The notes under the pieces: model-generated | What the model saw: the letters and a program-made list of their open reading frames with translations, nothing else | What the model was told of the DNA's origin: nothing | Databases searched by the model: none | Shown: one piece after another, positions 1 through 64,000 of the stretch | Numbering within the stretch: position 1 is the stretch's first letter | Layout of the letters: each line of letters starts with the position of its first letter | Program-made: the position numbers and the translations under genes | Source of the DNA: Kiloniella sp. EL199 | GTDB taxonomy: Bacteria; Pseudomonadota; Alphaproteobacteria; Kiloniellales; Kiloniellaceae | Assembly: GCF_900313065.1 (NCBI RefSeq) | Contig: NZ_OMPU01000008.1 | Coordinates: 62,240-126,239, forward strand | Direction: 5' to 3' | DNA: 64,000 nucleotides

Positions 1-1056
1 GACAAAGAAGGCAGCGACACAGACGAAAGCGCTTACTACCTGTCTGCGAATAGAAACAAACGTTCTGTTAGTTTGGATATTTCCCAGCCTGAGGGACAGA
101 AACTTGCAAAGAAGCTTATTGCCCAAAGTGATATTCTGGTTGAAAACTTCAAAGTCGGCGGACTTGCCAAGTATGGTCTTTCCTATGATGACTTAAAGGA
201 AGAGTTTCCCAACCTTATATACTGCTCAATTACCGGGTTCGGTCAAACAGGTCCTTATGCCCCGCAGGCCGGGTATGATTTCCTCATCCAGGGCATGGGC
301 GGCATCATGAGTTTGACTGGTGAACCAGATGGACAACCGATGAAAGTCGGTGTTGCAATCGTCGACCTAATGTGTGGTATGTACGCAAGCAACGCAATCT
401 TGGCTGCCCTTCATCATCGAAACCAAACAGGCCAAGGACAATATATTGATGTCTCACTCCTGGATACACAAATTGCCTGGCTTGCCAATCAGGGGCTTTA
501 TTATCTAACGTCCGGTGAACTTCCGCCGCGTCTGGGGAACGGTCACCCCAATATCGTCCCTTACAACGTTGTTCCTTCCAGTAATGGGCACTTTATTCTC
601 GCCATCGGCAATGACGGGCAATATGAAAAATTCTGCCACTTTGCAGACTGCATGCACCTGTTTAATGACGAGCGCTTTCACACCAACCAAAACCGTATAA
701 GAAATCGGGACGAGCTTTATCCCCTTGTTAGTGAAATCACATCACAACATCCCTCAGAATATTGGATAGAAAAATTACCGCCGCTTGGCGTCCCCTGTGG
801 ACCCGTTAATGATATGAAAGGCGTTTTTGCACACCCCCAAACACAGGCCAGAGAGATGAAAATTTCCATGCCTCATCCAACAGCGGCGCAGGGATCTGTT
901 GACTTAATCGGCAGTCCGATGAAGTTTTCCCAAACACCCGTTGATTACCGCAAGGCACCACCAAGCATGGGACAGGATACACAAGAAGTTTTTGAAGAGT
1001 TGCTAGATCTCGACAAATCAACGTTGAATAGCCTAAAAGAGAGCGGAATTATTTAA
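1..1056 (+). CDS. Class III (CaiB/BaiF) CoA-transferase, 5'-truncated by window
   Basis: The reading frame is already open at base 1, where it reads DKEGSDTDESAYYLSANRNK, the conserved N-terminal region of family III CoA-transferases, so the true start lies before the window. These enzymes move CoA between acyl groups through a covalent aspartyl intermediate; the likely catalytic Asp is the last residue of the GQYIDVSLLD stretch near base 450. The GFGQTGPYA and GMGGIMSLTG segments are also typical. The substrate (formyl, carnitine, succinyl or other acyl group) cannot be told from this. It ends about 90 bases before pyrB and is probably not part of that operon. Confidence 0.9.
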   Translation, partial: DKEGSDTDESAYYLSANRNKRSVSLDISQPEGQKLAKKLIAQSDILVENFKVGGLAKYGLSYDDLKEEFPNLIYCSITGFGQTGPYAPQAGYDFLIQGMGGIMSLTGEPDGQPMKVGVAIVDLMCGMYASNAILAALHHRNQTGQGQYIDVSLLDTQIAWLANQGLYYLTSGELPPRLGNGHPNIVPYNVVPSSNGHFILAIGNDGQYEKFCHFADCMHLFNDERFHTNQNRIRNRDELYPLVSEITSQHPSEYWIEKLPPLGVPCGPVNDMKGVFAHPQTQAREMKISMPHPTAAQGSVDLIGSPMKFSQTPVDYRKAPPSMGQDTQEVFEELLDLDKSTLNSLKESGII

Positions 1057-1149
1057 ATTTTGACCAATAGATAAAGCTTTTTTGAATTTCAAAAGAATCC
1101 TCTTTCCGCATTTGCATCCACGCAACTTCAATGACATATTGCGGTTTTA

Positions 1150-2124
1150 ATGACGACATATGCTGAAACGATCGCTGCTGGCCAGACAGGCCACGGGCAC
1201 CTGCTAGGAATAGAGGGCCTGAGAGCTGATCAGATTTCCAATTTGCTTGACCTAGCCGACGGCTACGTTGACCAGAATCGCGCCGTGAAAAAGACCATTG
1301 ATTTGTTAGAGGGTCGCACGGTGATTAATCTCTTTTTCGAGAACTCCACCAGAACACGTACTTCTTTTGAATTGGCTGCTAAGCGTCTGGGCGCAGACGT
1401 CATCAACATGACCGTTGCCTCTAGCTCTATCAAAAAAGGAGAAACGCTGGTTGATACAGCCATGACACTCAATGCAATGCATCCTGATGTCATGGTGGTT
1501 CGGCATTCAGATTCAGGGGCTGTGAAGCTTTTGTCCGAGAAGGTGAATGGCTCGGTGATCAATGCTGGTGATGGAAGTCATGAACACCCGACACAGGCTC
1601 TGCTTGATGCCTTGACGATTCGTCGCCGCAAGGGCGATCTCTACGGATTGCGTGTCGCTATCTGTGGCGATGTTGCCCATAGCCGTGTTGCCCGATCAAA
1701 TATCCACCTGTTGAATACAATGGGGGCAGAAGTCCGCTTGATTGCCCCCCCAACCCTTCTTCCTTCTGCGGTTGACCGCATGGGTGTCGAAACCTTCCAC
1801 AATATGAAAGAAGGACTGGAAGGCTGTGACATTGTCATGATGCTAAGGCTTCAACTTGAACGTATGCAGGGATCCTTTGTTCCTTCCGTCCGCGAGTATT
1901 TCAGATACTTCGGTCTGGATCAGGAAAAATTGGCTATGGCAAAACCAGACGCCTTGGTGATGCACCCCGGCCCCATGAACCGTGGTGTCGAAATTGACAG
2001 TGAGCTGGCTGATGATCTGGACAGATCACTGATCAGGACACAGGTAGAAATGGGTGTCGCGGTACGTATGGCCTGTTTACACGCGCTGACACAGGGAACT
2101 TTGTCTGACGGAGCAAAATCATGA
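1150..2124 (+). CDS. pyrB: Aspartate carbamoyltransferase catalytic subunit
   Basis: Catalyses the first committed step of pyrimidine synthesis: carbamoyl phosphate plus aspartate to carbamoyl aspartate, in the cytoplasm. The 324-residue protein has the carbamoyl-phosphate loop STRTRT at residues 66-71 and the HPTQALLDA motif near residue 146, both hallmarks of the catalytic chain. Length is normal for a bacterial PyrB. No pyrI regulatory chain is visible. The stop overlaps the start of pyrC by four bases (ATGA), so the two are translationally coupled and the products probably associate, as in class A ATCase complexes that need a dihydroorotase-like partner. Confidence 0.97.
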
Positions 2125-3422
2125 GCCAACTCGATGACAAAACAAAACGCGCTTATATAAACGCTCATCTGATAGATCCGGCAAGTTGCCTTGATGCGAA
2201 AGGGGCTCTACTGACCGAAGGCATTCATATCGCTGACTTTGGCCCCGATCTATTCAAAGACGGTGTCCCCGATGGTATAGAAACAATTGATTGCCAAGGA
2301 CATTATCTGGCACCTGGACTCGTTGATATTCGGGTTCATCTTCGTGAACCCGGTGATGAACATAAAGAAACAATTCTAACAGCGGGTCAGGCAGCAGCAG
2401 CTGGTGGTATTACCTCTATAGCAGCCTTACCCGATTCTACACCTGTTCTGGATGATGTTTCCGGCGTTGAATACGTTGCCCGTCGTGCCCGTGAAGCAAA
2501 AATGGTCAAGATCTTTCCCTATGGCGCCTTAACAAAACGCCTGGAAGGAAAAGAACTGACAGAATTTGGTCTGCTTTCCGAATTTGGCGCTGTTGCCTTT
2601 ACAGATAGCACCAAAGCACTCGCCAATGCGCAGACCATGCGCCGTGCGCTAAGTTATGCAAAAACATTTAATGCTCTCGTCGTTCAACACCCGGAAGAAC
2701 CAACTCTTGCCGGCGGCGTCATGAATGGTGGCGAGATTTCTACGCGTATGGGGCTATCAGGTATTCCGACCCATGCAGAAATCATCATGCTTGAACGAGA
2801 CATGAGGCTTGTTGAAATGACAGGCGGACGCTATCACGCAGCACACCTGTCAACGGCTGGGGCCGTTGACATTATTCGTCAGGCCAAGGCCCGGGGCTTG
2901 CCCGTCACCTGTGATACAGCACCTCATTATTTTTGCCTGAACGAAAACTCTGTTCTTGATTACAGAACCTTTGCCAAGGTATCACCCCCTCTTCGTTCCG
3001 AAGAAGATCGGGAAGCCATTTTCCAAGGTTTGGCAGATGGTACAATTGATGCAATCGCCAGTGACCACAGCCCTCATGATCAGGATTCAAAACGTCTTCC
3101 TTTTGCACAGGCTGAATTTGGTATTGTCGGGCTTGAAACTCTTTTCCCGCTTGCGCTTCAACTCTACCACAAAAAAGCACTCTCTCTTTTGAACTGTCTC
3201 TCGCTTGTAACCAATAAACCTGCCGAGATCTTGGGATTACCTGTTGGAAAAATCGCAAAGGGTGTTGCTGCTGATTTTGTACTTTTCAACCCGGATAGCC
3301 CTTACTTCATAGATCCAGAAAAATTCAGGAGTAAATCGAAAAACTCTCCTTTCACAGGCTTCCCAGCTCAAGGAAAAGTTTTACGAACCGTGGTTGATGG
3401 ACGTACAATCTATGAACGATAA
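2121..3422 (+). CDS. pyrC: Class I dihydroorotase or dihydroorotase-like ATCase partner, altered metal motif
   Basis: A 433-residue amidohydrolase-fold protein of the type encoded beside pyrB. Class I dihydroorotases cyclise carbamoyl aspartate using two metals. Most landmarks are present: VHLREPG at 72-78, HPEEP, the AAHLST and TAPHYF histidines, and SDHSPH near residue 315. However the first metal-binding histidine of the usual H-x-H pair is Arg71 (RVH, bases 2331-2333). Loss of this ligand is known in pseudo-dihydroorotases (PyrC' or PyrX) that only assemble with ATCase. Whether this copy is active is therefore uncertain; a second pyrC elsewhere would settle its role. Confidence 0.9.
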
Positions 3423-3488
3423 AATTTATAGAAAATAAACATCACCCATAAAACTCAAACACCCCTGCAAAACAAGGACCTGTTTTTC

Positions 3489-4106
3489 ATGCCAGACCCC
3501 ATATCGTGGAGCCACGTGGCACCCTTTTATCTGCTAGCATTTGCGGGAAGCTATCTTTTGGGGTCTGTTCCTTTTGGGCTTGTGATTACCCGTCTCTTTG
3601 GTTTGGGGGATATTCGCGAAATCGGATCGGGCAATATAGGGGCGACAAACGTGCTACGCACGGGCCGCAAAGGTCTCGCCCTTCTCACTCTGATATGTGA
3701 TAGCGGCAAAGGCGCTGCTGCCGTTCTGCTTGCAGCTCTTTGGGGGGCCGATCTGGCTCTGATAGCCGCCTTGGGTTCCGTACTAGGGCACCTTTTCCCT
3801 GTTTGGCTCAAATTTAAAGGCGGAAAAGGCGTTGCCACAACCCTGGGTGTCGTCATAGCTCTATCGTGGATGGTTGGCCTTGTTGCCTGTTTAACATGGT
3901 TACTCACTGCGTTAACCCTGCGCATGTCATCTCTGTCTGCCCTTATGGCAATGCTTGCAACACCAATTGCAGCCTGGTTTATTCATCACGACCTTCAAGT
4001 GGTTGAATTAACAGCACTATTGGCTATTTTAGTTTGGGTGCGCCATCATGAAAATATCAAACGACTGATTAAAGGTGAAGAACCTAAAATCGGGCAAAAG
4101 AAATAA
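3489..4106 (+). CDS. plsY: Glycerol-3-phosphate acyltransferase PlsY
   Basis: Integral membrane enzyme that transfers the acyl group of acyl-phosphate to glycerol-3-phosphate, giving lysophosphatidic acid, the first step of phospholipid synthesis. The 205-residue protein shows the three PlsY loops: GSVPFG near residue 26, [14 protein letters not shown] near 47 and the phosphate-binding [12 protein letters not shown] near 110. Several hydrophobic segments between them fit a five- to seven-helix membrane protein. An AAGGA element lies about a dozen bases before the ATG. The plsY-dprA-topA order is common in alphaproteobacteria. Confidence 0.96.
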
Positions 4107-4183
4107 TCATTTCTATAAGAAGATCATTTTCAACATAACACTCTGGGGTTGACTCATCACCTAACAACACCCCAAATAAAGGT

Positions 4184-5329
4184 ATGTTTGACACCATAAA
4201 GCCCCCCAAAGATCTGCAAGAAAAACTTGATTGGCTTCAATTAATCCGATCCAGATCTGTCGGGCCTATAACTTTTTACAAGCTACTGGAACGCTTCGGA
4301 TCAGCACATGAGGCCCTGAAAGCCTTAAGCGCAAAAGCGATAAAGAATAATCAGAAAGACCCAGTTGCAAATCGCTCAAATATTGATCTTGAACTAACCA
4401 GAATTGAAAAGTACGGGGCACAGCTCATCGCCTGTGGAGAAGAGCATTATCCTCCTTTGCTTGCACAGATTCCTGATGCACCTCCTCTAATTCAAGTTAT
4501 TGGGAATACAAAGTTTCTCAAGAAAAAAACGGTTGCAATCGTCGGCGCGAGAAATGCTTCCGCCAATGGCCTCAATCTGGCAAAGGAACTGGCACAAGAT
4601 TTAGGAAGGTTTGGTTTCCTCATCGCATCAGGTCTTGCCAGAGGTATTGATACCGCGGCACATCAAGGGGCAATACAAAATGGAACAATTGCCGCTGTGG
4701 CCGGGGGATTAGACGTGATTTATCCGCCAGAGAACAAATTGCTCTATGAAGCGATTATCGAAAATGGTGCCCTTATTTCCGAAATGCCGTTGGGCAGTGA
4801 GCCGCAAGCAAAACATTTCCCGCGCCGTAATCGTCTGGTTTCCGGCCTGAGCCGAGGTGTGATTGTTATAGAGGCATCTCTTAAATCTGGATCAATGATT
4901 ACAGCCAGGCTCGCACAGGAACAGGGTAGAGAGACCATGGCAATACCAGGCAGCCCACTTGACCCCAGAAGCAAAGGAGGTAATGCCTTGATCAAACAAG
5001 GAGCAACCCTGGTCGAAACGGCTCAAGATGTTGTTGAAGCTCTCGAACGGCCCTTTGATCTACCCACGAACAAAACACCCCGCAAAAGAGTTACAGCAGA
5101 GCCTTCGGCGCCGCTTTTGAATATCGTGACTGAGAAAAAAACACCTGTTGATGCGGTTGATGCTCGACTTTCTGTAAAAGAGTTGTTAGGTCCTAGCCCA
5201 GTATATGTAGATGACCTGCTCCGACAGAGCCAGCTATCACCAACAGAATTGAATGGTATTTTGCTGGAATTTGAATTGGCAGGACAGATCGAATGGCAAC
5301 CGGGGAACCGTGTTGCCCTGATCAGTTAA
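4184..5329 (+). CDS. dprA: DNA-processing protein DprA
   Basis: Cytoplasmic single-strand DNA binding protein that loads RecA on incoming DNA during transformation; it is conserved even in bacteria not known to be competent. The 381-residue protein has a helix-hairpin-like N-terminus, a Rossmann-like core with IVGARNAS (about residue 115), SGLARGIDTAAH, the PRRNRLVSGLS segment and SGSMITARLA, and a C-terminal winged-helix domain from about residue 325. Length matches the family. It stands alone between plsY and topA; no other competence gene is in the window. Confidence 0.96.
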   Translation: MFDTIKPPKDLQEKLDWLQLIRSRSVGPITFYKLLERFGSAHEALKALSAKAIKNNQKDPVANRSNIDLELTRIEKYGAQLIACGEEHYPPLLAQIPDAPPLIQVIGNTKFLKKKTVAIVGARNASANGLNLAKELAQDLGRFGFLIASGLARGIDTAAHQGAIQNGTIAAVAGGLDVIYPPENKLLYEAIIENGALISEMPLGSEPQAKHFPRRNRLVSGLSRGVIVIEASLKSGSMITARLAQEQGRETMAIPGSPLDPRSKGGNALIKQGATLVETAQDVVEALERPFDLPTNKTPRKRVTAEPSAPLLNIVTEKKTPVDAVDARLSVKELLGPSPVYVDDLLRQSQLSPTELNGILLEFELAGQIEWQPGNRVALIS

Positions 5330-5474
5330 GTGATTTCTTAATGGGATCTCTTGAAAGAAATTTATGATATCAGGCATTATTCCCAATATCATAACAAGAG
5401 TATCAGACTATTAGATAACAGAACCGGTTTCTGTTAATGACCTGGAATTTTAGACGTAGGTAGTACCCGAAGCT

Positions 5475-8111
5475 ATGAACATTGTCGTTGTTGAATCACC
5501 GGCGAAAGCCAAAACAATCAACAAATATCTGGGCGAAGATTATCATGTCCTCGCCAGTTATGGGCATGTGCGTGACCTTCCTCCAAAGGATGGTTCTGTC
5601 GATCCCGAAGAAGACTTTGCAATGTCATGGCAGGTAGACAGCGGATCTGAAAAGCGTCTGAAAGATATTATTGCGGCCCTGAAAGATGCCGATCAATTGA
5701 TCCTCGCAACTGACCCCGACAGAGAAGGGGAAGCGATTTCCTGGCATCTGGCTGAAGAACTTGAGAGACGAAAAAAACTTAAGGGCAAAAAAGTTTCCCG
5801 GGTTGTTTTTAACGAAGTAACCAAAACGGCTATCCAGCAAGCATTCTCTGAACCCAGAGAACTGAACATGGAACTGGTCGAGGCTTATCTTGCCCGCCGT
5901 GCCCTTGATTATCTTTTTGGTTTTACTCTATCACCTGTTCTTTGGCGTAAACTTCCGGGAAGTCGTTCAGCTGGACGCGTTCAGTCTGTCGCTCTTCGTC
6001 TGATTTGTGACCGAGAATCCGAGATTGAAGTATTCAAACCACAGGAATACTGGACTGTTGATGCCAAGCTATCTACAGCAGATGGACAGAAATTTGGCGC
6101 ACGTCTGACACAACTCAGAGGAAAAAAGCTCGATAAATTCGATCTTGCCAATGCTGCTGCGGCACAGGATGCGGTAGATCTACTCGAAGATGCCACAAGC
6201 TTTACCATTAAAACCGTTGAGAAAAAGCAATCTCGCCGAAACCCGCAACCACCTTTTACGACCTCTACGCTTCAACAGGAAGCATCTCGTAAGCTAGGTT
6301 TCGGTGCTTCGCGGACAATGCGCATTGCCCAGAAGCTTTACGAAGGGGTTGATCTTGGCGGCGAAACTGTCGGCCTGATCACCTATATGCGTACTGATGG
6401 TGTCAGCCTTTCCGCAGATGCCATTGCTTCTGGGCGTGATCTTATTGCCAAGCAATATGGTAAAGATTATCTGCCCGCAAATCCGCGAGTTTATAAAAGC
6501 AAGGCCAAGAACGCGCAGGAAGCACACGAAGCGATCCGTCCGACAAATCTTGAGCTGTTGCCACGCGATGTCGTTGCCCATCTTGATGATGAAGGACGTA
6601 AACTCTATGAGTTGATCTGGAACAGAACCGTCGCCAGTCAGATGGAAAGTGCCATTCTGGATCAGGTTGCTGTGGACATCGACGTTGCCCAAGGGCAAGC
6701 CGTTCTTCGCGCCAACGGATCTGTGTTAAGATTTGATGGCTTCTTGAAGCTATATAAAGAAGACAAAGACGACGAAAAAGACGGTCAGGATGATGACCGT
6801 CGCCTACCAAAACTGACCGAAGGCGACATCGCCAACCGCGAAGAGATTGAAAAAGAACAGCATTTCACACAGCCTCCGCCGCGTTATTCAGAAGCAAGCC
6901 TTGTAAAGAAAATGGAAGAACTGGGTATTGGACGCCCGTCAACCTACGCCTCTATCATACAGGTTTTGCAAGACCGTGATTACGTTGTTCTGGAAAAGAA
7001 ACGCTTCAAACCCGAAGATCGCGGGCGCATTGTTGTAACTTTCTTGCGGAATTTCTTCTCCAAATATGTTGAGTTCAACTTTACTGCAGATCTGGAAACA
7101 CAGCTTGATGATATTTCCGCTGGCTCTGTTGATTGGAAGAAGGTTCTCAGAGGTTTCTGGGAAGCTTTCCACTCTGCTGTTGATGAAACCAAGGGCCTGA
7201 CGATCACAGAGGTCATTGAAGCCTTGGACGAAGATCTCAGTGATCATTTCTTCCCAACCCCGGAAGACGCCGATGCCAAACATCCAAGAGAGTGTCCGAC
7301 CTGTGATGATGGGCGTCTGGGCATCAAACTTGGTAAAACCGGGGGCTTCATTGGCTGTTCCAATTACCCCGAGTGTCGTTATACACGCCAGCTTTCTTTA
7401 CCTGATGGTGAAGGCGGCGAAAACGATCTCAGTCAACCAAAAGAACTTGGCATCGATCCGGCAACCGAGCTTGCTGTAACGCTCCGCAAAGGCCCATACG
7501 GGGTTTACGTTCAGCTGGGCGAAGCAGTTGAGAAAACCAAACCCAAACGCGTTTCCATTCCCAAAGGAACAGCAATCAGCGATGTAACCTTTGAACTTGC
7601 GCAAGGATTGCTATCACTGCCGCGTGACATTGGCCCTCACCCGGATGACGGCGCCATGATTATTGCAGGTATTGGGCGTTTTGGCCCCTATGTTAAGCAT
7701 GGCTCGACCTTTAAATCACTGACCAAAGATGATGATGTTCTTGTTGTCGGCCTGAACCGTGCCGTTGCTCTGATCGCCGAGGCACCAAAGCGTGGCCCGG
7801 CAGCAGCGCTAAGAACAATCGGCGCACATCCGGAAGACAGTGTTGATATTACGGTTCATTCCGGTAGATACGGTCCCTATGTGAAATGGAATAAAGTGAA
7901 CGCTTCTTTACCTAAAGACAAAGAAGTCGACACCATTACACTGGATGAAGCTGTCGAGCTTCTAACAAAACAGCTAGAGAAAAAAGGTGCTAAGAAAAAA
8001 GCGCCTGCGAAAAAGAAAGCCCCAGCCAAGAAAACCACGACGAAGAAAACTACCGCCGCAAAGAAGCCTGCGGCAAAAAAAGCATCAACAAAAAAAGACA
8101 AAAAAAACTGA
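5475..8111 (+). CDS. topA: DNA topoisomerase I
   Basis: Type IA topoisomerase that relaxes negative supercoils. The 878-residue protein begins with a Toprim domain (VVVESPAKAKTI, then the DPDREGEAISWH acidic motif), carries the catalytic tyrosine in LITYMRTDG at about residue 304, and has one clear four-cysteine zinc finger at about 608-636 (CPTC ... CSNYPEC). Further degenerate zinc-ribbon repeats follow, and the last 40 residues are a Lys/Ala-rich tail typical of alphaproteobacterial TopA that helps DNA binding. It is followed 23 bases later by rnr, so the two may be cotranscribed. Confidence 0.98.
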   Translation: MNIVVVESPAKAKTINKYLGEDYHVLASYGHVRDLPPKDGSVDPEEDFAMSWQVDSGSEKRLKDIIAALKDADQLILATDPDREGEAISWHLAEELERRKKLKGKKVSRVVFNEVTKTAIQQAFSEPRELNMELVEAYLARRALDYLFGFTLSPVLWRKLPGSRSAGRVQSVALRLICDRESEIEVFKPQEYWTVDAKLSTADGQKFGARLTQLRGKKLDKFDLANAAAAQDAVDLLEDATSFTIKTVEKKQSRRNPQPPFTTSTLQQEASRKLGFGASRTMRIAQKLYEGVDLGGETVGLITYMRTDGVSLSADAIASGRDLIAKQYGKDYLPANPRVYKSKAKNAQEAHEAIRPTNLELLPRDVVAHLDDEGRKLYELIWNRTVASQMESAILDQVAVDIDVAQGQAVLRANGSVLRFDGFLKLYKEDKDDEKDGQDDDRRLPKLTEGDIANREEIEKEQHFTQPPPRYSEASLVKKMEELGIGRPSTYASIIQVLQDRDYVVLEKKRFKPEDRGRIVVTFLRNFFSKYVEFNFTADLETQLDDISAGSVDWKKVLRGFWEAFHSAVDETKGLTITEVIEALDEDLSDHFFPTPEDADAKHPRECPTCDDGRLGIKLGKTGGFIGCSNYPECRYTRQLSLPDGEGGENDLSQPKELGIDPATELAVTLRKGPYGVYVQLGEAVEKTKPKRVSIPKGTAISDVTFELAQGLLSLPRDIGPHPDDGAMIIAGIGRFGPYVKHGSTFKSLTKDDDVLVVGLNRAVALIAEAPKRGPAAALRTIGAHPEDSVDITVHSGRYGPYVKWNKVNASLPKDKEVDTITLDEAVELLTKQLEKKGAKKKAPAKKKAPAKKTTTKKTTAAKKPAAKKASTKKDKKN

Positions 8112-8134
8112 AGAGTAGATGTTAGGAAAAGGGC

Positions 8135-10408
8135 GTGACCTCTGATCGAAAATCCCCGCCCTTTCCCACAAAGGAAGCGGTTTTAGACTTTATTGAACAA
8201 TCTCCAACTTCTGTTGGAAAACGTGAAATCGCGCGTGCTTTTAACTTGCGTGGTAATGACAAGATTCCCCTGAAACAGCTTTTAAAAGAGCTAAAGGACG
8301 AAGGACATTTCGGACGCGGTGCCAAACAACGCAAGAATAATATTGATGGGCGCCTGCCACCGGTTCAGGTTATCGAATTGATGCGGATCGACAGTGACGG
8401 AGAGCTCATCGCTGTTCCAGCCACATGGGAAGAAGATCATCCAGCACCAATGATTTATGTTTTGCCAGATCGCAAAAGTAAATTCGATCTGGTGGTTGGC
8501 GACCGTGTACTCGCTAAACTCAAAAGGCTTGATAATAAAAGTTATCAGGGTATCCCCATACGAAAGCTTGAGGCTGCCCCTCTTAAAATACTGGGGATCT
8601 ATCAGATTACAGAAGAAGGCGGTTTCGTTCGCCCTGTTGATAAAAAGGCAAAAAAGGATTTCATCCTTAATCCTGATTATGCCAAAACAGCAAAACACGG
8701 CGAACTTGTTCTCTGTGAGATTCGTAAAGGTCGTTCACGTAAAGGCCTCAAAGAAGTAAAAGTTGTCGAAGTTCTTGGACGAATTGATAGCCCCCGAGCA
8801 CTAAGTCTGGTTGCCATTCACGAACGCAATATTCCCAATCAATTCCCAGAAGAGGCTTTGGAAGAAGCAGCTGCAGCCAAACAAACCACTCTAGGAAAAA
8901 GAACAGATCTCCGGGATCTTGCGCTGGTGACAATTGATGGCGCTGATGCCCGTGACTTCGATGATGCTGTCTGGGCTGAACCTGACCCTGATAATGAAGG
9001 TGGCTGGCATATAATTGTAGCCATTGCCGATGTTGCCTACTATGTCAGATCAGGAAGTCCGCTGGATGACGAAGCTCAAACCCGGGGTAATTCAACCTAT
9101 TTTGCAGATCGTGTTGTCCCCATGCTTCCTGAGGCGTTGTCCAACGGATGGTGCTCGCTAAAACCCAATGAGGATCGCCCCTCGGTGGCGGTTCATATGT
9201 GGATTGATGCAGAAGGTGAACTCAGAAAGCATAAATTTGTCCGGGCACTCATTCGCTCTCAAGCACGCCTGACCTACGAAGAAGTCCAGGAAGCACTTAA
9301 CGGCTATCCAAGTGATAAAACAATCAACTTGCTTGATCCCGTGCTTAAGCCGTTAAAAGGCGCTTATGACACAATGCTCAAAGCTCGTCATAAACGGGGT
9401 ACTCTGGAGCTCGAAATCCCTGAATTTCAAGTCGTCATGGACGAATCCGGTGAAGTCACAGATATCATAAAGCGCCAAAGACTTGATAGTCATAAACTAA
9501 TTGAAGAGTTTATGATTATGGCAAATGTTGCAGCTGCTATAGAACTGGAAAGCAAACAGCTTCCATGTATGTACCGGGTTCACGAAGCACCCGATCCTGT
9601 CAAAATCGAAGGTTTAGCCGACAGCTTGCACGGTATAGGGATCAAATTCGCCAAGGGGCAAGTTATTCGCCCCAAAGTTTTGACACAGATTTTGGAACGT
9701 GCTTCTGACTTGCCCGAAGCAAAGTTAATTAATGAACTTATACTCAGAGCTCAAAGCCAGGCCAGATACGACGCAACAAACCTTGGTCATTTTGGTTTGG
9801 CCCTAACAAGATATGCTCACTTTACCTCACCAATACGACGCTATTCTGACCTCATGGTTCATCGTGCCCTGATCAAAGGCCTGAACTTTGGTAAAGATGG
9901 TCTCACGAGTGCTGAAACAACAAATTTCAATGATATAGCAGAACATATCTCGGCAACAGAACGGCGCTCTGCAGCCGCAGAACGTGATACTGTTAATCGT
10001 TTCACAGCCTCATTCTTCTCAAAGAAAATAGGGACAATTTATCCTGGAAAAATCAACGGTGTACACCGGGCTGGTCTCTTTATTACTCTGGATGAAACTG
10101 GTGCAGATGGATTAGTGCCTATGCCCCACCTACCTGATGATTATTACATTCATGATGAGAAAAACCACAGCCTGACGGGACGTCGTTGGGGGCGAGAATT
10201 CCATCTTGGTGATAGCGTTATGGTTCGAATCTTTGAATCCAATCCTATAACCGGTGGCATTGCCTTACGTATTGTCGAAGGTGATGACGACAATGAAAAT
10301 ACATCCCCAGAAAACAAGAGAGGGAACAAAAATCATCATCGGGGGCGTAAAAGAAACAAGATAGGCACCTCTTCCCGTCGGCCCCCAAAAAGAAAAAAAC
10401 GCCGATAA
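8135..10408 (+). CDS. rnr: Ribonuclease R
   Basis: Processive 3'-to-5' exoribonuclease that degrades structured RNA. Starts with GTG at 8135, preceded by AGGAAAAGGG. The 757-residue protein has an N-terminal winged-helix, cold-shock-like domains, the RNB catalytic domain with the DARDFDDAVW metal-binding motif at about residue 271, a TSPIRRYSDLMVHR motif near 567, an S1 domain around 630-715 and a strongly basic tail (residues 725-757) rich in Arg, Lys and His. That tail is characteristic of RNase R rather than RNase II. The neighbourhood topA-rnr-rpmG is shared by many alphaproteobacteria. Confidence 0.97.
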   Translation: MTSDRKSPPFPTKEAVLDFIEQSPTSVGKREIARAFNLRGNDKIPLKQLLKELKDEGHFGRGAKQRKNNIDGRLPPVQVIELMRIDSDGELIAVPATWEEDHPAPMIYVLPDRKSKFDLVVGDRVLAKLKRLDNKSYQGIPIRKLEAAPLKILGIYQITEEGGFVRPVDKKAKKDFILNPDYAKTAKHGELVLCEIRKGRSRKGLKEVKVVEVLGRIDSPRALSLVAIHERNIPNQFPEEALEEAAAAKQTTLGKRTDLRDLALVTIDGADARDFDDAVWAEPDPDNEGGWHIIVAIADVAYYVRSGSPLDDEAQTRGNSTYFADRVVPMLPEALSNGWCSLKPNEDRPSVAVHMWIDAEGELRKHKFVRALIRSQARLTYEEVQEALNGYPSDKTINLLDPVLKPLKGAYDTMLKARHKRGTLELEIPEFQVVMDESGEVTDIIKRQRLDSHKLIEEFMIMANVAAAIELESKQLPCMYRVHEAPDPVKIEGLADSLHGIGIKFAKGQVIRPKVLTQILERASDLPEAKLINELILRAQSQARYDATNLGHFGLALTRYAHFTSPIRRYSDLMVHRALIKGLNFGKDGLTSAETTNFNDIAEHISATERRSAAAERDTVNRFTASFFSKKIGTIYPGKINGVHRAGLFITLDETGADGLVPMPHLPDDYYIHDEKNHSLTGRRWGREFHLGDSVMVRIFESNPITGGIALRIVEGDDDNENTSPENKRGNKNHHRGRKRNKIGTSSRRPPKRKKRR

Positions 10409-10557
10409 ACAGCTGAAAAAGAAAATCAGAAAATCAAAACACCAACCTTGTCTTTTGATGTATTTAGAAAATATGCTGTTAAAATTGTGTTTGAGTAGTA
10501 AACTCACCCAAATTGATCGATAAATTAAATAGTAAATCTTTGTGGGAGACAGGGTAG

Positions 10558-12150
10558 ATGCCCTTTAACTCAAGATTGCATCTGCACTATCTCTATTCCA
10601 AAACCATCCGCAGGCTTTGGATACTTTGCCTTGTTGCCATTGTAACAGGCTGTAGTGCTCCTTATCCCATTCAAGAAACTGAGTTCCAGCCCAAAAACTC
10701 TTCGCGCCTTTTTGCTGAAGGCTTTAGCCACGTAACCGATTTTTACATTGAAGAAATTGATGTGTCTCGCCTGGCTCTCGCTGGAATGGATAATCTGACA
10801 ACGCTCGACCCGGAATTCGAAGTCATTGATGTTGGCAATTCGGTCACCGTAAATTACGAAGGGCAGCCGATCTCCAGGCACAGTTTTCCTTCAACACTGG
10901 ATAACAGAGCCTGGGCTCTTTTAACCTCCAGAGTTATCTCAGAAGCGCGTGGCGTCTCTTCATCCTTTAGAAATGCGAGCATTGATCAAATACACCAAGC
11001 TGTCTTTGACGGTATTTTGGGAGAACTGGATCGCTTTTCCAGATATTCGAGGCCTGATCAGGCAAAGAGCAACAGAGACAACCGTAACGGTTTTGGCGGT
11101 TTGGGAATCCGTTACATAAAAGACCCAAAGGGCGCTCATATTATCTCGGTAATGGAGAATACCCCCGCTGAAAGTGTTGGATTGCAAGCCGGTGATATTA
11201 TTGTACGGGTTGGTACAACTGATATCAGCAGTTTTTCAGAATCCGCTATAACCAAGATTCTTAAAGGACCCAAGAACTCAAAAGTCAGAATTACAGTTCT
11301 TCGCAATCCTGAAGCTCCCGAAAGAATTGAGTTTGAGATCACCCGTAAAAAAATTGTGGTGCAGACTGTAAACTATTCTGCTGCTGGAGATATTGCTTAT
11401 TTACAGGTTTCCGGGTTCAACCGTTCCACCACATCGGCAATGAGGAAAAAAGTACGGAAAGCTCAAAAAGAAATTGGTAAAAATCTCAAAGGTTATATTA
11501 TTGATCTCAGAAACAATGGCGGCGGGCTATTAAAAGAGGCTGTAAACACGGCTGATCTCTTTATCTCCAGTGGCGCAATTATCTCTACCAGAGGCCGCCA
11601 CCCGGATAGTCACCAGTATAGCGCAGCTCATAGTCAGGATATCACCAAAGGCCGTCCTATTATTGTTCTGATTAACTCCTACTCCGCCTCTTCATCTGAA
11701 ATTCTCGCGGCAGGATTACAGGATTCTGGACGTGCGATAGTTGTGGGCAGTAATTCATTTGGAAAAGGTACGGTACAAAAAGTATTCCAATTACCAAACC
11801 GGGCAGAGATTGCCGTTACCTGGGCTAGATTCCATGCCCCTTCCGGTTACGCCATTCATAAAAGAGGCATCATCCCGAATGTCTGTACTACATCAAAAGA
11901 TACAAAAACTGTTGCTGACATTGTTTCACTTCTAAAATCAGGTGCCTTACCCATACCTAGTGAAATAAGATCTTCATCGCCAGCTTTGGACGATGATATT
12001 GCTCTTGATAACATCAAAGCAACATGCCCACAAAGCGCCGAACCATCCGAACTTGAAAAAGAGATAGCAGAAACGTTGCTTGGATCACCTGTATTATTTG
12101 ATCTCGCCCGGGGGCAGCGTGCTCCCGCAACATCTGAGTTGATAAACTGA
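10558..12150 (+). CDS. S41 family C-terminal processing peptidase, putative lipoprotein
   Basis: Serine protease of the tail-specific/CtpA type, expected in the periplasm. The N-terminus has a hydrophobic segment ending in IVTGCS, a plausible lipobox with Cys near residue 32, so the protein is probably membrane-anchored. A PDZ domain follows (GFGGLGIRY ... AGDIIVRVG, about residues 180-235), then the S41 core with the nucleophile in SYSASSSE (about 373-380) and the catalytic lysine in FGKGTVQ (about 402). A GGGAGA ribosome site precedes the ATG. Substrate is unknown; relatives act on cell-envelope hydrolases and lipoproteins. Confidence 0.92.
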   Translation: MPFNSRLHLHYLYSKTIRRLWILCLVAIVTGCSAPYPIQETEFQPKNSSRLFAEGFSHVTDFYIEEIDVSRLALAGMDNLTTLDPEFEVIDVGNSVTVNYEGQPISRHSFPSTLDNRAWALLTSRVISEARGVSSSFRNASIDQIHQAVFDGILGELDRFSRYSRPDQAKSNRDNRNGFGGLGIRYIKDPKGAHIISVMENTPAESVGLQAGDIIVRVGTTDISSFSESAITKILKGPKNSKVRITVLRNPEAPERIEFEITRKKIVVQTVNYSAAGDIAYLQVSGFNRSTTSAMRKKVRKAQKEIGKNLKGYIIDLRNNGGGLLKEAVNTADLFISSGAIISTRGRHPDSHQYSAAHSQDITKGRPIIVLINSYSASSSEILAAGLQDSGRAIVVGSNSFGKGTVQKVFQLPNRAEIAVTWARFHAPSGYAIHKRGIIPNVCTTSKDTKTVADIVSLLKSGALPIPSEIRSSSPALDDDIALDNIKATCPQSAEPSELEKEIAETLLGSPVLFDLARGQRAPATSELIN

Positions 12151-12220
12151 ACAGACCCTTTCTAATTTCCTCATCTTTAAACAGAACTTTGGGACAGACT
12201 AGAAAATGTTAGATCAGGGC

Positions 12221-12248
12221 TTGACTTGAGGGCTTAAAGCGTTATGTT
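12221..12248 (+). promoter_or_regulatory. Candidate sigma-70 promoter of rpmG
   Basis: TTGACT at 12221-12226 and TATGTT at 12243-12248, separated by 16 bases, lie 46 bases before the rpmG start. Both boxes are close to the housekeeping consensus. Called by eye; no transcript data. Confidence 0.5.
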
Positions 12249-12293
12249 TCGCCCCTGTTATATTTGTAATTTTAGCGCGATGAGGATTTCGCT

Positions 12294-12461
12294 ATGGCTA
12301 AGCCGGCTACTCAACTAATTCGCATGGTAAGCACCGCGGACACTGGCTACTTCTATGTAGCAAAGAAAAACCCGCGCACACTTACTGAAAAACTCGAGCT
12401 ACGCAAATACGATCCCGTTGCGCGCAAGCACGTTATTTTCAAAGAAGCGAAAATGAAATAA
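12294..12461 (+). CDS. rpmG: Large ribosomal subunit protein bL33
   Basis: A 55-residue basic protein starting [20 protein letters not shown] and ending in KEAKMK. The segments [12 protein letters not shown] and [15 protein letters not shown] are the classic L33 signature. It lacks the paired CxxC zinc motifs, so it is the zinc-independent (C-) form. bL33 sits near the E site of the 50S subunit. It stands alone with its own promoter and a strong terminator directly downstream. It is too short to be picked up by simple long-frame searches. Confidence 0.97.
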
Positions 12462-12481
12462 GCTTTTGAAAGCTTAAATAA

Positions 12482-12509
12482 AAAGGCCGCATTTTTGCGG
12501 CCTTTTTTT
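12482..12509 (+). terminator. Rho-independent terminator of rpmG
   Basis: A perfect 9-bp stem (AAAGGCCGC / GCGGCCTTT, 12482-12490 with 12497-12505) with a six-base loop, running into a run of T. It starts 21 bases after the rpmG stop. Confidence 0.92.
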
Positions 12510-12519
12510 GTGACTGATC

Positions 12520-12543
12520 TGTCCCGTCCTGAAATAAGTTTAC
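12520..12543 (+). repeat. Left terminal inverted repeat of the IS3-family element
   Basis: Starts TGTCCCGTCCTGAAATA and matches the reverse complement of 13800-13823 (TGACCCGTCCTGAAATA) with three mismatches in 24 bases. Confidence 0.92.
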
Positions 12544-12559
12544 ATATTGGAGACTTATA

Positions 12560-12952
12560 ATGGGACATTCAAAGACAGAGCGGGTTAGGCGTAGTCAAAA
12601 GGATTATCCTTTAGGCTTTAAATTTTCAGTTGTTGATGAGATAGAAAAAGGCGATCTGACTTATAAGCAAGCTCAGGATCTTTATGGCATTCAAGGCCGG
12701 AGTACTTGCTTAACGTGGCTTCGCAAGCATGGTAAACTTGATTGGTCGAAACCTTTGAACCATTTAGCCATGCCAAAGAACAAAGAAACTCCCGCCCAGA
12801 AGATCAAACGCCTTGAACGGGCTCTTGAGGATGAACAGCTCAAGAACATTGTTTATGGGGAAATGATGAATGTTATTCACGAAGAATACGGGATTGATCT
12901 GCGAAAAAAGTACTTAAGCACACTCTCTGGGTCAGTAAAGAAAAAGGACTGA
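12560..12952 (+). CDS. IS3-family transposase OrfA (HTH protein)
   Basis: A 130-residue protein with an N-terminal helix-turn-helix (about residues 15-60: FKFSVVDEIEKGDLTYKQAQ ... STCLTWLRKHG) that binds the element ends, and a C-terminal heptad-like region (RLERALEDEQLKNIVYGEMM) resembling the leucine zipper of IS3 OrfA proteins. At 12904-12910 the frame passes A AAA AAG, a canonical -1 slippery heptamer in the correct phase; slipping there joins OrfA to OrfB. OrfA alone normally acts as a repressor. Confidence 0.92.
   Translation: MGHSKTERVRRSQKDYPLGFKFSVVDEIEKGDLTYKQAQDLYGIQGRSTCLTWLRKHGKLDWSKPLNHLAMPKNKETPAQKIKRLERALEDEQLKNIVYGEMMNVIHEEYGIDLRKKYLSTLSGSVKKKD
12904..12910 (+). promoter_or_regulatory. 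Programmed -1 ribosomal frameshift site (A AAA AAG)
   Basis: Read in the OrfA frame as cgA AAA AAG. The -1 frame from here is open (it begins KVLKHTLWVSKEKG) through to the OrfB stop at 13794, giving a fused OrfAB transposase. This arrangement is established for the IS3 family; use of this particular site is inferred. Confidence 0.75.
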
Positions 12953-12966
12953 TCCAGCTCGCAAGG

Positions 12967-13794
12967 GTGTGCCCTTTGTTTGAGAGAAGCCGTCAGTCGG
13001 TTTATCAATGGAGAGGTCGGATTGCAGAACGTCATCGTGTTTTATCCCCGGTCAAAGATCTGGTTCTTTACTGGCGTCGTTTTATGCCTCGAATTGGGAC
13101 GCGTAAGCTCTATCACCTGATCAAGTCTGAACTTGATACTCAGGGGATCAAGCTGGGGCGTGACGGGCTGTTCTCTTATTTGAAGAACGAGCGTTTATTG
13201 GTTCCTGTTCGCAGGAGTTACCAGAAAACGACACAGAGTAAGCACTGGCTCAGAAAACATCCTAACCTTTTGAAGGATCGTCAAGCGGATCAGATTGAAC
13301 AGGTCTTTGTGAGTGACATCACCTATCTCCAGAGTGATGAGGGAACACATTATCTGTCTCTGGTCACCGATGCCTATTCTCGAAAGATCATGGGCTATGA
13401 AGTCAGTAATGAAATGAAGACAAGCGATGTGATCAAGGCGTTGAAGATGGCAATGACACAGAGAAGAACAGATAAACCTGCTATTCATCATTCTGATCGC
13501 GGACTGCAATATTGTTCTGGTGAGTATCAAAAACTCCTAGCCCAACAAAAGATATCACCCTCTATGACAGATGGATATGATTGCTATCAGAATGCAATGG
13601 CTGAGAGAGTGAACGGGATCCTCAAACAAGAGTTCCTGCTCTATAAATGCAAAACCTTGGCTGAACTGAAGAAGCTGGTTGCTCAGTCCATTACAATATA
13701 CAATCAACTCAGACCGCACTTGAGCCTGGGTATGAAAACACCTGAACAGGTGCACAAAAAAGCCAGCTGCAATACACAGCTGGCTATAACTTAA
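12967..13794 (+). CDS. IS3-family transposase OrfB (DDE integrase core)
   Basis: Catalytic part of the transposase, 275 residues from a GTG at 12967, although the -1 frame is open further upstream and the working product is probably the OrfAB fusion. The rve-type catalytic triad is visible: the first Asp in VSDITYLQS, the second in HHSDRGLQY and the Glu in NAMAERVNGILK, followed by the usual IYNQLRPHLSLG ending. No internal stop or missing catalytic residue was seen, so it looks functional. Confidence 0.94.
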   Translation: MCPLFERSRQSVYQWRGRIAERHRVLSPVKDLVLYWRRFMPRIGTRKLYHLIKSELDTQGIKLGRDGLFSYLKNERLLVPVRRSYQKTTQSKHWLRKHPNLLKDRQADQIEQVFVSDITYLQSDEGTHYLSLVTDAYSRKIMGYEVSNEMKTSDVIKALKMAMTQRRTDKPAIHHSDRGLQYCSGEYQKLLAQQKISPSMTDGYDCYQNAMAERVNGILKQEFLLYKCKTLAELKKLVAQSITIYNQLRPHLSLGMKTPEQVHKKASCNTQLAIT

Positions 13795-13799
13795 AAACC

Positions 13800-13823
13800 G
13801 TCAACATATTTCAGGACGGGTCA
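13800..13823 (-). repeat. Right terminal inverted repeat of the IS3-family element
   Basis: Reverse complement begins TGACCCGTCCTGAAATA, pairing with the left end at 12520-12543. Confidence 0.92.
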
Positions 13824-13907
13824 ACCAATATTAATCTGAGTTCTTTGCATTCTCTTAGCAGTAGGTAGAATGGTATATAATAAAACTAATTGAAGAAGTT
13901 ATGTTGT

Positions 13908-14441
13908 ATGGCCGAGTTACCTACGTATAAAACAAAAAGATTGATTGTGCGACCGCGTTTGATCGGAGATGTTGAAGATTGTCTTTCAATGGATCGAGAT
14001 CCGTTGGTTACGCGCTATATCTCTGGTCCCTGGAGAAAACCAAGCAAACATCGTGAATTCGTACTGTCCAGAATGACAACTGATTATCCCGATGGTCTTG
14101 GGTATTGGTCAGTAGTCAATCAGACTAAACCTGATGAGTTTCTCGGTTGGATATTGCTTTTACCCTACGCCAATGTGAATAGAGAAGTTGAGATTGGTTG
14201 GCGGTTTAATCGTAAAAGTTGGGGGTGTGGTTACGCGACAGAAGCAGCCACAGCGATAATCAATCACGGACTTCAAATTTTAGGGCTGGATCGTATCGTT
14301 GCAGATATTGATCCCCAAAATACGCCATCAATTAAAGTGGCGGAGAAGATCGGGATGCGATTTGTCGAAGATCGTTTCTTCGATGAAGAGATTGCAAAAT
14401 CCTATCAAGTGACAAAACCACGTACCTCTATGACAACTTAG
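13908..14441 (+). CDS. GNAT family N-acetyltransferase, RimJ/RimL type
   Basis: A 177-residue acetyltransferase that starts with ATG at 13908, which I prefer to an in-frame TTG at 13890 because GAAGAAG lies at a suitable distance. It opens TKRLIVRPRLIGDVEDC, the standard RimJ/RimL beginning, and carries the acetyl-CoA binding pattern SWGCGYATEAATA (about residues 104-117) and an IDPQNTPSIKVAEKIGMRF ending. These enzymes acetylate protein N-termini or small amines; the substrate is unknown. It lies between the IS3 element and a TetR regulator with no sign of an operon. Confidence 0.9.
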   Translation: MAELPTYKTKRLIVRPRLIGDVEDCLSMDRDPLVTRYISGPWRKPSKHREFVLSRMTTDYPDGLGYWSVVNQTKPDEFLGWILLLPYANVNREVEIGWRFNRKSWGCGYATEAATAIINHGLQILGLDRIVADIDPQNTPSIKVAEKIGMRFVEDRFFDEEIAKSYQVTKPRTSMTT

Positions 14442-14547
14442 TCCATAATACTGACATTAATTCTGGATTAGCGGATGAAAATAGTGGAATGGAATAGATC
14501 TTCTTGTACTTATCTTACATCGTATTGTTTCTGTCTTTAAAAATAGA

Positions 14548-14589
14548 GAACCGGTTCCGCTCAATTGGAAAATACGTTTATCTACGTAT
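14548..14589. promoter_or_regulatory. Candidate operator region upstream of the TetR-type gene
   Basis: Two symmetric sequences lie in the leader: a perfect 10-bp palindrome GAACCGGTTC (14548-14557) and an inverted repeat ATACGT-6-ACGTAT (14572-14589), the latter 58 bases before the ATG and touching a TATA-like box. TetR proteins usually bind such palindromes at their own promoters. The assignment is inference. Confidence 0.4.
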
Positions 14590-14647
14590 ATAAAATTCTC
14601 TTTGGTCTTTGTATTCTCGTCAAAAATGATAACCAAAGATTTACGAG

Positions 14648-15271
14648 ATGACACCAAGTCCTACATTAGTTCGGCGGCGATTACCAGCCCAAGAGAGATC
14701 AAAGCAGCGTGTCGAGAGAATCTTGCTTGCTGCATCAACGTTATTGACAACGAACAGTGTGGACAAGCTGACCACGCGTCGGATTTCTGAACTTGCCAAA
14801 GTGAATATTGCCACGCTCTATCAGTTTTTTCCCAACAAAGAGGCTATTATTCTTGCCCTTTATCAAAGATGGCTGAATGAAATGGATGGTGTCTTTGATT
14901 GTATGGAGATGAAACAATCCAAGCAGATGGGGTGGCGGAAGCTCTTTGGCAAAATCTTTGATGCGCTTAATCAGGTTCAAACAGAATTAATTGTCAGAGA
15001 TCGCTTACTTAAAGCAATGGGGATGAATGAAGATCTAAGACAACTGGATCTTGATCATAGTATTATCCTTGCAAAAAGGTTAGCAGAGTTAATGGACAAT
15101 CAAGGATCTCATTTATCCAAAGGTGAATTACAGGAACATGGGACATTAATTTTCCATTTTGAAAGAGCTCTGGTTACTCCATTAGCGAATGCAAAAAGAG
15201 ATGATCAGGAGGCTCTCTACCAAAAGGGTAGGGGGGCCCTACTGGAAATGATTTCTCTTGCTTTTCGGTAA
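14648..15271 (+). CDS. TetR/AcrR family transcriptional regulator
   Basis: A 207-residue regulator. Residues 15-65 form the TetR DNA-binding domain: RSKQRVERILLAASTLL, then LTTRRISELAKVNIATLYQF, with the recognition-helix signature IATLYQFFPNKEAI. The C-terminal ligand-binding region (about 75-207) is helical and variable, with no recognisable ligand. It is monocistronic, ending in a strong shared terminator facing ilvD, and candidate operator palindromes precede it, so it probably represses itself; other targets are not evident. The ribosome site before the ATG is weak, so the exact start is less certain. Confidence 0.92.
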   Translation: MTPSPTLVRRRLPAQERSKQRVERILLAASTLLTTNSVDKLTTRRISELAKVNIATLYQFFPNKEAIILALYQRWLNEMDGVFDCMEMKQSKQMGWRKLFGKIFDALNQVQTELIVRDRLLKAMGMNEDLRQLDLDHSIILAKRLAELMDNQGSHLSKGELQEHGTLIFHFERALVTPLANAKRDDQEALYQKGRGALLEMISLAFR

Positions 15272-15300
15272 AAAGAAAAGGCTCCTTATCCGAAATATAA

Positions 15301-15338
15301 AAAAAGCCACAGAGTTACCCAAAACTCTGTGGCTTTTT
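15301..15338. terminator. Bidirectional terminator between the tetR-type gene and ilvD
   Basis: A near-perfect 16-bp stem (AAAAAGCCACAGAGTT, 15301-15316, with its complement 15323-15338) around a six-base loop. A-tract and T-tract on either side make it work for both converging genes. Confidence 0.93.
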
Positions 15339-15353
15339 GATAAATGCTATCTA

Positions 15354-17204
15354 TCAATCGTATTGATCAACGTCCCGGTAGGCACCTTTATCGGCAGATG
15401 TTGCAAAGTGTGCATATGCTCTGAGTGCAGAACTTACCTTACGCTCACGGGGTTTTGCTGGTTTCCAGCCATCCTTGCCTTTGGCATCCATGGCTTTACG
15501 ACGCATGTCGAGCTCTTCATCGCTGACCAGAACATTGATTGTTCGATTAGGGATATCGATTTCAATAGCATCACCTGCTTCGACAAGGCCAATCGCACCG
15601 CCTTGTGCTGCTTCTGGTGAAGCATGGCCAATTGACAGGCCGGAAGTGCCGCCAGAAAAACGTCCATCTGTTAACAAGGCACAGGCTTTCCCCAGTCCCA
15701 TGGATTTAAGGTAACTGGTCGGGTAGAGCATTTCCTGCATGCCCGGACCACCTTTGGGGCCTTCGTAACGGATGACGACAACGTCGCCAGCGACAACTTC
15801 ACCACTGAGTACACCAGCTACCGCAGCATCCTGAGATTCGAAGATACGTGCGCTTCCTGTAAATTTGAGAATAGATTCATCTACTCCTGCCGTTTTAACA
15901 ACGCAACCGTCCAAGGCAATGTTCCCGAACAGAACGGCAAGACCGCCTTCCTGACTAAAAGCATTTTCTCCGCTATGGATACAGCCATTGGCACGATCAT
16001 CATCCAGCGAGGAATAGTAACGATCCTGGCTGAAAGCTTCTGTTGTCCGCACACCACCGGGGGCTGCAGAATAGAATTTTTTCACTTCGGGATCATCAGT
16101 TTTCATAATGTCCCATTTGTCGATTGCGTCGCCGATTGTTTTTTCATGGACAGTCGGACGATCACGATGGATCAAACCGCAACGGTCCAGTTCGCCCAAT
16201 AGTCCCATAATACCACCGGCACGATGGACATCTTCCATATGGTATTTGGTTGTTGATGGCGCGACCTTGGCAAGTTGAGGTACTTTTCTGGAAAGTGCAT
16301 CAATGTCGGACATAGTGAAATCAACGCCGCCTTCTTTTGCCATCGCAAGGATGTGAAGGATCGTATTTGTTGAACCGCCCATAGCAATATCGAGAACCAT
16401 GGCGTTCTGATAGGTTTCAAAGTTGGCTATACCGCGTGGGGTCGCACTCTCGTCGCCTTCTTCATAGTAGCGTCTGGTCAACTCAACGATACGACGTCCA
16501 GCTTCTTTGAACAGCTCACCGCGTTTTTTGTGGGTGGCAAGCAGCGACCCGTTGCCGGGAAGAGAGAGCCCCATGGCTTCACTCAGGCAATTCATGGAGT
16601 TTGCGGTAAACATTCCAGAGCAAGAGCCGCATGTTGGGCAAGCGGATCGTTCAATAGCGGCAACGTCTTCGTCGCTGATATTTGGATCGGCGGCATCAAC
16701 CATGGCATCAACAAGGTCGAGTTTACGCTCGTTACCGTCCAGAATAATTTTACCCGCTTCCATTGGGCCGCCGGAAATAAAGATAGCAGGAATGTTCAGA
16801 CGCATCGCGGCCATGAGCATACCAGGGGTAATTTTATCGCAGTTGGAAATACAGACGACAGCGTCTGCGCAGTGCGCGTTACACATATATTCAACGGCAT
16901 CAGCGATAACTTCGCGAGATGGCAAGCTATAGAGCATACCGTCGTGTCCCATTGCGATACCATCGTCAACGGCAATGGTGTTAAATTCTTTTGCCACACC
17001 GCCTGATTTTTCAATTTCTTCGGCAACAAGCCCACCAAGATCTTTCAGATGAACGTGGCCGGGAACAAACTGTGTGAATGAGTTGGCAATAGCGATGATT
17101 GGTTTTCCAAAATCATCATCTTTCATACCGGTCGCGCGCCACAAGCCGCGGGCGCCAGCCATGTTTCTGCCATGGGTTGAGGTTCTTGAACGATACTCAG
17201 GCAC
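15354..17204 (-). CDS. ilvD: Dihydroxy-acid dehydratase
   Basis: Fe-S dehydratase that makes 2-keto acids in valine, leucine and isoleucine synthesis. The 616-residue protein has the full family pattern: [17 protein letters not shown] at the start, [10 protein letters not shown] with one cluster cysteine near residue 123, [19 protein letters not shown] near 195 with further cysteines, and the [14 protein letters not shown] motif near 520. Length is normal. It is transcribed alone leftward, converging on the TetR-type gene. No T-box, ilv leader peptide or attenuator was visible upstream. Confidence 0.98.
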
Positions 17205-17358
17205 AGTAATAATCCTAACGTTACGTCGTGTCTTTAATTAAGTTTCTTGTAAGATAATTAGGTAATCCATGGCCTCGCGTCCATGGTTATTTCGCAAAAG
17301 AATAAAAAAGTTACCAAATCTAAGGAAAATAACCGGATGCCGAGCCTGAACCCCTGAT

Positions 17359-18090
17359 TTACGAACGATTATATTTAGATTTGTGCCGTATTTTTATACC
17401 TCGTGGAAGTTCGTCAGGGCAAAGAAGTGGCAAAGTCTTGTGTCTGAAAAGAGGAAAAATAGCCATGCCGCCAAAGAAACCAATAATATGCGCCCACCAG
17501 GCAACACCGGATTGGCCGGGCAAAAAGGCTGAGAAAACTTGAAAACCAATCCAGAAAACAAGTAACAGGTAGGCCCGGACAAAAATAGGGATCATGAAGA
17601 TTGGGACGAGAACCTTTGCCTTCGGATATTGTAGCAAATAGGCCCCGAGAATACCTGAGACAGCACCACTTGCACCGACGATTGGCGATTGAGGCGAGCC
17701 AGTTATCAAAGTTTGCCCGATGCCTGCAATTACGCCACAACAGATAAAGAAGGCAAAAAAGCGCCTGTGCCCCATTGCATCTTCGATGTTATCACCGAAC
17801 ACCCAGAGATAAACCATGTTTCCAGCAAGATGCATAAAGCTGCCATGCAGAAAATTATAGGTAACGAGTGTAAATATGGGGGCTATCCAGTCAATGGATT
17901 GGGGGCGTTGGGCAACGCCAATCAATACATCAGGAATTAAACCAAAGCCATATATCATATGAACCATGAAAGGTTCTGGAGAGATTGTTTGAATGAAATA
18001 TATCAAACAACAACAAAGAATAGCAGCTATCGTGACCCACGGTTTGTCGATAAGCAGCCTTGGCAAGTTATCGAATAGAGGAAAGAACAT
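17359..18090 (-). CDS. Rhomboid family intramembrane serine protease
   Basis: A 243-residue polytopic membrane protein. The catalytic serine is Ser141 in GASGAVSG and the catalytic histidine is His201 in WWAHIIGFFGG, on separate transmembrane helices; the LHGSFMHLAGNMVYLWVFGDN loop-helix (about 81-101) is the conserved oxyanion-side region. About six hydrophobic segments are visible. Rhomboids cleave transmembrane helices of other membrane proteins; the substrate here is unknown. It may share a leftward transcript with xthA, whose stop lies about 40 bases before it would be reached from the other side, but the two start separately. Confidence 0.94.
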   Translation of the reverse strand: MFFPLFDNLPRLLIDKPWVTIAAILCCCLIYFIQTISPEPFMVHMIYGFGLIPDVLIGVAQRPQSIDWIAPIFTLVTYNFLHGSFMHLAGNMVYLWVFGDNIEDAMGHRRFFAFFICCGVIAGIGQTLITGSPQSPIVGASGAVSGILGAYLLQYPKAKVLVPIFMIPIFVRAYLLLVFWIGFQVFSAFLPGQSGVAWWAHIIGFFGGMAIFPLFRHKTLPLLCPDELPRGIKIRHKSKYNRS

Positions 18091-18133
18091 GTTAGTTGCC
18101 TGTACCTAAACCGTTTGGGCATTAAATATACGA

Positions 18134-18919
18134 TCAGACTGATAATTCGCAAAAAACCGGAGTGTGATCAGACGGCGATTCTTTTCCACGAGGCTCTTTA
18201 TCAATGCTGCAGCTTGTTAAAATATCCGCAGCCTGTGGTGAAAGCATCATCAGATCAATGCGGATCCCGTTGTTGTGATCAAAAGCACTGCGCTGGTAAT
18301 CCCAATAGCTATAGACATGGGCTTCTTTGTTAAGAGCTCGCCATGCCTCTGTGTAACCCAGATTTTCCATCGCCCGGAAGCGATCTCTTGAACTTGGATG
18401 GGTGTGTGCACTGCCATCAAAGCGTTTCGGGGAAAAGACATCATCATCTGTCGGGATCAAATTAAAATCACCTGCAAGCACAATAGGCTGTTCCGTTTTC
18501 AGCAATTTTTGAGCGTGCGCGTTAAGACGATCCATCCATTTAAGTTTGTATGGAAATTTGATTTCGTCGGTCAGGTTGCTGTTGTTATTGCCATTGGGCA
18601 GATATATGGAGGCTACCCTTATGCCGAATGTTGTTCCTTCGACATATCGTGCGTGATCATCTTCCAGATCGCCAGGAAGTTCTCTGATAACGTCGGTAAT
18701 AGGTTCTTTGGAGATCAGGGCAACGCCGTTATAGCTTTTCTGTCCAACGACTTCGACATGATATCCAAGCTCTTCGAATTCCATGTAGGGGAATTTTTCT
18801 GCAACAGTTTTAAGTTCTTGTAACAAGAGAACATCAGGGGAGGCCGTTTTTATCCAATCAAGAACATTTGGAAGTCGTTTGTTGATGGAATTCACATTCC
18901 AGGTTGCGATCTTGACCAT
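18134..18919 (-). CDS. xthA: Exodeoxyribonuclease III / AP endonuclease
   Basis: A 261-residue DNA repair nuclease of the endonuclease-exonuclease-phosphatase fold, which cuts at abasic sites and trims blocked 3' ends. Motifs in order: MVKIATWNVNSI, the metal-binding Glu35 in LLLQELK, IYLPNG, the LAGDFNLIP Asp-Asn pair, and the C-terminal PSDHTPVF with the catalytic histidine. Length matches bacterial ExoIII. Located 62 bases downstream of the ErpA-like gene on the same strand, so it may be read through from it. Confidence 0.96.
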   Translation of the reverse strand: MVKIATWNVNSINKRLPNVLDWIKTASPDVLLLQELKTVAEKFPYMEFEELGYHVEVVGQKSYNGVALISKEPITDVIRELPGDLEDDHARYVEGTTFGIRVASIYLPNGNNNSNLTDEIKFPYKLKWMDRLNAHAQKLLKTEQPIVLAGDFNLIPTDDDVFSPKRFDGSAHTHPSSRDRFRAMENLGYTEAWRALNKEAHVYSYWDYQRSAFDHNNGIRIDLMMLSPQAADILTSCSIDKEPRGKESPSDHTPVFCELSV

Positions 18920-18981
18920 CGGATAAGGCTCACATTAGAGATTTGGAATTGGGAAACGCGGGCGCATCATTGCGCCCTGCT

Positions 18982-19329
18982 TTATATGGCAAAGGAGGTG
19001 CCGCAGCCGCAAGAAGCTGTCGCATTAGGGTTTGTGATACGGAAAGATGCGCCCATCAGATCTTCGACAAAATCAATTTCTGAACCATTTAAAAGGTCCA
19101 GTGACATTTCATCGATCACGGCTTTGGTGCCGTCCTTTTGAAAAGTTTTGTCATCGTCGTTAACAGAGCTATCAAAAGAGAAACCATACTGGAAACCGGA
19201 GCAACCGCCACCAGAGACAGTTATTCGTAACATTAAATCCGGGTTACCTTCTTGTTCTGCTAACCAGGCCACTCGCTTTGCGGCGCTGCTGGATAGAGAG
19301 ATAAAAGCAGTTTGATTATCTGTTGTCAT
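18982..19329 (-). CDS. erpA: A-type iron-sulfur carrier protein (ErpA/IscA/HesB family)
   Basis: A 115-residue HesB-like protein with the three invariant cysteines: Cys43 in GGGCSGFQYGF and Cys107/Cys109 in the CGCG tail. A-type carriers receive Fe-S clusters and pass them to apoproteins in the cytoplasm. The acidic stretch FVEDLMGASFRITNPNA just before the CGCG is standard. The symbol erpA is the usual one for a stand-alone copy away from isc/suf genes; IscA or SufA naming cannot be excluded from sequence alone. First gene of a leftward set with xthA. Confidence 0.9.
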   Translation of the reverse strand: MTTDNQTAFISLSSSAAKRVAWLAEQEGNPDLMLRITVSGGGCSGFQYGFSFDSSVNDDDKTFQKDGTKAVIDEMSLDLLNGSEIDFVEDLMGASFRITNPNATASCGCGTSFAI

Positions 19330-19581
19330 GTTCTACTCATAACCTGAAAGCCAATACTTTGATACGTAATTATAGTAGAGGCTTGTTGTTAAGTTGACTC
19401 TATAGATAGGTTATCATGCCATCTAAATCTATTAATTTTTTCAGGTTCATGTTTTGGAATTTCTTTGTTGAAGGCTGCAACTTTTTTATAGCCTAGCAAT
19501 TTTGTATAGAATTTTCCCTTTGTCAGGATCTAAATGCTTCAAATTACTTTACTAAGTCTCTTCGCAGGTTAGTCTTTCTGT

Positions 19582-20769
19582 ATGACGCAAAACGATTCGA
19601 AAAAATTATATGCATCTTTCCCTGAAAGCAGCCGGGGGCGCTTGCTGAAAGAGCTTGAGAGCAAGACAAGAACCTGCTTTCAGCGAGATCGTGATCGTAT
19701 TATCCACTCGGTTGCGTTTCGCAGGTTGCAATATAAAACCCAAGTCTTCGTCTATCACGAAGGTGATCATTTTCGAACACGTCTGACACATTCGCTGGAA
19801 GTTGCACAGATCGCCCGGTCTTTGAGCCGGACACTCGGTATAAATGAGGATCTGGCAGAGGGTGTTGCACTGGCCCATGATCTTGGGCACACGCCTTTTG
19901 GTCATGCAGGGGAAGATGCCATGCATGATGTTATGGAACCTTTTGGCGGTTTTGATCACAACGAACAGACTTTTCGCATCGTGACACAGTTGGAACGGCG
20001 CTATGCAGATTTTAACGGATTAAATCTGACGTGGGAAACCCTTGAAGGTTTGGCAAAGCATAACGGCCCTGTCGATGGACCAAACAGTCGGGAAGAATAT
20101 GTGCCGGAATCCATGTTAAAGTATTGTAAGAATGCCCGGGATCTGGAGCTTTCGTCCTTTGCTAGCCTTGAAGCGCAGGTTGCGGCTATTGCAGATGACA
20201 TAGCCTATAATAATCACGATATTGATGATGGAATAAGGGCGGGATTATTTACTGTTGATGATCTTTTGCCCATTCCGGTGGTCGGTGATATATTCCGCGA
20301 AGTTCTGAAGAAATACCCTAATCTGGAAACGGAAAGTCTTGTCCACGAGGCGGTACGTCGGCTGGTTGATTTTATGATCAGTGATGTTTTGCGCGAGACG
20401 CAGACAAGATTACAGGAAGCCAATCCAAAGACAGTTTTTGACATTCGCTGTCAAAACAGGGCAATGGTTGCCTTTTCGGATCAGTTTCGTGTGGCAGAAA
20501 AGCAGTTACGCGCATTTTTATTTGAACACATGTATCGCCATGAAAAAGTCAAAGAAATGCGTAAACGTGTAAAGCAGGTTGTGAGAAACCTCTTTTCGCA
20601 TTATTCAGAGCACCCAGAAGAGCTTCCTGACTATTGGCGTCTTGAAGCTGGTACTAAACTAACAAAGCGTAGCGCGCGTTTGATCGCGGACTATATCGCT
20701 GGTATGACCGACCGATACGCTTTTGAACAACATAGACAGATTTTTAATCTGGATTTTGAGATAAAATGA
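19582..20769 (+). CDS. dgt: Deoxyguanosinetriphosphate triphosphohydrolase-like protein
   Basis: HD-domain dNTP triphosphohydrolase, 395 residues, expected to split dNTPs to deoxynucleoside and triphosphate. The metal site is formed by His70 (RLTHSLEVA) and His99-Asp100 ([13 protein letters not shown]); [15 protein letters not shown] supplies the later Asp. The N-terminal [23 protein letters not shown] is typical of the short, type 2 family. The stop overlaps the argS start (ATGA), a linkage conserved in alphaproteobacteria, so it heads a long rightward operon. Confidence 0.95.
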
Positions 20770-22520
20770 ACGTTTTCAAAGACCTAAGAAGTAAAGTTGT
20801 TGCGCAATTAGAAGATATGGCTGCAGCCGGAGAAATCCCGGCGGGTCTTGATTTCAGTCGCGTTGCTGCTGAACCTCCCCGTGATTCTTCGCATGGAGAT
20901 GTTGCGACCAATGCCGCCATGGTTCTTTCCAAAGTTGCTGGCATGAAGCCGCGTGATCTTGCGAGTCTTTTGGCGAAACGTCTTGAAAATCTGGATGTTA
21001 TCAAATCAGTCGATATTGCAGGGCCGGGTTTTATTAATCTGCGTTTGGATGAAAAATTCTGGCTTGAGCAGGTTGGGATAATTCTCAAAGCCGGAACCTC
21101 ATATGGTGATTCTGATATGGGGCAGGGCGAAAAGGTTAATGTTGAATATGTTTCGGCAAATCCGACAGGCCCTTTAACTGTTGGACATGCCCGTGGTGCC
21201 GTCGTCGGCGATGCGCTGGCTGCTTTGTTGTCCAAAGTCGGATATGATGTGTGTAAAGAGTACTACATCAATGATGCGGGTAATCAGGTCAATGTTCTGG
21301 CAAACTCTGCTTATCTCAGATACCGCGAAGCGCTAGGCGAAGATATTGGTGAAATTCCCGAAGGTTTTTACCCCGGCGAGTACTTGAAAGCTGTTGGTAA
21401 AGCATTGGCTGACAGGGACGGTGATAAGTGGCTGGGCAAGGAAGAATCTGACTGGATCTCGGAAGTGCGGACATTTGCGATTGATCAACTGCTTGATCTT
21501 ATTCGTGGTGATCTCGCGGCGCTGGGCGTTGTGATGGATGTCTATTCGTCCGAACGTGCCTTGGTTGAAGCGGGTGGTGTCGATGAAGTCATGAAGTTTC
21601 TGGAAGCCAATAATCTGGTTTATACAGGTGTGTTGGAACCGCCAAAGGGCAAAAAGCCAGATGATTGGGAAGCCCGTCCCCAAACACTTTTCAAATCAAC
21701 TGATTTTGGCGATGACGTTGATCGACCGATCAAAAAATCTGACGGTAGCTGGACTTACTTTGCAGGGGATATGTCCTATCATATGGATAAATATCGCCGT
21801 GGCTTTAGTAACATGATTAATGTCTGGGGCGCAGATCATGGTGGCTATATCAAACGGATGCAGGCTGCGGTTAGCGCGATGACCGAAAAGAAAGGCAGCC
21901 TTGATGTCAAGGTTTGTCAGCTGGTTAATCTTATGCGTGGCGGTGAAATGGTTCGCATGTCAAAGCGGTCCGGGAACTTTATCACGCTGAGATCCGTTAT
22001 TGATGAAGTTGGCAAAGATGTTGTTCGCTTTATCATGCTGACCCGTAAAAATGATGCCTCGCTTGATTTCGACCTTGAGAAGGTTGTGGAACAAAGCCGC
22101 GACAACCCTGTCTTTTATGTTCAATACGCTCATGCTCGGTCCTGTTCAGTTCTAAAGCACTCGCAGAACGAGTTTCCTGATATGGATCTGTCTATAGATG
22201 CGTTGGAAAAAATTGATCTGTCTGAATTAAATAGTGAAGGCGAGTTAAGCCTGATCCGTCGCCTTTGTGAATGGCCGCGCCTTTTGGAAAGTGCAGGTGA
22301 AGCGCATGAACCTCATAGAATTGCTTTTTATCTCTATGATCTGGCGGCGGAACTTCACGGTCTTTGGACCAAAGGTAAAGACAATGCCCGGTTACGTTTC
22401 ATCGTGACTGATGATCAAGATCTGACACTGGCGCGTATGGCTCTGGTGAAAGCAACGTCGCTCGTGATTGCTTCCGGGCTGGATGTCTTTGGTATTGAAC
22501 CTGTTGAGGAGATGCGTTGA
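20766..22520 (+). CDS. argS: Arginyl-tRNA synthetase
   Basis: Class I synthetase charging tRNA-Arg, 584 residues. It has an N-terminal additional domain (Add-1), the HIGH-type signature in [12 protein letters not shown] near residue 138 (here VGH), a KMSKS-like RMSKRSGNF near 397 and a C-terminal DALR anticodon-binding domain. The start codon lies inside the dgt stop. The stop overlaps by one base the ATG of the SPOR protein, so translation is coupled through three genes. Confidence 0.97.
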
Positions 22521-23593
22521 TGACATCAAACTCATCTGATAATGATTTGAAAGATTTCGAAAAAGTTCGTCAAAACGAGAGTATGCGTGTTTCTACGGAT
22601 CGCGATGCGCAGGATATTCATGACGAGTTTTCAAATGAAGAGTACTGGGAAGATGACCTGGATTTTGATGATGACCCCGGTGCTGGTCTGTTTAAAAAGC
22701 TTGTACCGATTGGTCTTGGCCTGATTGCTGTTGCTGTTGTTGGTGGTGGCATTCTGATTATGCTTGGTGATAACAAGCCAAGTAATAATATTCCCGATGC
22801 TATTCCCCTTATAGAGGCCGAAACCACGCCGGAAAAAACCAAGCCTGAATCGCCAGGGGGAATGATTATCCCGCATCAGGACAAGCTTGTTCTGAATAAC
22901 GATTCCGGTACGAGTGCTAATGCACAGGTCGAAAAGCTGTTGCCACCACCGGAAATTCCGCAACCACCTAAAGCACCCGAGCCCGAAGTTGATAATACCG
23001 CTGAAACGGTTGCCCAGTCTTCGGCTAGCGAGACACAGGCACAGATAACCGCAACAGAAGATACGGCGCAACAGTCTGCTAAAAAAGAAGCTGAAGCAGC
23101 CAAGATAGAAGAGCAATCTTTGGCGAATACAGGTGAGGGGAGTACAATTCCGAAGGTGCCTGAATTAAATGCATCTGAAGTCGAATCTGTTTTAGCACCA
23201 CAGTCGGAGGCTGAGGTGGCTAAAAAAGCGGAAACATCAAAAGCACCCGAGCCAACTGTGTCCGAGCCAACTTCGACGACTGCGAAGAAGGTTGAACCAA
23301 AAGAAGCTGCTCCTACCGCTGTTGCACAAAAACCGGCGTCAGGTCAGTACGTTTTGCAATTGGCCTCTCTGAAATCCAAAGATGGCGCAATGACTGAATG
23401 GAAAAACATGCAGCGTAAGCTAAGTGATCTTTTGGGTAGCAAGCAGCCGATTATTGAAAAGGCATCTATTTCAGGTGTTGGTGTTCGGTATCGTCTGCAA
23501 ACTGGACCTTTTGATAATAAACAAGCCGCAAGTGATTTTTGTTCAAAACTGAAAGCAGCCAAACGTGATTGTTTGGTCAAGAAGGTTAAATAA
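22520..23593 (+). CDS. SPOR domain-containing inner-membrane protein
   Basis: A 357-residue bitopic protein starting at ATG 22520, which shares one base with the argS stop; a TTG three bases earlier is less likely. An acidic cytoplasmic segment (residues 1-57) leads to one transmembrane helix (about 61-83), then a long Pro/Ala/Glu/Lys-rich periplasmic linker, and a C-terminal SPOR domain (about 272-355) starting SGQYVLQLASLKSKD. SPOR domains bind denuded peptidoglycan at the division site. Context with nagZ, a peptidoglycan-recycling enzyme, supports a cell-wall role. Confidence 0.9.
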   Translation: MTSNSSDNDLKDFEKVRQNESMRVSTDRDAQDIHDEFSNEEYWEDDLDFDDDPGAGLFKKLVPIGLGLIAVAVVGGGILIMLGDNKPSNNIPDAIPLIEAETTPEKTKPESPGGMIIPHQDKLVLNNDSGTSANAQVEKLLPPPEIPQPPKAPEPEVDNTAETVAQSSASETQAQITATEDTAQQSAKKEAEAAKIEEQSLANTGEGSTIPKVPELNASEVESVLAPQSEAEVAKKAETSKAPEPTVSEPTSTTAKKVEPKEAAPTAVAQKPASGQYVLQLASLKSKDGAMTEWKNMQRKLSDLLGSKQPIIEKASISGVGVRYRLQTGPFDNKQAASDFCSKLKAAKRDCLVKKVK

Positions 23594-23610
23594 AATTCGG
23601 GAGTAAAGTT

Positions 23611-24627
23611 GTGGGGGTGAATTCAGTTGTCTTTGGGTGTGAAGGCCATAGCTTAACCGATTGGGAAAAAGGTTTTTTTTCTGAAGTTAAGCCTTATGGG
23701 TATATTCTCTTTGCTCGAAACTGTGATACCCCTGATCAGATAAAGAAACTAATTTCTGAGCTGAAATCACTTTCTGGAAATGATGATTTGCCCGTTTTGA
23801 TTGATCAGGAGGGCGGACGTGTTGCGAGATTACGTCCACCTCATTGGCGCAAGACACCGCCGGCAGCTATCTTTGGGCAGATATTTGATCAGGACCGGGA
23901 GAAAGCTCTTCGTGCGACTTATCTCAATGCCTGCTTGATTGCTTATGAGCTAAGAGAACTTGGTGTAACGGCTGACTGTGCACCTGTTTTGGATCTGACA
24001 ATACCGGGGGCACATGAAATCGTTGGAGATAGATCCTATGGGGCTACGCCAGAGAAAGTCGCGACGATAGGGGCAAAGGTTGTTGAGGGTTTCCTGCATA
24101 GTGGAATAATGCCCGTTATCAAACATTTGCCGGGACATGGTCGTGCGATGGTTGACAGCCACAAGGAACTGCCAAGGGTGGACACGTCCCGGGATGAGCT
24201 TTCCGATAATGACATCAAAGCTTTCAAGCTTCTAAATTCTGCGCCTTGGGGGATGACAGCGCATGTTATCTACGAAACGATTGATCCTGAGCATATTGCG
24301 ACAGTCTCACCAACTGTGATTAAGCAGGTGATTCGCGATGAAATCGGCTTTGGTGGAATTTTGCTTTCGGATGATTTGTCCATGAAGGCTATGGCAGGAA
24401 CTTACGCAGAGCGTGCCAAAGCTGCGTTGTCAGCAGGCTGTGACTTGGCTTTACATTGTAATGGAGATCAAGAAGAAATGATGTCCGTTGCCAAAGGTTT
24501 ACAGCAAATTGATCGTGCTAAGTCGGATCGCTTGGAGCAGGCTTGGAAACTGCGTCAAAATAATATTGTTGAGTGGAATGAAACACTTGATGAGCTTATA
24601 GAAATAATCTCTCCTTACTTGGCATAA
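23611..24627 (+). CDS. nagZ: Beta-N-acetylhexosaminidase (peptidoglycan recycling)
   Basis: Cytoplasmic glycoside hydrolase family 3 enzyme that removes GlcNAc from muropeptide fragments. The 338-residue protein has DQEGGRVARLRPP near residue 68, the family hallmark KHLPGHGRAMVDSHKELP (about 170-187; the histidine-aspartate dyad lies here), and the nucleophile Asp in LLSDDLSMKAM near 253. A GTG at 23611 preceded by GGGAGTAAAG is the chosen start; a GTG six bases later is an alternative. It follows the SPOR gene by 17 bases. Confidence 0.95.
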   Translation: MGVNSVVFGCEGHSLTDWEKGFFSEVKPYGYILFARNCDTPDQIKKLISELKSLSGNDDLPVLIDQEGGRVARLRPPHWRKTPPAAIFGQIFDQDREKALRATYLNACLIAYELRELGVTADCAPVLDLTIPGAHEIVGDRSYGATPEKVATIGAKVVEGFLHSGIMPVIKHLPGHGRAMVDSHKELPRVDTSRDELSDNDIKAFKLLNSAPWGMTAHVIYETIDPEHIATVSPTVIKQVIRDEIGFGGILLSDDLSMKAMAGTYAERAKAALSAGCDLALHCNGDQEEMMSVAKGLQQIDRAKSDRLEQAWKLRQNNIVEWNETLDELIEIISPYLA

Positions 24628-24684
24628 GTTATTGGCTCTGAATTTCAGGGTTATCCATTTCTAAAACACAGGTATTTTCATTTC

Positions 24685-25377
24685 ATGGATATTAATGAGT
24701 TTCTTTTAGGTGCATCAGTTTGGGTGTTACCAGTTTTGTTGGCGGTTACTCTCCATGAAGCTGCACATGCCTATGCCGCACGCCTTCTTGGTGATGATAC
24801 GGCATCAAAGTTAGGCAGAGTCAGTTTGAACCCTGCGAAACATATTGATCCATTTGGCACGATATTGCTTCCAAGTATGCTGATATTGATTGGTTCCCCT
24901 TTTATTCTGGGATGGGCTAAACCTGTGCCTGTGGTTTTCGGTCGGTTAAATAATCCTAAAAGAGATATGATTTTTGTTGCCTTGGCTGGACCTGTATCAA
25001 ATATCTTTATTGCATTGATTGCTGCATTAGGTTTTGCTGTCTTTGGTTTGGTTCCGGATTTTGCTGCGGATTGGGTTGGGCAAAACCTTGAAAATGCAAT
25101 CAAGATCAATTTAATGCTGGCTGTTTTTAATATGCTGCCTATACCGCCGCTTGATGGTGGTCGTGTTGTAACCGGCCTTTTGCCAACGTCGTTGGCTATT
25201 CCGTTTTCTCGTTTAGAAAAGTACGGCATGATTATTCTTATCGGTTTGATTTTTGTGCTTCCGATGATTGGACGCCAAATTGGCATGGACCTGAATTTAA
25301 TCAGCTATGTGATAATTAAATCAATTCATGCTATGCTTCCCTTCTTTCAGGCTATTGCAAATCTAAACATTATTTAG
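24685..25377 (+). CDS. M50 family (site-2 type) zinc metalloprotease
   Basis: A 230-residue polytopic membrane protein. The zinc site is HEAAH at residues 24-28 within the first membrane helix, with the third ligand in NMLPIPPLDGGRV near residue 150. The LGRVSLNPAKHIDPFGTI loop is the usual marker of the bacterial S2P-like group (Rv- or YwhC-type). No PDZ domain is present. Its position between nagZ and scpA is the usual alphaproteobacterial one, but its substrate is unknown. Confidence 0.93.
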   Translation: MDINEFLLGASVWVLPVLLAVTLHEAAHAYAARLLGDDTASKLGRVSLNPAKHIDPFGTILLPSMLILIGSPFILGWAKPVPVVFGRLNNPKRDMIFVALAGPVSNIFIALIAALGFAVFGLVPDFAADWVGQNLENAIKINLMLAVFNMLPIPPLDGGRVVTGLLPTSLAIPFSRLEKYGMIILIGLIFVLPMIGRQIGMDLNLISYVIIKSIHAMLPFFQAIANLNII

Positions 25378-25394
25378 ATGCTTTAAGGAAATCA

Positions 25395-26198
25395 GTGTCA
25401 GAAACACTTCCCTTTGAAGAAGATGACAGATCAGAACAATCAGAAGGGTTAAAAGCCCTGCATCCGCTTGTTCTTGAGTTGGATGGCTTCGAGGGGCCGA
25501 TTGATATTCTGCTACAGCTGGCGCGGGATCAAAAGGTTGATCTGACGCAAATATCCATTCTTGAGCTTGCTAATCAATACATAGACTTTATTCAGCAGGC
25601 CCATGAATTAAGGCTGGAGCTTGCGGCAGATTATTTAGTCATGGCGGCGTGGCTTGCCTATCTTAAGTCGAGATTACTTCTGCCGGAGCCAGAGGGCGAA
25701 GAAGAACCCAGTGGGGCAGAACTGGCTGCTGCGCTTAAATTTCAGTTGCAGCGTTTACAAGCGATGCAGGATGCAGGCAAAACCCTGATGTCGCGGCCGC
25801 AGTTGGGCATTGATTTCTTTGCAAGAGGATTGCCGGAAAATACTGGGGTAATTCACAAAACAAGTTATGACGTCTCGCTCTTTGATCTATTGAAATCCTA
25901 TGCAAACAGCCAGATGCGGACCGAAGAAAAAAGTCTGCTCATCGAACAGATGGAACTTCATTCTGTGGATGAGGCGATCAAGCGATTATCTGCTTTTCTG
26001 GGAACTATTCACGATTGGCAGGATCTCAGTCGGTTTCTGCCTGTTAAAATAGAGCGAGGCATTCTTGCAAGATCTGCGGTGGTTTCTTTGTTTGCGGCTA
26101 GTCTGGAAATGTGTCGGGAGGGACAAATTGACCTTAGGCAAGATGAAATCTATGGCCCGATCTACATAAAAGATGGCACGATAACACGACGCGGATAG
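25395..26198 (+). CDS. scpA: Segregation and condensation protein A
   Basis: Kleisin subunit that bridges SMC heads in the chromosome condensin complex, working with ScpB. The GTG start at 25395 has AAGGAA seven bases ahead. The 267-residue protein shows the N-terminal kleisin helix-turn segment LVLELDGFEGPIDILLQLAR and the AADYLVMAAWLAYLKSRLLLP helix, with a winged-helix C-terminus from about residue 190. Followed 48 bases later by scpB. Confidence 0.95.
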   Translation: MSETLPFEEDDRSEQSEGLKALHPLVLELDGFEGPIDILLQLARDQKVDLTQISILELANQYIDFIQQAHELRLELAADYLVMAAWLAYLKSRLLLPEPEGEEEPSGAELAAALKFQLQRLQAMQDAGKTLMSRPQLGIDFFARGLPENTGVIHKTSYDVSLFDLLKSYANSQMRTEEKSLLIEQMELHSVDEAIKRLSAFLGTIHDWQDLSRFLPVKIERGILARSAVVSLFAASLEMCREGQIDLRQDEIYGPIYIKDGTITRRG

Positions 26199-26246
26199 TT
26201 GTAAGTAAACTGAAATAGAGTTGGTAAGATAAGCAAGGGGAGGTAC

Positions 26247-26939
26247 ATGGAAACACGCTTTGATGATCTTCGACTTCTGGAGGCGTTACTCTTTGCATCG
26301 ACAGAACCGCTATCTGTTGAACAGCTTTCCAGACACTTTCAAAAAGACAGAGATCTAAAACCTCTGTTGGAAGAATTAAAATCCTATTATAAAAATCGTG
26401 GCGTTAATCTGATCAAAGTTGAAGATAGATGGGCGTTTCGCACAGCACCTGATATGGCGCCTTTGCTTCGGGTTGAACAGAGCCAATCCAAGCAATTGAC
26501 ACGAGCGGGCGTCGAGACGCTGGCAATTATTGCGTATCACCAACCGGTAACAAGAGCAGAAATCGAAGAAATCCGTGGTGTCAGTTTGTCCAAGGGTACG
26601 TTGGATACGCTTTTGGAAATTGGATGGGTTAAGCCAAAGGGGAGGCGGCGTACTCCTGGTCGTCCGGTTACCTGGGCTACCAGTCAGGCCTTTCTGGATA
26701 ACTTTGCTTTGGAAAGTTTGGATGACTTACCGGGTTTTGATGAATTGAAAGTTGCCGGACTGCTTGATGCAAGACCGGCGATTACTGCCCTTGGTGATCA
26801 TGGTGATCTATTGTCTGTATCCGGTGATGGCGTTGATCTTGGAACAAGTGATGACAAGGATAGTGATAATCACCTGAGCCGCGAGTTCGGCGAAGATTTG
26901 GCAGATGAAGAAAGTGAACAATCTTCACTTCCTGTTTAA
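26247..26939 (+). CDS. scpB: Segregation and condensation protein B
   Basis: Dimeric winged-helix partner of ScpA in SMC condensin. The 230-residue protein contains the family core LLEALLFASTEPLSVEQL, FRTAPDMAPLL, and TLAIIAYHQPVTRAEIEEIRGV (about residues 91-112), then GRPVTWATSQAFLDNFAL. The last 50 residues are acidic and probably disordered. AGGGGAGG precedes the ATG. Conserved pair with scpA; tatA follows after an ABC ATPase gene. Confidence 0.95.
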   Translation: METRFDDLRLLEALLFASTEPLSVEQLSRHFQKDRDLKPLLEELKSYYKNRGVNLIKVEDRWAFRTAPDMAPLLRVEQSQSKQLTRAGVETLAIIAYHQPVTRAEIEEIRGVSLSKGTLDTLLEIGWVKPKGRRRTPGRPVTWATSQAFLDNFALESLDDLPGFDELKVAGLLDARPAITALGDHGDLLSVSGDGVDLGTSDDKDSDNHLSREFGEDLADEESEQSSLPV

Positions 26940-27073
26940 AAATTATCTGTAAAAGAAAGAAATTAATCAACTTACTGCGACATTTTGGATTAAGATGTCA
27001 GTTGATATTGATTTTTAACTGCAGTTCTGCGAGGTTGCTGCAAAGATTGTATGTAAATTTAGACGGTTACTAA

Positions 27074-28135
27074 ATGTCGGCCCTCTGTTTAGAGAACGTT
27101 AGCCATAATTTTGGCACCCTGTCAGCTGTGAACAATGTTAATCTGGCGATTGATGCTGGGGAGTTCGTGTGCCTGTTGGGGCCGTCTGGGTGTGGCAAGA
27201 CTACAATTTTGCGATTAGCCGCAGGATTGGAGCCTTTACAGGCTGGCAAAATCACAATGGGTGAAACTGTTGTGGCAAATGATAAAGCCGATTTACCGCC
27301 AGAAAAAAGAAGTGTTGGTCTGGTTTTTCAAGATTACGCTCTTTTCCCTCATTTGGATGTCTCCAAGAACATTGAATTTGGATTGAAACATCTCTCTGCT
27401 CAAGATCGGAAAGAACGCGTACGAGAAACCTTGGCTCAAGTTGGCATGGCTGATTATCTCCATTCCTATCCGCATACATTATCTGGCGGGCAGCAACAGC
27501 GGATTGCCCTAGCCAGAGCAATCGCTCCACGCCCTAAGCTGGTTTTATTGGATGAACCTTTTTCCGGCCTTGATGTCAGACTCAGAAATCAGGTTCGCGA
27601 GGAAACTCTTAGGGTCCTTAAGGAAAATAACATTGCAACTTTGATGGTGACCCACGACCCGGAAGAGGCGATGTTTATGGGGGATCGCGTTGCCATCATG
27701 AACAAGGGGCAGATAGTTCAATTTGCTCCCCCTAATGAACTTTACAGTAATCCGGCAAATGCCTTTGTTGCGCACTTCTTTGGTGAAGTGAACGAATTTA
27801 AGGGGGTTTGTAATGATGGACACGTTGCCACACCCTTTGGTGCTATTGAGGTCCCAAACATGCGCCATGGAACTGCCGTAGATATATTGGTGCGACATGA
27901 AGGCATTGTTGTTGGCGAAAAAGTGAATGGCACGGGGGTTGAAGCCAGTGTTCTGAAATCGCGAATGCTTGGTAAATCAAATCTTGTGGATTTTAAGATT
28001 CCCAATGGCTTAGCGGATGATCTTTATGTCAAGGCTCGGCTTGATGGCCATACAATACCGGTTGCCGGTAAGGCCTGTGTTCTCGAGCTGGATAAACGTC
28101 TGACCTTTGTCTTTTCCGCGAAGACGCCTGATTGA
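27074..28135 (+). CDS. ABC transporter ATP-binding protein (PotA/FbpC-like), orphan
   Basis: A 353-residue importer ATPase. Walker A is GPSGCGKTT (about residues 37-45), the signature [14 protein letters not shown] near 136, Walker [13 protein letters not shown] near 160 and the H-loop [10 protein letters not shown] near 193; the region after about 240 is a TOBE-type regulatory domain. It resembles ATPases for iron(III), spermidine or sulfate uptake. No permease or binding protein is adjacent, so its partners must be elsewhere. It lies between scpB and tatA, about 130 bases from each. Confidence 0.92.
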
Positions 28136-28262
28136 AAATCTCCAGACAAATAACTTGAGAGCTAAAACACTCTGGGCTCTAACGTATGAATCGTTGCTTG
28201 CGCCTTTTCTTTTTGCCATAGTCCCTTACAGATTAAAGGTAATTGTCTCTAAGGAGAGAGTA

Positions 28263-28472
28263 ATGGGTGCGTTCAGCATTTGGCATTGGCTGATTGTTTT
28301 AGTTGTTGTTTTGGTTCTCTTTGGTGGGGGCGGAAAGCTCAGCAAGCTTATGGGTGATGCAGGTTCAGGCATTAAAGCTTTTAAAAAGGGCCTTAAAGAA
28401 GAAAATAAAGATACAGCTGCTTCTGATAAGGAAGAAAGCAAAACAATCTCTGAAGACAAAGATAAAGTATAA
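28263..28472 (+). CDS. tatA: Twin-arginine translocase subunit TatA
   Basis: A 69-residue protein, [20 protein letters not shown] followed by [23 protein letters not shown]: one N-terminal membrane helix, a glycine hinge, an amphipathic helix and an acidic tail. TatA polymerises to form the pore for folded Tat substrates. I chose the ATG at 28263 rather than an in-frame start at 28107 because AAGGAGAGAG sits just upstream and the family begins exactly here. Confidence 0.96.
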
Positions 28473-28538
28473 GCCAGTCTTTTCCAGACTGATTTAATTT
28501 GTGTTCAGGGATCCGTAATTCCTAGGGAGCAGTAACCA

Positions 28539-29000
28539 ATGTTCGACATCGGTTGGTCGGAAATGATGGTCGTTGCAGTTCTTACCCTTTTGATAATGGG
28601 GCCTAAAGAGCTGCCGAATACCCTTCGTACCGTTTCTAAGTGGGTACGCAAGGCGAAGGGGCTTGCCCGGGAATTCCAATCCGGTGTTGATGAAGTTATT
28701 CGTGAGTCAGATCTTCAGGATGCGAGAAAAGCGCTGGAAGGTGCTAATAGTGAATCGATCCGTAAGACGGTTGAAGATGTTATTGATCCTACTCAGGCGC
28801 TGACTAAAACATCACAGGAAGTCAAAGATGGTGTTGAAGCGATAACGAAAGAAGATAAAGAAGATCATAATCCCTTTGCTTCTGTTCGAAAGCCACTTGC
28901 AGATACACCTCCGGCTACGACTGAACCTGTAAAAACTTCAAAAACAGTGAAACCTGAGACAGTTCAGGTCGATAATACAACTTCTTCAAAAAGCAGCTAA
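28539..29000 (+). CDS. tatB: Twin-arginine translocase subunit TatB
   Basis: A 153-residue protein starting MFDIGWSEMMVVAVLTLLIM, the conserved TatB beginning, with GPKELPNTLRTV hinge and an amphipathic helix, then a long Pro/Thr/Lys-rich tail. TatB works with TatC in recognising twin-arginine signal peptides. It follows tatA by 66 bases and tatC begins three bases after its stop. Confidence 0.95.
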   Translation: MFDIGWSEMMVVAVLTLLIMGPKELPNTLRTVSKWVRKAKGLAREFQSGVDEVIRESDLQDARKALEGANSESIRKTVEDVIDPTQALTKTSQEVKDGVEAITKEDKEDHNPFASVRKPLADTPPATTEPVKTSKTVKPETVQVDNTTSSKSS

Positions 29001-29003
29001 GCA

Positions 29004-29813
29004 GTGAGTGATACAACCGAAGAACAGAAGATGCCGTTACTGGAGCATCTGATTGAACTTAGAAGGCGATTGTTGTGGAGTGTTGTCACTCTGTTAGTCG
29101 CTTTTTTGGCCTGTTTCGCTTTTGCTGAACAGCTTTTTGAATATCTTGCAGCCCCTTTGGCGGAAGTCATGCGGGAAAACTCGGTCAGCGAACGTCAGCA
29201 AAGACTGATTTTTACCGATCTGACTGAAGTCTTTTTCACCTATGTAAAAGTTGCATTCTTCTTTGGCGCTTTTATCAGCTGTCCAATATTTTTATCTCAG
29301 ATCTGGTTGTTTGTTGCTCCGGGTCTTTACAAGAATGAAAAATCAGCTTTTGCGCCGTTTCTAATTGCGTCGCCAATCCTGTTTTTTGTCGGTGGGGCGT
29401 TGGTATATTTCGTTATCTTCCCTCTTGCCGCAGAGTTCTTTCTCGCGTTTCAGGTCGAAGGTACAGACAGTTCAATCGCAATTGAATTGGAAGCCAAGGT
29501 TAATGAATACTTCTCATTAATGATGAAGTTGATTTTTGCCTTTGGTCTTTGTTTTCAGCTGCCTGTCTTGATGACCCTGTTGGCAAAGGTCGGTATTGCA
29601 TCGTCCAAAGGGATGGCTGATAAGCGTAAATACGCGATTGTTGGTGTTTTTATCGTTGCCGCTATCTTTACGCCGCCAGATCCTTTGAGCCAGCTGGCTT
29701 TGGCTATTCCGATAGTACTTCTGTACGAAGTTTCGATCCTGATGGCCAGAATGGTGGAACGTAAGCGTGCCAAGGAAGAAGATACTGAGTCGACGGACGT
29801 TACATCTGATTAA
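29004..29813 (+). CDS. tatC: Twin-arginine translocase subunit TatC
   Basis: A 269-residue protein with six predicted membrane helices; starts with GTG at 29004. It opens with KMPLLEHLIELRRRLLWS, the conserved cytoplasmic TatC motif for signal-peptide binding, and carries the conserved glutamate helix YFVIFPLAAEFFLAFQ near residue 145 and IFTPPDPLSQLALAIPI near residue 220. Completes a tatABC operon. Confidence 0.97.
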   Translation: MSDTTEEQKMPLLEHLIELRRRLLWSVVTLLVAFLACFAFAEQLFEYLAAPLAEVMRENSVSERQQRLIFTDLTEVFFTYVKVAFFFGAFISCPIFLSQIWLFVAPGLYKNEKSAFAPFLIASPILFFVGGALVYFVIFPLAAEFFLAFQVEGTDSSIAIELEAKVNEYFSLMMKLIFAFGLCFQLPVLMTLLAKVGIASSKGMADKRKYAIVGVFIVAAIFTPPDPLSQLALAIPIVLLYEVSILMARMVERKRAKEEDTESTDVTSD

Positions 29814-29964
29814 AATAGTCCGTTAGGCAGTAGACTGAAACCGAAACCTTTTTAAGGCCTTTAGCAACGAAATTTTGCTTATTTCAGAGTTAAGTATACC
29901 CTGTTTATAAGTACATTCGTTTTAATTGAATTTTGTCTCTCTCAGTACAAGGACAGAGATACCT

Positions 29965-31242
29965 ATGTATGACCTAAAGTTGATCCGCGAAACCCCTGAA
30001 GTTTTTGATGAAGGGCTTAAGCGCCGTAATATGGAACCAATGTCTGCCCAGATTCTGGATCTGGACAAACAGCATCGTGCGTTACAGGCAGAGCTGCAGG
30101 AAATGCAAGCACGCCGTAACGAAGCTTCGAAACAGATTGGTATTGCCAAGCGCAATGGCGAAGATGCGTCGGACCTAATGGCAGAGGTTGCGGGTATCAA
30201 AGAAGGTATGTCTGAAAAAGAGACAGCTGAATCAGACCTTGGTAATCAGATTAAAACGATTTTGGCTGGTATTCCCAATCGCCCAAAAGATGACGTGCCT
30301 GTTGGTGAGGATGAGGATGATAACGTTCTGGTCCGCACCGTTGGTGAAAAGCCTGAACTGGGTTTTGAGGCAAAGCAGCATTTTGAACTGGGTGAAGAGC
30401 TCGGTGAAATGGACTTTGAACTTGCGGCAAAGCTGTCAGGATCTCGGTTTGTTGTTCTGAAAGGAAGCGTTGCCCGTCTTTACCGTGCCTTGTCACAGTT
30501 CATGATTGATATGCACATTGATGAGCATGGCTATACGGAAGTGATACCACCAGTTCTTGTGCGCGATCATGTTATGTACGGCACAAGCCAGTTACCAAAA
30601 TTCGCTGAAGATTCTTTCAAGACTGAAGATGGTTTCTGGCTTATTCCTACAGCAGAAGTTCCGTTAACAAATACAGTTGCAGGCGAAATTCTTAAGGAAG
30701 ACGAGTTACCAAAGCGTATGACTGCTTTGACGCCTTGCTTCCGTTCCGAAGCTGGCTCTGCTGGGCGAGATACCCGTGGAATGTTGCGTCAACATCAGTT
30801 TGATAAGGTGGAAATGGTTTCTGTTGTTCACCCGGATAAATCCGATGATGAATTGGAACGTATGACAGGCTGTGCAGAAGACGTTTTGAAAAAATTGGGA
30901 CTGCATTATCGCGTTGTTGTGCTTTGTACTGGCGACATGGGCTTTGGTGCGCGTAAAACCTATGATATCGAAGTTTGGTTGCCTGGTCAGGATACATACC
31001 GCGAAATTTCCAGCTGTTCTACCTGCGGTGATTTTCAAGCACGCCGCATGAACGGGCGTTTCAGATCTGCAGAAACCAAAAAGCCTGCTTTTGTGCATAC
31101 TCTGAATGGTTCTGGTGTTGCTGTTGGACGTTGCCTGATTGCAGTGATGGAAAACTACCAACAAGCTGATGGCTCCATAACTGTTCCCGAGGTGCTTAGA
31201 CCATACATGGGGGGTAAAGAAAGTATCCTCCTGAATGACTAA
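29965..31242 (+). CDS. serS: Seryl-tRNA synthetase
   Basis: Class II synthetase, 425 residues, starting [18 protein letters not shown]. The ATG at 29965 has AAGGA at a good distance; an in-frame ATG-like start 39 bases earlier adds a tail not typical of the family. An N-terminal coiled-coil arm (about 30-105) binds tRNA-Ser; class II motif 2 is in [17 protein letters not shown] and motif 3 in [18 protein letters not shown]. The last eight bases overlap surE. Confidence 0.97.
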
Positions 31243-32023
31243 GACCATACAGAACCTTGCCAATGCGCGGATACTGTTATCAAACGATGACGGTATCCAC
31301 GCCAAAGGTTTATCTGTTCTAGAGGAAATAGCCCACCAATTATCTGGTGATGTTTGGGTTGTTGCACCTGAATCTGAACAGTCAGCTACCAGTCATTCTC
31401 TGACCCTGCGACGCCCTTTGCGGGAACGCAAGCTTAATGATAAACGCTATTCCATTGATGGTACGCCAACGGACTGTGTTCTGATGGCTATGAAATATCT
31501 GATGGCCGATCAGGTGCCTGATGTTGTGTTGTCTGGTGTAAATGTCGGTGCAAACCTTGGCGAAGATGTTATCTATTCTGGTACTGTAGCTGCGGCTATG
31601 GAAGGGGCTATTCTTGGGGCGCGATCTATTGCGCTAAGTCTAAGGCCTGATGATCAGAATGAAAGTCTCTTTCACTGGGATACTGTTGCCAAGTTTGCGC
31701 CTGAAGTTATTACAAGGCTTTCAACATGGGAAGAACCCGGAAACCTGTTGTTCAATGTAAACTTCCCGGGAATACCTGCTGATAAAGTCAAAGGTATCAA
31801 GGTTTGTGCTCAAGGACATCGCGACGAAGGAACAACTGTCGTAGAAGGCAATGATCCCAGCGGCCGGCCTTATTTGTGGGTTGGGCAGTTTGTCAGTCAT
31901 CATACATCGGTTCCGAATGCGGATCTGACAGCGATTGCCAAAGGTTATATTACGATTACACCTTTGAAGTACGACCTGACGGATAAAGACCTTTTGGTAA
32001 AAATGGGATCTTTGTTCCCATGA
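31235..32023 (+). CDS. surE: 5'/3'-nucleotidase SurE
   Basis: Survival protein E, a divalent-metal-dependent nucleoside 5'/3'-monophosphatase of the cytoplasm, 262 residues. [14 protein letters not shown] (about residues 10-23) holds the metal-binding Asp-Asp pair, [19 protein letters not shown] (about 101-119) and [11 protein letters not shown] are the other family motifs. It overlaps serS by eight bases and pcm by four, giving the conserved surE-pcm-nlpD order. Confidence 0.97.
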
Positions 32024-32661
32024 GTCTGGAAGCACGCAAAATCAGGCTTATTATGGAGTTACGTCGCGGCGGTATTTCGGATACAGGCGTTCTTTCGGCG
32101 ATTGAGCGTATTCCAAGAGAAGCTTTTGTGCCGGCACCTTTTCAGGATCAATCCTATGAAAACATGGCGCTTCCAATTGGCAGAGGGCAAACCCTAAGCC
32201 AGCCACAAGTCGTTGCCATGATGACCCAGGCTCTTTCCGTGACCAAACGAATGAAGGTTCTTGAGGTTGGTACGGGGTCGGGATATCAGGCTTCGATTCT
32301 TTCACGTTTATGTCGACGTGTTTATACGATCGAGCGTTATCGGGAACTTTTGAGTGAAGCGGAAGAACGATTTACAAATTTGCGCCTTCACAATATGACC
32401 ACAAAGTTGGGGGATGGTTACAAAGGGTGGAAAGAGCAAGCACCGTTTGAGCGCATAATTATCACAGCTGCACCAAAAGAAATTCCCGAAGCTCTGCTTG
32501 AGCAACTGGCAATTGGTGGTATTCTGGTTTTACCGTTGGGATCACAAGGTAATAATCAGGAATTGATCAGGATTACGCGGACGGAAAACGGGTTTGATCA
32601 TGAAAACCTTGGGGGGGTGCGTTTTGTACCTCTTGTTCACGGAATGCCAAAGGACAGCTGA
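32020..32661 (+). CDS. pcm: Protein-L-isoaspartate O-methyltransferase
   Basis: SAM-dependent methyltransferase that repairs isoaspartyl residues in aged proteins. The 213-residue protein carries IPREAFVPAPFQDQSYENMA, the SAM-binding LEVGTGSGYQASILSRL near residue 80, and the C-terminal RFVPLVHG. The ATG overlaps the surE stop (ATGA). Family length is normal. Confidence 0.96.
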   Translation: MSLEARKIRLIMELRRGGISDTGVLSAIERIPREAFVPAPFQDQSYENMALPIGRGQTLSQPQVVAMMTQALSVTKRMKVLEVGTGSGYQASILSRLCRRVYTIERYRELLSEAEERFTNLRLHNMTTKLGDGYKGWKEQAPFERIIITAAPKEIPEALLEQLAIGGILVLPLGSQGNNQELIRITRTENGFDHENLGGVRFVPLVHGMPKDS

Positions 32662-32708
32662 TTTACTTTGGCGGTTTGTTGTACAGGAAAACGCTCGTTA
32701 CTAATTTG

Positions 32709-33905
32709 ATGTTTAATCGCACCAGTTTATCAACTCTGAAACTCGGCCTTTTACTGTTAAGCGCAGGGCTTTACGGGTGTACGATCAATCCATCTTCCTT
32801 TCCGACGACGACAAAAAAAACGACTAGCACACAAACCGTTTATAATTATCCGCCGTCTATCTTGCCAAAGCGAAAGCCAACGCCGCCTCCGCGTCCTGCA
32901 AATGCTGTACAGACGACGGGTCGGGTTGCTGGTGTTTCAATTCCGGCGTTACTTCCTGAAAATATTCCATTGCCAAAAAGAAATCCCAGAAGACAGGTAA
33001 GGCAAAGTAGTTCAACGGCTGTTATAGAAGAACAAAGAAGAACAACTTCGCAGCCTTCGAATAGTCAGATACAGATTTCAACCACTGAATATACTGTAAA
33101 TCGTGGTGATACTGTTTATTCTATTTCTCGTAAACGACGGGTGTCTATTCGCGAGCTTATTATACTGAACAAACTTTCCCCGCCTTATAAGTTACTGGTT
33201 GGACAGGCTATAAAGTTACCTGTTTCGAAGGAGCATGTGGTGATTGCGGGGGATACTCTCTACAGTATATCCCGGCGTTATGGTGTTGAAACCACGGCAC
33301 TGGTAAAGCTTAATAAAATTAACCCACCCTATGCACTCTATATCGGACAACGTTTAAACTTACCTGCTTTACGGCAGAACAGTGTTGTACGTTCAGCGAG
33401 TGTCTCATCCTCGACGGATACACAAAACACTGCTGCCTCGAATGTTCAGAAAACGCCTGTTCGAAGTGTTATTCCGGCCAGCCCAAAGAACTTTACAGGC
33501 CCAGTCCCTAAACCTTTACCGCGTTCATTCAGTAATTTTTTGCGACCTGTTAAGGGGAAGGTTATTTCTTCGTTTGGTCCAAAGGAGGGTGGAATTCACA
33601 ATGATGGTATAAACATTGCCGCGCGTAAGGGAACACCTGTAAAAGCAGCAGAAAACGGTGTTGTTGTCTATGCGGGGAGTGAGTTGAAAGGTTTCGGACA
33701 GATGCTTTTAATCAAGCATTCTGATGGATGGGTGACCGCTTATGCGCACACTGATCAATTATTAGTGGGGCGAGGTCAACGCGTGAAGAGGGGGCAGGAT
33801 ATTGCCAAGGTCGGCAATACAGGCAATGTTTCCAAACCCCAACTTCACTTTGAGATACGCAAAGGTTCTGAAGCTGTTAACCCCAATAAATTGCTGACAA
33901 ACTAG
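32709..33905 (+). CDS. nlpD: NlpD-like lipoprotein with two LysM repeats and degenerate M23 domain
   Basis: Predicted outer-membrane or periplasmic lipoprotein that activates cell-wall amidases at division. The ATG at 32709 gives a 24-residue signal ending LSAGLYGC (lipobox Cys); a TTG start 33 bases earlier is possible. Two LysM repeats (about residues 130-178 and 179-225) bind peptidoglycan, followed by an M23 fold. The usual active site is degenerate: HNDGIN instead of HxGxD and QLHFEIR instead of HLHFE, which matches E. coli NlpD rather than an active endopeptidase. The pcm-nlpD linkage supports the name; no rpoS follows. Confidence 0.88.
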   Translation: MFNRTSLSTLKLGLLLLSAGLYGCTINPSSFPTTTKKTTSTQTVYNYPPSILPKRKPTPPPRPANAVQTTGRVAGVSIPALLPENIPLPKRNPRRQVRQSSSTAVIEEQRRTTSQPSNSQIQISTTEYTVNRGDTVYSISRKRRVSIRELIILNKLSPPYKLLVGQAIKLPVSKEHVVIAGDTLYSISRRYGVETTALVKLNKINPPYALYIGQRLNLPALRQNSVVRSASVSSSTDTQNTAASNVQKTPVRSVIPASPKNFTGPVPKPLPRSFSNFLRPVKGKVISSFGPKEGGIHNDGINIAARKGTPVKAAENGVVVYAGSELKGFGQMLLIKHSDGWVTAYAHTDQLLVGRGQRVKRGQDIAKVGNTGNVSKPQLHFEIRKGSEAVNPNKLLTN

Positions 33906-34010
33906 AGTTTTGTCTTTTATTACTATGTTGGTAACAGCATGATTTCACCAGCACAGCTTGGCTGCTTTCATCATTTCAACGAATCTTTTTATACACGATC
34001 TGCTTATCGT

Positions 34011-34883
34011 TTAAGGGATTTTTATGGACATCCGTCCTGCCAGATCCTGTATAAACTGCCAGGCAACACGGCCAGAGCGAGAACCACGGGTAACAGACCA
34101 TTCACGTGCTTCGGCATGTAGGGCGTCTCGTTCAATCTTAATGCCATATTTCTCCACATACCCTTCGATCATCGCAAAGAAGGTGTCCTGATCACAGTTA
34201 TGGAAACCAAGCCATAAGCCGAAACGATCAGACAAGCTGACGTTCTCTTCTGTCGCCTCAGAAGTGTGAATTGCAGATGACCTTTCATTCTCAATCATAT
34301 CGCGAGCCATCAGGTGCCTGCGATTTGACGTTGCGTAGAAGAGCACGTTTTTGGGGCGGCCTTCAATACCCCCTTCAAGGACGGCTTTGAGTGATTTGTA
34401 GGTATCGTCCTGAGTATCAAAACTTAGATCATCACAGAACAGAATACAGGGGCGTTCTGACGTTTTTAAAATTTTCAAAAGCCGCGGTAGGGAAGGGATA
34501 TCTTCACGATGAATCTCGACAAGCGTAACTTTGTTGAAGTTATTCTCTTCCACCAATGAGTTTACCTTGTCATGCACGGCTTTAACGATGGAGCTTTTCC
34601 CGGTTCCTCTCGCGCCCCATAATAAGGCATTATTCGCAGGATATCCCTCTACAAACCGCAAGGTATTGTTCAAAAGAGATTCTCTTTGTCGATCAATTCC
34701 TTTGAGAAGGTCGAAATCAATCCGATTCACCTCTTCAACGGCTTCCAAGGCATCAGGATCTGTTTGCCATACATAGGCATCTGCTTGGGAAAGATCCGGA
34801 GCACTTTGTGCTTGTGGAGATAGTTTCTCTAGCGCTGAGGCAATACGTTCCAGTACGGGATATAAGTCTTTAGAATCAGTCAT
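34011..34883 (-). CDS. P-loop ATPase of the DUF815 family
   Basis: A 290-residue AAA-like ATPase. Walker A is WGARGTGKSS near residue 89, Walker B-like LFCDDLSFD near 150, and a sensor-like YATSNRRHLM near 190. The C-terminal SVTRGSRSGRVAWQFIQDLAG is typical of DUF815, a family widespread in proteobacteria with no established function. It is monocistronic, facing away from yajC. Confidence 0.88.
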   Translation of the reverse strand: MTDSKDLYPVLERIASALEKLSPQAQSAPDLSQADAYVWQTDPDALEAVEEVNRIDFDLLKGIDRQRESLLNNTLRFVEGYPANNALLWGARGTGKSSIVKAVHDKVNSLVEENNFNKVTLVEIHREDIPSLPRLLKILKTSERPCILFCDDLSFDTQDDTYKSLKAVLEGGIEGRPKNVLFYATSNRRHLMARDMIENERSSAIHTSEATEENVSLSDRFGLWLGFHNCDQDTFFAMIEGYVEKYGIKIERDALHAEAREWSVTRGSRSGRVAWQFIQDLAGRMSIKIP

Positions 34884-35095
34884 TTGTACTACTCCGGCGC
34901 AAAGCCTGTTTGTCGATCATTTTGGGAACCCTAACGAGCGTACTCAAGTCAGTCAAATGTCCTGTCATCTTGAGATGATTTCTTTGTTTTTCTGTTCGTT
35001 TGCATTTCCGGGCCAGACAGTTATAGTCCGCGGGTAATTTTTTTTGGGGGGTTGCTTGGCAACCGATTCCAAGTTCTTTAGTTCTGGAGGGATTA

Positions 35096-35473
35096 ATGTT
35101 GATTTCCACAGCCTATGCTCAGGCAGCTGGTGGCGCTGGTTCGCCGAATGAATTGTTTGCGACACTATTCCCGCTCGTTTTGATCTTCGCGGTTTTCTAT
35201 TTTCTGATTATTCGTCCGCAAAGCAAGAAGATGAAACAGCAAAAAGCGATGATTGACGCTATTCGCCGTGGCGATAAGGTTGTCACAGCTGGTGGTATTG
35301 TCGGAACTGTTGCAAAAGTGAAAGATGGCGGCGAAGTTCAAGTGGATATTGCTGAAAACGTTCGTATCACTGTTATTCAGAGCACGATTGCCAGCGTTGT
35401 CAGCAAGACAGAACCTGCTGATAAATCGGCTAACGATGACAAAGATAAAAAAGACAAAAAATCTAAAGATTAA
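35096..35473 (+). CDS. yajC: Sec translocon accessory protein YajC
   Basis: A 125-residue inner-membrane protein: one helix (FATLFPLVLIFAVFYFLII, about 22-40), then RPQSKKMKQQKAM and GDKVVTAGGIVGTV, both family-defining. It belongs to the SecDF-YajC complex that assists protein export. A GGAGG lies six bases before the ATG. Lysine-rich acidic tail. Followed by a hairpin and then secD. Confidence 0.97.
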   Translation: MLISTAYAQAAGGAGSPNELFATLFPLVLIFAVFYFLIIRPQSKKMKQQKAMIDAIRRGDKVVTAGGIVGTVAKVKDGGEVQVDIAENVRITVIQSTIASVVSKTEPADKSANDDKDKKDKKSKD

Positions 35474-35533
35474 TTTTCAGAACTTTCCGTTTCGAGAAAA
35501 GTTTTAAGAAAAGCATCTTTAGAGGTGGTTTTT

Positions 35534-35563
35534 ACCTGCTCTGGCCCTATATCCAGAGCAGGT
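35534..35563 (+). terminator. Hairpin between yajC and secD (attenuator or terminator)
   Basis: A perfect 11-bp stem (35534-35544 ACCTGCTCTGG with 35553-35563) around an eight-base loop, followed by TTTATTT. The T tract is weak, so it may only reduce read-through from yajC into secD. Confidence 0.6.
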
Positions 35564-35597
35564 TTATTTCATATATTAACAGATAATACGGCCCGTT

Positions 35598-37166
35598 ATG
35601 GTTCAGTTTTCCAAGTGGCAGATTTTTGCAGTTATTGGCGTTCTTGTTCTCGGTATCTTTTATGCCATGCCGAACTTGTTCAAAGAACAAACTCTTGAAA
35701 CATTCCCTGATTGGGTCGCAAGTGATCAGATTAATCTAGGACTTGATCTCCAAGGTGGGTCATACCTGCTGCTCGAAGTTGATCTGGAAGCTGTTGAAGA
35801 AGAGCAGTTGACCAACCTTGTAGAGGGAATCAGAGTAAACCTGCGTACCGAACGTATTGGATATCAAAACCTGCGTGTCGAAGGCAAAGCCGCAACCTTT
35901 ACTTTGCGTGATTCTAGTGAAGAGATGGTTTCCCGTGTACGTCAGATGATTTTTCAAAATAACCCGGGGCTTTTGATTTCGACCGATGGTGCCAAGGTTA
36001 TTTCTGAATACAGTGATCAAGTTTTACGGGAACGTCGAATTGCTGTCATCAACCAGTCGATAGAAGTTCTTCGCAAAAGGCTGGATGAAACCGGAACGAA
36101 GGAAATCAGCCTGCAAAGACAGGGAGAAAACCGTATTCTTATACAAGTTCCTGGAGTAAAAGACCCCGAGGAAATTAAAAGTAAAATTGGACAAACCGCA
36201 AAACTAACATTCCATTTGGTTGATCAAAATGCAGACCCTTATGCAGGTAAAGCTCCTGTGGGGTCTCAGATCATGTTATCGCAAGAAACTCAGGCTAGTG
36301 GGCAACCGCAACGATATGTGATCAAAAAGAGGGTCATGGTAAGTGGTGAGAATCTGATAGATGCTCAGGCAACATTTCAAGATGGTCAACCGGTAATCTC
36401 GTTTACGTTTGATACGACTGGTGCACAGAGATTTGCACGGGTAACACAGGAAAATGTAAATCGTCCTTTCGCGATTGTTTTGGATGGCAAGGTTATTTCG
36501 GCCCCTGTGATCAGGTCGCCAATTTTAACGGGTAATGGTATTATTTCGGGTAATTTTACTACGCAATCGGCAGAAGAACTTGCTTTGCTACTTAGGGCGG
36601 GAGCTTTACCTGCACCTCTTGAGATCCTTGAAGAGCGTACCGTTGGTGCCGGGCTTGGTGAAGATTCCGTCAATGCAGGTAAGATCGCGAGTATCATTGG
36701 TTTGATTCTTGTCTTGGTCTTTATGGGGTTGTCTTATGGTTTGTTCGGCATCATGGCGAATTTTGCGCTGGTGGCTAACCTTGTATTGATTGTCGCCGTG
36801 CTCTCTCTTTTCCAAGCAACACTTACTTTGCCAGGTATTGCCGGGATTGTGTTAACGATCGGTATGGCCGTGGATGCTAATGTCCTTATTTTTGAGCGTA
36901 TTCGCGAAGAAATACGTAATGGACGTGGGCCGGTTATGGCAGTTGATGCGGGATATAAACGTGCGATTGCGACGATTTTGGATTCAAACATTACCACTCT
37001 TATTGCGGCGGTTTTGCTTTTCCAGTTCGGGACAGGACCAATTAAAGGTTTTGCCGTAACACTGACCATCGGAATTGTTACATCTATGTTCACAGCGATT
37101 ATGTTTACACGATTGCTTATTGTGACCTGGTTGCGCCGCCGTCGGCCGCAATCGCTTGGTATATAA
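35598..37166 (+). CDS. secD: Protein translocase subunit SecD
   Basis: Inner-membrane protein of the RND superfamily that uses the proton gradient to complete Sec export, 522 residues. Helix 1 is followed by LGLDLQGGSYLLLEVD (motif D1), a large periplasmic domain (about residues 50-340), and then helices with IVLTIGMAVDANVLIFERIREE (motif D4 region) near residue 428. Begins the secDF pair; 15 bases separate it from secF. Confidence 0.97.
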   Translation: MVQFSKWQIFAVIGVLVLGIFYAMPNLFKEQTLETFPDWVASDQINLGLDLQGGSYLLLEVDLEAVEEEQLTNLVEGIRVNLRTERIGYQNLRVEGKAATFTLRDSSEEMVSRVRQMIFQNNPGLLISTDGAKVISEYSDQVLRERRIAVINQSIEVLRKRLDETGTKEISLQRQGENRILIQVPGVKDPEEIKSKIGQTAKLTFHLVDQNADPYAGKAPVGSQIMLSQETQASGQPQRYVIKKRVMVSGENLIDAQATFQDGQPVISFTFDTTGAQRFARVTQENVNRPFAIVLDGKVISAPVIRSPILTGNGIISGNFTTQSAEELALLLRAGALPAPLEILEERTVGAGLGEDSVNAGKIASIIGLILVLVFMGLSYGLFGIMANFALVANLVLIVAVLSLFQATLTLPGIAGIVLTIGMAVDANVLIFERIREEIRNGRGPVMAVDAGYKRAIATILDSNITTLIAAVLLFQFGTGPIKGFAVTLTIGIVTSMFTAIMFTRLLIVTWLRRRRPQSLGI

Positions 37167-37181
37167 GAGGGGGCTGGAATA

Positions 37182-38159
37182 ATGGCGTTAATTAAAAAGC
37201 TTCCGACAGATCTTAACATCAATTTTATGGGCAAAAGAAAGCTCTTTATGGCTTTCTCTGCTCTTATGATTGCCTTGTCCCTGGTGTTGGTGGCAACACG
37301 TGGATTGAATTTCGGTGTCGATTTTCGGGGTGGTATTCTGATTGAAATCAGAACATCGGAACCTGCTGATTTATCTTCTTTAAGATCCCGCATTGGATCT
37401 CTTGGGTTGGGTGAGATTAGCCTCCAGGAATTCGGAGCACCAACAGATGTTTTGATCAACATTCAAAAGCAGGATGGTGATGAAAAAGAACAGATGAAAG
37501 CCATTCAGTTGGTCAAAGATGAACTGGGCAGCGCGGTTGAAGAATATCGCCGTGTCGAATTTGTTGGTCCAAAGGTTGGTGCTGAACTCAAAGAAGACGG
37601 GGCTTTGGCGACGCTTTTTGCCTTGCTGGGTATCGCTTTCTACATTTGGTTCCGGTTTGAGTGGCAGTTCTCTGTTGCTGCTTTGATGGCGTTGACACAC
37701 GATATCATTACGACAATCGGTTTCTTTGCCCTGACACAGTATGAATTCAATCTGGCGACACTGGCAGCTGTCTTGACCATTGCGGGTTATTCCATCAACG
37801 ATACCGTTGTTATTTTTGACCGGGTCCGTGATGAATTACGCCGCTATAAAAAGATGGAAGTTATCGACGTCCTGAATATGTCGATCAACAGAACACTTTC
37901 CCGGACGATCCTTACTTCTGTCACGACACTTCTTGCGCTTATCGCACTCTTTGTATTTGGCGGTGAAGTCATCAGAGGCTTGAGCCTTGGACTTATCTGG
38001 GGTGTTACCATCGGTACTTATTCCTCGGTTGGGCTTGCGGTTCCATTACTCTTTGCGACGAACGTCAGACCTTCTATTCCTGAAGAAGAGGAAGAGGGAC
38101 TTGTGGACGAGAATGGGCAGAAGATCGAACTCGTTCAGGAAAACGACAAAGCCAGTTAG
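37182..38159 (+). CDS. secF: Protein translocase subunit SecF
   Basis: Partner of SecD, 325 residues with six membrane helices. LNFGVDFRGGILIEIR (near 42), VGPKVGAELKEDG and the TIAGYSINDTVVIFDRVRDELR segment near 200 identify it. The C-terminal tail is acidic. The Mth938-like gene begins 12 bases after the stop, so the run yajC-secD-secF-Mth938-like is one unit. Confidence 0.97.
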   Translation: MALIKKLPTDLNINFMGKRKLFMAFSALMIALSLVLVATRGLNFGVDFRGGILIEIRTSEPADLSSLRSRIGSLGLGEISLQEFGAPTDVLINIQKQDGDEKEQMKAIQLVKDELGSAVEEYRRVEFVGPKVGAELKEDGALATLFALLGIAFYIWFRFEWQFSVAALMALTHDIITTIGFFALTQYEFNLATLAAVLTIAGYSINDTVVIFDRVRDELRRYKKMEVIDVLNMSINRTLSRTILTSVTTLLALIALFVFGGEVIRGLSLGLIWGVTIGTYSSVGLAVPLLFATNVRPSIPEEEEEGLVDENGQKIELVQENDKAS

Positions 38160-38171
38160 GAGTTAACCTTC

Positions 38172-38549
38172 GTGGAAGTCTCACTTAAAATTCCAGAAGG
38201 AAAACAGGTTATTGAAAAGTATGGTAATGGTCGGTTCATGGTATCCGATCATTACCATGAAGGCTCTATTCTGGTGTTGCCTGATCTGACAGAATCCTGG
38301 TCAGTACAACAGTTTTCCGACGTATCTTTGGAGACACTCAATCCTTTTGTCAAAAAGGCAAATGAAATTGAAGTGTTGATTATTGGGTGCGGCGCCAAAG
38401 GTGAATTTATTACCCCGACCTTCCGAAATAGCCTGAAAGAAAAAGGGCTGGTTGTAGATGCGATGGATACAGGTGCTGCCTGTCGTACTTATAATGTGCT
38501 GCTTTCCGAAGGGCGGAATGTTGCCGCTGCTTTGATCGCTGTTGATTAA
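38172..38549 (+). CDS. Mth938-like (DUF498/DUF598) domain protein
   Basis: A 125-residue protein starting with GTG at 38172. LPDLTESWSVQ and EVLIIGCGAKGEFI are characteristic of the Mth938 family, represented in mitochondria by NDUFAF3, a complex I assembly factor. Bacterial function is not established. Its place between secF and the NDUFAF6-like gene makes it notable that both neighbours have mitochondrial homologues in complex I assembly. Confidence 0.88.
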   Translation: MEVSLKIPEGKQVIEKYGNGRFMVSDHYHEGSILVLPDLTESWSVQQFSDVSLETLNPFVKKANEIEVLIIGCGAKGEFITPTFRNSLKEKGLVVDAMDTGAACRTYNVLLSEGRNVAAALIAVD

Positions 38550-38570
38550 CTTCTGCGGATAGCGAACCAG

Positions 38571-39440
38571 ATGTCGAATAATCCCGGCCTTTCCTATTGC
38601 GGTGAAGACATTAAGAAGAACGATTATGATCGTTATCTGACCTGTCTTTTTGCAAAAGACGCTGTACGAGAAAATCTTTTTGGCCTTTATGCCTTCAATC
38701 AGGAAATAGCCAAGACAGCTGAAATTGTCAGTGAACCCTTGACCGGAATGATCCGGTTGCAGTGGTGGCGTGAAGCTATCGAAGGCATTTTCGAAGGAAA
38801 CCCAAGGAAACATTTGGTTGTTGAAGCCTTGGCAAAGGCTGTCAAAGATCACGGATTGAAACGTGACAAACTTGATGCGTTTATTGATGCCAGAGAATTT
38901 GATCTTGAAGATGTCGTCCCACAAAACTTAGATGCTCTTGAGGAATATGTGAGCCGAACGTCTTCTGCTCTATTGAGTTTGGCAGCAGATATTACATTTG
39001 GACAAAGCGATGTGGGTGAAGTCGGGAGAGAAGCATTGGAACAAGCTTGCCAATCCATGGGCTTGGCTTGGGGGATACTCGGTATTATTCGGGCAACGCC
39101 TTTTTATGCTGCAAAAAAAAGAGTTTATCTGCCTCAAGATCTTATCACCCAGTATGGGCTTAACACTTCAACGCTTTTCGAATTGAAATCATCCCCGGAA
39201 CTGTGTGCGGTTACTAAAGAGTTGACAGGGCAAGCCAAGGTTCATTTAAACAAAGCACGTGGTTTTTCGGGAAAAATCCCCAAGTTAGCAAAGTCTCCTC
39301 TACTGCTTGGTATTCTGGCTGATCAGTACATCAAAAAACTCGAGGCGAATAATTACAACCCCTTTGACCCTGCACTCCATCATCCCAAAGCTTCTGCGAC
39401 ATGGAAGCTTATGTGGGCCAACATATGGGGCCGCTATTAA
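38571..39440 (+). CDS. Squalene/phytoene synthase family protein, NDUFAF6-like
   Basis: A 289-residue protein of the trans-isoprenyl diphosphate synthase fold. The conserved beginning YDRYLTCLFA and IRLQWWREAIEGI match the family, but where true synthases have a DDxxD metal motif after the arginine-rich helix this protein reads AFNQEIAKTAE, with no aspartate pair. This pattern is that of NDUFAF6-type members, which are complex I assembly factors. I therefore doubt that it makes phytoene or squalene. It follows the Mth938-like (NDUFAF3-like) gene by 21 bases and ends at a terminator. Confidence 0.85.
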   Translation: MSNNPGLSYCGEDIKKNDYDRYLTCLFAKDAVRENLFGLYAFNQEIAKTAEIVSEPLTGMIRLQWWREAIEGIFEGNPRKHLVVEALAKAVKDHGLKRDKLDAFIDAREFDLEDVVPQNLDALEEYVSRTSSALLSLAADITFGQSDVGEVGREALEQACQSMGLAWGILGIIRATPFYAAKKRVYLPQDLITQYGLNTSTLFELKSSPELCAVTKELTGQAKVHLNKARGFSGKIPKLAKSPLLLGILADQYIKKLEANNYNPFDPALHHPKASATWKLMWANIWGRY

Positions 39441-39443
39441 ATA

Positions 39444-39471
39444 AAAAGGCCGCTCAGTAGAGCGACCTTTT
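39444..39471 (+). terminator. Terminator after the NDUFAF6-like gene
   Basis: Stem AAAAGGCCGCTC (39444-39455) with GAGCGACCTTTT (39460-39471), one mismatched pair, four-base loop. Followed by trmFO on the opposite strand. Confidence 0.75.
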
Positions 39472-39497
39472 AAACTGAATAAATTAGATTCCCAATA

Positions 39498-40859
39498 TTA
39501 TTGGTTTTCGTCCAACCATGTTTTCAGGTCTTCGAGTGCCCGTTTTGAATAGAGCGGTTTGCGATCTTTCTTTTTAAGCTTTTTACCCGGTCCTTTCGGA
39601 ATGTTCGGGAAAATGCCAAAATTCACATTCATAGGCTGAAAGGTTTTTGCATCCGCGCCACCTGTGACGTGATTGATCAGCGCGCCGTGAGCTGTGGTAA
39701 TCGGAGGTGCGGGCAGGTCCTTGCCCAAACGTTCCGCAGCAGCAAAACGTCCGGCCATCAAACCGGACGCAGCTGATTCCACATAACCTTCAACGCCGGT
39801 AATCTGCCCGGCAAATCTGAGGCGGGGCATTGGTTTCATACGAAGAGAATGATCCAGTAGCTTTGGTGATTTCAAGAAGGTATTGCGATGCAGGCCGCCG
39901 AGGCGAGCAAATTCAGCTTCTTCAAGCCCGGGAATTGCGCGGATAATTTCCATCTGCGCGCCGTATTTCATCTTGGTCTGGAAGCCAACGATATTATAGA
40001 TGGTGCCCAGTTTGTTATCTTGACGCAGCTGAACAACAGCATAGGGTTCTTCATCGCTGTGCGGGTTTGACAAGCCAACTGGCTTCATGGGGCCAAAACG
40101 TAAAGTTTCGACACCTCGACTTGCCATTACTTCAATTGGTAAGCAGCCTTCAAAATAGGGGGTGTTTTCTTCCCACTCTTTGAAATCTGTTTTTTCACTA
40201 TCGATTAATGCCTGAATAAAGCTTTCATACTGTTCTTTATTCATCGGGCAATTGATATAGTCCGCACCATCGCCGCCGGGCCCAACCTTGTCGTATCTGG
40301 ATTGGAACCAGGCCTTGTCAAAATTGATCGAATCTTTGTAAACAATCGGCGCAATTGCATCAAAAAATGCGAGGTATTCTTCCCCGGTGATAGAGGCAAT
40401 GACTTCGCTCATGCTTTCTGATGTCAAAGGGCCTGTCGCGATAATAACTGAATCCCATTCTTCCGGTGGAAGGGTTGAAATTTCTTCTCGCTTGATGGTC
40501 ACAAGGGGATGATCTTCCAAACGTTTGGTGACTTCATCAGAAAAGTCGTTTCTGTCGACAGCCAACGCACCACCGGCAGGCACCATGTGCTTTCCTGCAC
40601 AGGACATGATGAGTGAGTCCATTTTGCGCATTTCTTCGTGCAACAAACCAACCGCATTGTTCTCATAATCATCAGACCGGAAAGAATTGGAACACACCAG
40701 TTCGGCAAGGCCTTCACCTTGATGGGCTTCTGTTTTTCGAACAGGACGCATCTCATGAAGAACTACGGGAACACCTGCCTGTGCAATTTGCCAGGTAGCT
40801 TCCGTTCCGGCCATACCACCGCCAACGACATGGATCTCTTTTAGGTCATTCTTGCTCAT
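39498..40859 (-). CDS. trmFO: Methylenetetrahydrofolate-tRNA-(uracil-5-)-methyltransferase TrmFO
   Basis: FAD-dependent enzyme that methylates U54 of tRNA using methylene-THF. The 453-residue protein begins [20 protein letters not shown], with the Rossmann FAD motif GGGMAG, and has EMRP followed by [22 protein letters not shown], the family hallmark with the substrate-binding cysteine. C-terminal [20 protein letters not shown] is conserved. I chose the start at 40859 (AGAGA precedes it) because the family starts there; the frame extends 27 codons upstream without resemblance to the family. Confidence 0.96.
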
Positions 40860-41009
40860 GATTGTCTCTTTACTATTCATTGCGTCTGCAATAATAAAAT
40901 TTTTTGTGTTATATCTACTAAAAAGCTGCTTTGCACCCATATGTTTTAAATAAATATATTTTCTTTCTCATAACCTATAATAACACAATAAACCGGAGCT
41001 CTTTATTTC

Positions 41010-42263
41010 ATGCAACGAATTGATGATCGCGTTAGACGTGGTGGCGACGAAGACAGTCTGATTGGCTCTGTAGTCGATTGGGTGATGGCTCAGGCGCTTC
41101 GCGATACCACGATCGAAGAGTTATTCGAAGGATGTTGTCTCAGAATGAGATCGGCAGGCATTCCAATCGCTCGTGGATATATTGCCTTTCGTACTCTCCA
41201 TCCTTTGTATAGTGCCATGGGATTGACCTGGGAACTTGGCAACGGCGTTAAAACGGTCGGTATGTCGCATGAAAGTTCCGGTTCAGAAGAATGGCGTAGA
41301 AGTCCGTTTTATTTCATGCTGAGCAAAGAGATCGGGTTACTTAGACGACGGTTGGTGGGCGAGGGAGCTATCCATGACTTCAAGCTTATGGAAGATCTTC
41401 GTGACGATGGCTATACAGATGTCTTGTGCTACGCGATCCATTTTGATCAGGAATCTCTGGGTGATACCGAAGGCAGGGGGATTTTGGGAACCTGGTCGAG
41501 TGATATTAAAGCGGGCTTGAGTGACACCGATATAAAATCCCTTATTCGCGTCCAAAATCGTCTGGCTGTTGCCTGTAAAGTCATTATCACCCAGCAAATT
41601 GCCTATAATATCTCAACAACATACCTTGGCCGTAATGCGGGGCAACGAGTTCTCAAGGGGCAAATTCAACGTGGTGACGGTGAAAAAATTCACGCAGTCA
41701 TCTGGTACAGTGATCTCAGAAATTCAACCGCCTTGGCTGATATGATGCCGGAAGAGGATTATCTGGATCTACTCAATGGCTATTTTGAAAGTACGGCGGG
41801 GGCCATTATTGATAATGGCGGCGACGTTTTGTTACTGATCGGTGATGCTGTTCTTGGGATTTTTCCGTTTACCGAAGATAAAACACAGGCCGAAACCGGG
41901 GAGTTGGCCGTAAAGGCAGCTTACGATGCGGTCGAACGTATCAAGGAATTAAATGCTTGCGCCTGTGATAATGGCAAATGCGAAGCCTCTTTTGGCCTTG
42001 GTTTGCATGTCGGAAACGTGATGTTTGGCAATATTGGCCTGCCTGATCGCCTTCAGTTCACAACGGTTGGCCCGGCAGTTAACGAGGTCGCCAGATTGGA
42101 AGCGTTGACCAAAGATCTTGGTAGGCGCATTCTGATGAGCAAGGAGTTCGCCGAAATCGTCGGGCGCAAATGTATGCCAATGGGGGAACATACATTACGC
42201 GGGATCGAAGAGGTCCGTGAGATCTATACGCTAGATGATGAAGCAAAAGGTATGACTGATTAA
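41010..42263 (+). CDS. Class III adenylate/guanylate cyclase
   Basis: A 417-residue soluble protein with an N-terminal sensory-like region (about residues 1-215, of the kind seen in many rhizobial and rhodospirillal cyclases, no membrane helix) and a C-terminal class III catalytic domain. WYSDLRNSTALADMM and GGDVLLLIGDAVLGIFPF supply the two metal-binding aspartates; ASFGLGLHVGNVMFGNIG and FTTVGPAVNEVARLE complete the active site. The FTTVG segment fits adenylate rather than guanylate use, though this is a weak call. Ligand of the N-terminal region is unknown. Confidence 0.93.
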   Translation: MQRIDDRVRRGGDEDSLIGSVVDWVMAQALRDTTIEELFEGCCLRMRSAGIPIARGYIAFRTLHPLYSAMGLTWELGNGVKTVGMSHESSGSEEWRRSPFYFMLSKEIGLLRRRLVGEGAIHDFKLMEDLRDDGYTDVLCYAIHFDQESLGDTEGRGILGTWSSDIKAGLSDTDIKSLIRVQNRLAVACKVIITQQIAYNISTTYLGRNAGQRVLKGQIQRGDGEKIHAVIWYSDLRNSTALADMMPEEDYLDLLNGYFESTAGAIIDNGGDVLLLIGDAVLGIFPFTEDKTQAETGELAVKAAYDAVERIKELNACACDNGKCEASFGLGLHVGNVMFGNIGLPDRLQFTTVGPAVNEVARLEALTKDLGRRILMSKEFAEIVGRKCMPMGEHTLRGIEEVREIYTLDDEAKGMTD

Positions 42264-42275
42264 TCAGATTATTCG

Positions 42276-42313
42276 AGAAAGGCCGGATAGAAAGATTTCT
42301 AACCGACCTTTCT
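42276..42313. terminator. Bidirectional hairpin between the cyclase gene and uvrA
   Basis: AGAAAGG (42276-42282) pairs with CCTTTCT (42307-42313), with CCGG/CCG and TAGAAA/TTTCTA inner pairings giving a long imperfect stem. It lies between two converging genes. Confidence 0.75.
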
Positions 42314-42319
42314 TGTTTG

Positions 42320-45160
42320 TTATTTCAGGTAGGGTTTTAAATATTCACCTGTATAGCTACCTTTTGTCTTGGCAACAGATTCCGGTGTTCCGGTGGCAAC
42401 AACGCGTCCGCCTTTGTCACCGCCCTCTGGACCCATGTCGATAATCCAGTCGGCGATTTTGATAACTTCAAGATTATGCTCGATACAGAGGATTGTGTTC
42501 CCTTGATCCACGAGGGACTGAAGGACTTCCAACAGTTTTTTCACATCATCAAAGTGTAGGCCGGTTGTGGGCTCATCCAGAATATAGAGTGTTTTCCCTG
42601 TTGCCCGTCTGGAAAGCTCTTTGGCCAATTTAACACGCTGTGCTTCCCCACCGGAAAGAGTTGTTGCTGCCTGACCAACCTGAACATATCCCAATCCAAC
42701 TCTTTGCAAGGTTTCCAGTTTATTGCGAATAGAGGGAACAGCCTTAAAGAATTCCAATCCATCATCAACATTCATATGTAAAACATCTGAGATGGATTTA
42801 CCTTTATAGAGAATTTCAAGTGTCTCTCGGTTATATCGCTTACCCTTACAGACATCGCACTCAACATAGACATCAGGCAGGAAGTGCATTTCGATCTTGA
42901 TGACACCATCCCCCTGACAGGCTTCACAACGTCCGCCCTTTACATTGAAAGAAAAACGTCCGGGTTTGTAGCCACGGGTTTTGGCTTCGGGTAGGCCGGC
43001 AAACCAGTCTCTGATCGGGGAGAACGCGCCTGTGTAAGTGGCAGGGTTTGATCGTGGTGTTCGGCCAATAGGGGATTGGTCTATATCAATCACCTTATCG
43101 ATAAACTCTAGCCCCTCTATTGCATCGTGGCTTCCGGGCTGTCCTTTGGCATTATGCAATTTACGTGAAACGGCTTTATATAACGTCTCAAGGATCAATG
43201 TTGACTTACCGCTACCGGAAACGCCTGTGATGCAGGTGAAAGTGCCAAGTGGAACATCTATCGATACATTTTGCAGGTTATTTTCATTTGCCTTGAGGAC
43301 TTTAATCTTTTGCCCTTTATGACCTTTACGGCGTTTTTCAGGGAGCGTTATAGAGACTTCGCCGGTTAGATATTGAGCCGTTAAACTTCCTTTTGTTGCC
43401 ATGACTTCATCGGGGGAGCCGCAGGCAACGACCTGCCCACCGTGCTTTCCGGCACGCGGCCCCATATCAACGAGGTAATCCGCAGTTCGAATGGCATCCT
43501 CATCGTGCTCAACAACAACAACAGTGTTACCAAGATCCCGCAATCGACGCAGTGTTTCCAATAACCGCGCATTATCTCGTTGGTGCAAGCCAATTGAAGG
43601 TTCATCCAGAACGTAGAGAACACCCGTCAGACCCGATCCAATTTGAGAAGCTAATCGAATACGCTGGCTTTCCCCACCCGACAGCGTTGCCGAAGATCTG
43701 GAAAGGGTCAGATAGTCGAGGCCGACGTTTACGAGGAAATAAAGCCGTTCATTGATTTCTTTGAGAATTCTGACTGCGATTTCATTTTCTTTGTCGCTGA
43801 GAATCTCGGGAATCTCATTGAACCATTTCTCGGCTTCGGCAATGGAAAGCTGGGCAATTTCACCGATATGTTTTTTGCCAATTTTAACAGCTAGCGCTTC
43901 CGGTTTTAGACGATGTCCATCACATGTCTGGCACGGTTGTTTTGTCTGGTATTTTGACAGCTCTTCGCGAACCCAGTCACTGTCGGTTTCGCGAAAACGT
44001 CTTTCCATGTTGGGAATAATGCCTTCGAAAGGCTTCTTGGTCTGATAGCTCCGGTTGCCATCTGTATAGGTCATTTCTATGACCTCTTTACCTGAGCCAT
44101 GCAGAAGCAGTTTTTTGATTTTTTCAGGCAGGTCGTTCCAGGCGAGATCAAGAGCAAAGCCGTAGTGTTCGGCAAGACTTTTAAGGGTTTGCAAATAGTA
44201 TTTAGATGTCGAATTTGCCCAGGGAGCAATGGCCCCTTCTTTGAGGGTAACACGTTGGTCCAGTACGATCAGATCACCGTCAAAGATCAGGGTTTTCCCC
44301 AACCCGTCACAGGCGGGGCAGGCCCCAAAGGGATTGTTGAAAGAGAACAGTCTGGGTTCAATCTCGTCAATGGTAAAACCGGATACCGGGCAGGCATAAC
44401 GGGCCGAGAAAATTGTCTGTTCACCTGTCTTGGCGTTTTCAGCAAAGGCGATGCCATCGGCAAGGTTCAAGGCGGTTTCCAGACTGTCAGCCAAACGTAT
44501 TTTTATGTCATCCTTGACCACCACACGGTCAACAACAACCTCGATATCGTGCTTTTTCTTTTTATCAAGCGCGGGAACGTCGCCGATTTCATAAAGTTCG
44601 CCGTCGACCTTAACGCGCTGAAAACCCCGAACCTGTAAATCTGCCAGCTCTTTACGGTATTCGCCTTTGCGTCCCCGAACAATCGGTGCCAACAGATAGA
44701 GACGGGTGCCACTTTCCATTTCCATGACTTTATCAACCATCTGGCTGACAGACTGGCTTTGGATTGGAAGGCCTGTTGCTGGTGAGTAGGGGATGCCAAC
44801 TCGTGCAAAGAGAAGGCGCAGGTAATCATAAATTTCTGTAACGGTGCCTACGGTAGAACGTGGATTTTTTGACGTTGTCTTTTGCTCGATTGAAATCGCT
44901 GGCGATAATCCTTCGATAGAATCCACATCAGGTTTTTGCATAAGCTCAAGAAACTGGCGGGCATAGGCCGAAAGGGATTCGACATAGCGTCGTTGCCCTT
45001 CTGCGTAGATCGTGTCAAAGGCGAGAGAAGATTTGCCAGACCCACTGAGGCCTGTGATAACAACGAGTTCGTTTCTGGGTAAATCAACACTGATGTTTTT
45101 CAGGTTATGTTCTCTCGCGCCACGTACGGAAATAGTGCGGGATTCCTGTATTGAACTCAT
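42320..45160 (-). CDS. uvrA: Excinuclease ABC subunit A
   Basis: Damage-recognition ATPase of nucleotide excision repair, 946 residues from ATG at 45160 (the frame is open 20 codons further but the family starts [20 protein letters not shown]). Two ABC modules are present: N-terminal Walker [15 protein letters not shown], and a second at about 640 ([10 protein letters not shown]). The C-terminal zinc finger has CEACQGDG and [10 protein letters not shown], and a second cluster CPACDGLG lies earlier. Divergent from ssb across a 230-base gap, as in many proteobacteria. Confidence 0.98.
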
Positions 45161-45196
45161 TTTATCGCCTGTAAATGTTCTCGTTGGAATATATAT

Positions 45197-45211
45197 GGAC
45201 GAACAGTGAAC
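45197..45211 (-). promoter_or_regulatory. Candidate LexA-type box between uvrA and ssb
   Basis: On the + strand GGAC-N7-GAAC, one base from the alphaproteobacterial consensus GAAC-N7-GAAC. It is 37-51 bases ahead of the chosen uvrA start. The mismatch makes it a weak call; uvrA is a usual SOS gene. Confidence 0.35.
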
Positions 45212-45389
45212 AAAATGCATCCTTTTTTATAAAACGGGATGAATATTTTGCTGAAAAGCTTCCTGAAAAATGTGAATATCTTGCAGAAAAGTTATCGATC
45301 TTTTATTAGACGTTGGCTCTGAGCGACCCGACTGATAGGGTTTCAGATCAATTTTTTTAGATTCTAAAGTAAATCATAGGGAAGAGGCC

Positions 45390-45920
45390 ATGGCTGGTAG
45401 TGTTAACAAGGTGATTCTGGTTGGTAATCTGGGGCGTGATCCTGAAATCCGTTCCATGCAATCAGGGCAGCGTGTGGCTAATTTGAACATAGCAACATCA
45501 GAAAGCTGGAAAGATCGTAATACTGGAGAGCGTCGGGACAAAACCGAATGGCACCGCGTAGTTATCTTTAATGATCGTCTGGTTGATGTTGCCGAGAAAT
45601 TCTTACGCAAAGGCTCCAAAGTTTATCTGGAAGGCCAGTTGCAGACCCGAAAATGGACGGACAACGCCGGTGTTGAAAAATACACCACAGAGATCGTTCT
45701 ACAGAACTTCCGTGGTGAGCTGACAATGCTTGATGGCCGTAACGATGGTCAGGGCGGCGGCGGCTTCGGCGATTCTTCTGGTGGTGACGCCGGTGGTTTT
45801 GGCGGCAGCGGTAGCTCTGGCGGCGGATACGGCGGTGGTTTCGGTGGAGGCTCCTCTGGTGGCGGGTCAACAGGTGGTGGTGCGCCCGTTGATGACCTCG
45901 ACGACGAGATCCCGTTTTAA
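45390..45920 (+). CDS. ssb: Single-stranded DNA-binding protein
   Basis: A 176-residue OB-fold protein: [40 protein letters not shown] and [14 protein letters not shown] fill the DNA-binding domain (1-110), then a Gly-rich linker (about 115-168) and the acidic tip DLDDEIPF that docks partner proteins. Works in replication, recombination and repair. Divergent from uvrA. Confidence 0.98.
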
Positions 45921-45942
45921 GCTTATTGGTATACCTTGTATG

Positions 45943-45968
45943 AAAGCGGCTCTTTGGGGTCGCTTTTT
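45943..45968 (+). terminator. Terminator-like hairpin after ssb
   Basis: AAAGCG (45943-45948) and CGCTTT (45961-45966) enclose a loop of about twelve bases with extra pairs possible; T-rich run follows. Confidence 0.5.
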
Positions 45969-45993
45969 ATTTTTATGGTAGGTTTAGGGCATT

Positions 45994-46446
45994 ATGATCA
46001 AAACTGATCTTCTTCATTTTGAGCAGCTTTCCATAGAGCAGCTTTATCGGGTTTTGCAGCTTCGTTCTGATGTCTTTGTTCTGGAGCAGGAATCTTTATA
46101 TCGGGATATGGACGGGCAGGATACGGTTGCCTGGCATGTACTCGCTTATGGCGACGAAGACACTGTTGTGGGTGTTCTCCGTATTCTGAAAGATCCTAAA
46201 GATCATAGCTGTTTCAAGATTGGTCGGGTCGCTGTTACAAAGGCTGCTAGGGGACAGGGGGTTGCCGTTGAGCTAATGGAGCGGGCACATGACTTTATTG
46301 CCAAGCAAGAAGCGGCGGAAAGAATTGAAATTTCAGCGCAGGAGCATTTACAGAAATTCTACAATAATCTTGATTATGTAACCGTTTCTGAAGAGCCTTA
46401 TGATGATGCGGGTATACCGCATGTAGACATGATCCAGGCTGTATAA
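45994..46446 (+). CDS. GNAT acetyltransferase of the ElaA type
   Basis: A 150-residue protein with the ElaA beginning LSIEQLYRVLQLRSDVFVLEQES (YRVLQLRxxVFVxEQ) and the acetyl-CoA loop RVAVTKAARGQGVAVELM near 75-92. Substrate unknown. It lies between ssb and gyrA without an evident operon partner. Confidence 0.88.
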   Translation: MIKTDLLHFEQLSIEQLYRVLQLRSDVFVLEQESLYRDMDGQDTVAWHVLAYGDEDTVVGVLRILKDPKDHSCFKIGRVAVTKAARGQGVAVELMERAHDFIAKQEAAERIEISAQEHLQKFYNNLDYVTVSEEPYDDAGIPHVDMIQAV

Positions 46447-46675
46447 AATGGTGAGAACTTGCCCCTTGACAAATTAAAATAAAGTAGAATTTGTCGATTT
46501 AAGGCTGTGGTTAAAAAATTATTTAAATTCAACCCTGTAGAACAGTATTTTTCCCTCTCTTTTTACATACAATTTGTTGTGGCTACGCGATGAATTTGTT
46601 ACATTTCATGTGATTTTTTTTACGCCTGAAATAACTTGTGTTCCAGTCTTGTACTGTCCATGGGTTAGGAGGGCC

Positions 46676-46692
46676 TTTCTGTTAAACAGAAA
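46676..46692. promoter_or_regulatory. 17-bp perfect palindrome in the gyrA leader
   Basis: TTTCTGTT-A-AACAGAAA lies 12 bases before the gyrA GTG and directly ahead of an AGGA ribosome site. Could be an operator or a small mRNA hairpin hiding the ribosome site; no evidence beyond symmetry. Confidence 0.35.
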
Positions 46693-46704
46693 CAGGATAA
46701 TTAC

Positions 46705-49527
46705 GTGACTTCGAACTCTGATACATCATCCGATAATCTGGATATTTTTCCGGTAACAATTGAAGACGAAATGAAGCGATCATACCTCGATTACGCCATG
46801 AGCGTTATCGTGTCGCGTGCGCTTCCAGACGTCAGGGATGGCCTTAAACCGGTACATCGTCGTATTCTTTATGCGATGAAAGAGTCCGGCTATGACTGGA
46901 ACAGAGCTTATCGTAAGTCTGCCCGTATCGTCGGGGACGTGATGGGTCAGTATCACCCGCATGGTGATCAGGCCATTTACGATGCCATGGTTCGTATGGC
47001 ACAAGATTTCTCTATGCGTCTGCCACTGGTTGATGGCCAGGGTAACTTTGGTTCCATGGACGGCGATCCACCCGCGGCGATGCGTTATACGGAATCTCGT
47101 CTGCAGCGCGTTTCCAGTGAAGCACTTCTGGAAGATATCGACCGTGATACGGTTGATTTCCAGGACAACTATGATGAATCTACGAAAGAGCCGATTGTCC
47201 TTCCCGCCCGCTATCCGAACCTTCTGGTTAATGGTGCTGGTGGTATTGCGGTTGGTATGGCAACAAACATCCCACCGCATAACCTTGGCGAAGTTCTGGA
47301 TGCCTGTTGTGCCTTTGTTGATGACCCGGACCTTTCTATTGATCAACTGAACGAGATTATTCCCGGGCCTGATTTCCCAACGGGCGGTGTTATTCTTGGG
47401 CGTACAACTATTCGCGATGCCTATCATACTGGGCGCGGTTCGATTGTTATGCGCGGTAAGGCCGAAGTTCAGGAAATCCGTAAAGATAAGATGGCGATTG
47501 TCGTCACCGAGGTTCCTTTTCAGGTTAACAAAGCAAGAATGCTTGAAAAGATCGCAGACATTGCCCGTGAAAAGACTATCGAAGGCATTACAGACATTCG
47601 TGATGAAAGTGACCGTCACGGTGTTCGCGTTGTTATCGAACTGCGCCGTGATGTCGAACCAGAGGTTATTCTGAACCAGCTCTATCGCTATAGCCCGTTG
47701 CAGACGTCTTTTGGCGCAAACATGCTGGCGTTGAATTCTGGTCGTCCGGAACTGCTGGATCTGAAATCAATTATTTCAGCATTTATCGCATTCCGCGAAG
47801 AAGTCATTACGCGTCGTACAATTTTTGAACTCAATAAAGCACGTGATCGCGCCCACTTGTTGGTTGGTTTGGCGATTGCCGTTGCGAACATTGATGAGGT
47901 TATTGAGCTTATCCGGGCTGCCTCTGATCCGGTCATCGCGCGTGAACAGCTTATGAACCGTGCGTGGCCAGCCAAGTATGTAGAACCACTCATTAAATTG
48001 ATTGATGAGCCGGGCCGTAATGTCGATGCTGACGGTAACTATTTCCTTTCAGAAGCACAGGCCAGAGCTATTCTGGAGTTGCGTCTACAGCGATTGACCG
48101 GGCTTGAGCGGGATAAGATCGCCAAGGAATTGGAAGATATCGCGGATCAAATTCGCTACTATCTCGAAATACTCGCTTCTCGCGAAAAACTTCTTGGTAT
48201 TCTTCGCGAAGAACTCATCGAGATGAAGACCAAATATGCTACGCCGCGTCGGACAGAAATTCTGGACGGTGTGTTCGGATATGACGATGAAGACCTCATC
48301 CAACGTGAAGACATGGTGGTGACAGTTAGCCACAGTGGTTACATCAAACGTGTTCCGCTAAGCACCTATCGTGCGCAACGTCGCGGTGGTAAAGGCCGTT
48401 CAGGCATGGCGACAAGGGACGAGGATTTTGTATCCCAGATCTTTGTTTGTAATACCCATACGCCAGTTCTCTTTTTCTCTTCCCGCGGTATGGTATACAA
48501 GATGAAGGTTTACCGCCTTCCTCCTGGAACACCAACGTCGCGCGGAAAGGCCTTGGTAAACATGTTACCTCTGCAACAGGGGGAGACAATTTCTACGATG
48601 ATGCCACTTCCTGAGAACGAGGAAGCATGGTCAGAAATGTACGTTATGTTTGCGACATCTACGGGTGGTATCCGCCGTAACAAGTTGTCAGATTTCACCC
48701 GGGTTATGGCAAACGGTAAAATTGCCATGAAGTTGGAAGATGAAAACAGCAGATTGATCGGTGTGCAGACCTGTACCGAACACGATGACATTATGTTGTC
48801 CACTGCGCGTGGCAAGTGTATTCGCTTCCCGGTGAACGGTGTTCGCGTCTTTGCTGGCCGTACATCGACTGGTGTGAGGGGGATTTCCCTTGCCGAAGGA
48901 GATTCGGTTATTTCCATGGCCATTATCAATCACATGGATGCCGATTCAGATACCCGTGAACAGTATCTTCGTTATGCCAATGCAAAACGTCGTAGTGAAA
49001 ACGCGGAAGAGGGCGAATTTGATCCATCAGCGCTAGAGACGACATTGTCTCAAGAACAGCTTGATAGTATGGCAGAAAGTGAACAGTTCATTCTATCCAT
49101 CTCTCAGGATGGTTTGGGCAAGCGTTCATCTTCCTATGAGTACCGTGTGACCAGCCGTGGTGGTAAAGGGATTGGAAATCTGGATCTTTCCAGAGCCAAG
49201 GGAAAAACAACGACTGTTATTTCTGTGTTCCCGATTGACGAGGCTGATCACATCATGCTGGTGACAGATGCAGGAAAGCTTATCCGCTGTCCTGTGCACG
49301 ATGTTAGAATTGCAGGGCGTTCAACGCGTGGTGTTAATCTGTTCAATGTTGCTGATGATGAGAAAATTGTCTCTGTATCCAGATTGGCTGATGACGGTGA
49401 AGACGAGGAAGATGATACCCTTGAGGGCGCTGAAGGAGCAGAAGGTGTTGAAGCTATGGATGCGGCAGAAGGTGATGCCGTAGAGGCTGTATCTGAGGCG
49501 TCTGAAGAGGAAAAGGGTGGGGAGTAA
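46705..49527 (+). CDS. gyrA: DNA gyrase subunit A
   Basis: Type II topoisomerase subunit introducing negative supercoils, 940 residues from GTG 46705. The catalytic tyrosine is Tyr128 in AAMRYTESR. The quinolone-determining loop reads [16 protein letters not shown]: Gln89 stands at the position of Ser83 of E. coli, while the acidic Asp93 is kept. The C-terminal domain carries the GyrA box QRRGGKG (about residue 560), a 35-residue insertion between blades near 770 and an acidic tail, all usual in alphaproteobacteria. GyrA rather than ParC is supported by that box. Confidence 0.97.
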
Positions 49528-49560
49528 TCCCCGCGTCCTGATAAAGAAGAGTTTAAGGGC

Positions 49561-50079
49561 ATGACGAAAAAACATGTTGGGCTTTATCCCGGAACCTTTG
49601 ACCCTGTAACCAAAGGGCACATGGATATTATTACCCGCGGATGCCGTGTGGTGGATAAGTTGGTTATTGCCGTTGCACGCAATGACCGCAAGGGACCGCT
49701 GTTCAATACCGAAGAACGCGTCAATATGGTGTTGCATGATACAGCGCCTTTGCGGGACAAAGGCTTTGAGATTGAAGTTCTGCCCTTTGATAATCTTCTG
49801 GTGAATTTTGCACGTGAAGTTGGAGCCGGGGTCATTTTGCGTGGGCTACGTGCGGTTTCTGATTTCGAATATGAGTTTCAAATGACTGGGATGAATGCCC
49901 GTCTTGATGCTGAAATTGAAACGGTATTCTTAATGGCTTCTGAGAAACAACAGTTTATTTCGTCACGATTTGTCAAAGAGATTGGGTATCTCGGTGGGGA
50001 TATTTCTTCTTTTGTTAGCCCAGAGACGAAATTGAAGCTGGAAGAGAAGTTTGAAATTATGCGTAAGTCCAAGGATTAA
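49561..50079 (+). CDS. coaD: Phosphopantetheine adenylyltransferase
   Basis: Penultimate step of CoA synthesis, 172 residues. LYPGTFDPVTKGHMDIITRG carries the T/HxGH nucleotidyltransferase motif, and FISSRFVKEIGYLGGDISSFV the conserved ISSR segment. ATG 49561 follows gyrA by 33 bases and may be read with it. Confidence 0.97.
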   Translation: MTKKHVGLYPGTFDPVTKGHMDIITRGCRVVDKLVIAVARNDRKGPLFNTEERVNMVLHDTAPLRDKGFEIEVLPFDNLLVNFAREVGAGVILRGLRAVSDFEYEFQMTGMNARLDAEIETVFLMASEKQQFISSRFVKEIGYLGGDISSFVSPETKLKLEEKFEIMRKSKD

Positions 50080-50231
50080 TTGACTTTTAAGTATAATTCT
50101 TCTTGCTTGCTTTAAAAATGTTTCTTTTTTTACTGTAGAAGAGAAAAAGGCTGTTGACCGAATCAATAAGTGGTTCTATCTTCCGCCTCGCTTATAGCAT
50201 TACACTTTAATGTTGATAAGCAAATGAGAAT

Positions 50232-50307
50232 GGGCCCTTAGCTCAGCTGGTAGAGCGTCCGACTTTTAATCGGCAGGTCACAGGTTCGAATCCTGTAGGG
50301 CCCACCA
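50232..50307 (+). tRNA. tRNA-Lys (anticodon TTT), copy 1
   Basis: 76 bases with encoded CCA; acceptor GGGCCCT pairs with AGGGCCC, D-loop AGCTGGTA, anticodon loop CTTTTAA, T-loop TTCGAAT. One non-pairing position at the top of the anticodon stem is seen in both copies. Confidence 0.97.
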
Positions 50308-50345
50308 TTCTCCCCAGATTATTCTGGATTTATATATTGCAGATT

Positions 50346-50421
50346 GGGCCCTTAGCTCAGCTGGTAGAGCGTCCGACTTTTAATCGGCAGGTCACAGGTT
50401 CGAATCCTGTAGGGCCCACCA
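50346..50421 (+). tRNA. tRNA-Lys (anticodon TTT), copy 2
   Basis: Base-for-base identical to the gene 38 bases upstream, including CCA and the six bases after it partly. A tandem duplication that would raise tRNA-Lys supply. Confidence 0.97.
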
Positions 50422-50434
50422 TTCTGTACAAAAT

Positions 50435-50465
50435 ACCCCGCCTTCTGGTGGGGTTTTGTTTTTCT
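50435..50465 (+). terminator. Terminator after the tRNA-Lys pair
   Basis: Stem ACCCCGCC (50435-50442) with GGTGGGGT (50447-50454), one G-T pair, four-base loop TTCT, then a T-rich run. Confidence 0.85.
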
Positions 50466-50604
50466 GCTTTCAAAATATCACAACTTCTCTTGTTCGTTTC
50501 CTTTATGAATAATAGTCTTAAGAGGAAGCTGAAATGTTGAAATTTTTAATATCACGCTCATAAAATTATTTCAGATAAATACACTCTGCTGAGAAGGAAA
50601 AAAC

Positions 50605-51369
50605 GTGTCCCAGAAACCACTTGGCCTGATTTGTGCCATACCAAATGAAATTCAGCATTTTGGGTCAGCTTTCGAGAAAACGGGTGAAAAACAGATCGCA
50701 GGCTTCTCTTTCTTTTTGGGGAAACTGGATGGCGTTCACACTGTACTTGTCGAAGCTGGCATGGGTAAGGTTAATGCCGCTGTTGTAACAACTTTGCTGA
50801 TAGAGCAATTTAACTGTCGCGCGGTTCTTTTTTCCGGGGTTGCTGGTGGTGTGGATCCAAAGCTTGGTGTTGGGGATGTTATTATCGGAAGCAAGCTTAT
50901 CCAGCATGATTACGGGATGATTGTGTCTGATAAGCTAACAGCCTATCAGCCCGGACACTTACCTATCCATATGCCAACTGAAAAGCTTGGGTACGATGCT
51001 GACGTCGAACTCATCAGTAAACTCCTTCGTGAACTTGAAAATTTCGAACTCCCACTGATCTCTGCCGAAGCTGCGGGTGGAGAAGCACGGAAGCCAATAA
51101 TTACATCGGGAACGATTCTGACCGGAGATCAGTTTATTGGTTGTACAATTGCAAGAGACAGACTTTGCAATGAGTTAGGTGGTTTGGCTGTTGAGATGGA
51201 AGGCGCTGCAATTGCGCAAGTGGCAGAGCACTATCAGATGCCTTTTGTTATTATACGTTCGCTAAGTGATCTGGCGGGAGAAGAAAGTACCATGGACTTT
51301 ATCAAGTTCCTTGAAGAAACCGCAGGGGGCGCAGCCTTGGTGCTTAGACGGATCATCCGCTTGTTATGA
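50605..51369 (+). CDS. 5'-methylthioadenosine/S-adenosylhomocysteine nucleosidase-like protein
   Basis: A 254-residue nucleoside phosphorylase-fold protein. Starts with GTG at 50605 after GAAGGAAAAA. LICAIPNEIQHF, GMGKVNAA, SGVAGGVDP and VEMEGAAIAQVAEHYQMPFVIIRSLSDLAG match MtnN, including the conserved Glu in VEMEGAA that binds the ribose. Such enzymes recycle by-products of methylation and polyamine synthesis. MtnN or futalosine nucleosidase naming is left open. The stop overlaps the following M23 gene by four bases. Confidence 0.87.
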   Translation: MSQKPLGLICAIPNEIQHFGSAFEKTGEKQIAGFSFFLGKLDGVHTVLVEAGMGKVNAAVVTTLLIEQFNCRAVLFSGVAGGVDPKLGVGDVIIGSKLIQHDYGMIVSDKLTAYQPGHLPIHMPTEKLGYDADVELISKLLRELENFELPLISAEAAGGEARKPIITSGTILTGDQFIGCTIARDRLCNELGGLAVEMEGAAIAQVAEHYQMPFVIIRSLSDLAGEESTMDFIKFLEETAGGAALVLRRIIRLL

Positions 51370-52397
51370 GTGCAGGCGTTAAGAATAGAGTTATTGCATG
51401 TAGTTTAAGCGCTTTTCTTGGCCTTCTTCTTACAGCATCATCAAGCTTCTCTGCCGACAGTTCACCGCAGTTTATTAGCCCTGTTGACTGCTCTGTTCCT
51501 ACGGAATGTGCGATCCAGAATTATGTAGATGCACGCCCTGGAACGGGACATCGTGATTATACCTGTGGAACACTGAGTTACGAACGCCATAAAGGAACGG
51601 ATTTCAGGGTTCTTAGCTATGATTTATATCATCAGGGAGTTCCCGTATTGGCTGCTGCTGATGGCGTTGTTCTTAGGAAGAGGAATAATGCTGAGGAGGG
51701 GGACTATATTTTAAAGGGAAATGATGCTGTAAAGCAGCGCGAGATTGGTAATGGCGTTATCATTGAGCATGCAAATGGTTGGGAAACAACTTATGCTCAT
51801 TTGAAAAAAGGATCTGTTACCGTATCTCCTGGTGATAAGGTAAATTCTGGTGATATAATTGGAATTATTGGGTTAAGTGGGAAAACAGAATTTCCACACC
51901 TGCATTTTCAGGTATCACATAACAAAGAACTGAAGGACCCCTTTACGGGGAAGAAGCCGTCAGGTTGCGGTGAAGCAACAGAACAATCTTTGTGGGATCG
52001 TTCATTACACAAGGACTTTACATACAAAGGTACGGGAATTATCGATACTGGCTTTGCTGCCGAGATACCAAAGCATAAATTATTGGCATTTCGCAGTGAA
52101 CAAAAACGAATTTCTGTGCAGAGTGATCCTAAAATTCTATTGTTTTGGGCTGAACTTTGGGGGGTGAGAATAGCTGACCGCCTAACAATCAGTTATAAAA
52201 ATCCGCTTGGGAAAGTAACGCGAGATCAAAAAGCATTGAAGAAAAATCAGGCGTCATATTTTAAGTATATAGGGAAAAAGCGTCCAAAAAACGGATGGAT
52301 TTCAGGGCCATATACAGGGGAAATTACACTGGAAAGGCTAGTAGATGGAAAGTGGCAGACTATTGATTTTCGTCAAAAAACAATGATTTTGCCGTAG
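51366..52397 (+). CDS. M23 family metallopeptidase, exported
   Basis: A 343-residue protein with a signal peptide (helix then ASSSFSA, cleavage near residue 29). The M23 zinc site is intact: RHKGTDFRV (HxGxD type), YAHL and FPHLHFQV, so it should cut peptidoglycan cross-links. A C-terminal domain from about residue 215 (FAAEIPKHKLL onward) is not recognised; it looks beta-rich and may bind wall material. The start overlaps the nucleosidase stop (ATGA), an unusual coupling of a cytosolic enzyme and a wall hydrolase. Confidence 0.87.
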   Translation: MSAGVKNRVIACSLSAFLGLLLTASSSFSADSSPQFISPVDCSVPTECAIQNYVDARPGTGHRDYTCGTLSYERHKGTDFRVLSYDLYHQGVPVLAAADGVVLRKRNNAEEGDYILKGNDAVKQREIGNGVIIEHANGWETTYAHLKKGSVTVSPGDKVNSGDIIGIIGLSGKTEFPHLHFQVSHNKELKDPFTGKKPSGCGEATEQSLWDRSLHKDFTYKGTGIIDTGFAAEIPKHKLLAFRSEQKRISVQSDPKILLFWAELWGVRIADRLTISYKNPLGKVTRDQKALKKNQASYFKYIGKKRPKNGWISGPYTGEITLERLVDGKWQTIDFRQKTMILP

Positions 52398-52409
52398 AAT
52401 ACTTGATTG

Positions 52410-52610
52410 TTAAACCTGTATATCAAGGTTTTGTCCGCGATCTTTGTCGCCGCTAAACTGTTTAGAATCAGCGGATGCTTCGCTGTTTTCAACAGGGCGC
52501 TTTGTTTCCACAGCTGCTTGTGAATTTTTTTCAGCAACGCTGATATCAATAGCAGCAGCAGGTTCAGAGAACCTGACAGTGGGTTGGAAAGATGTAGCAT
52601 TAATGTTCAT
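52410..52610 (-). CDS. Small protein of unknown function
   Basis: A 66-residue protein starting MNINATSFQPTVRFSEPA and ending DKDRGQNLDIQV. An AGGA lies seven bases before the ATG at 52610, supporting translation. Ser/Ala/Glu-rich middle, no signal or membrane segment. The hydrophobic-polar tail RGQNLDIQV looks conserved in style but I cannot name the family. It is divergent from the DUF3126 gene. Confidence 0.5.
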   Translation of the reverse strand: MNINATSFQPTVRFSEPAAAIDISVAEKNSQAAVETKRPVENSEASADSKQFSGDKDRGQNLDIQV

Positions 52611-52753
52611 ATTTGCATCCTGACACAAACATATTAAGTAAGTGTTAATGTAATATAGGGAACTTTTTGGTGATTTAAAGAGAGAAAAAACTTTCAGTTC
52701 ACCTGATGTTTCGTTAATCAGGTCCTTTAGATTTAATGTCGGAGATCGGAAGC

Positions 52754-52966
52754 GTGGATAACAACGAAATTACCAGCGTAGAAAAATACTTGCGTCAAAC
52801 TTTTGGAAATGAAGCAATTGCACTTGATAGAAAAACAAAGAAGGCTGATTCTATTGAGGTAAGTCTGGGTGGTGAATTTATTGGCGTCATATACAGAGAT
52901 GATGAAGACGATGAACTCTCTTATTCCTTTAACATGGCTATTTTGGCTGACGATCTACCAAAGTAA
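52754..52966 (+). CDS. DUF3126 family protein
   Basis: A 70-residue protein if the GTG at 52754 is used, with GGAG nine bases ahead; an in-frame ATG at 52736 would add six residues. The body VEKYLRQTFGNEAIALD ... DSIEVSLGGEFIGVIYRDDEDDELSYSF matches DUF3126, a family restricted to alphaproteobacteria with no known function. This is one of the better taxonomic markers in the window. Confidence 0.8.
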   Translation: MDNNEITSVEKYLRQTFGNEAIALDRKTKKADSIEVSLGGEFIGVIYRDDEDDELSYSFNMAILADDLPK

Positions 52967-53140
52967 GAAAAGTACCTAAAGCCGAACTCTGAGTTTCTTG
53001 GCCTGTTCTGCGTTATGGTTAAGTTTGCTTCATATGCCCGGAATGTAATTGTAATGATTGGTTCCGGGTATCGTGTTTGTATACATACGATTTAGAATAA
53101 AGGATAAAATAGCGCTTAAATACCGCGGTATTTTATAGAC

Positions 53141-53503
53141 TTAATCATTTCCTTTTTTAGTTGCGCAATCAATACAAAGAGTGACCGTTGGATCCAGCTC
53201 CAGACGTTTCAACTGTATTTCTTCGCCACACCGCAAACAATAACCATAATTTCCATTTTGTAGGCGCGCTAGCGTTGTCTCAATCTTGCTTAATTCGACT
53301 TGCCGACGTCTTTCAGATTCGAGTGACATGGCCTGAGACTGAAGCGCGTCCATTCGAGACAATCTGCCAACCTTACTTTGATCCAGTTCTACGACGTCTC
53401 GTGATTGTTGACAGGCTGCGCGAATATCAGATATTTCGGTCTTTCGCTTTTCCAGTTCAGTCGTAACTTTTTCAATATTGATATTGATTTTTTGATTAGA
53501 CAT
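53141..53503 (-). CDS. TraR/DksA-type C4 zinc-finger protein
   Basis: A 120-residue protein, coiled-coil region (about 5-75) then a C4 zinc finger YCLRCGEEI ... CIDCATKKG (about 87-112). DksA-like proteins bind the RNA polymerase secondary channel. The length is shorter than full DksA (about 150) and the coiled-coil tip Asp pair is not clear, so it may be a paralogue. A TTGATA-18-TATGAT promoter precedes it. Confidence 0.88.
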   Translation of the reverse strand: MSNQKININIEKVTTELEKRKTEISDIRAACQQSRDVVELDQSKVGRLSRMDALQSQAMSLESERRRQVELSKIETTLARLQNGNYGYCLRCGEEIQLKRLELDPTVTLCIDCATKKGND

Positions 53504-53552
53504 TGTGCCTCGCTATCCCCGTTGAATAGCATCATAGCAAACAAATGCCCTA

Positions 53553-53582
53553 ATCATAATAAAATAGAGGGCGCAGTATCAA
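53553..53582 (-). promoter_or_regulatory. Candidate sigma-70 promoter of the DksA-like gene
   Basis: On the minus strand TTGATA (53577-53582) and TATGAT (53553-53558) separated by 18 bases, 50 bases ahead of the gene. Called by eye. Confidence 0.5.
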
Positions 53583-53601
53583 ATAGAAAGGCGGGAATAG
53601 A

Positions 53602-53689
53602 AAACACCCCGGAGCAAAACAGGGGGACGGCCAAATGGGGGTTACCATGAACAGGCACGGTATGGCCAATGTCTCGTTCCGGGGTGTTT
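53602..53689. ncRNA. Candidate structured RNA element, unassigned family
   Basis: An 88-nt sequence that folds into one long imperfect hairpin of 28 pairs. Arm pairs: 53602-53615 with 53676-53689 (14 bp including one G-T), 53624-53628 with 53671-53675, 53629-53633 with 53663-53667, 53643-53646 with 53659-53662. Bulges AAAACAGG and AATGGGGGT lie on the 5' side and AAT on the 3' side; the apical loop is ATGAACAGGCAC. It is GC-rich within AT-rich intergenic DNA. Strand is undetermined: on the minus strand the closing stem is followed by a short T run. It lacks the SRP RNA loop motif, 6S architecture and tmRNA features. Family not recognised. Confidence 0.55.
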
Positions 53690-53916
53690 CCCAAAACATA
53701 TCAAAACAAACAAAGAAATGGTTGTGATGTTTCTGTGTTCAAAATGATACTTAAATGATCAAAAATTAACGATGTTTAACAGATCGTTACTATAAATAAT
53801 TTGTTGACTGGAAATAGTGAGTAGATTGAAAAGATTTGTGGTTATGCACAAAGGTATTTGGATTTACTGGCTTTTGATTTATCCACAATAAATTTCATCT
53901 TTTTGAAATTTTTCGT

Positions 53917-53944
53917 TTGCCCTTTCTGAGTGGATCAGTATATA
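53917..53944 (+). promoter_or_regulatory. Candidate promoter of tRNA-Leu(GAG)
   Basis: TTGCCC (53917-53922) and TATATA (53939-53944) with a 16-base spacer, about 20 bases before the mature tRNA. Confidence 0.45.
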
Positions 53945-53964
53945 TCGCCATCAGCAATAGCGAT

Positions 53965-54052
53965 GCGGTCGTGGCGGAATTGGTAGACGCGTAACGTTGA
54001 GGTCGTTATGGGCTAATAGCCCGTGGAGGTTCAAGTCCTCTCGACCGCACCA
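53965..54052 (+). tRNA. tRNA-Leu (anticodon GAG)
   Basis: 88 bases with long variable arm and encoded CCA; acceptor GCGGTCG pairs with CGACCGC; anticodon loop TTGAGGT between TAACG and CGTTA. Confidence 0.95.
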
Positions 54053-54175
54053 AATTTGGAATGTTGTTGCTCACTAAAACACTCTTAGCTCTCCTGTTTT
54101 CTCTGGCAATTTTGGTTTTCAAAGTTAATTGCTTACTTGAGACACATATACACAGGCAGGAGTTTTGATAACGAT

Positions 54176-54262
54176 GCGGCAATGGCGGAATTGGTAGACG
54201 CGCTAGCTTCAGGTGCTAGTTCCCTTCTGGGAGTGGAGGTTCAAGTCCTCTTTGCCGCACCA
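54176..54262 (+). tRNA. tRNA-Leu (anticodon CAG)
   Basis: 87 bases with CCA and long variable arm; acceptor GCGGCAA pairs with TTGCCGC; anticodon loop TTCAGGT between CTAGC and GCTAG. Accessory DNA begins right after it, a common island insertion point. Confidence 0.96.
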
Positions 54263-54380
54263 CATGTTTTCATGCAAGAAGTTGATCTTAAACAATAATA
54301 ATGTTCAATTGTTGTATGCACCTCTAGAGGACGTGAATCTGAAACTATTCCTGATTTGATAGAAAGTGCAGACAGAGTAA

Positions 54381-54413
54381 AAAAACATAATAAAACATAA
54401 TAAAACATAATAA
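54381..54413. repeat. Three-fold 10-bp tandem repeat
   Basis: (T/A)AAAACATAA repeated three times immediately ahead of the IS5 remnant's first usable ATG. Might be slippage debris at the broken 5' end of the element. Confidence 0.8.
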
Positions 54414-54787
54414 TGAGTCTTGATTTCGCCCTAAAAGGAATAACTGCATCTGACCGTATACGCTACAAATGGAACGCACTGGCAAAAAAAACTGGGGACA
54501 AGGGTTATGACAGTGATGAGTTCCGCGAAGCTCTCAGGGCAAAGAAAATAACGCCCTGTATCCCGCCGCGCTCAAACAGAAAGATCAAGCATCGTTATTC
54601 AAAGAAACTTTACAAACAAAGACATAAAGTTGAAAACATGTTTGCTAAACTCAAAGACTGGAGAAGAATTACAACACGATATGGCAAGTGTGCGCATACT
54701 TTCTTCTCGGCTATTTTGCATTGCGGCTTCCGTCATATTCTATCTCAAAGCATGAGTCCTGACCCTAGACAGCAGCAGACAACTTAA
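54413..54787 (+). pseudogene. IS5-family transposase remnant, C-terminal part only
   Basis: A 124-residue frame covering only the second half of an IS5 (IS427-group type) DDE transposase: DKGYDSDEFREAL, CIPPRSNRKIKHRY, then YKQRHKVENMFAKLKDWRRITTRYGK with the catalytic Glu and the closing FFSAILHCGFRHIL. The first catalytic aspartate region is missing, and the sequence ahead is an AT-rich tandem repeat, so the 5' end is deleted. A GAGTCCTGACCCTAG at 54754-54768 looks like the right inverted repeat; no left copy is present. Not mobile on its own. Confidence 0.88.
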
Positions 54788-55123
54788 AACTGCGGAGACT
54801 ATACCCGGCAGCTTCGCGAGAGGAAATTCTGGAAGCTTTAAACGTAGCAACATGGGAGCAGGTCAAGCGCAGAGTAAAATATACAGGATTTCGTCGGAAT
54901 AAGCCGTTCTATAAGAAAACCGGGCACGCCATTATCGATGACATTCGTCAACGCGCCTATGATTTGAATATCAATATGGTTGAACTTGATGAACTGGCGG
55001 GCACAAAAACATATTTTCAAGGAGCTAAATGGGCGCATACAAAAGAACCACGCGGGAGAAGCACTAGTGAAAGCAATCAAAACACTGGCTGGTGAAATTC
55101 ATATTGAATGGGAAGATATGTGA
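54769..55123 (+). pseudogene. Decayed gene with Myb/SANT-like HTH segment
   Basis: Immediately after the IS right end a frame reads LYPAASREEILEAL and WEQVKRRVKYTGFRRNK, a helix-turn-helix pattern (YPxASxEEI ... W..V..R....G) like that found near recombinase and phage-type proteins, then HAIIDDIRQRAYDLNINMVELDELAG. Near base 55030 the frame slips; the other frame continues HAGEALVKAIKTLAGEIHIEWEDM to a stop at 55123. The start was lost to the IS insertion. Broken on both counts; the function is not known. Confidence 0.65.
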
Positions 55124-55134
55124 GTAGTCTCGTA

Positions 55135-56396
55135 CTATTTCTGTCGTTCCAAAATAAGTTTTACAAAGTCATTAATCGACCATATCCATTCCTGTTGTGA
55201 AGCTGTGTAGCTTTTTCTTATTTGCCCCGGAACAATTAACTGAACATCAGTCTGTTTCATTATTGCAGTTTGTGCTTCCGAAATAGCCGGTTCCAGCGTG
55301 ACAAGATGTTTTTGTTTGATCTTTTTGGCTTCCGGTAAAATTTGTGACCACCTGTCCTTACAGGATGACTTTGCTGCCAACATTGTCAGAAGTCCTGTAT
55401 CAAAAAATACATCTTCATATTCAGTTTTACCCGGAAAGATAAAGTCCGGTTTTTTTCCATTTTCAGTAATGATCTGAGGATCATATCGTACCTCAAATGC
55501 ATCAAAGACAGCTCCGAGGTGGTTTTGAAACGAATGCCCCATCCGTGATTTTCTTCGGTTCTGGACGCTCAGCGAGTATTTTATAAATGAGTCCACATCT
55601 GCCTCACCGCCCTTCATCCAGCCTTTGGATATATCGTTAGAAACAATCTTCTTTTCAAGGCGCCTGAACATGGCTTCTTCATGATCCAGCCATGTCAGCA
55701 AGGCAATATCCGGATCATCCCTTGCATCAAGTTCAGGAAGTGTAAGTCGCGCCAGATCAGAAAATGCTTTGGTTGATGGAAATTGATTTTCAAATCTTTC
55801 AATAATTGAATCAAGCGTATTGGCATTCGGATCTTCAAATTCAACACCTATTTCATCCAGAATAAAGCGTGCAGTAAAATCCAGTTTTGTGTCATCTGCT
55901 TTGGTTATCTCCTGTGCACCAAAGGGCAACTTGCTCTGCAAATTTAACCCAAAGAGCCATAGCAAGCCGCTTTCGATGGAATTATGTGCCGGTGTCACAA
56001 TAAACAGGATTGTCTCATCCCTTTGCCTCGCAATGAAAAGTCGATCGCCTTCATTCATCAATTCAGTTACAGCATTAGTTTGATAGTAAAGTCGCCATTC
56101 CGCGCTGCGATGAGATTGGTTAGCTCTTGTGTCATACCAAGAAAGAAAGCCGTCTTCTGTGATAGTCTCCTGTTCATCCAGAAGCCATATATATTTTGCA
56201 ACAAAACGATTATTGCCCTTGCGTTCGATATTACCCAAAACGCGCATCAGGGCTTCACCCTGTTGCCCATCACCAATTTCATGCTGGTTGGCCCATCACC
56301 AATTTCATGCTGGTTGGATTGTGCAGTTGCATCGACACGGGTCAGAATCTTGGTTCCTGCTCCGGTGAAGTATTGTGAAAGGTATCCCTGTTTCAT
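55135..56396 (-). pseudogene. EcoRII-type type II restriction endonuclease, frameshifted by a 26-bp tandem duplication
   Basis: Translation from ATG at 56396 gives [20 protein letters not shown] and then runs into a perfect 26-bp tandem duplication (56265-56290 and 56291-56316). Two copies shift the frame and reach a stop at about 56247; with one copy the frame continues as GDGQQGEALMRVLGN and on through 370 more residues to 55135, about 411 residues in all, close to the 404 of EcoRII. The C-terminal part has KPDFIFPG, LTMLAAKSSCKDRW and QLIVPGQIRKSY, as in the EcoRII catalytic family that cuts around CCWGG. ATGA overlap with vsr shows a shared operon. Could be reversible, or a reannealing artefact of assembly. 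Confidence 0.9.
56265..56316. repeat. Perfect 26-bp tandem duplication inside the restriction gene
   Basis: Two exact head-to-tail copies, 56265-56290 and 56291-56316, within the N-terminal codons of the endonuclease gene. 26 is not a multiple of three, so a single copy gives an open frame and two do not. Confidence 0.97.
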
Positions 56397-56845
56397 TGCC
56401 CTCTTATTTCCATCTTTTGCGCTTTTCCCGATAGCCATGTTTCGCATTCATCCAGAATATCATCTAGAGAAAGACGGGTTTTACCTTTCAGTGCGCACTC
56501 CCATATTATCCCGATTCTCCACCCCGCCGATAGTATTTGTTCCTCGACAATTCTATCGCGTTTAACGTTACCCAGTATTTTTGCTCTCCAGAACTCCTCC
56601 CGGCTTTTGGGCCATTTAAAAAGATGGCAATCGTGTTTATGCCAAAAACACCCGTGAACAAATATAACAGCATTATATTTTCTAAACACCAGATCCGGTT
56701 TTCCAGGGAAATCTTTTTTATGGATGCGATATCTAAAGCCTCTTTTATGCAGGCCACTTCGGATAACAAGCTCCAGTTTTGTGTTTTTTGAACGTATACC
56801 GGACATCATCCGGCTACGAACTTCTGGAGAGACGACGTCAGGCAC
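56393..56845 (-). CDS. vsr: Very short patch repair endonuclease
   Basis: Nicks 5' of T in T-G mismatches formed when 5-methylcytosine deaminates, protecting genomes that carry a cytosine methyltransferase. The 150-residue protein has [32 protein letters not shown] with the catalytic Asp, and [19 protein letters not shown] with the zinc/metal histidines and cysteine. It overlaps the methyltransferase gene by eight bases and the endonuclease gene by four (ATGA), so all three are coupled. Confidence 0.95.
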
Positions 56846-58091
56846 GCTTTTTCCTTAATTGAAGCTCTTGCTGAAACTGTTCTTGGTCTTGAACAGCAAG
56901 TGCTTTCTCAATATGTGGTTTCATAAGCTGAGCCACATCACGAACGACAGGAACAACAACAGCATTCCCGAACTGTCTGTATGCCTGGGTATCTGAAACC
57001 GGGATAATAAAATCCGAACTATCAGGTTTGTCAAAACCCATAAGGCGTGCGCATTCTCTGGGTGTTAATCTACGAGGCCTCTTCTTTCCCTGATTAATCA
57101 GGATTTCAGAACCATCCTTGTAATATCGTGCCGATAAGGTTCTTGTGACATCGTTTGAGTTAAAAAGCGAAAAACCGAATCCATTACCAGCTTTTTGGTG
57201 CTTCTTCTTGTAATTTTGCAAATATGCCCAGAGTTTTTCTGTCAATGTATATTTATCAGGTATGTCAGAGTCCAGTATATCGCCAAGTACAGGCTGGTCT
57301 GTTTCGGGGATTTCAAAATCATCAAAATCAAACAAGGACCGACTCCTGAAACCCACAATAAAAATTCTCTCCCGTTTCTGTGGAACCCATGGATGAGAGC
57401 TTATAACTTTTTTATGAACTTCATACCCGAGTTCTTTTTCCAAAACATGCATAATTGTTTTAAAGGTACGACCACCATCGTGGCGTTCAAGGTTTTTAAC
57501 ATTTTCAAGCAAAAAGACAGATGGTTTATGATGCTCAATAATTTTTGCAAGGTCATAAAACAGGGTACCCTGAGTGTCGCACATAAAGCCATGAGGTTTA
57601 CCAAGAGAGTTTTTCTTTGACACACCGGCGATTGAAAAAGGCTGACATGGAAACCCTGCAAGCAAAACGTCATGTTGTGGTATCAATTCGGGGTTTTCTG
57701 CATATGGTCTTATGTCTCCCGCAAATTGATGGCTTTCATCATCTTTGAAATTAGCTGCATAAGTCTCCCTGGCAAACCTGTCCCATTCAGCCGTGAAAAC
57801 ACATTGACCATCCAGTTCCTCGAAAGGAATTCTCAATCCACCAATGCCTGCAAACAAATCAATAAAGCGAAACTTTTTTTCAGATGTTTCATCTTGTCTA
57901 CATCTTTTCTCGATGTAGTCTCTTAATTTCTCAATAACCAGAACCGGAGGTTCAGATTGTGTTTTGTCTTTCGCTTCATATCTCCTGACAGTGCGTGCCG
58001 TCCTGCCAATAAGATTTGCTGTCTCGTCAATCGAGAGGCCAGCCTTTTCTCGCAGGGATAAAAATTCTGCACTGGATTCATTATGATACAT
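56838..58091 (-). CDS. dcm: DNA (cytosine-5-)-methyltransferase with N-terminal HTH, Dcm/M.EcoRII type
   Basis: Methylates C5 of cytosine; the pairing with an EcoRII-like nuclease suggests CCWGG. Start at 58091 gives 417 residues with [20 protein letters not shown]: residues 8-60 form an XRE-type helix-turn-helix ([18 protein letters not shown]) like those of M.EcoRII and M.SsoII, which repress their own promoter. Motif I is DLFAGIGG (about 78), catalytic Cys149 is in [11 protein letters not shown] (motif VI) lies in LLENVKN, then [11 protein letters not shown] and [10 protein letters not shown]. Further in-frame starts upstream are less likely. First gene of a leftward dcm-vsr-R operon. Confidence 0.94.
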
Positions 58092-58370
58092 ATCGTCTTT
58101 TCCGGGTTGTTTTTGGTCATAGTGTCCATTTTTTACCCAGCGTAACACGCAAAAAAAAGAACGTAAAGGGAACAATTGTGTTTGTCCTGAGGTAAAAAAC
58201 GGGAAGAAAATAAATACAAAAATGACTGATTAAAACGGAAATTCCCGAACCAGTGGGGTGTCTTTCAAAAGTTAATGTTTATGGCAGTGTCGAGCTTTTA
58301 ACTTGCTCTAAACTGCCAAGAGCAGCAGCTTAAATAAGGTACAGGCATCGAAATAATAGCAAGATTGGTG

Positions 58371-58408
58371 TCCCTACAGGTTCTAATAACGTACCCTAGG
58401 GCGCACCA
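58371..58408 (+). other. Possible decayed 3' end of a tRNA gene
   Basis: Reads TCCCTACAGGTTCTAATAA and then CCCTAGGGCGCACCA: a T-loop-like TTC-A and a CCA end as in tRNA genes, but the T-stem does not pair and no D-arm or anticodon arm precedes it. Could be a leftover attachment site of an integrated element, or chance. Confidence 0.3.
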
Positions 58409-58597
58409 TATGATTGAGAGTTCAGGAAAAATTCCATTTTAAATAGATTTTTGTTCAATCATACAGCGATTTTTCATGATGACATGATCGCATGTTTCTG
58501 AATATTTAAATCAAAAAACATGTATAACTATTTACAAACATTGTGTAATTATTTGAGTTGTTTTTTTTGATTTATTTGTCTCTATAAAAATATACAG

Positions 58598-58626
58598 TTG
58601 AAATATTTCTGTTACAGTACTTTGAT
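58598..58626 (+). promoter_or_regulatory. Candidate promoter of the LacI-type gene
   Basis: TTGAAA (58598-58603), 17-base spacer, TTTGAT (58621-58626). The -10 is poor. It lies 20 bases ahead of the operator palindrome. Confidence 0.35.
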
Positions 58627-58646
58627 AGCTTAACGCCGAAATCAAA

Positions 58647-58660
58647 TGGAAACGTTTCCA
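58647..58660. promoter_or_regulatory. LacI/GalR-type operator, perfect palindrome
   Basis: TGGAAACGTTTCCA is perfectly symmetric with a central CG, as expected for LacI-family binding. It lies 18 bases before the start of the LacI-type gene, so the regulator should control itself and the transport operon behind it. Confidence 0.75.
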
Positions 58661-58678
58661 CGATTTGGATATAGTGTG

Positions 58679-59779
58679 ATGAAGAAGGTAACGATAAGAG
58701 ATGTAGCGCGATTGGCAGGGTGCAGTATTGCCACTGTTTCTCGTGTTCTAAATCAATCAGGTCCTTCAAGTCTGGAAAACAAGAAACGAGTCCTTGAAGC
58801 AGCAGAAACACTTAATTTTGAATTCAATGAAGTTGGTCGATCTCTTCAACGTCAGTCATCAAAAACACTTGCTGTTATTATTCCGACTATTTCAAATCCG
58901 GTTTTTGCTGATGCAGTAGAAGGTATTCAGGCATCTGCAGCAGAATCCGGGTACAGGATTTTGCTGGGATTTGCGAATTATGATTCCGAACAAGAGCTTA
59001 AAAGCCTGGAAACCCTTATGGCACATCAAATTGATGGCGTTGTGTTAACTGTTAGTGATGTCGAAAATAGCCTGGCAATTGAGCGCTTGGAACAAGATTC
59101 TGTTCCATATTGTTTGATATTTAATCAATCAAGAAATCCCGATAGCCCGGCAGTTTGTATTGATAATGCACTTGCCGCACAAAATGTCGGGGAAAGGCTC
59201 ATTAAGCTTGGTCACAAGGATATTGCATTTCTGGCTGTGCAGATGACCTCATCAGATCGATCTCGGCAACGTTACTCAGGCCTTTGCGAGGCTACACGCC
59301 TTTCAGGAATTGCGAAGCCAGATTTGGTTGAAGTCAATTATGAACCGGACAATCTGGAAGATTCTCTTTCCAGATTGTTTATTAAAAGGCCTGATGTCAG
59401 CGCTATATTTGCATCAAATGATATGTTGGCTCTGGCTAGTGTCAGGGCCCTTCGTTCTCTGGGTAAAAAAATTCCTGAAGAGGTTAGTATTGTTGGATTT
59501 GATGGAATTGCGCTGACTAGTCTGGTTCACCCGACTATCGCGACTGTTTTTACACCAAATCGGGAAATGGGTCGAAGAGCAACAGCTCTCGTTATTGATG
59601 CGATTAAAAATAACAGGAAGGTCACGCACCAGTCGGTGATGCTTCCCTTTGAATTTCGTTCTGGTCAAAGCCTAACATTCAACCAGACGAATGTGCCGAT
59701 GCACAGGCTGTCCCCTGAGCATCGGCCGTCTTCATCACTGCAAATGAAATCATCTCAAACGAAGCGAGCAGACAAATGA
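58679..59779 (+). CDS. LacI family transcriptional regulator
   Basis: A 366-residue repressor. Starts MKKVTIRDVARLAGCSIATVSRVLNQS; ATG 58679 is chosen because an in-frame ATG 33 bases upstream would place coding over the operator. Residues 3-57 are the HTH and hinge (VTIRDVARLAGCSIATVS), 60-330 a periplasmic-binding-type core (AVIIPTISNPVFADAVEGIQASA, and DVSAIFASNDMLALASVRALR). Its effector is unknown. It shares a four-base overlap with the binding-protein gene and is first in the operon. Unusual for the family: a transporter operon rather than sugar catabolism. Confidence 0.94.
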   Translation: MKKVTIRDVARLAGCSIATVSRVLNQSGPSSLENKKRVLEAAETLNFEFNEVGRSLQRQSSKTLAVIIPTISNPVFADAVEGIQASAAESGYRILLGFANYDSEQELKSLETLMAHQIDGVVLTVSDVENSLAIERLEQDSVPYCLIFNQSRNPDSPAVCIDNALAAQNVGERLIKLGHKDIAFLAVQMTSSDRSRQRYSGLCEATRLSGIAKPDLVEVNYEPDNLEDSLSRLFIKRPDVSAIFASNDMLALASVRALRSLGKKIPEEVSIVGFDGIALTSLVHPTIATVFTPNREMGRRATALVIDAIKNNRKVTHQSVMLPFEFRSGQSLTFNQTNVPMHRLSPEHRPSSSLQMKSSQTKRADK

Positions 59780-60774
59780 AATATATACTAGGTGCCGCAG
59801 TTGCGGCAACATTTCTTGCAATAACACCGACACAAGCTGAGGATTCAATCTGTTACAATTGTCCCCCTCAATGGGCTGACTGGAAAAGCATGCTGGAAGC
59901 TATCGACAAAAACATCGATGTACAGATGCCACACGATAATAAAAATTCTGGTCAAACCCTGAGCCAGCTTATTGCAGAGAAAGACTCTCCTGTTGCAGAT
60001 GTTGCTTATTATGGTGTGACTTCAGGAATCAAAGCTGCTCAAGAAGATGTTGCGGCTGCCTATAAACCAAAAGGTTTTGATGACGTTGCCGATGGTTTGA
60101 AAGATCCGGATGGAAAATGGGTGACAATCCATTATGGTACACTGGGTATGTTTGTAAACAAAGATGCTTTGGGTGGTGCACCTGTTCCTGCTTGCTTCGC
60201 TGATCTGAAGAAAAAAGAATACAACGGTATGGTTGGGTATCTGGACCCATCAAGTGCTTTTGTTGGTTATGCAGGTGCTGTAGCAGTCAATAGAGCTTTT
60301 GGTGGTGATCTGGATAATTTTGATCCTGCAATTTCGTTTTTCAAGGATCTTGCTGACAATAACCCGATAGTGCCTAAGCAAACATCGTATGCGCGCGTCG
60401 TATCTGGGGAAATTCCAATTCTATTCGATTACGATTTCAACGCTTATCGTGCAAAGTATACAGAAGATGGTAACTTTGAATTTGTCATCCCCTGTGAAGG
60501 AACTGTTGTTGTTCCCTATGTTATGAGTCTTGTTAAAAATGGTCCTAAACCAGCTGTTGGTAAGAAAGTTCTCGATTATATTCTTTCTGATGAAGGACAA
60601 GCGATTTGGACAAATGCTTATTTGAAACCGGCTCGTCCAGTTAAACTGGCTCCTGAAATTGCTGCCAAATTCTTGCCAGATAGTGAATATGAGCGGGCAA
60701 AGCCTGTTGATTATGCCAAAATGGAAAAAGTTCAGAAGAGCTTTGGTAATAGGTATCTTGAAGAAGTGAAGTAG
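59776..60774 (+). CDS. ABC transporter extracellular solute-binding protein
   Basis: Periplasmic ligand receptor, 332 residues. A Sec signal of about 21 residues (AAVAATFLAITPTQA) precedes mature EDSICYNCPPQWADW. It belongs to the family 1/putrescine- and iron-type cluster (YGTLGMFVNKDALG, DPSSAFVGYAGAVAVNRAFGGD, GEIPILFDYDFNAYRAKY). The neighbouring phosphodiesterase suggests an organophosphate, but no ligand residue is identified. ATGA overlap with the regulator gene; a terminator-like hairpin follows. Confidence 0.9.
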   Translation: MKYILGAAVAATFLAITPTQAEDSICYNCPPQWADWKSMLEAIDKNIDVQMPHDNKNSGQTLSQLIAEKDSPVADVAYYGVTSGIKAAQEDVAAAYKPKGFDDVADGLKDPDGKWVTIHYGTLGMFVNKDALGGAPVPACFADLKKKEYNGMVGYLDPSSAFVGYAGAVAVNRAFGGDLDNFDPAISFFKDLADNNPIVPKQTSYARVVSGEIPILFDYDFNAYRAKYTEDGNFEFVIPCEGTVVVPYVMSLVKNGPKPAVGKKVLDYILSDEGQAIWTNAYLKPARPVKLAPEIAAKFLPDSEYERAKPVDYAKMEKVQKSFGNRYLEEVK

Positions 60775-60795
60775 ATACTGATGCACTTTTTTTGG

Positions 60796-60824
60796 GGGAA
60801 GCAGCTTTTGTTGCTTCCCTTTTT
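60796..60824 (+). terminator. Intra-operon hairpin after the binding-protein gene
   Basis: A 10-bp stem with one G-T pair (GGGAAGCAGC with GTTGCTTCCC, loop TTTT) then TTTTT. Partial termination here would make more binding protein than permease, a common pattern in such operons. Confidence 0.8.
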
Positions 60825-60845
60825 CTTCTGTTTACCGGATTAGCC

Positions 60846-61661
60846 ATGAACTCACGATATTTCTTTATTTCTTGCTTGCTACCTTTGGCTGCTTTTTCAT
60901 TTGCATTTTTAGCACTGCCATTGGTGAGACTGCTTTTTGCATCAATTGATTCTGAATTAGGGTTCGGTATCTATCTGGAAATACTGACGAATGCACGTTA
61001 CATGAATAGCCTGCTTTATACTGTACTGCTGTCAATAGCGGTAACAATTGCAGCTTTATTTATTTCCACAACAGCAGGTCTTTTCCTCGTACGAAATCAC
61101 TTCCCGGGTCACAGAGTACTGATTGCAGTCCTTACTTTCCCTCTTGCATTTCCCGGTGTTGTTATTGGTTTTCTCATTATACTTCTGGGGGGGAGGCAAG
61201 GCCTGACCAATATGCTGGCACAAAATCTTTTTGATACACGGGTGATTTTTGCCTATTCGATGACCGGTCTGTTTTTAGGATACCTTTATTTTTCCATCCC
61301 ACGAGTTTTGCTAACAGTAATGGCCGCGGCAGAAAAGTTGGATTTGTCGCTTGAAGAAGCTGCACGCTCTCTTGGTGCTTCGCCGACAAAAGTACTACGA
61401 GATGTCATTTTACCAGCGCTAACACCTGCTTTAATTGCCTCTGGTGCGATTGCTTTTGCTACGGCTATGGGGGCGTTTGGTACAGCGTTTACTCTGGCAA
61501 CAAACATAGATGTCTTGCCTATGATTATTTACACTGAATTTACTTTGTCAGCCAACATTGCGATGTCATGTGCCCTTTCGGTTGTACTCGGACTTGTTAC
61601 ATGGATTTTATTGATATTCAGTCGATCGTTGACTGGTAATAATGTTGCTGCAGCGGGGTAA
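60846..61661 (+). CDS. ABC transporter permease
   Basis: A 271-residue inner-membrane protein from ATG 60846 (a TTG 54 bases upstream would lie inside the terminator hairpin). About six membrane helices; the cytoplasmic EAA loop is LEEAARSLGASPTKVLRDVIL, the site that contacts the ATPase. Closest in style to PotB/phosphonate-type permeases. Works with the permease and ATPase downstream. Confidence 0.92.
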   Translation: MNSRYFFISCLLPLAAFSFAFLALPLVRLLFASIDSELGFGIYLEILTNARYMNSLLYTVLLSIAVTIAALFISTTAGLFLVRNHFPGHRVLIAVLTFPLAFPGVVIGFLIILLGGRQGLTNMLAQNLFDTRVIFAYSMTGLFLGYLYFSIPRVLLTVMAAAEKLDLSLEEAARSLGASPTKVLRDVILPALTPALIASGAIAFATAMGAFGTAFTLATNIDVLPMIIYTEFTLSANIAMSCALSVVLGLVTWILLIFSRSLTGNNVAAAG

Positions 61662-61665
61662 TAAA

Positions 61666-62466
61666 ATGAGAAATATATCTCCAAGTTTTACCTTTCAACT
61701 CGCCGTAACGTTATTAGCCTGTGCTTTCTTGCTTGTTCCTGCTGTTATGTCGATCATGGCTGGTTTTACAGCCAATTATTTTAAAGGCATCTCAAGCGGT
61801 CTTACCATCAAGTGGATTATAGAAGTTTGGGAATTATATGCAGATAGTATTGGACGCTCTATCATTCTGGCTATTGCTTGCCTTTTTTTTACTTTGATTA
61901 TTGGTATTCCGGCTGCTTATGCCTTGAATCAGATGAAACCACGTTTTGCGAGAATACTTGAAGAGTTTGTATCCTTACCGTTGTCAATACCAGGGTTGGC
62001 ATTGGCATTAGCCCTGTTACAGCTATACGGAACTATGAGTGGATTTAGGTTGTCATCCTGGTTCATTTTAACGGGCCATGTTCTCTACACTCTGCCTTTT
62101 ATGATTAGGTCTGTATTGGCAATTTTCACAGCAATTGATCTTAAAGCGCTTGAAGAGGGGGCCAGTTCACTCGGGGCTTCTTCTTGGCAAAGATTCAAAG
62201 ATATTGCAGTCCCAAATGCATTACCCGGAATTTTGGCAGGTTCATTAACTGTAGTGACACTATCAATTGGTGAATTTAACCTAACGTGGATGTTGCATAC
62301 ACCTTTAACCAAAACACTACCTGTTGGTTTAGCGGATAGCTATGCATCGATGAGACTTGAAATTGCGTCTGCATATACGTTGGTGTTTTTCATAATGATT
62401 GTTCCTCTATTGGTTGCTCTGCAATGGCTATCGACACGTACGCAAAAAATTGGAGAAAGCCGATGA
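61666..62466 (+). CDS. ABC transporter permease
   Basis: The second permease, 266 residues from ATG 61666, four bases after the previous stop; an in-frame start 24 bases earlier would overlap the upstream gene and is less likely. Six membrane helices and the EAA loop LEEGASSLGASSWQRFKDIAV. The stop overlaps the ATPase gene start (ATGA). PotC-like by order and motif. Confidence 0.92.
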   Translation: MRNISPSFTFQLAVTLLACAFLLVPAVMSIMAGFTANYFKGISSGLTIKWIIEVWELYADSIGRSIILAIACLFFTLIIGIPAAYALNQMKPRFARILEEFVSLPLSIPGLALALALLQLYGTMSGFRLSSWFILTGHVLYTLPFMIRSVLAIFTAIDLKALEEGASSLGASSWQRFKDIAVPNALPGILAGSLTVVTLSIGEFNLTWMLHTPLTKTLPVGLADSYASMRLEIASAYTLVFFIMIVPLLVALQWLSTRTQKIGESR

Positions 62467-63509
62467 GCGGCACACAAATTCAGTTAAAATCTTGTTCCAA
62501 AACCTTTCCTGACGGGACGCGTGCGTTGTCTCCGACTAGCATAAACGTATCACCTGGAGAGATATTGGCTCTGCTTGGTCCTTCGGGGTGCGGCAAAACA
62601 ACGATGTTACGTATTATAGCCGGACTTGAAAGTCCTGATGAAACAGGAAAGGTTTTTTTTGATGATAGTGATGTTACTTCTATTCCTATCGAAAAAAGAT
62701 CAGTTGGAATGGTCTTTCAGTCTTATGCTCTGTTTCCCAATATGTCGGTTCGTGAAAATATTGGCTATGGCCTTAAAATTAAAAAGATTTCCACTGAGAA
62801 AATTCGCGATAGAGTAGATGAAGTCATGGCATTATGCCAATTGGAAGGTTTAGGCGAGAGAAATATCAAGGCACTCTCAGGTGGACAAAGACAACGCGTT
62901 GCGCTTGCACGAGCAGTCGCACCTCAACCGAAAATCTTACTTCTTGACGAACCTTTATCAGCGCTTGATGCAGGCCTGAGAGATCAGTTACGGGATGAGC
63001 TTGCTATTTTGCTTCGGTCTTTATCGATTACGACAGTATTTGTGACTCATGATCAGGCCGAAGCCATGGCAATTGCTGACAGGGTTGCTGTCATGCAAAA
63101 GGGGCACGTATTACAAATTGATGACCCAAGAAAACTGTATACAGCGCCCGATAACGCATTTGTTGCCAGGTTTGTTGGAGCTGCCAATGAACTATCAGGC
63201 AGACTCAATAATAATCTTTTCTCTTTACAGGGTGGAAGCTTGCAACTGCCGGAAGGAATATCGGCGGTAAGTGACGATAAGATATATGTTCGTCAAGAAG
63301 CGATTAAGTTAATCCCCCCTTCGGAATCTGAACTAAAAGGTAAAGTGCTTTCGAGCACATTTTTGGGGAATTCTCAAAAAATTGTGCTGTCTGATGTTTG
63401 TGAGCGGTTGGTCAATGTTATTACAGATCCATTCTCGAAATATGAAATAGGTCAAGAAGTAGGCCTTTTGATTCAGGTTGAGGATATTCTTGTTTTGAGA
63501 GACGATTAA
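62463..63509 (+). CDS. ABC transporter ATP-binding protein
   Basis: Energises the importer, 348 residues from ATG 62463 (ATGA overlap). Walker A is GPSGCGKTT near residue 39, the signature LSGGQRQRVALARA near 140, Walker B ILLLDEPLSALD near 160, H-loop VFVTHDQAEAM near 196, and a C-terminal TOBE domain from about 240. PotA-like. Upstream sequences of the frame overlap the permease gene and are not used. Confidence 0.94.
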   Translation: MSGTQIQLKSCSKTFPDGTRALSPTSINVSPGEILALLGPSGCGKTTMLRIIAGLESPDETGKVFFDDSDVTSIPIEKRSVGMVFQSYALFPNMSVRENIGYGLKIKKISTEKIRDRVDEVMALCQLEGLGERNIKALSGGQRQRVALARAVAPQPKILLLDEPLSALDAGLRDQLRDELAILLRSLSITTVFVTHDQAEAMAIADRVAVMQKGHVLQIDDPRKLYTAPDNAFVARFVGAANELSGRLNNNLFSLQGGSLQLPEGISAVSDDKIYVRQEAIKLIPPSESELKGKVLSSTFLGNSQKIVLSDVCERLVNVITDPFSKYEIGQEVGLLIQVEDILVLRDD

Positions 63510-63512
63510 ATT

Positions 63513-64000
63513 ATGAGGAAAGTAACTAAATTTGTTCAACTTACGGACACACATATTGTTCGAGAGGGAGAACTAGCATACGGCGTCGTCAATACAGCAG
63601 AGTATCTGGAACGTGCTGTAAAAGTAATAAATGGATTACTCGAATATATTGGACCAATTGACGGCGTTGTTGTAACTGGAGATTTAGCAGATTTTGGGGC
63701 TGCCGAGGAATATCAAAGATTTAAGGAGTTAATAAAACCTCTTAAATTTCCTGTCTTTGTATTGCCAGGTAATCATGATAACCGTGAACAAATGCGTACG
63801 GCTTTTGATTTCACTAATGAGACAGGCCCTTTGAATGCTCATGTCAAGTTTGGTGATTGTCATTTGATTACGCTGGATAGTTTAGTCACAGGCAGTCCGC
63901 ACGGTCTTCTTACAGATAAAACTTTAGATTGGTTGAAGTGCGAACTAGGTGAATTGGGAAATGAACCTGTAAGTATCGCGTTGCACCACCCTCCGTTTGT
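63513..64000 (+). CDS. Calcineurin-like metallophosphoesterase, 3'-truncated by window
   Basis: Begins MRKVTKFVQLTDTHIV and runs to the window end. The dinuclear metal site is complete as far as shown: Asp12-x-His14 (TDTH), TGDLADFGAAEEY, LPGNHDNR and ALHHPPF. It resembles the GpdQ/CpdA group that hydrolyses phosphodiesters, such as glycerophosphodiesters or cyclic AMP. ATG lies three bases after the ATPase stop, so it is the sixth gene of the transport operon. A cytoplasmic location (no signal) fits cleavage of an imported substrate. Confidence 0.9.
   Translation, partial: MRKVTKFVQLTDTHIVREGELAYGVVNTAEYLERAVKVINGLLEYIGPIDGVVVTGDLADFGAAEEYQRFKELIKPLKFPVFVLPGNHDNREQMRTAFDFTNETGPLNAHVKFGDCHLITLDSLVTGSPHGLLTDKTLDWLKCELGELGNEPVSIALHHPPF

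Follow-up and report, generated by a model that had tools for sequence, protein, structure and literature searches.

The locus described here raises the question of whether an EcoRII-like restriction-modification system still restricts DNA when its restriction gene R is split into two reading frames, or whether only its modification side is left to the cell. The operon lies on the minus strand of the window, i.e. the whole 64-kb stretch of DNA that was analysed. Its overlapping genes are arranged in the order dcm-vsr-R, with R as the third gene, and the following features are relevant for the split:

56838..58091, minus strand: dcm-type cytosine-5 methyltransferase, 417 aa from the ATG at 58091
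56393..56845, minus strand: vsr, DNA mismatch endonuclease, 150 aa, GTG start
56247..56396, minus strand: R fragment A, N-terminus of the restriction enzyme, 49 aa, from the ATG at 56396 to the TGA at 56249-56247
55135..56247, minus strand: R fragment B, 370 aa, from the ATG at 56247 to the stop at 55135
56291..56316, minus strand: second copy (plus-strand order) of a 26-bp perfect tandem duplication; it comes first on the coding strand and belongs to the frame of fragment A
56265..56290, minus strand: first copy (plus-strand order) of the same duplication, belonging to the frame of fragment B

The two upstream genes had been said to look intact in an earlier note on this DNA, and this is borne out, as both frames are open and match their family profiles over nearly their full length. 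The dcm product matches TIGR00675 (dcm) with 295.2 bits (cut-off 100.65) and PF00145 with 268.2 bits; its N-terminus resembles a helix-turn-helix, with a weak match below the Pfam cut-off. The vsr gene overlaps both the end of dcm and the start of R, and the ATG of fragment A overlaps the vsr stop codon (ATGA). Among the simple runs of the operon, the longest is a T8 homopolymer (coding strand) at 58150-58160, ahead of the dcm start codon at 58091. Apart from the duplication, A/T homopolymers of 7-8 nucleotides were the only simple repeats that the operon showed (T8 at about 58158, A7 at about 57880 and A7 at about 55456).

The assignment of R to the EcoRII type is likewise supported, and the EcoRII-C domain (PF09019) is present at residues 194-362 of fragment B. 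In the N-domain there is no Pfam EcoRII-N match in this R subfamily, but profile comparison and fold do match. A single full-length open R frame is absent from the present allele. With both copies of the duplication, the frame that starts at the ATG at 56396 stops after 49 aa, and the EcoRII-like remainder lies in another frame, which is open for 386 codons and yields 370 aa when counted from the ATG at 56247. The two pieces were compared with homologs separately, and no edited one-copy sequence was built; fragment A aligns with the first residues of the intact homologs and fragment B with the remainder. The note does not mention that the stop codon of fragment A and the ATG of fragment B overlap as TGATG. 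Going by the reading frames, the likeliest product set contains no full-length endonuclease. A rescue by programmed -1 frameshifting is unlikely, as the zero frame of fragment A has no X XXY YYZ heptamer.

The two copies of the duplication are identical, at exactly the positions reported before (TRF: 56265-56317, 100% matches, score 106), and they form the sole perfect tandem duplication with a period of 12-120 in the whole window. When 20 first-order Markov shuffles were searched for periods of 12-40 as a control for chance, the longest perfect tandem duplication was 15 bp, in one of the 20. The unit of 26 is not a multiple of three. Each of the two frames contains the NQHEIGDG stretch once. 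The copy at 56291..56316 encodes the NQHEIGD region, which aligns to a segment of the EcoRII effector domain at about residues 34-39 of 1na6. None of the 17 distinct homologs that cover the duplicated region (L003, L005 to L016, L018, L061, L063 and L064; L060 is L008 again) has a second copy or a perfect tandem duplication (period 10-120) in its R gene, and the motif is read once in each. The duplication is therefore a private, derived change. The single copy in all 17 homologs would also fit an assembly or sequencing artefact in a genome that really has one copy, the more so as the single source is one draft assembly in 19 contigs. We consider this very unlikely, because the completeness of the genome is 99.88% and its contamination 0.14%, and because a second peculiarity of R, a glutamine in its catalytic domain, would stay unexplained. 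A 52-bp perfect array, moreover, fits within ordinary reads, so that assemblers seldom create one.

This second peculiarity is located in fragment B:

55525..55527, minus strand: codon of Gln241 of fragment B, in the column of EcoRII Glu271

Counted along the alignments, the column corresponds to Glu271 of EcoRII and Glu125 of Ecl18kI. Glutamate is found in 34 of the 35 other distinct homologs that have a residue there, glycine in the remaining one (L071) and glutamine in fragment B. This count derives from 46 aligned rows after removal of the two rows of the window, three rows without a residue (L018, L081, L082) and six repeat fetches (L060, L062, L078, L079, L004, L025). The columns of D299, K324 and E337 show no exception among the 44 rows with a residue, fragment B included. 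Judged by spacing and alignment, E271 of EcoRII is probably the equivalent of NgoMIV E70, the conserved active-site glutamate of the CCGG family. Passages on NgoMIV describe E70 as a residue that other CCGG-family enzymes conserve and that contacts the metal through water (PMC6344858), and E92 of BsaWI is listed among the residues that overlay the NgoMIV active site (PMC4652773). The glutamine may be an independent lesion that probably, though not certainly, impairs catalysis, and since 34 of 35 homologs have glutamate at this position, even an in-frame R product may be weak or dead. Kpn2I is reported to tolerate glutamine at a different active-site carboxylate (PMC6344858). L071 (799-2028, G755) has an open-frame R within a dcm-vsr-R operon and Gly at the E271 column, and possibly represents another impaired or differently built enzyme.

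The surroundings of the operon bear on its origin. It lies in a lineage-specific segment with a tRNA gene at its edge:

54176..54262, plus strand: tRNA-Leu(CAG), boundary of the lineage-specific segment in which the operon lies

Homology with the seven fetched genus relatives, two of whose loci extend only a short way beyond the tRNA-Leu, stops at 54262-54265, the end of this tRNA gene. Apart from a distant, partial R match of 26% in G006, the operon is absent from eight genus relatives, and the best dcm match in these eight other genus genomes, also in G006, reaches about 50%. Among 98 genomes, our own counted, the only close R relative is in G093, of the same class (53%), and the closest named R relatives come from other alphaproteobacteria, with 68% at best. 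Since the operon is missing in the genus relatives and homology ends at the tRNA-Leu, the segment is lineage-specific and was probably acquired horizontally. Integration at the tRNA-Leu is not established: no second copy of its 3' end as an attachment repeat was found across the window, where the only other match is the neighbouring tRNA-Leu with three mismatches. The tRNA gene is a possible island edge. Between tRNA-Leu(CAG) and R, at 54413-54784 (plus strand), lies a 124-aa stretch from the C-terminal part of an IS5-type transposase, probably an IS remnant bordering the acquired segment, preceded by a tandem repeat of TAATAAAACA (54378-54413, 3.6 copies). Elsewhere in the window, a 275-aa ORF at 12967-13794 (plus strand) resembles an IS3-type transposase by eye. 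The genome comprises 4.18 Mb, and its tmRNA is of the alpha type (272.7 bits), a match shared only with Caulobacter among 14 control genomes, which places it in the alphaproteobacteria.

If R had been non-functional for a long time, signs of relaxed selection might be visible. We looked for them by comparing branch lengths and conserved columns with those of relatives and did not see any. Fragment B differs at three of 105 otherwise invariant columns, while 11 other sequences differ at 1-5 of 103-107. The end branch of R (0.33) resembles those of L005 (0.30), L006 (0.32) and L007 from Parasphingorhabdus flavimaris, whose operon is intact (0.29). For dcm, the branch measures 0.30. As both measures are like those of the relatives, whatever R has lost was lost recently.

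Overall, the locus is probably best understood as a horizontally acquired EcoRII-like system in an early stage of restriction loss, with modification kept. The simplest cause would be replication slippage that generated the 26-bp duplication and shifted the frame within the effector (N-terminal) domain of a recently disrupted R. The cell would then retain its methyltransferase and its Vsr repair enzyme and make no full-length endonuclease, so that restriction would be lost while methylation would presumably continue. The glutamine at the column of a conserved active-site glutamate suggests that catalysis, too, had been impaired earlier or is impaired now. On this reading restriction goes first, since a cell that gave up its methyltransferase before the endonuclease would leave its chromosome exposed.

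The earlier note had left the choice between such a loss and a phase-variation switch. With a broken R frame and open dcm and vsr frames, loss is the likeliest, and the idea of a dedicated switch found no support, since none of the 17 homologs has a second copy and the other repeats in the operon are only A/T runs of 7-8. Under reversible phase variation, slipped pairing would toggle R between an in-frame form with one copy and an out-of-frame form with two, while methylation would always be on. The copies are indeed perfect and adjacent, and an undecayed R, which is equally expected of a young switch, counts for this reading and against an early loss. Spontaneous, reversible intragenic duplications are, moreover, described for pneumococcal capsule genes in a section of PMC4243769. 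Nevertheless, we regard a switch as unlikely. The absence of a second copy or tandem duplication from all 17 homologs means that nothing suggests selection for it, and with a glutamine at the E271 column even the 'on' state would be an impaired one. The phase-variable restriction-modification systems treated in parts of PMC12707154 and PMC9465063 depend on homopolymer or dinucleotide slippage or on recombinases and are mostly of Type I or III. A literature search on phase-variable Type II restriction genes, tandem duplication and RecA-independent deletion surfaced no directly comparable case, which does not prove that there is none. Irrespective of a dedicated switch, a chance reversion by slippage that deletes one of the 26-bp copies is plausible.

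A further alternative concerns the TGATG junction, which opens a 370-aa ORF and thereby offers a possible product from another start, a case that the note itself had named as speaking against its view. Re-initiation at this site could yield an R protein lacking its first approximately 41 residues. This loss would remove the beginning of the B3-like effector domain and leave the modelled catalytic domain unchanged. It is unlikely, in our opinion, that R is truncated in this way rather than lost, with ribosomes that finish fragment A restarting at TGATG to produce an enzyme of 370 aa that lacks the effector-binding arm. That such an enzyme would cut ungated, by analogy to the isolated catalytic domain of EcoRII, and would thus have changed from a Type IIE-like to a Type IIP-like enzyme, appears just as doubtful. 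Two observations nevertheless speak against an early loss here, as the model of the fragment B catalytic domain is as good as that of an intact homolog, and the ribosome-binding match at its ATG (-3.9 kcal/mol) is better than the first-quartile value (-3.3) for 178 AUGs of the minus strand. A third is that the E271 column is not absolutely invariant, given the Gly in the open-frame operon of L071, and the glutamine tolerated at another carboxylate of Kpn2I points the same way. On the other side, the glutamine in this column of fragment B is unfavourable for a truncated enzyme, and a predicted hairpin beside the fragment B ATG covers its weak ribosome-binding match. No relative uses the start of fragment B alone. 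In addition, the remaining half of the N-domain is modelled less confidently (block means of 49-83 versus 72-91 in L005), so that the 370-aa product may misfold. It is quite unlikely that the duplication took away the allosteric gate and not the enzyme, in a single, slippage-reversible step from a Type IIE-like to an ungated 370-aa endonuclease started at TGATG; the cell would perhaps tolerate such an enzyme because the glutamine slows cutting. Were this the case, the allele would present a natural one-step path by which a restriction enzyme loses its effector gating. Whichever reading holds, the allele cautions against pronouncing a split restriction gene dead on sequence alone where its stop overlaps a start.

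The frequency of the presumed target sites might be expected to tell how long the system has been active, as CCWGG-type depletion would be read as the mark of a long-lived Type II system along the lines of a portion of PMC4687349. CCWGG is indeed depleted, with an observed/expected ratio of 0.52 over 400 kb of the genome and 0.46 in the window, compared to 1.06 for CCSGG (400 kb). However, five genus relatives without the system are depleted too (80 kb each: G001 0.71, G002 0.77, G003 0.67, G004 0.55, G007 0.51), and the depletion is therefore not due to the dcm-vsr-R operon alone. With ratios of 0.51-0.77 in these relatives, CCWGG avoidance is not diagnostic of long-lasting activity, and we rejected it as proof thereof. 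GASTC (0.51) and GAWTC (0.53) are also depleted in this genome and likewise in most of the relatives.

If the system is indeed in an early stage of restriction loss, the locus provides a snapshot of restriction-modification decay, in which a small duplication takes out restriction first and the methyltransferase stays on together with its mismatch-repair partner. Whether R has been lost or truncated, the allele is a concrete and easily assayed case.

The closest known system is EcoRII (Type IIE, CCWGG; PDB 1na6, 3hqg, 3hqf) together with M.EcoRII/Dcm. In contrast to EcoRII, the R allele presented here is split and carries glutamine at the E271 column. Orphan methyltransferases, a class described in part of PMC12707154 and derived by loss of the restriction enzyme according to a passage of PMC9465063, resemble the present case in that the methyltransferase frame is kept and the endonuclease gene is broken. 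The difference is that the loss is early here, with R nearly complete and unrelaxed. The pneumococcal capsule genes cap3A, cap8E and tts share with R a short tandem duplication within the ORF that breaks the frame. For these genes, the relevant section of PMC4243769 reports reversal and phenotype switching, whereas the gene affected here encodes a restriction enzyme and possibly bears a second lesion.
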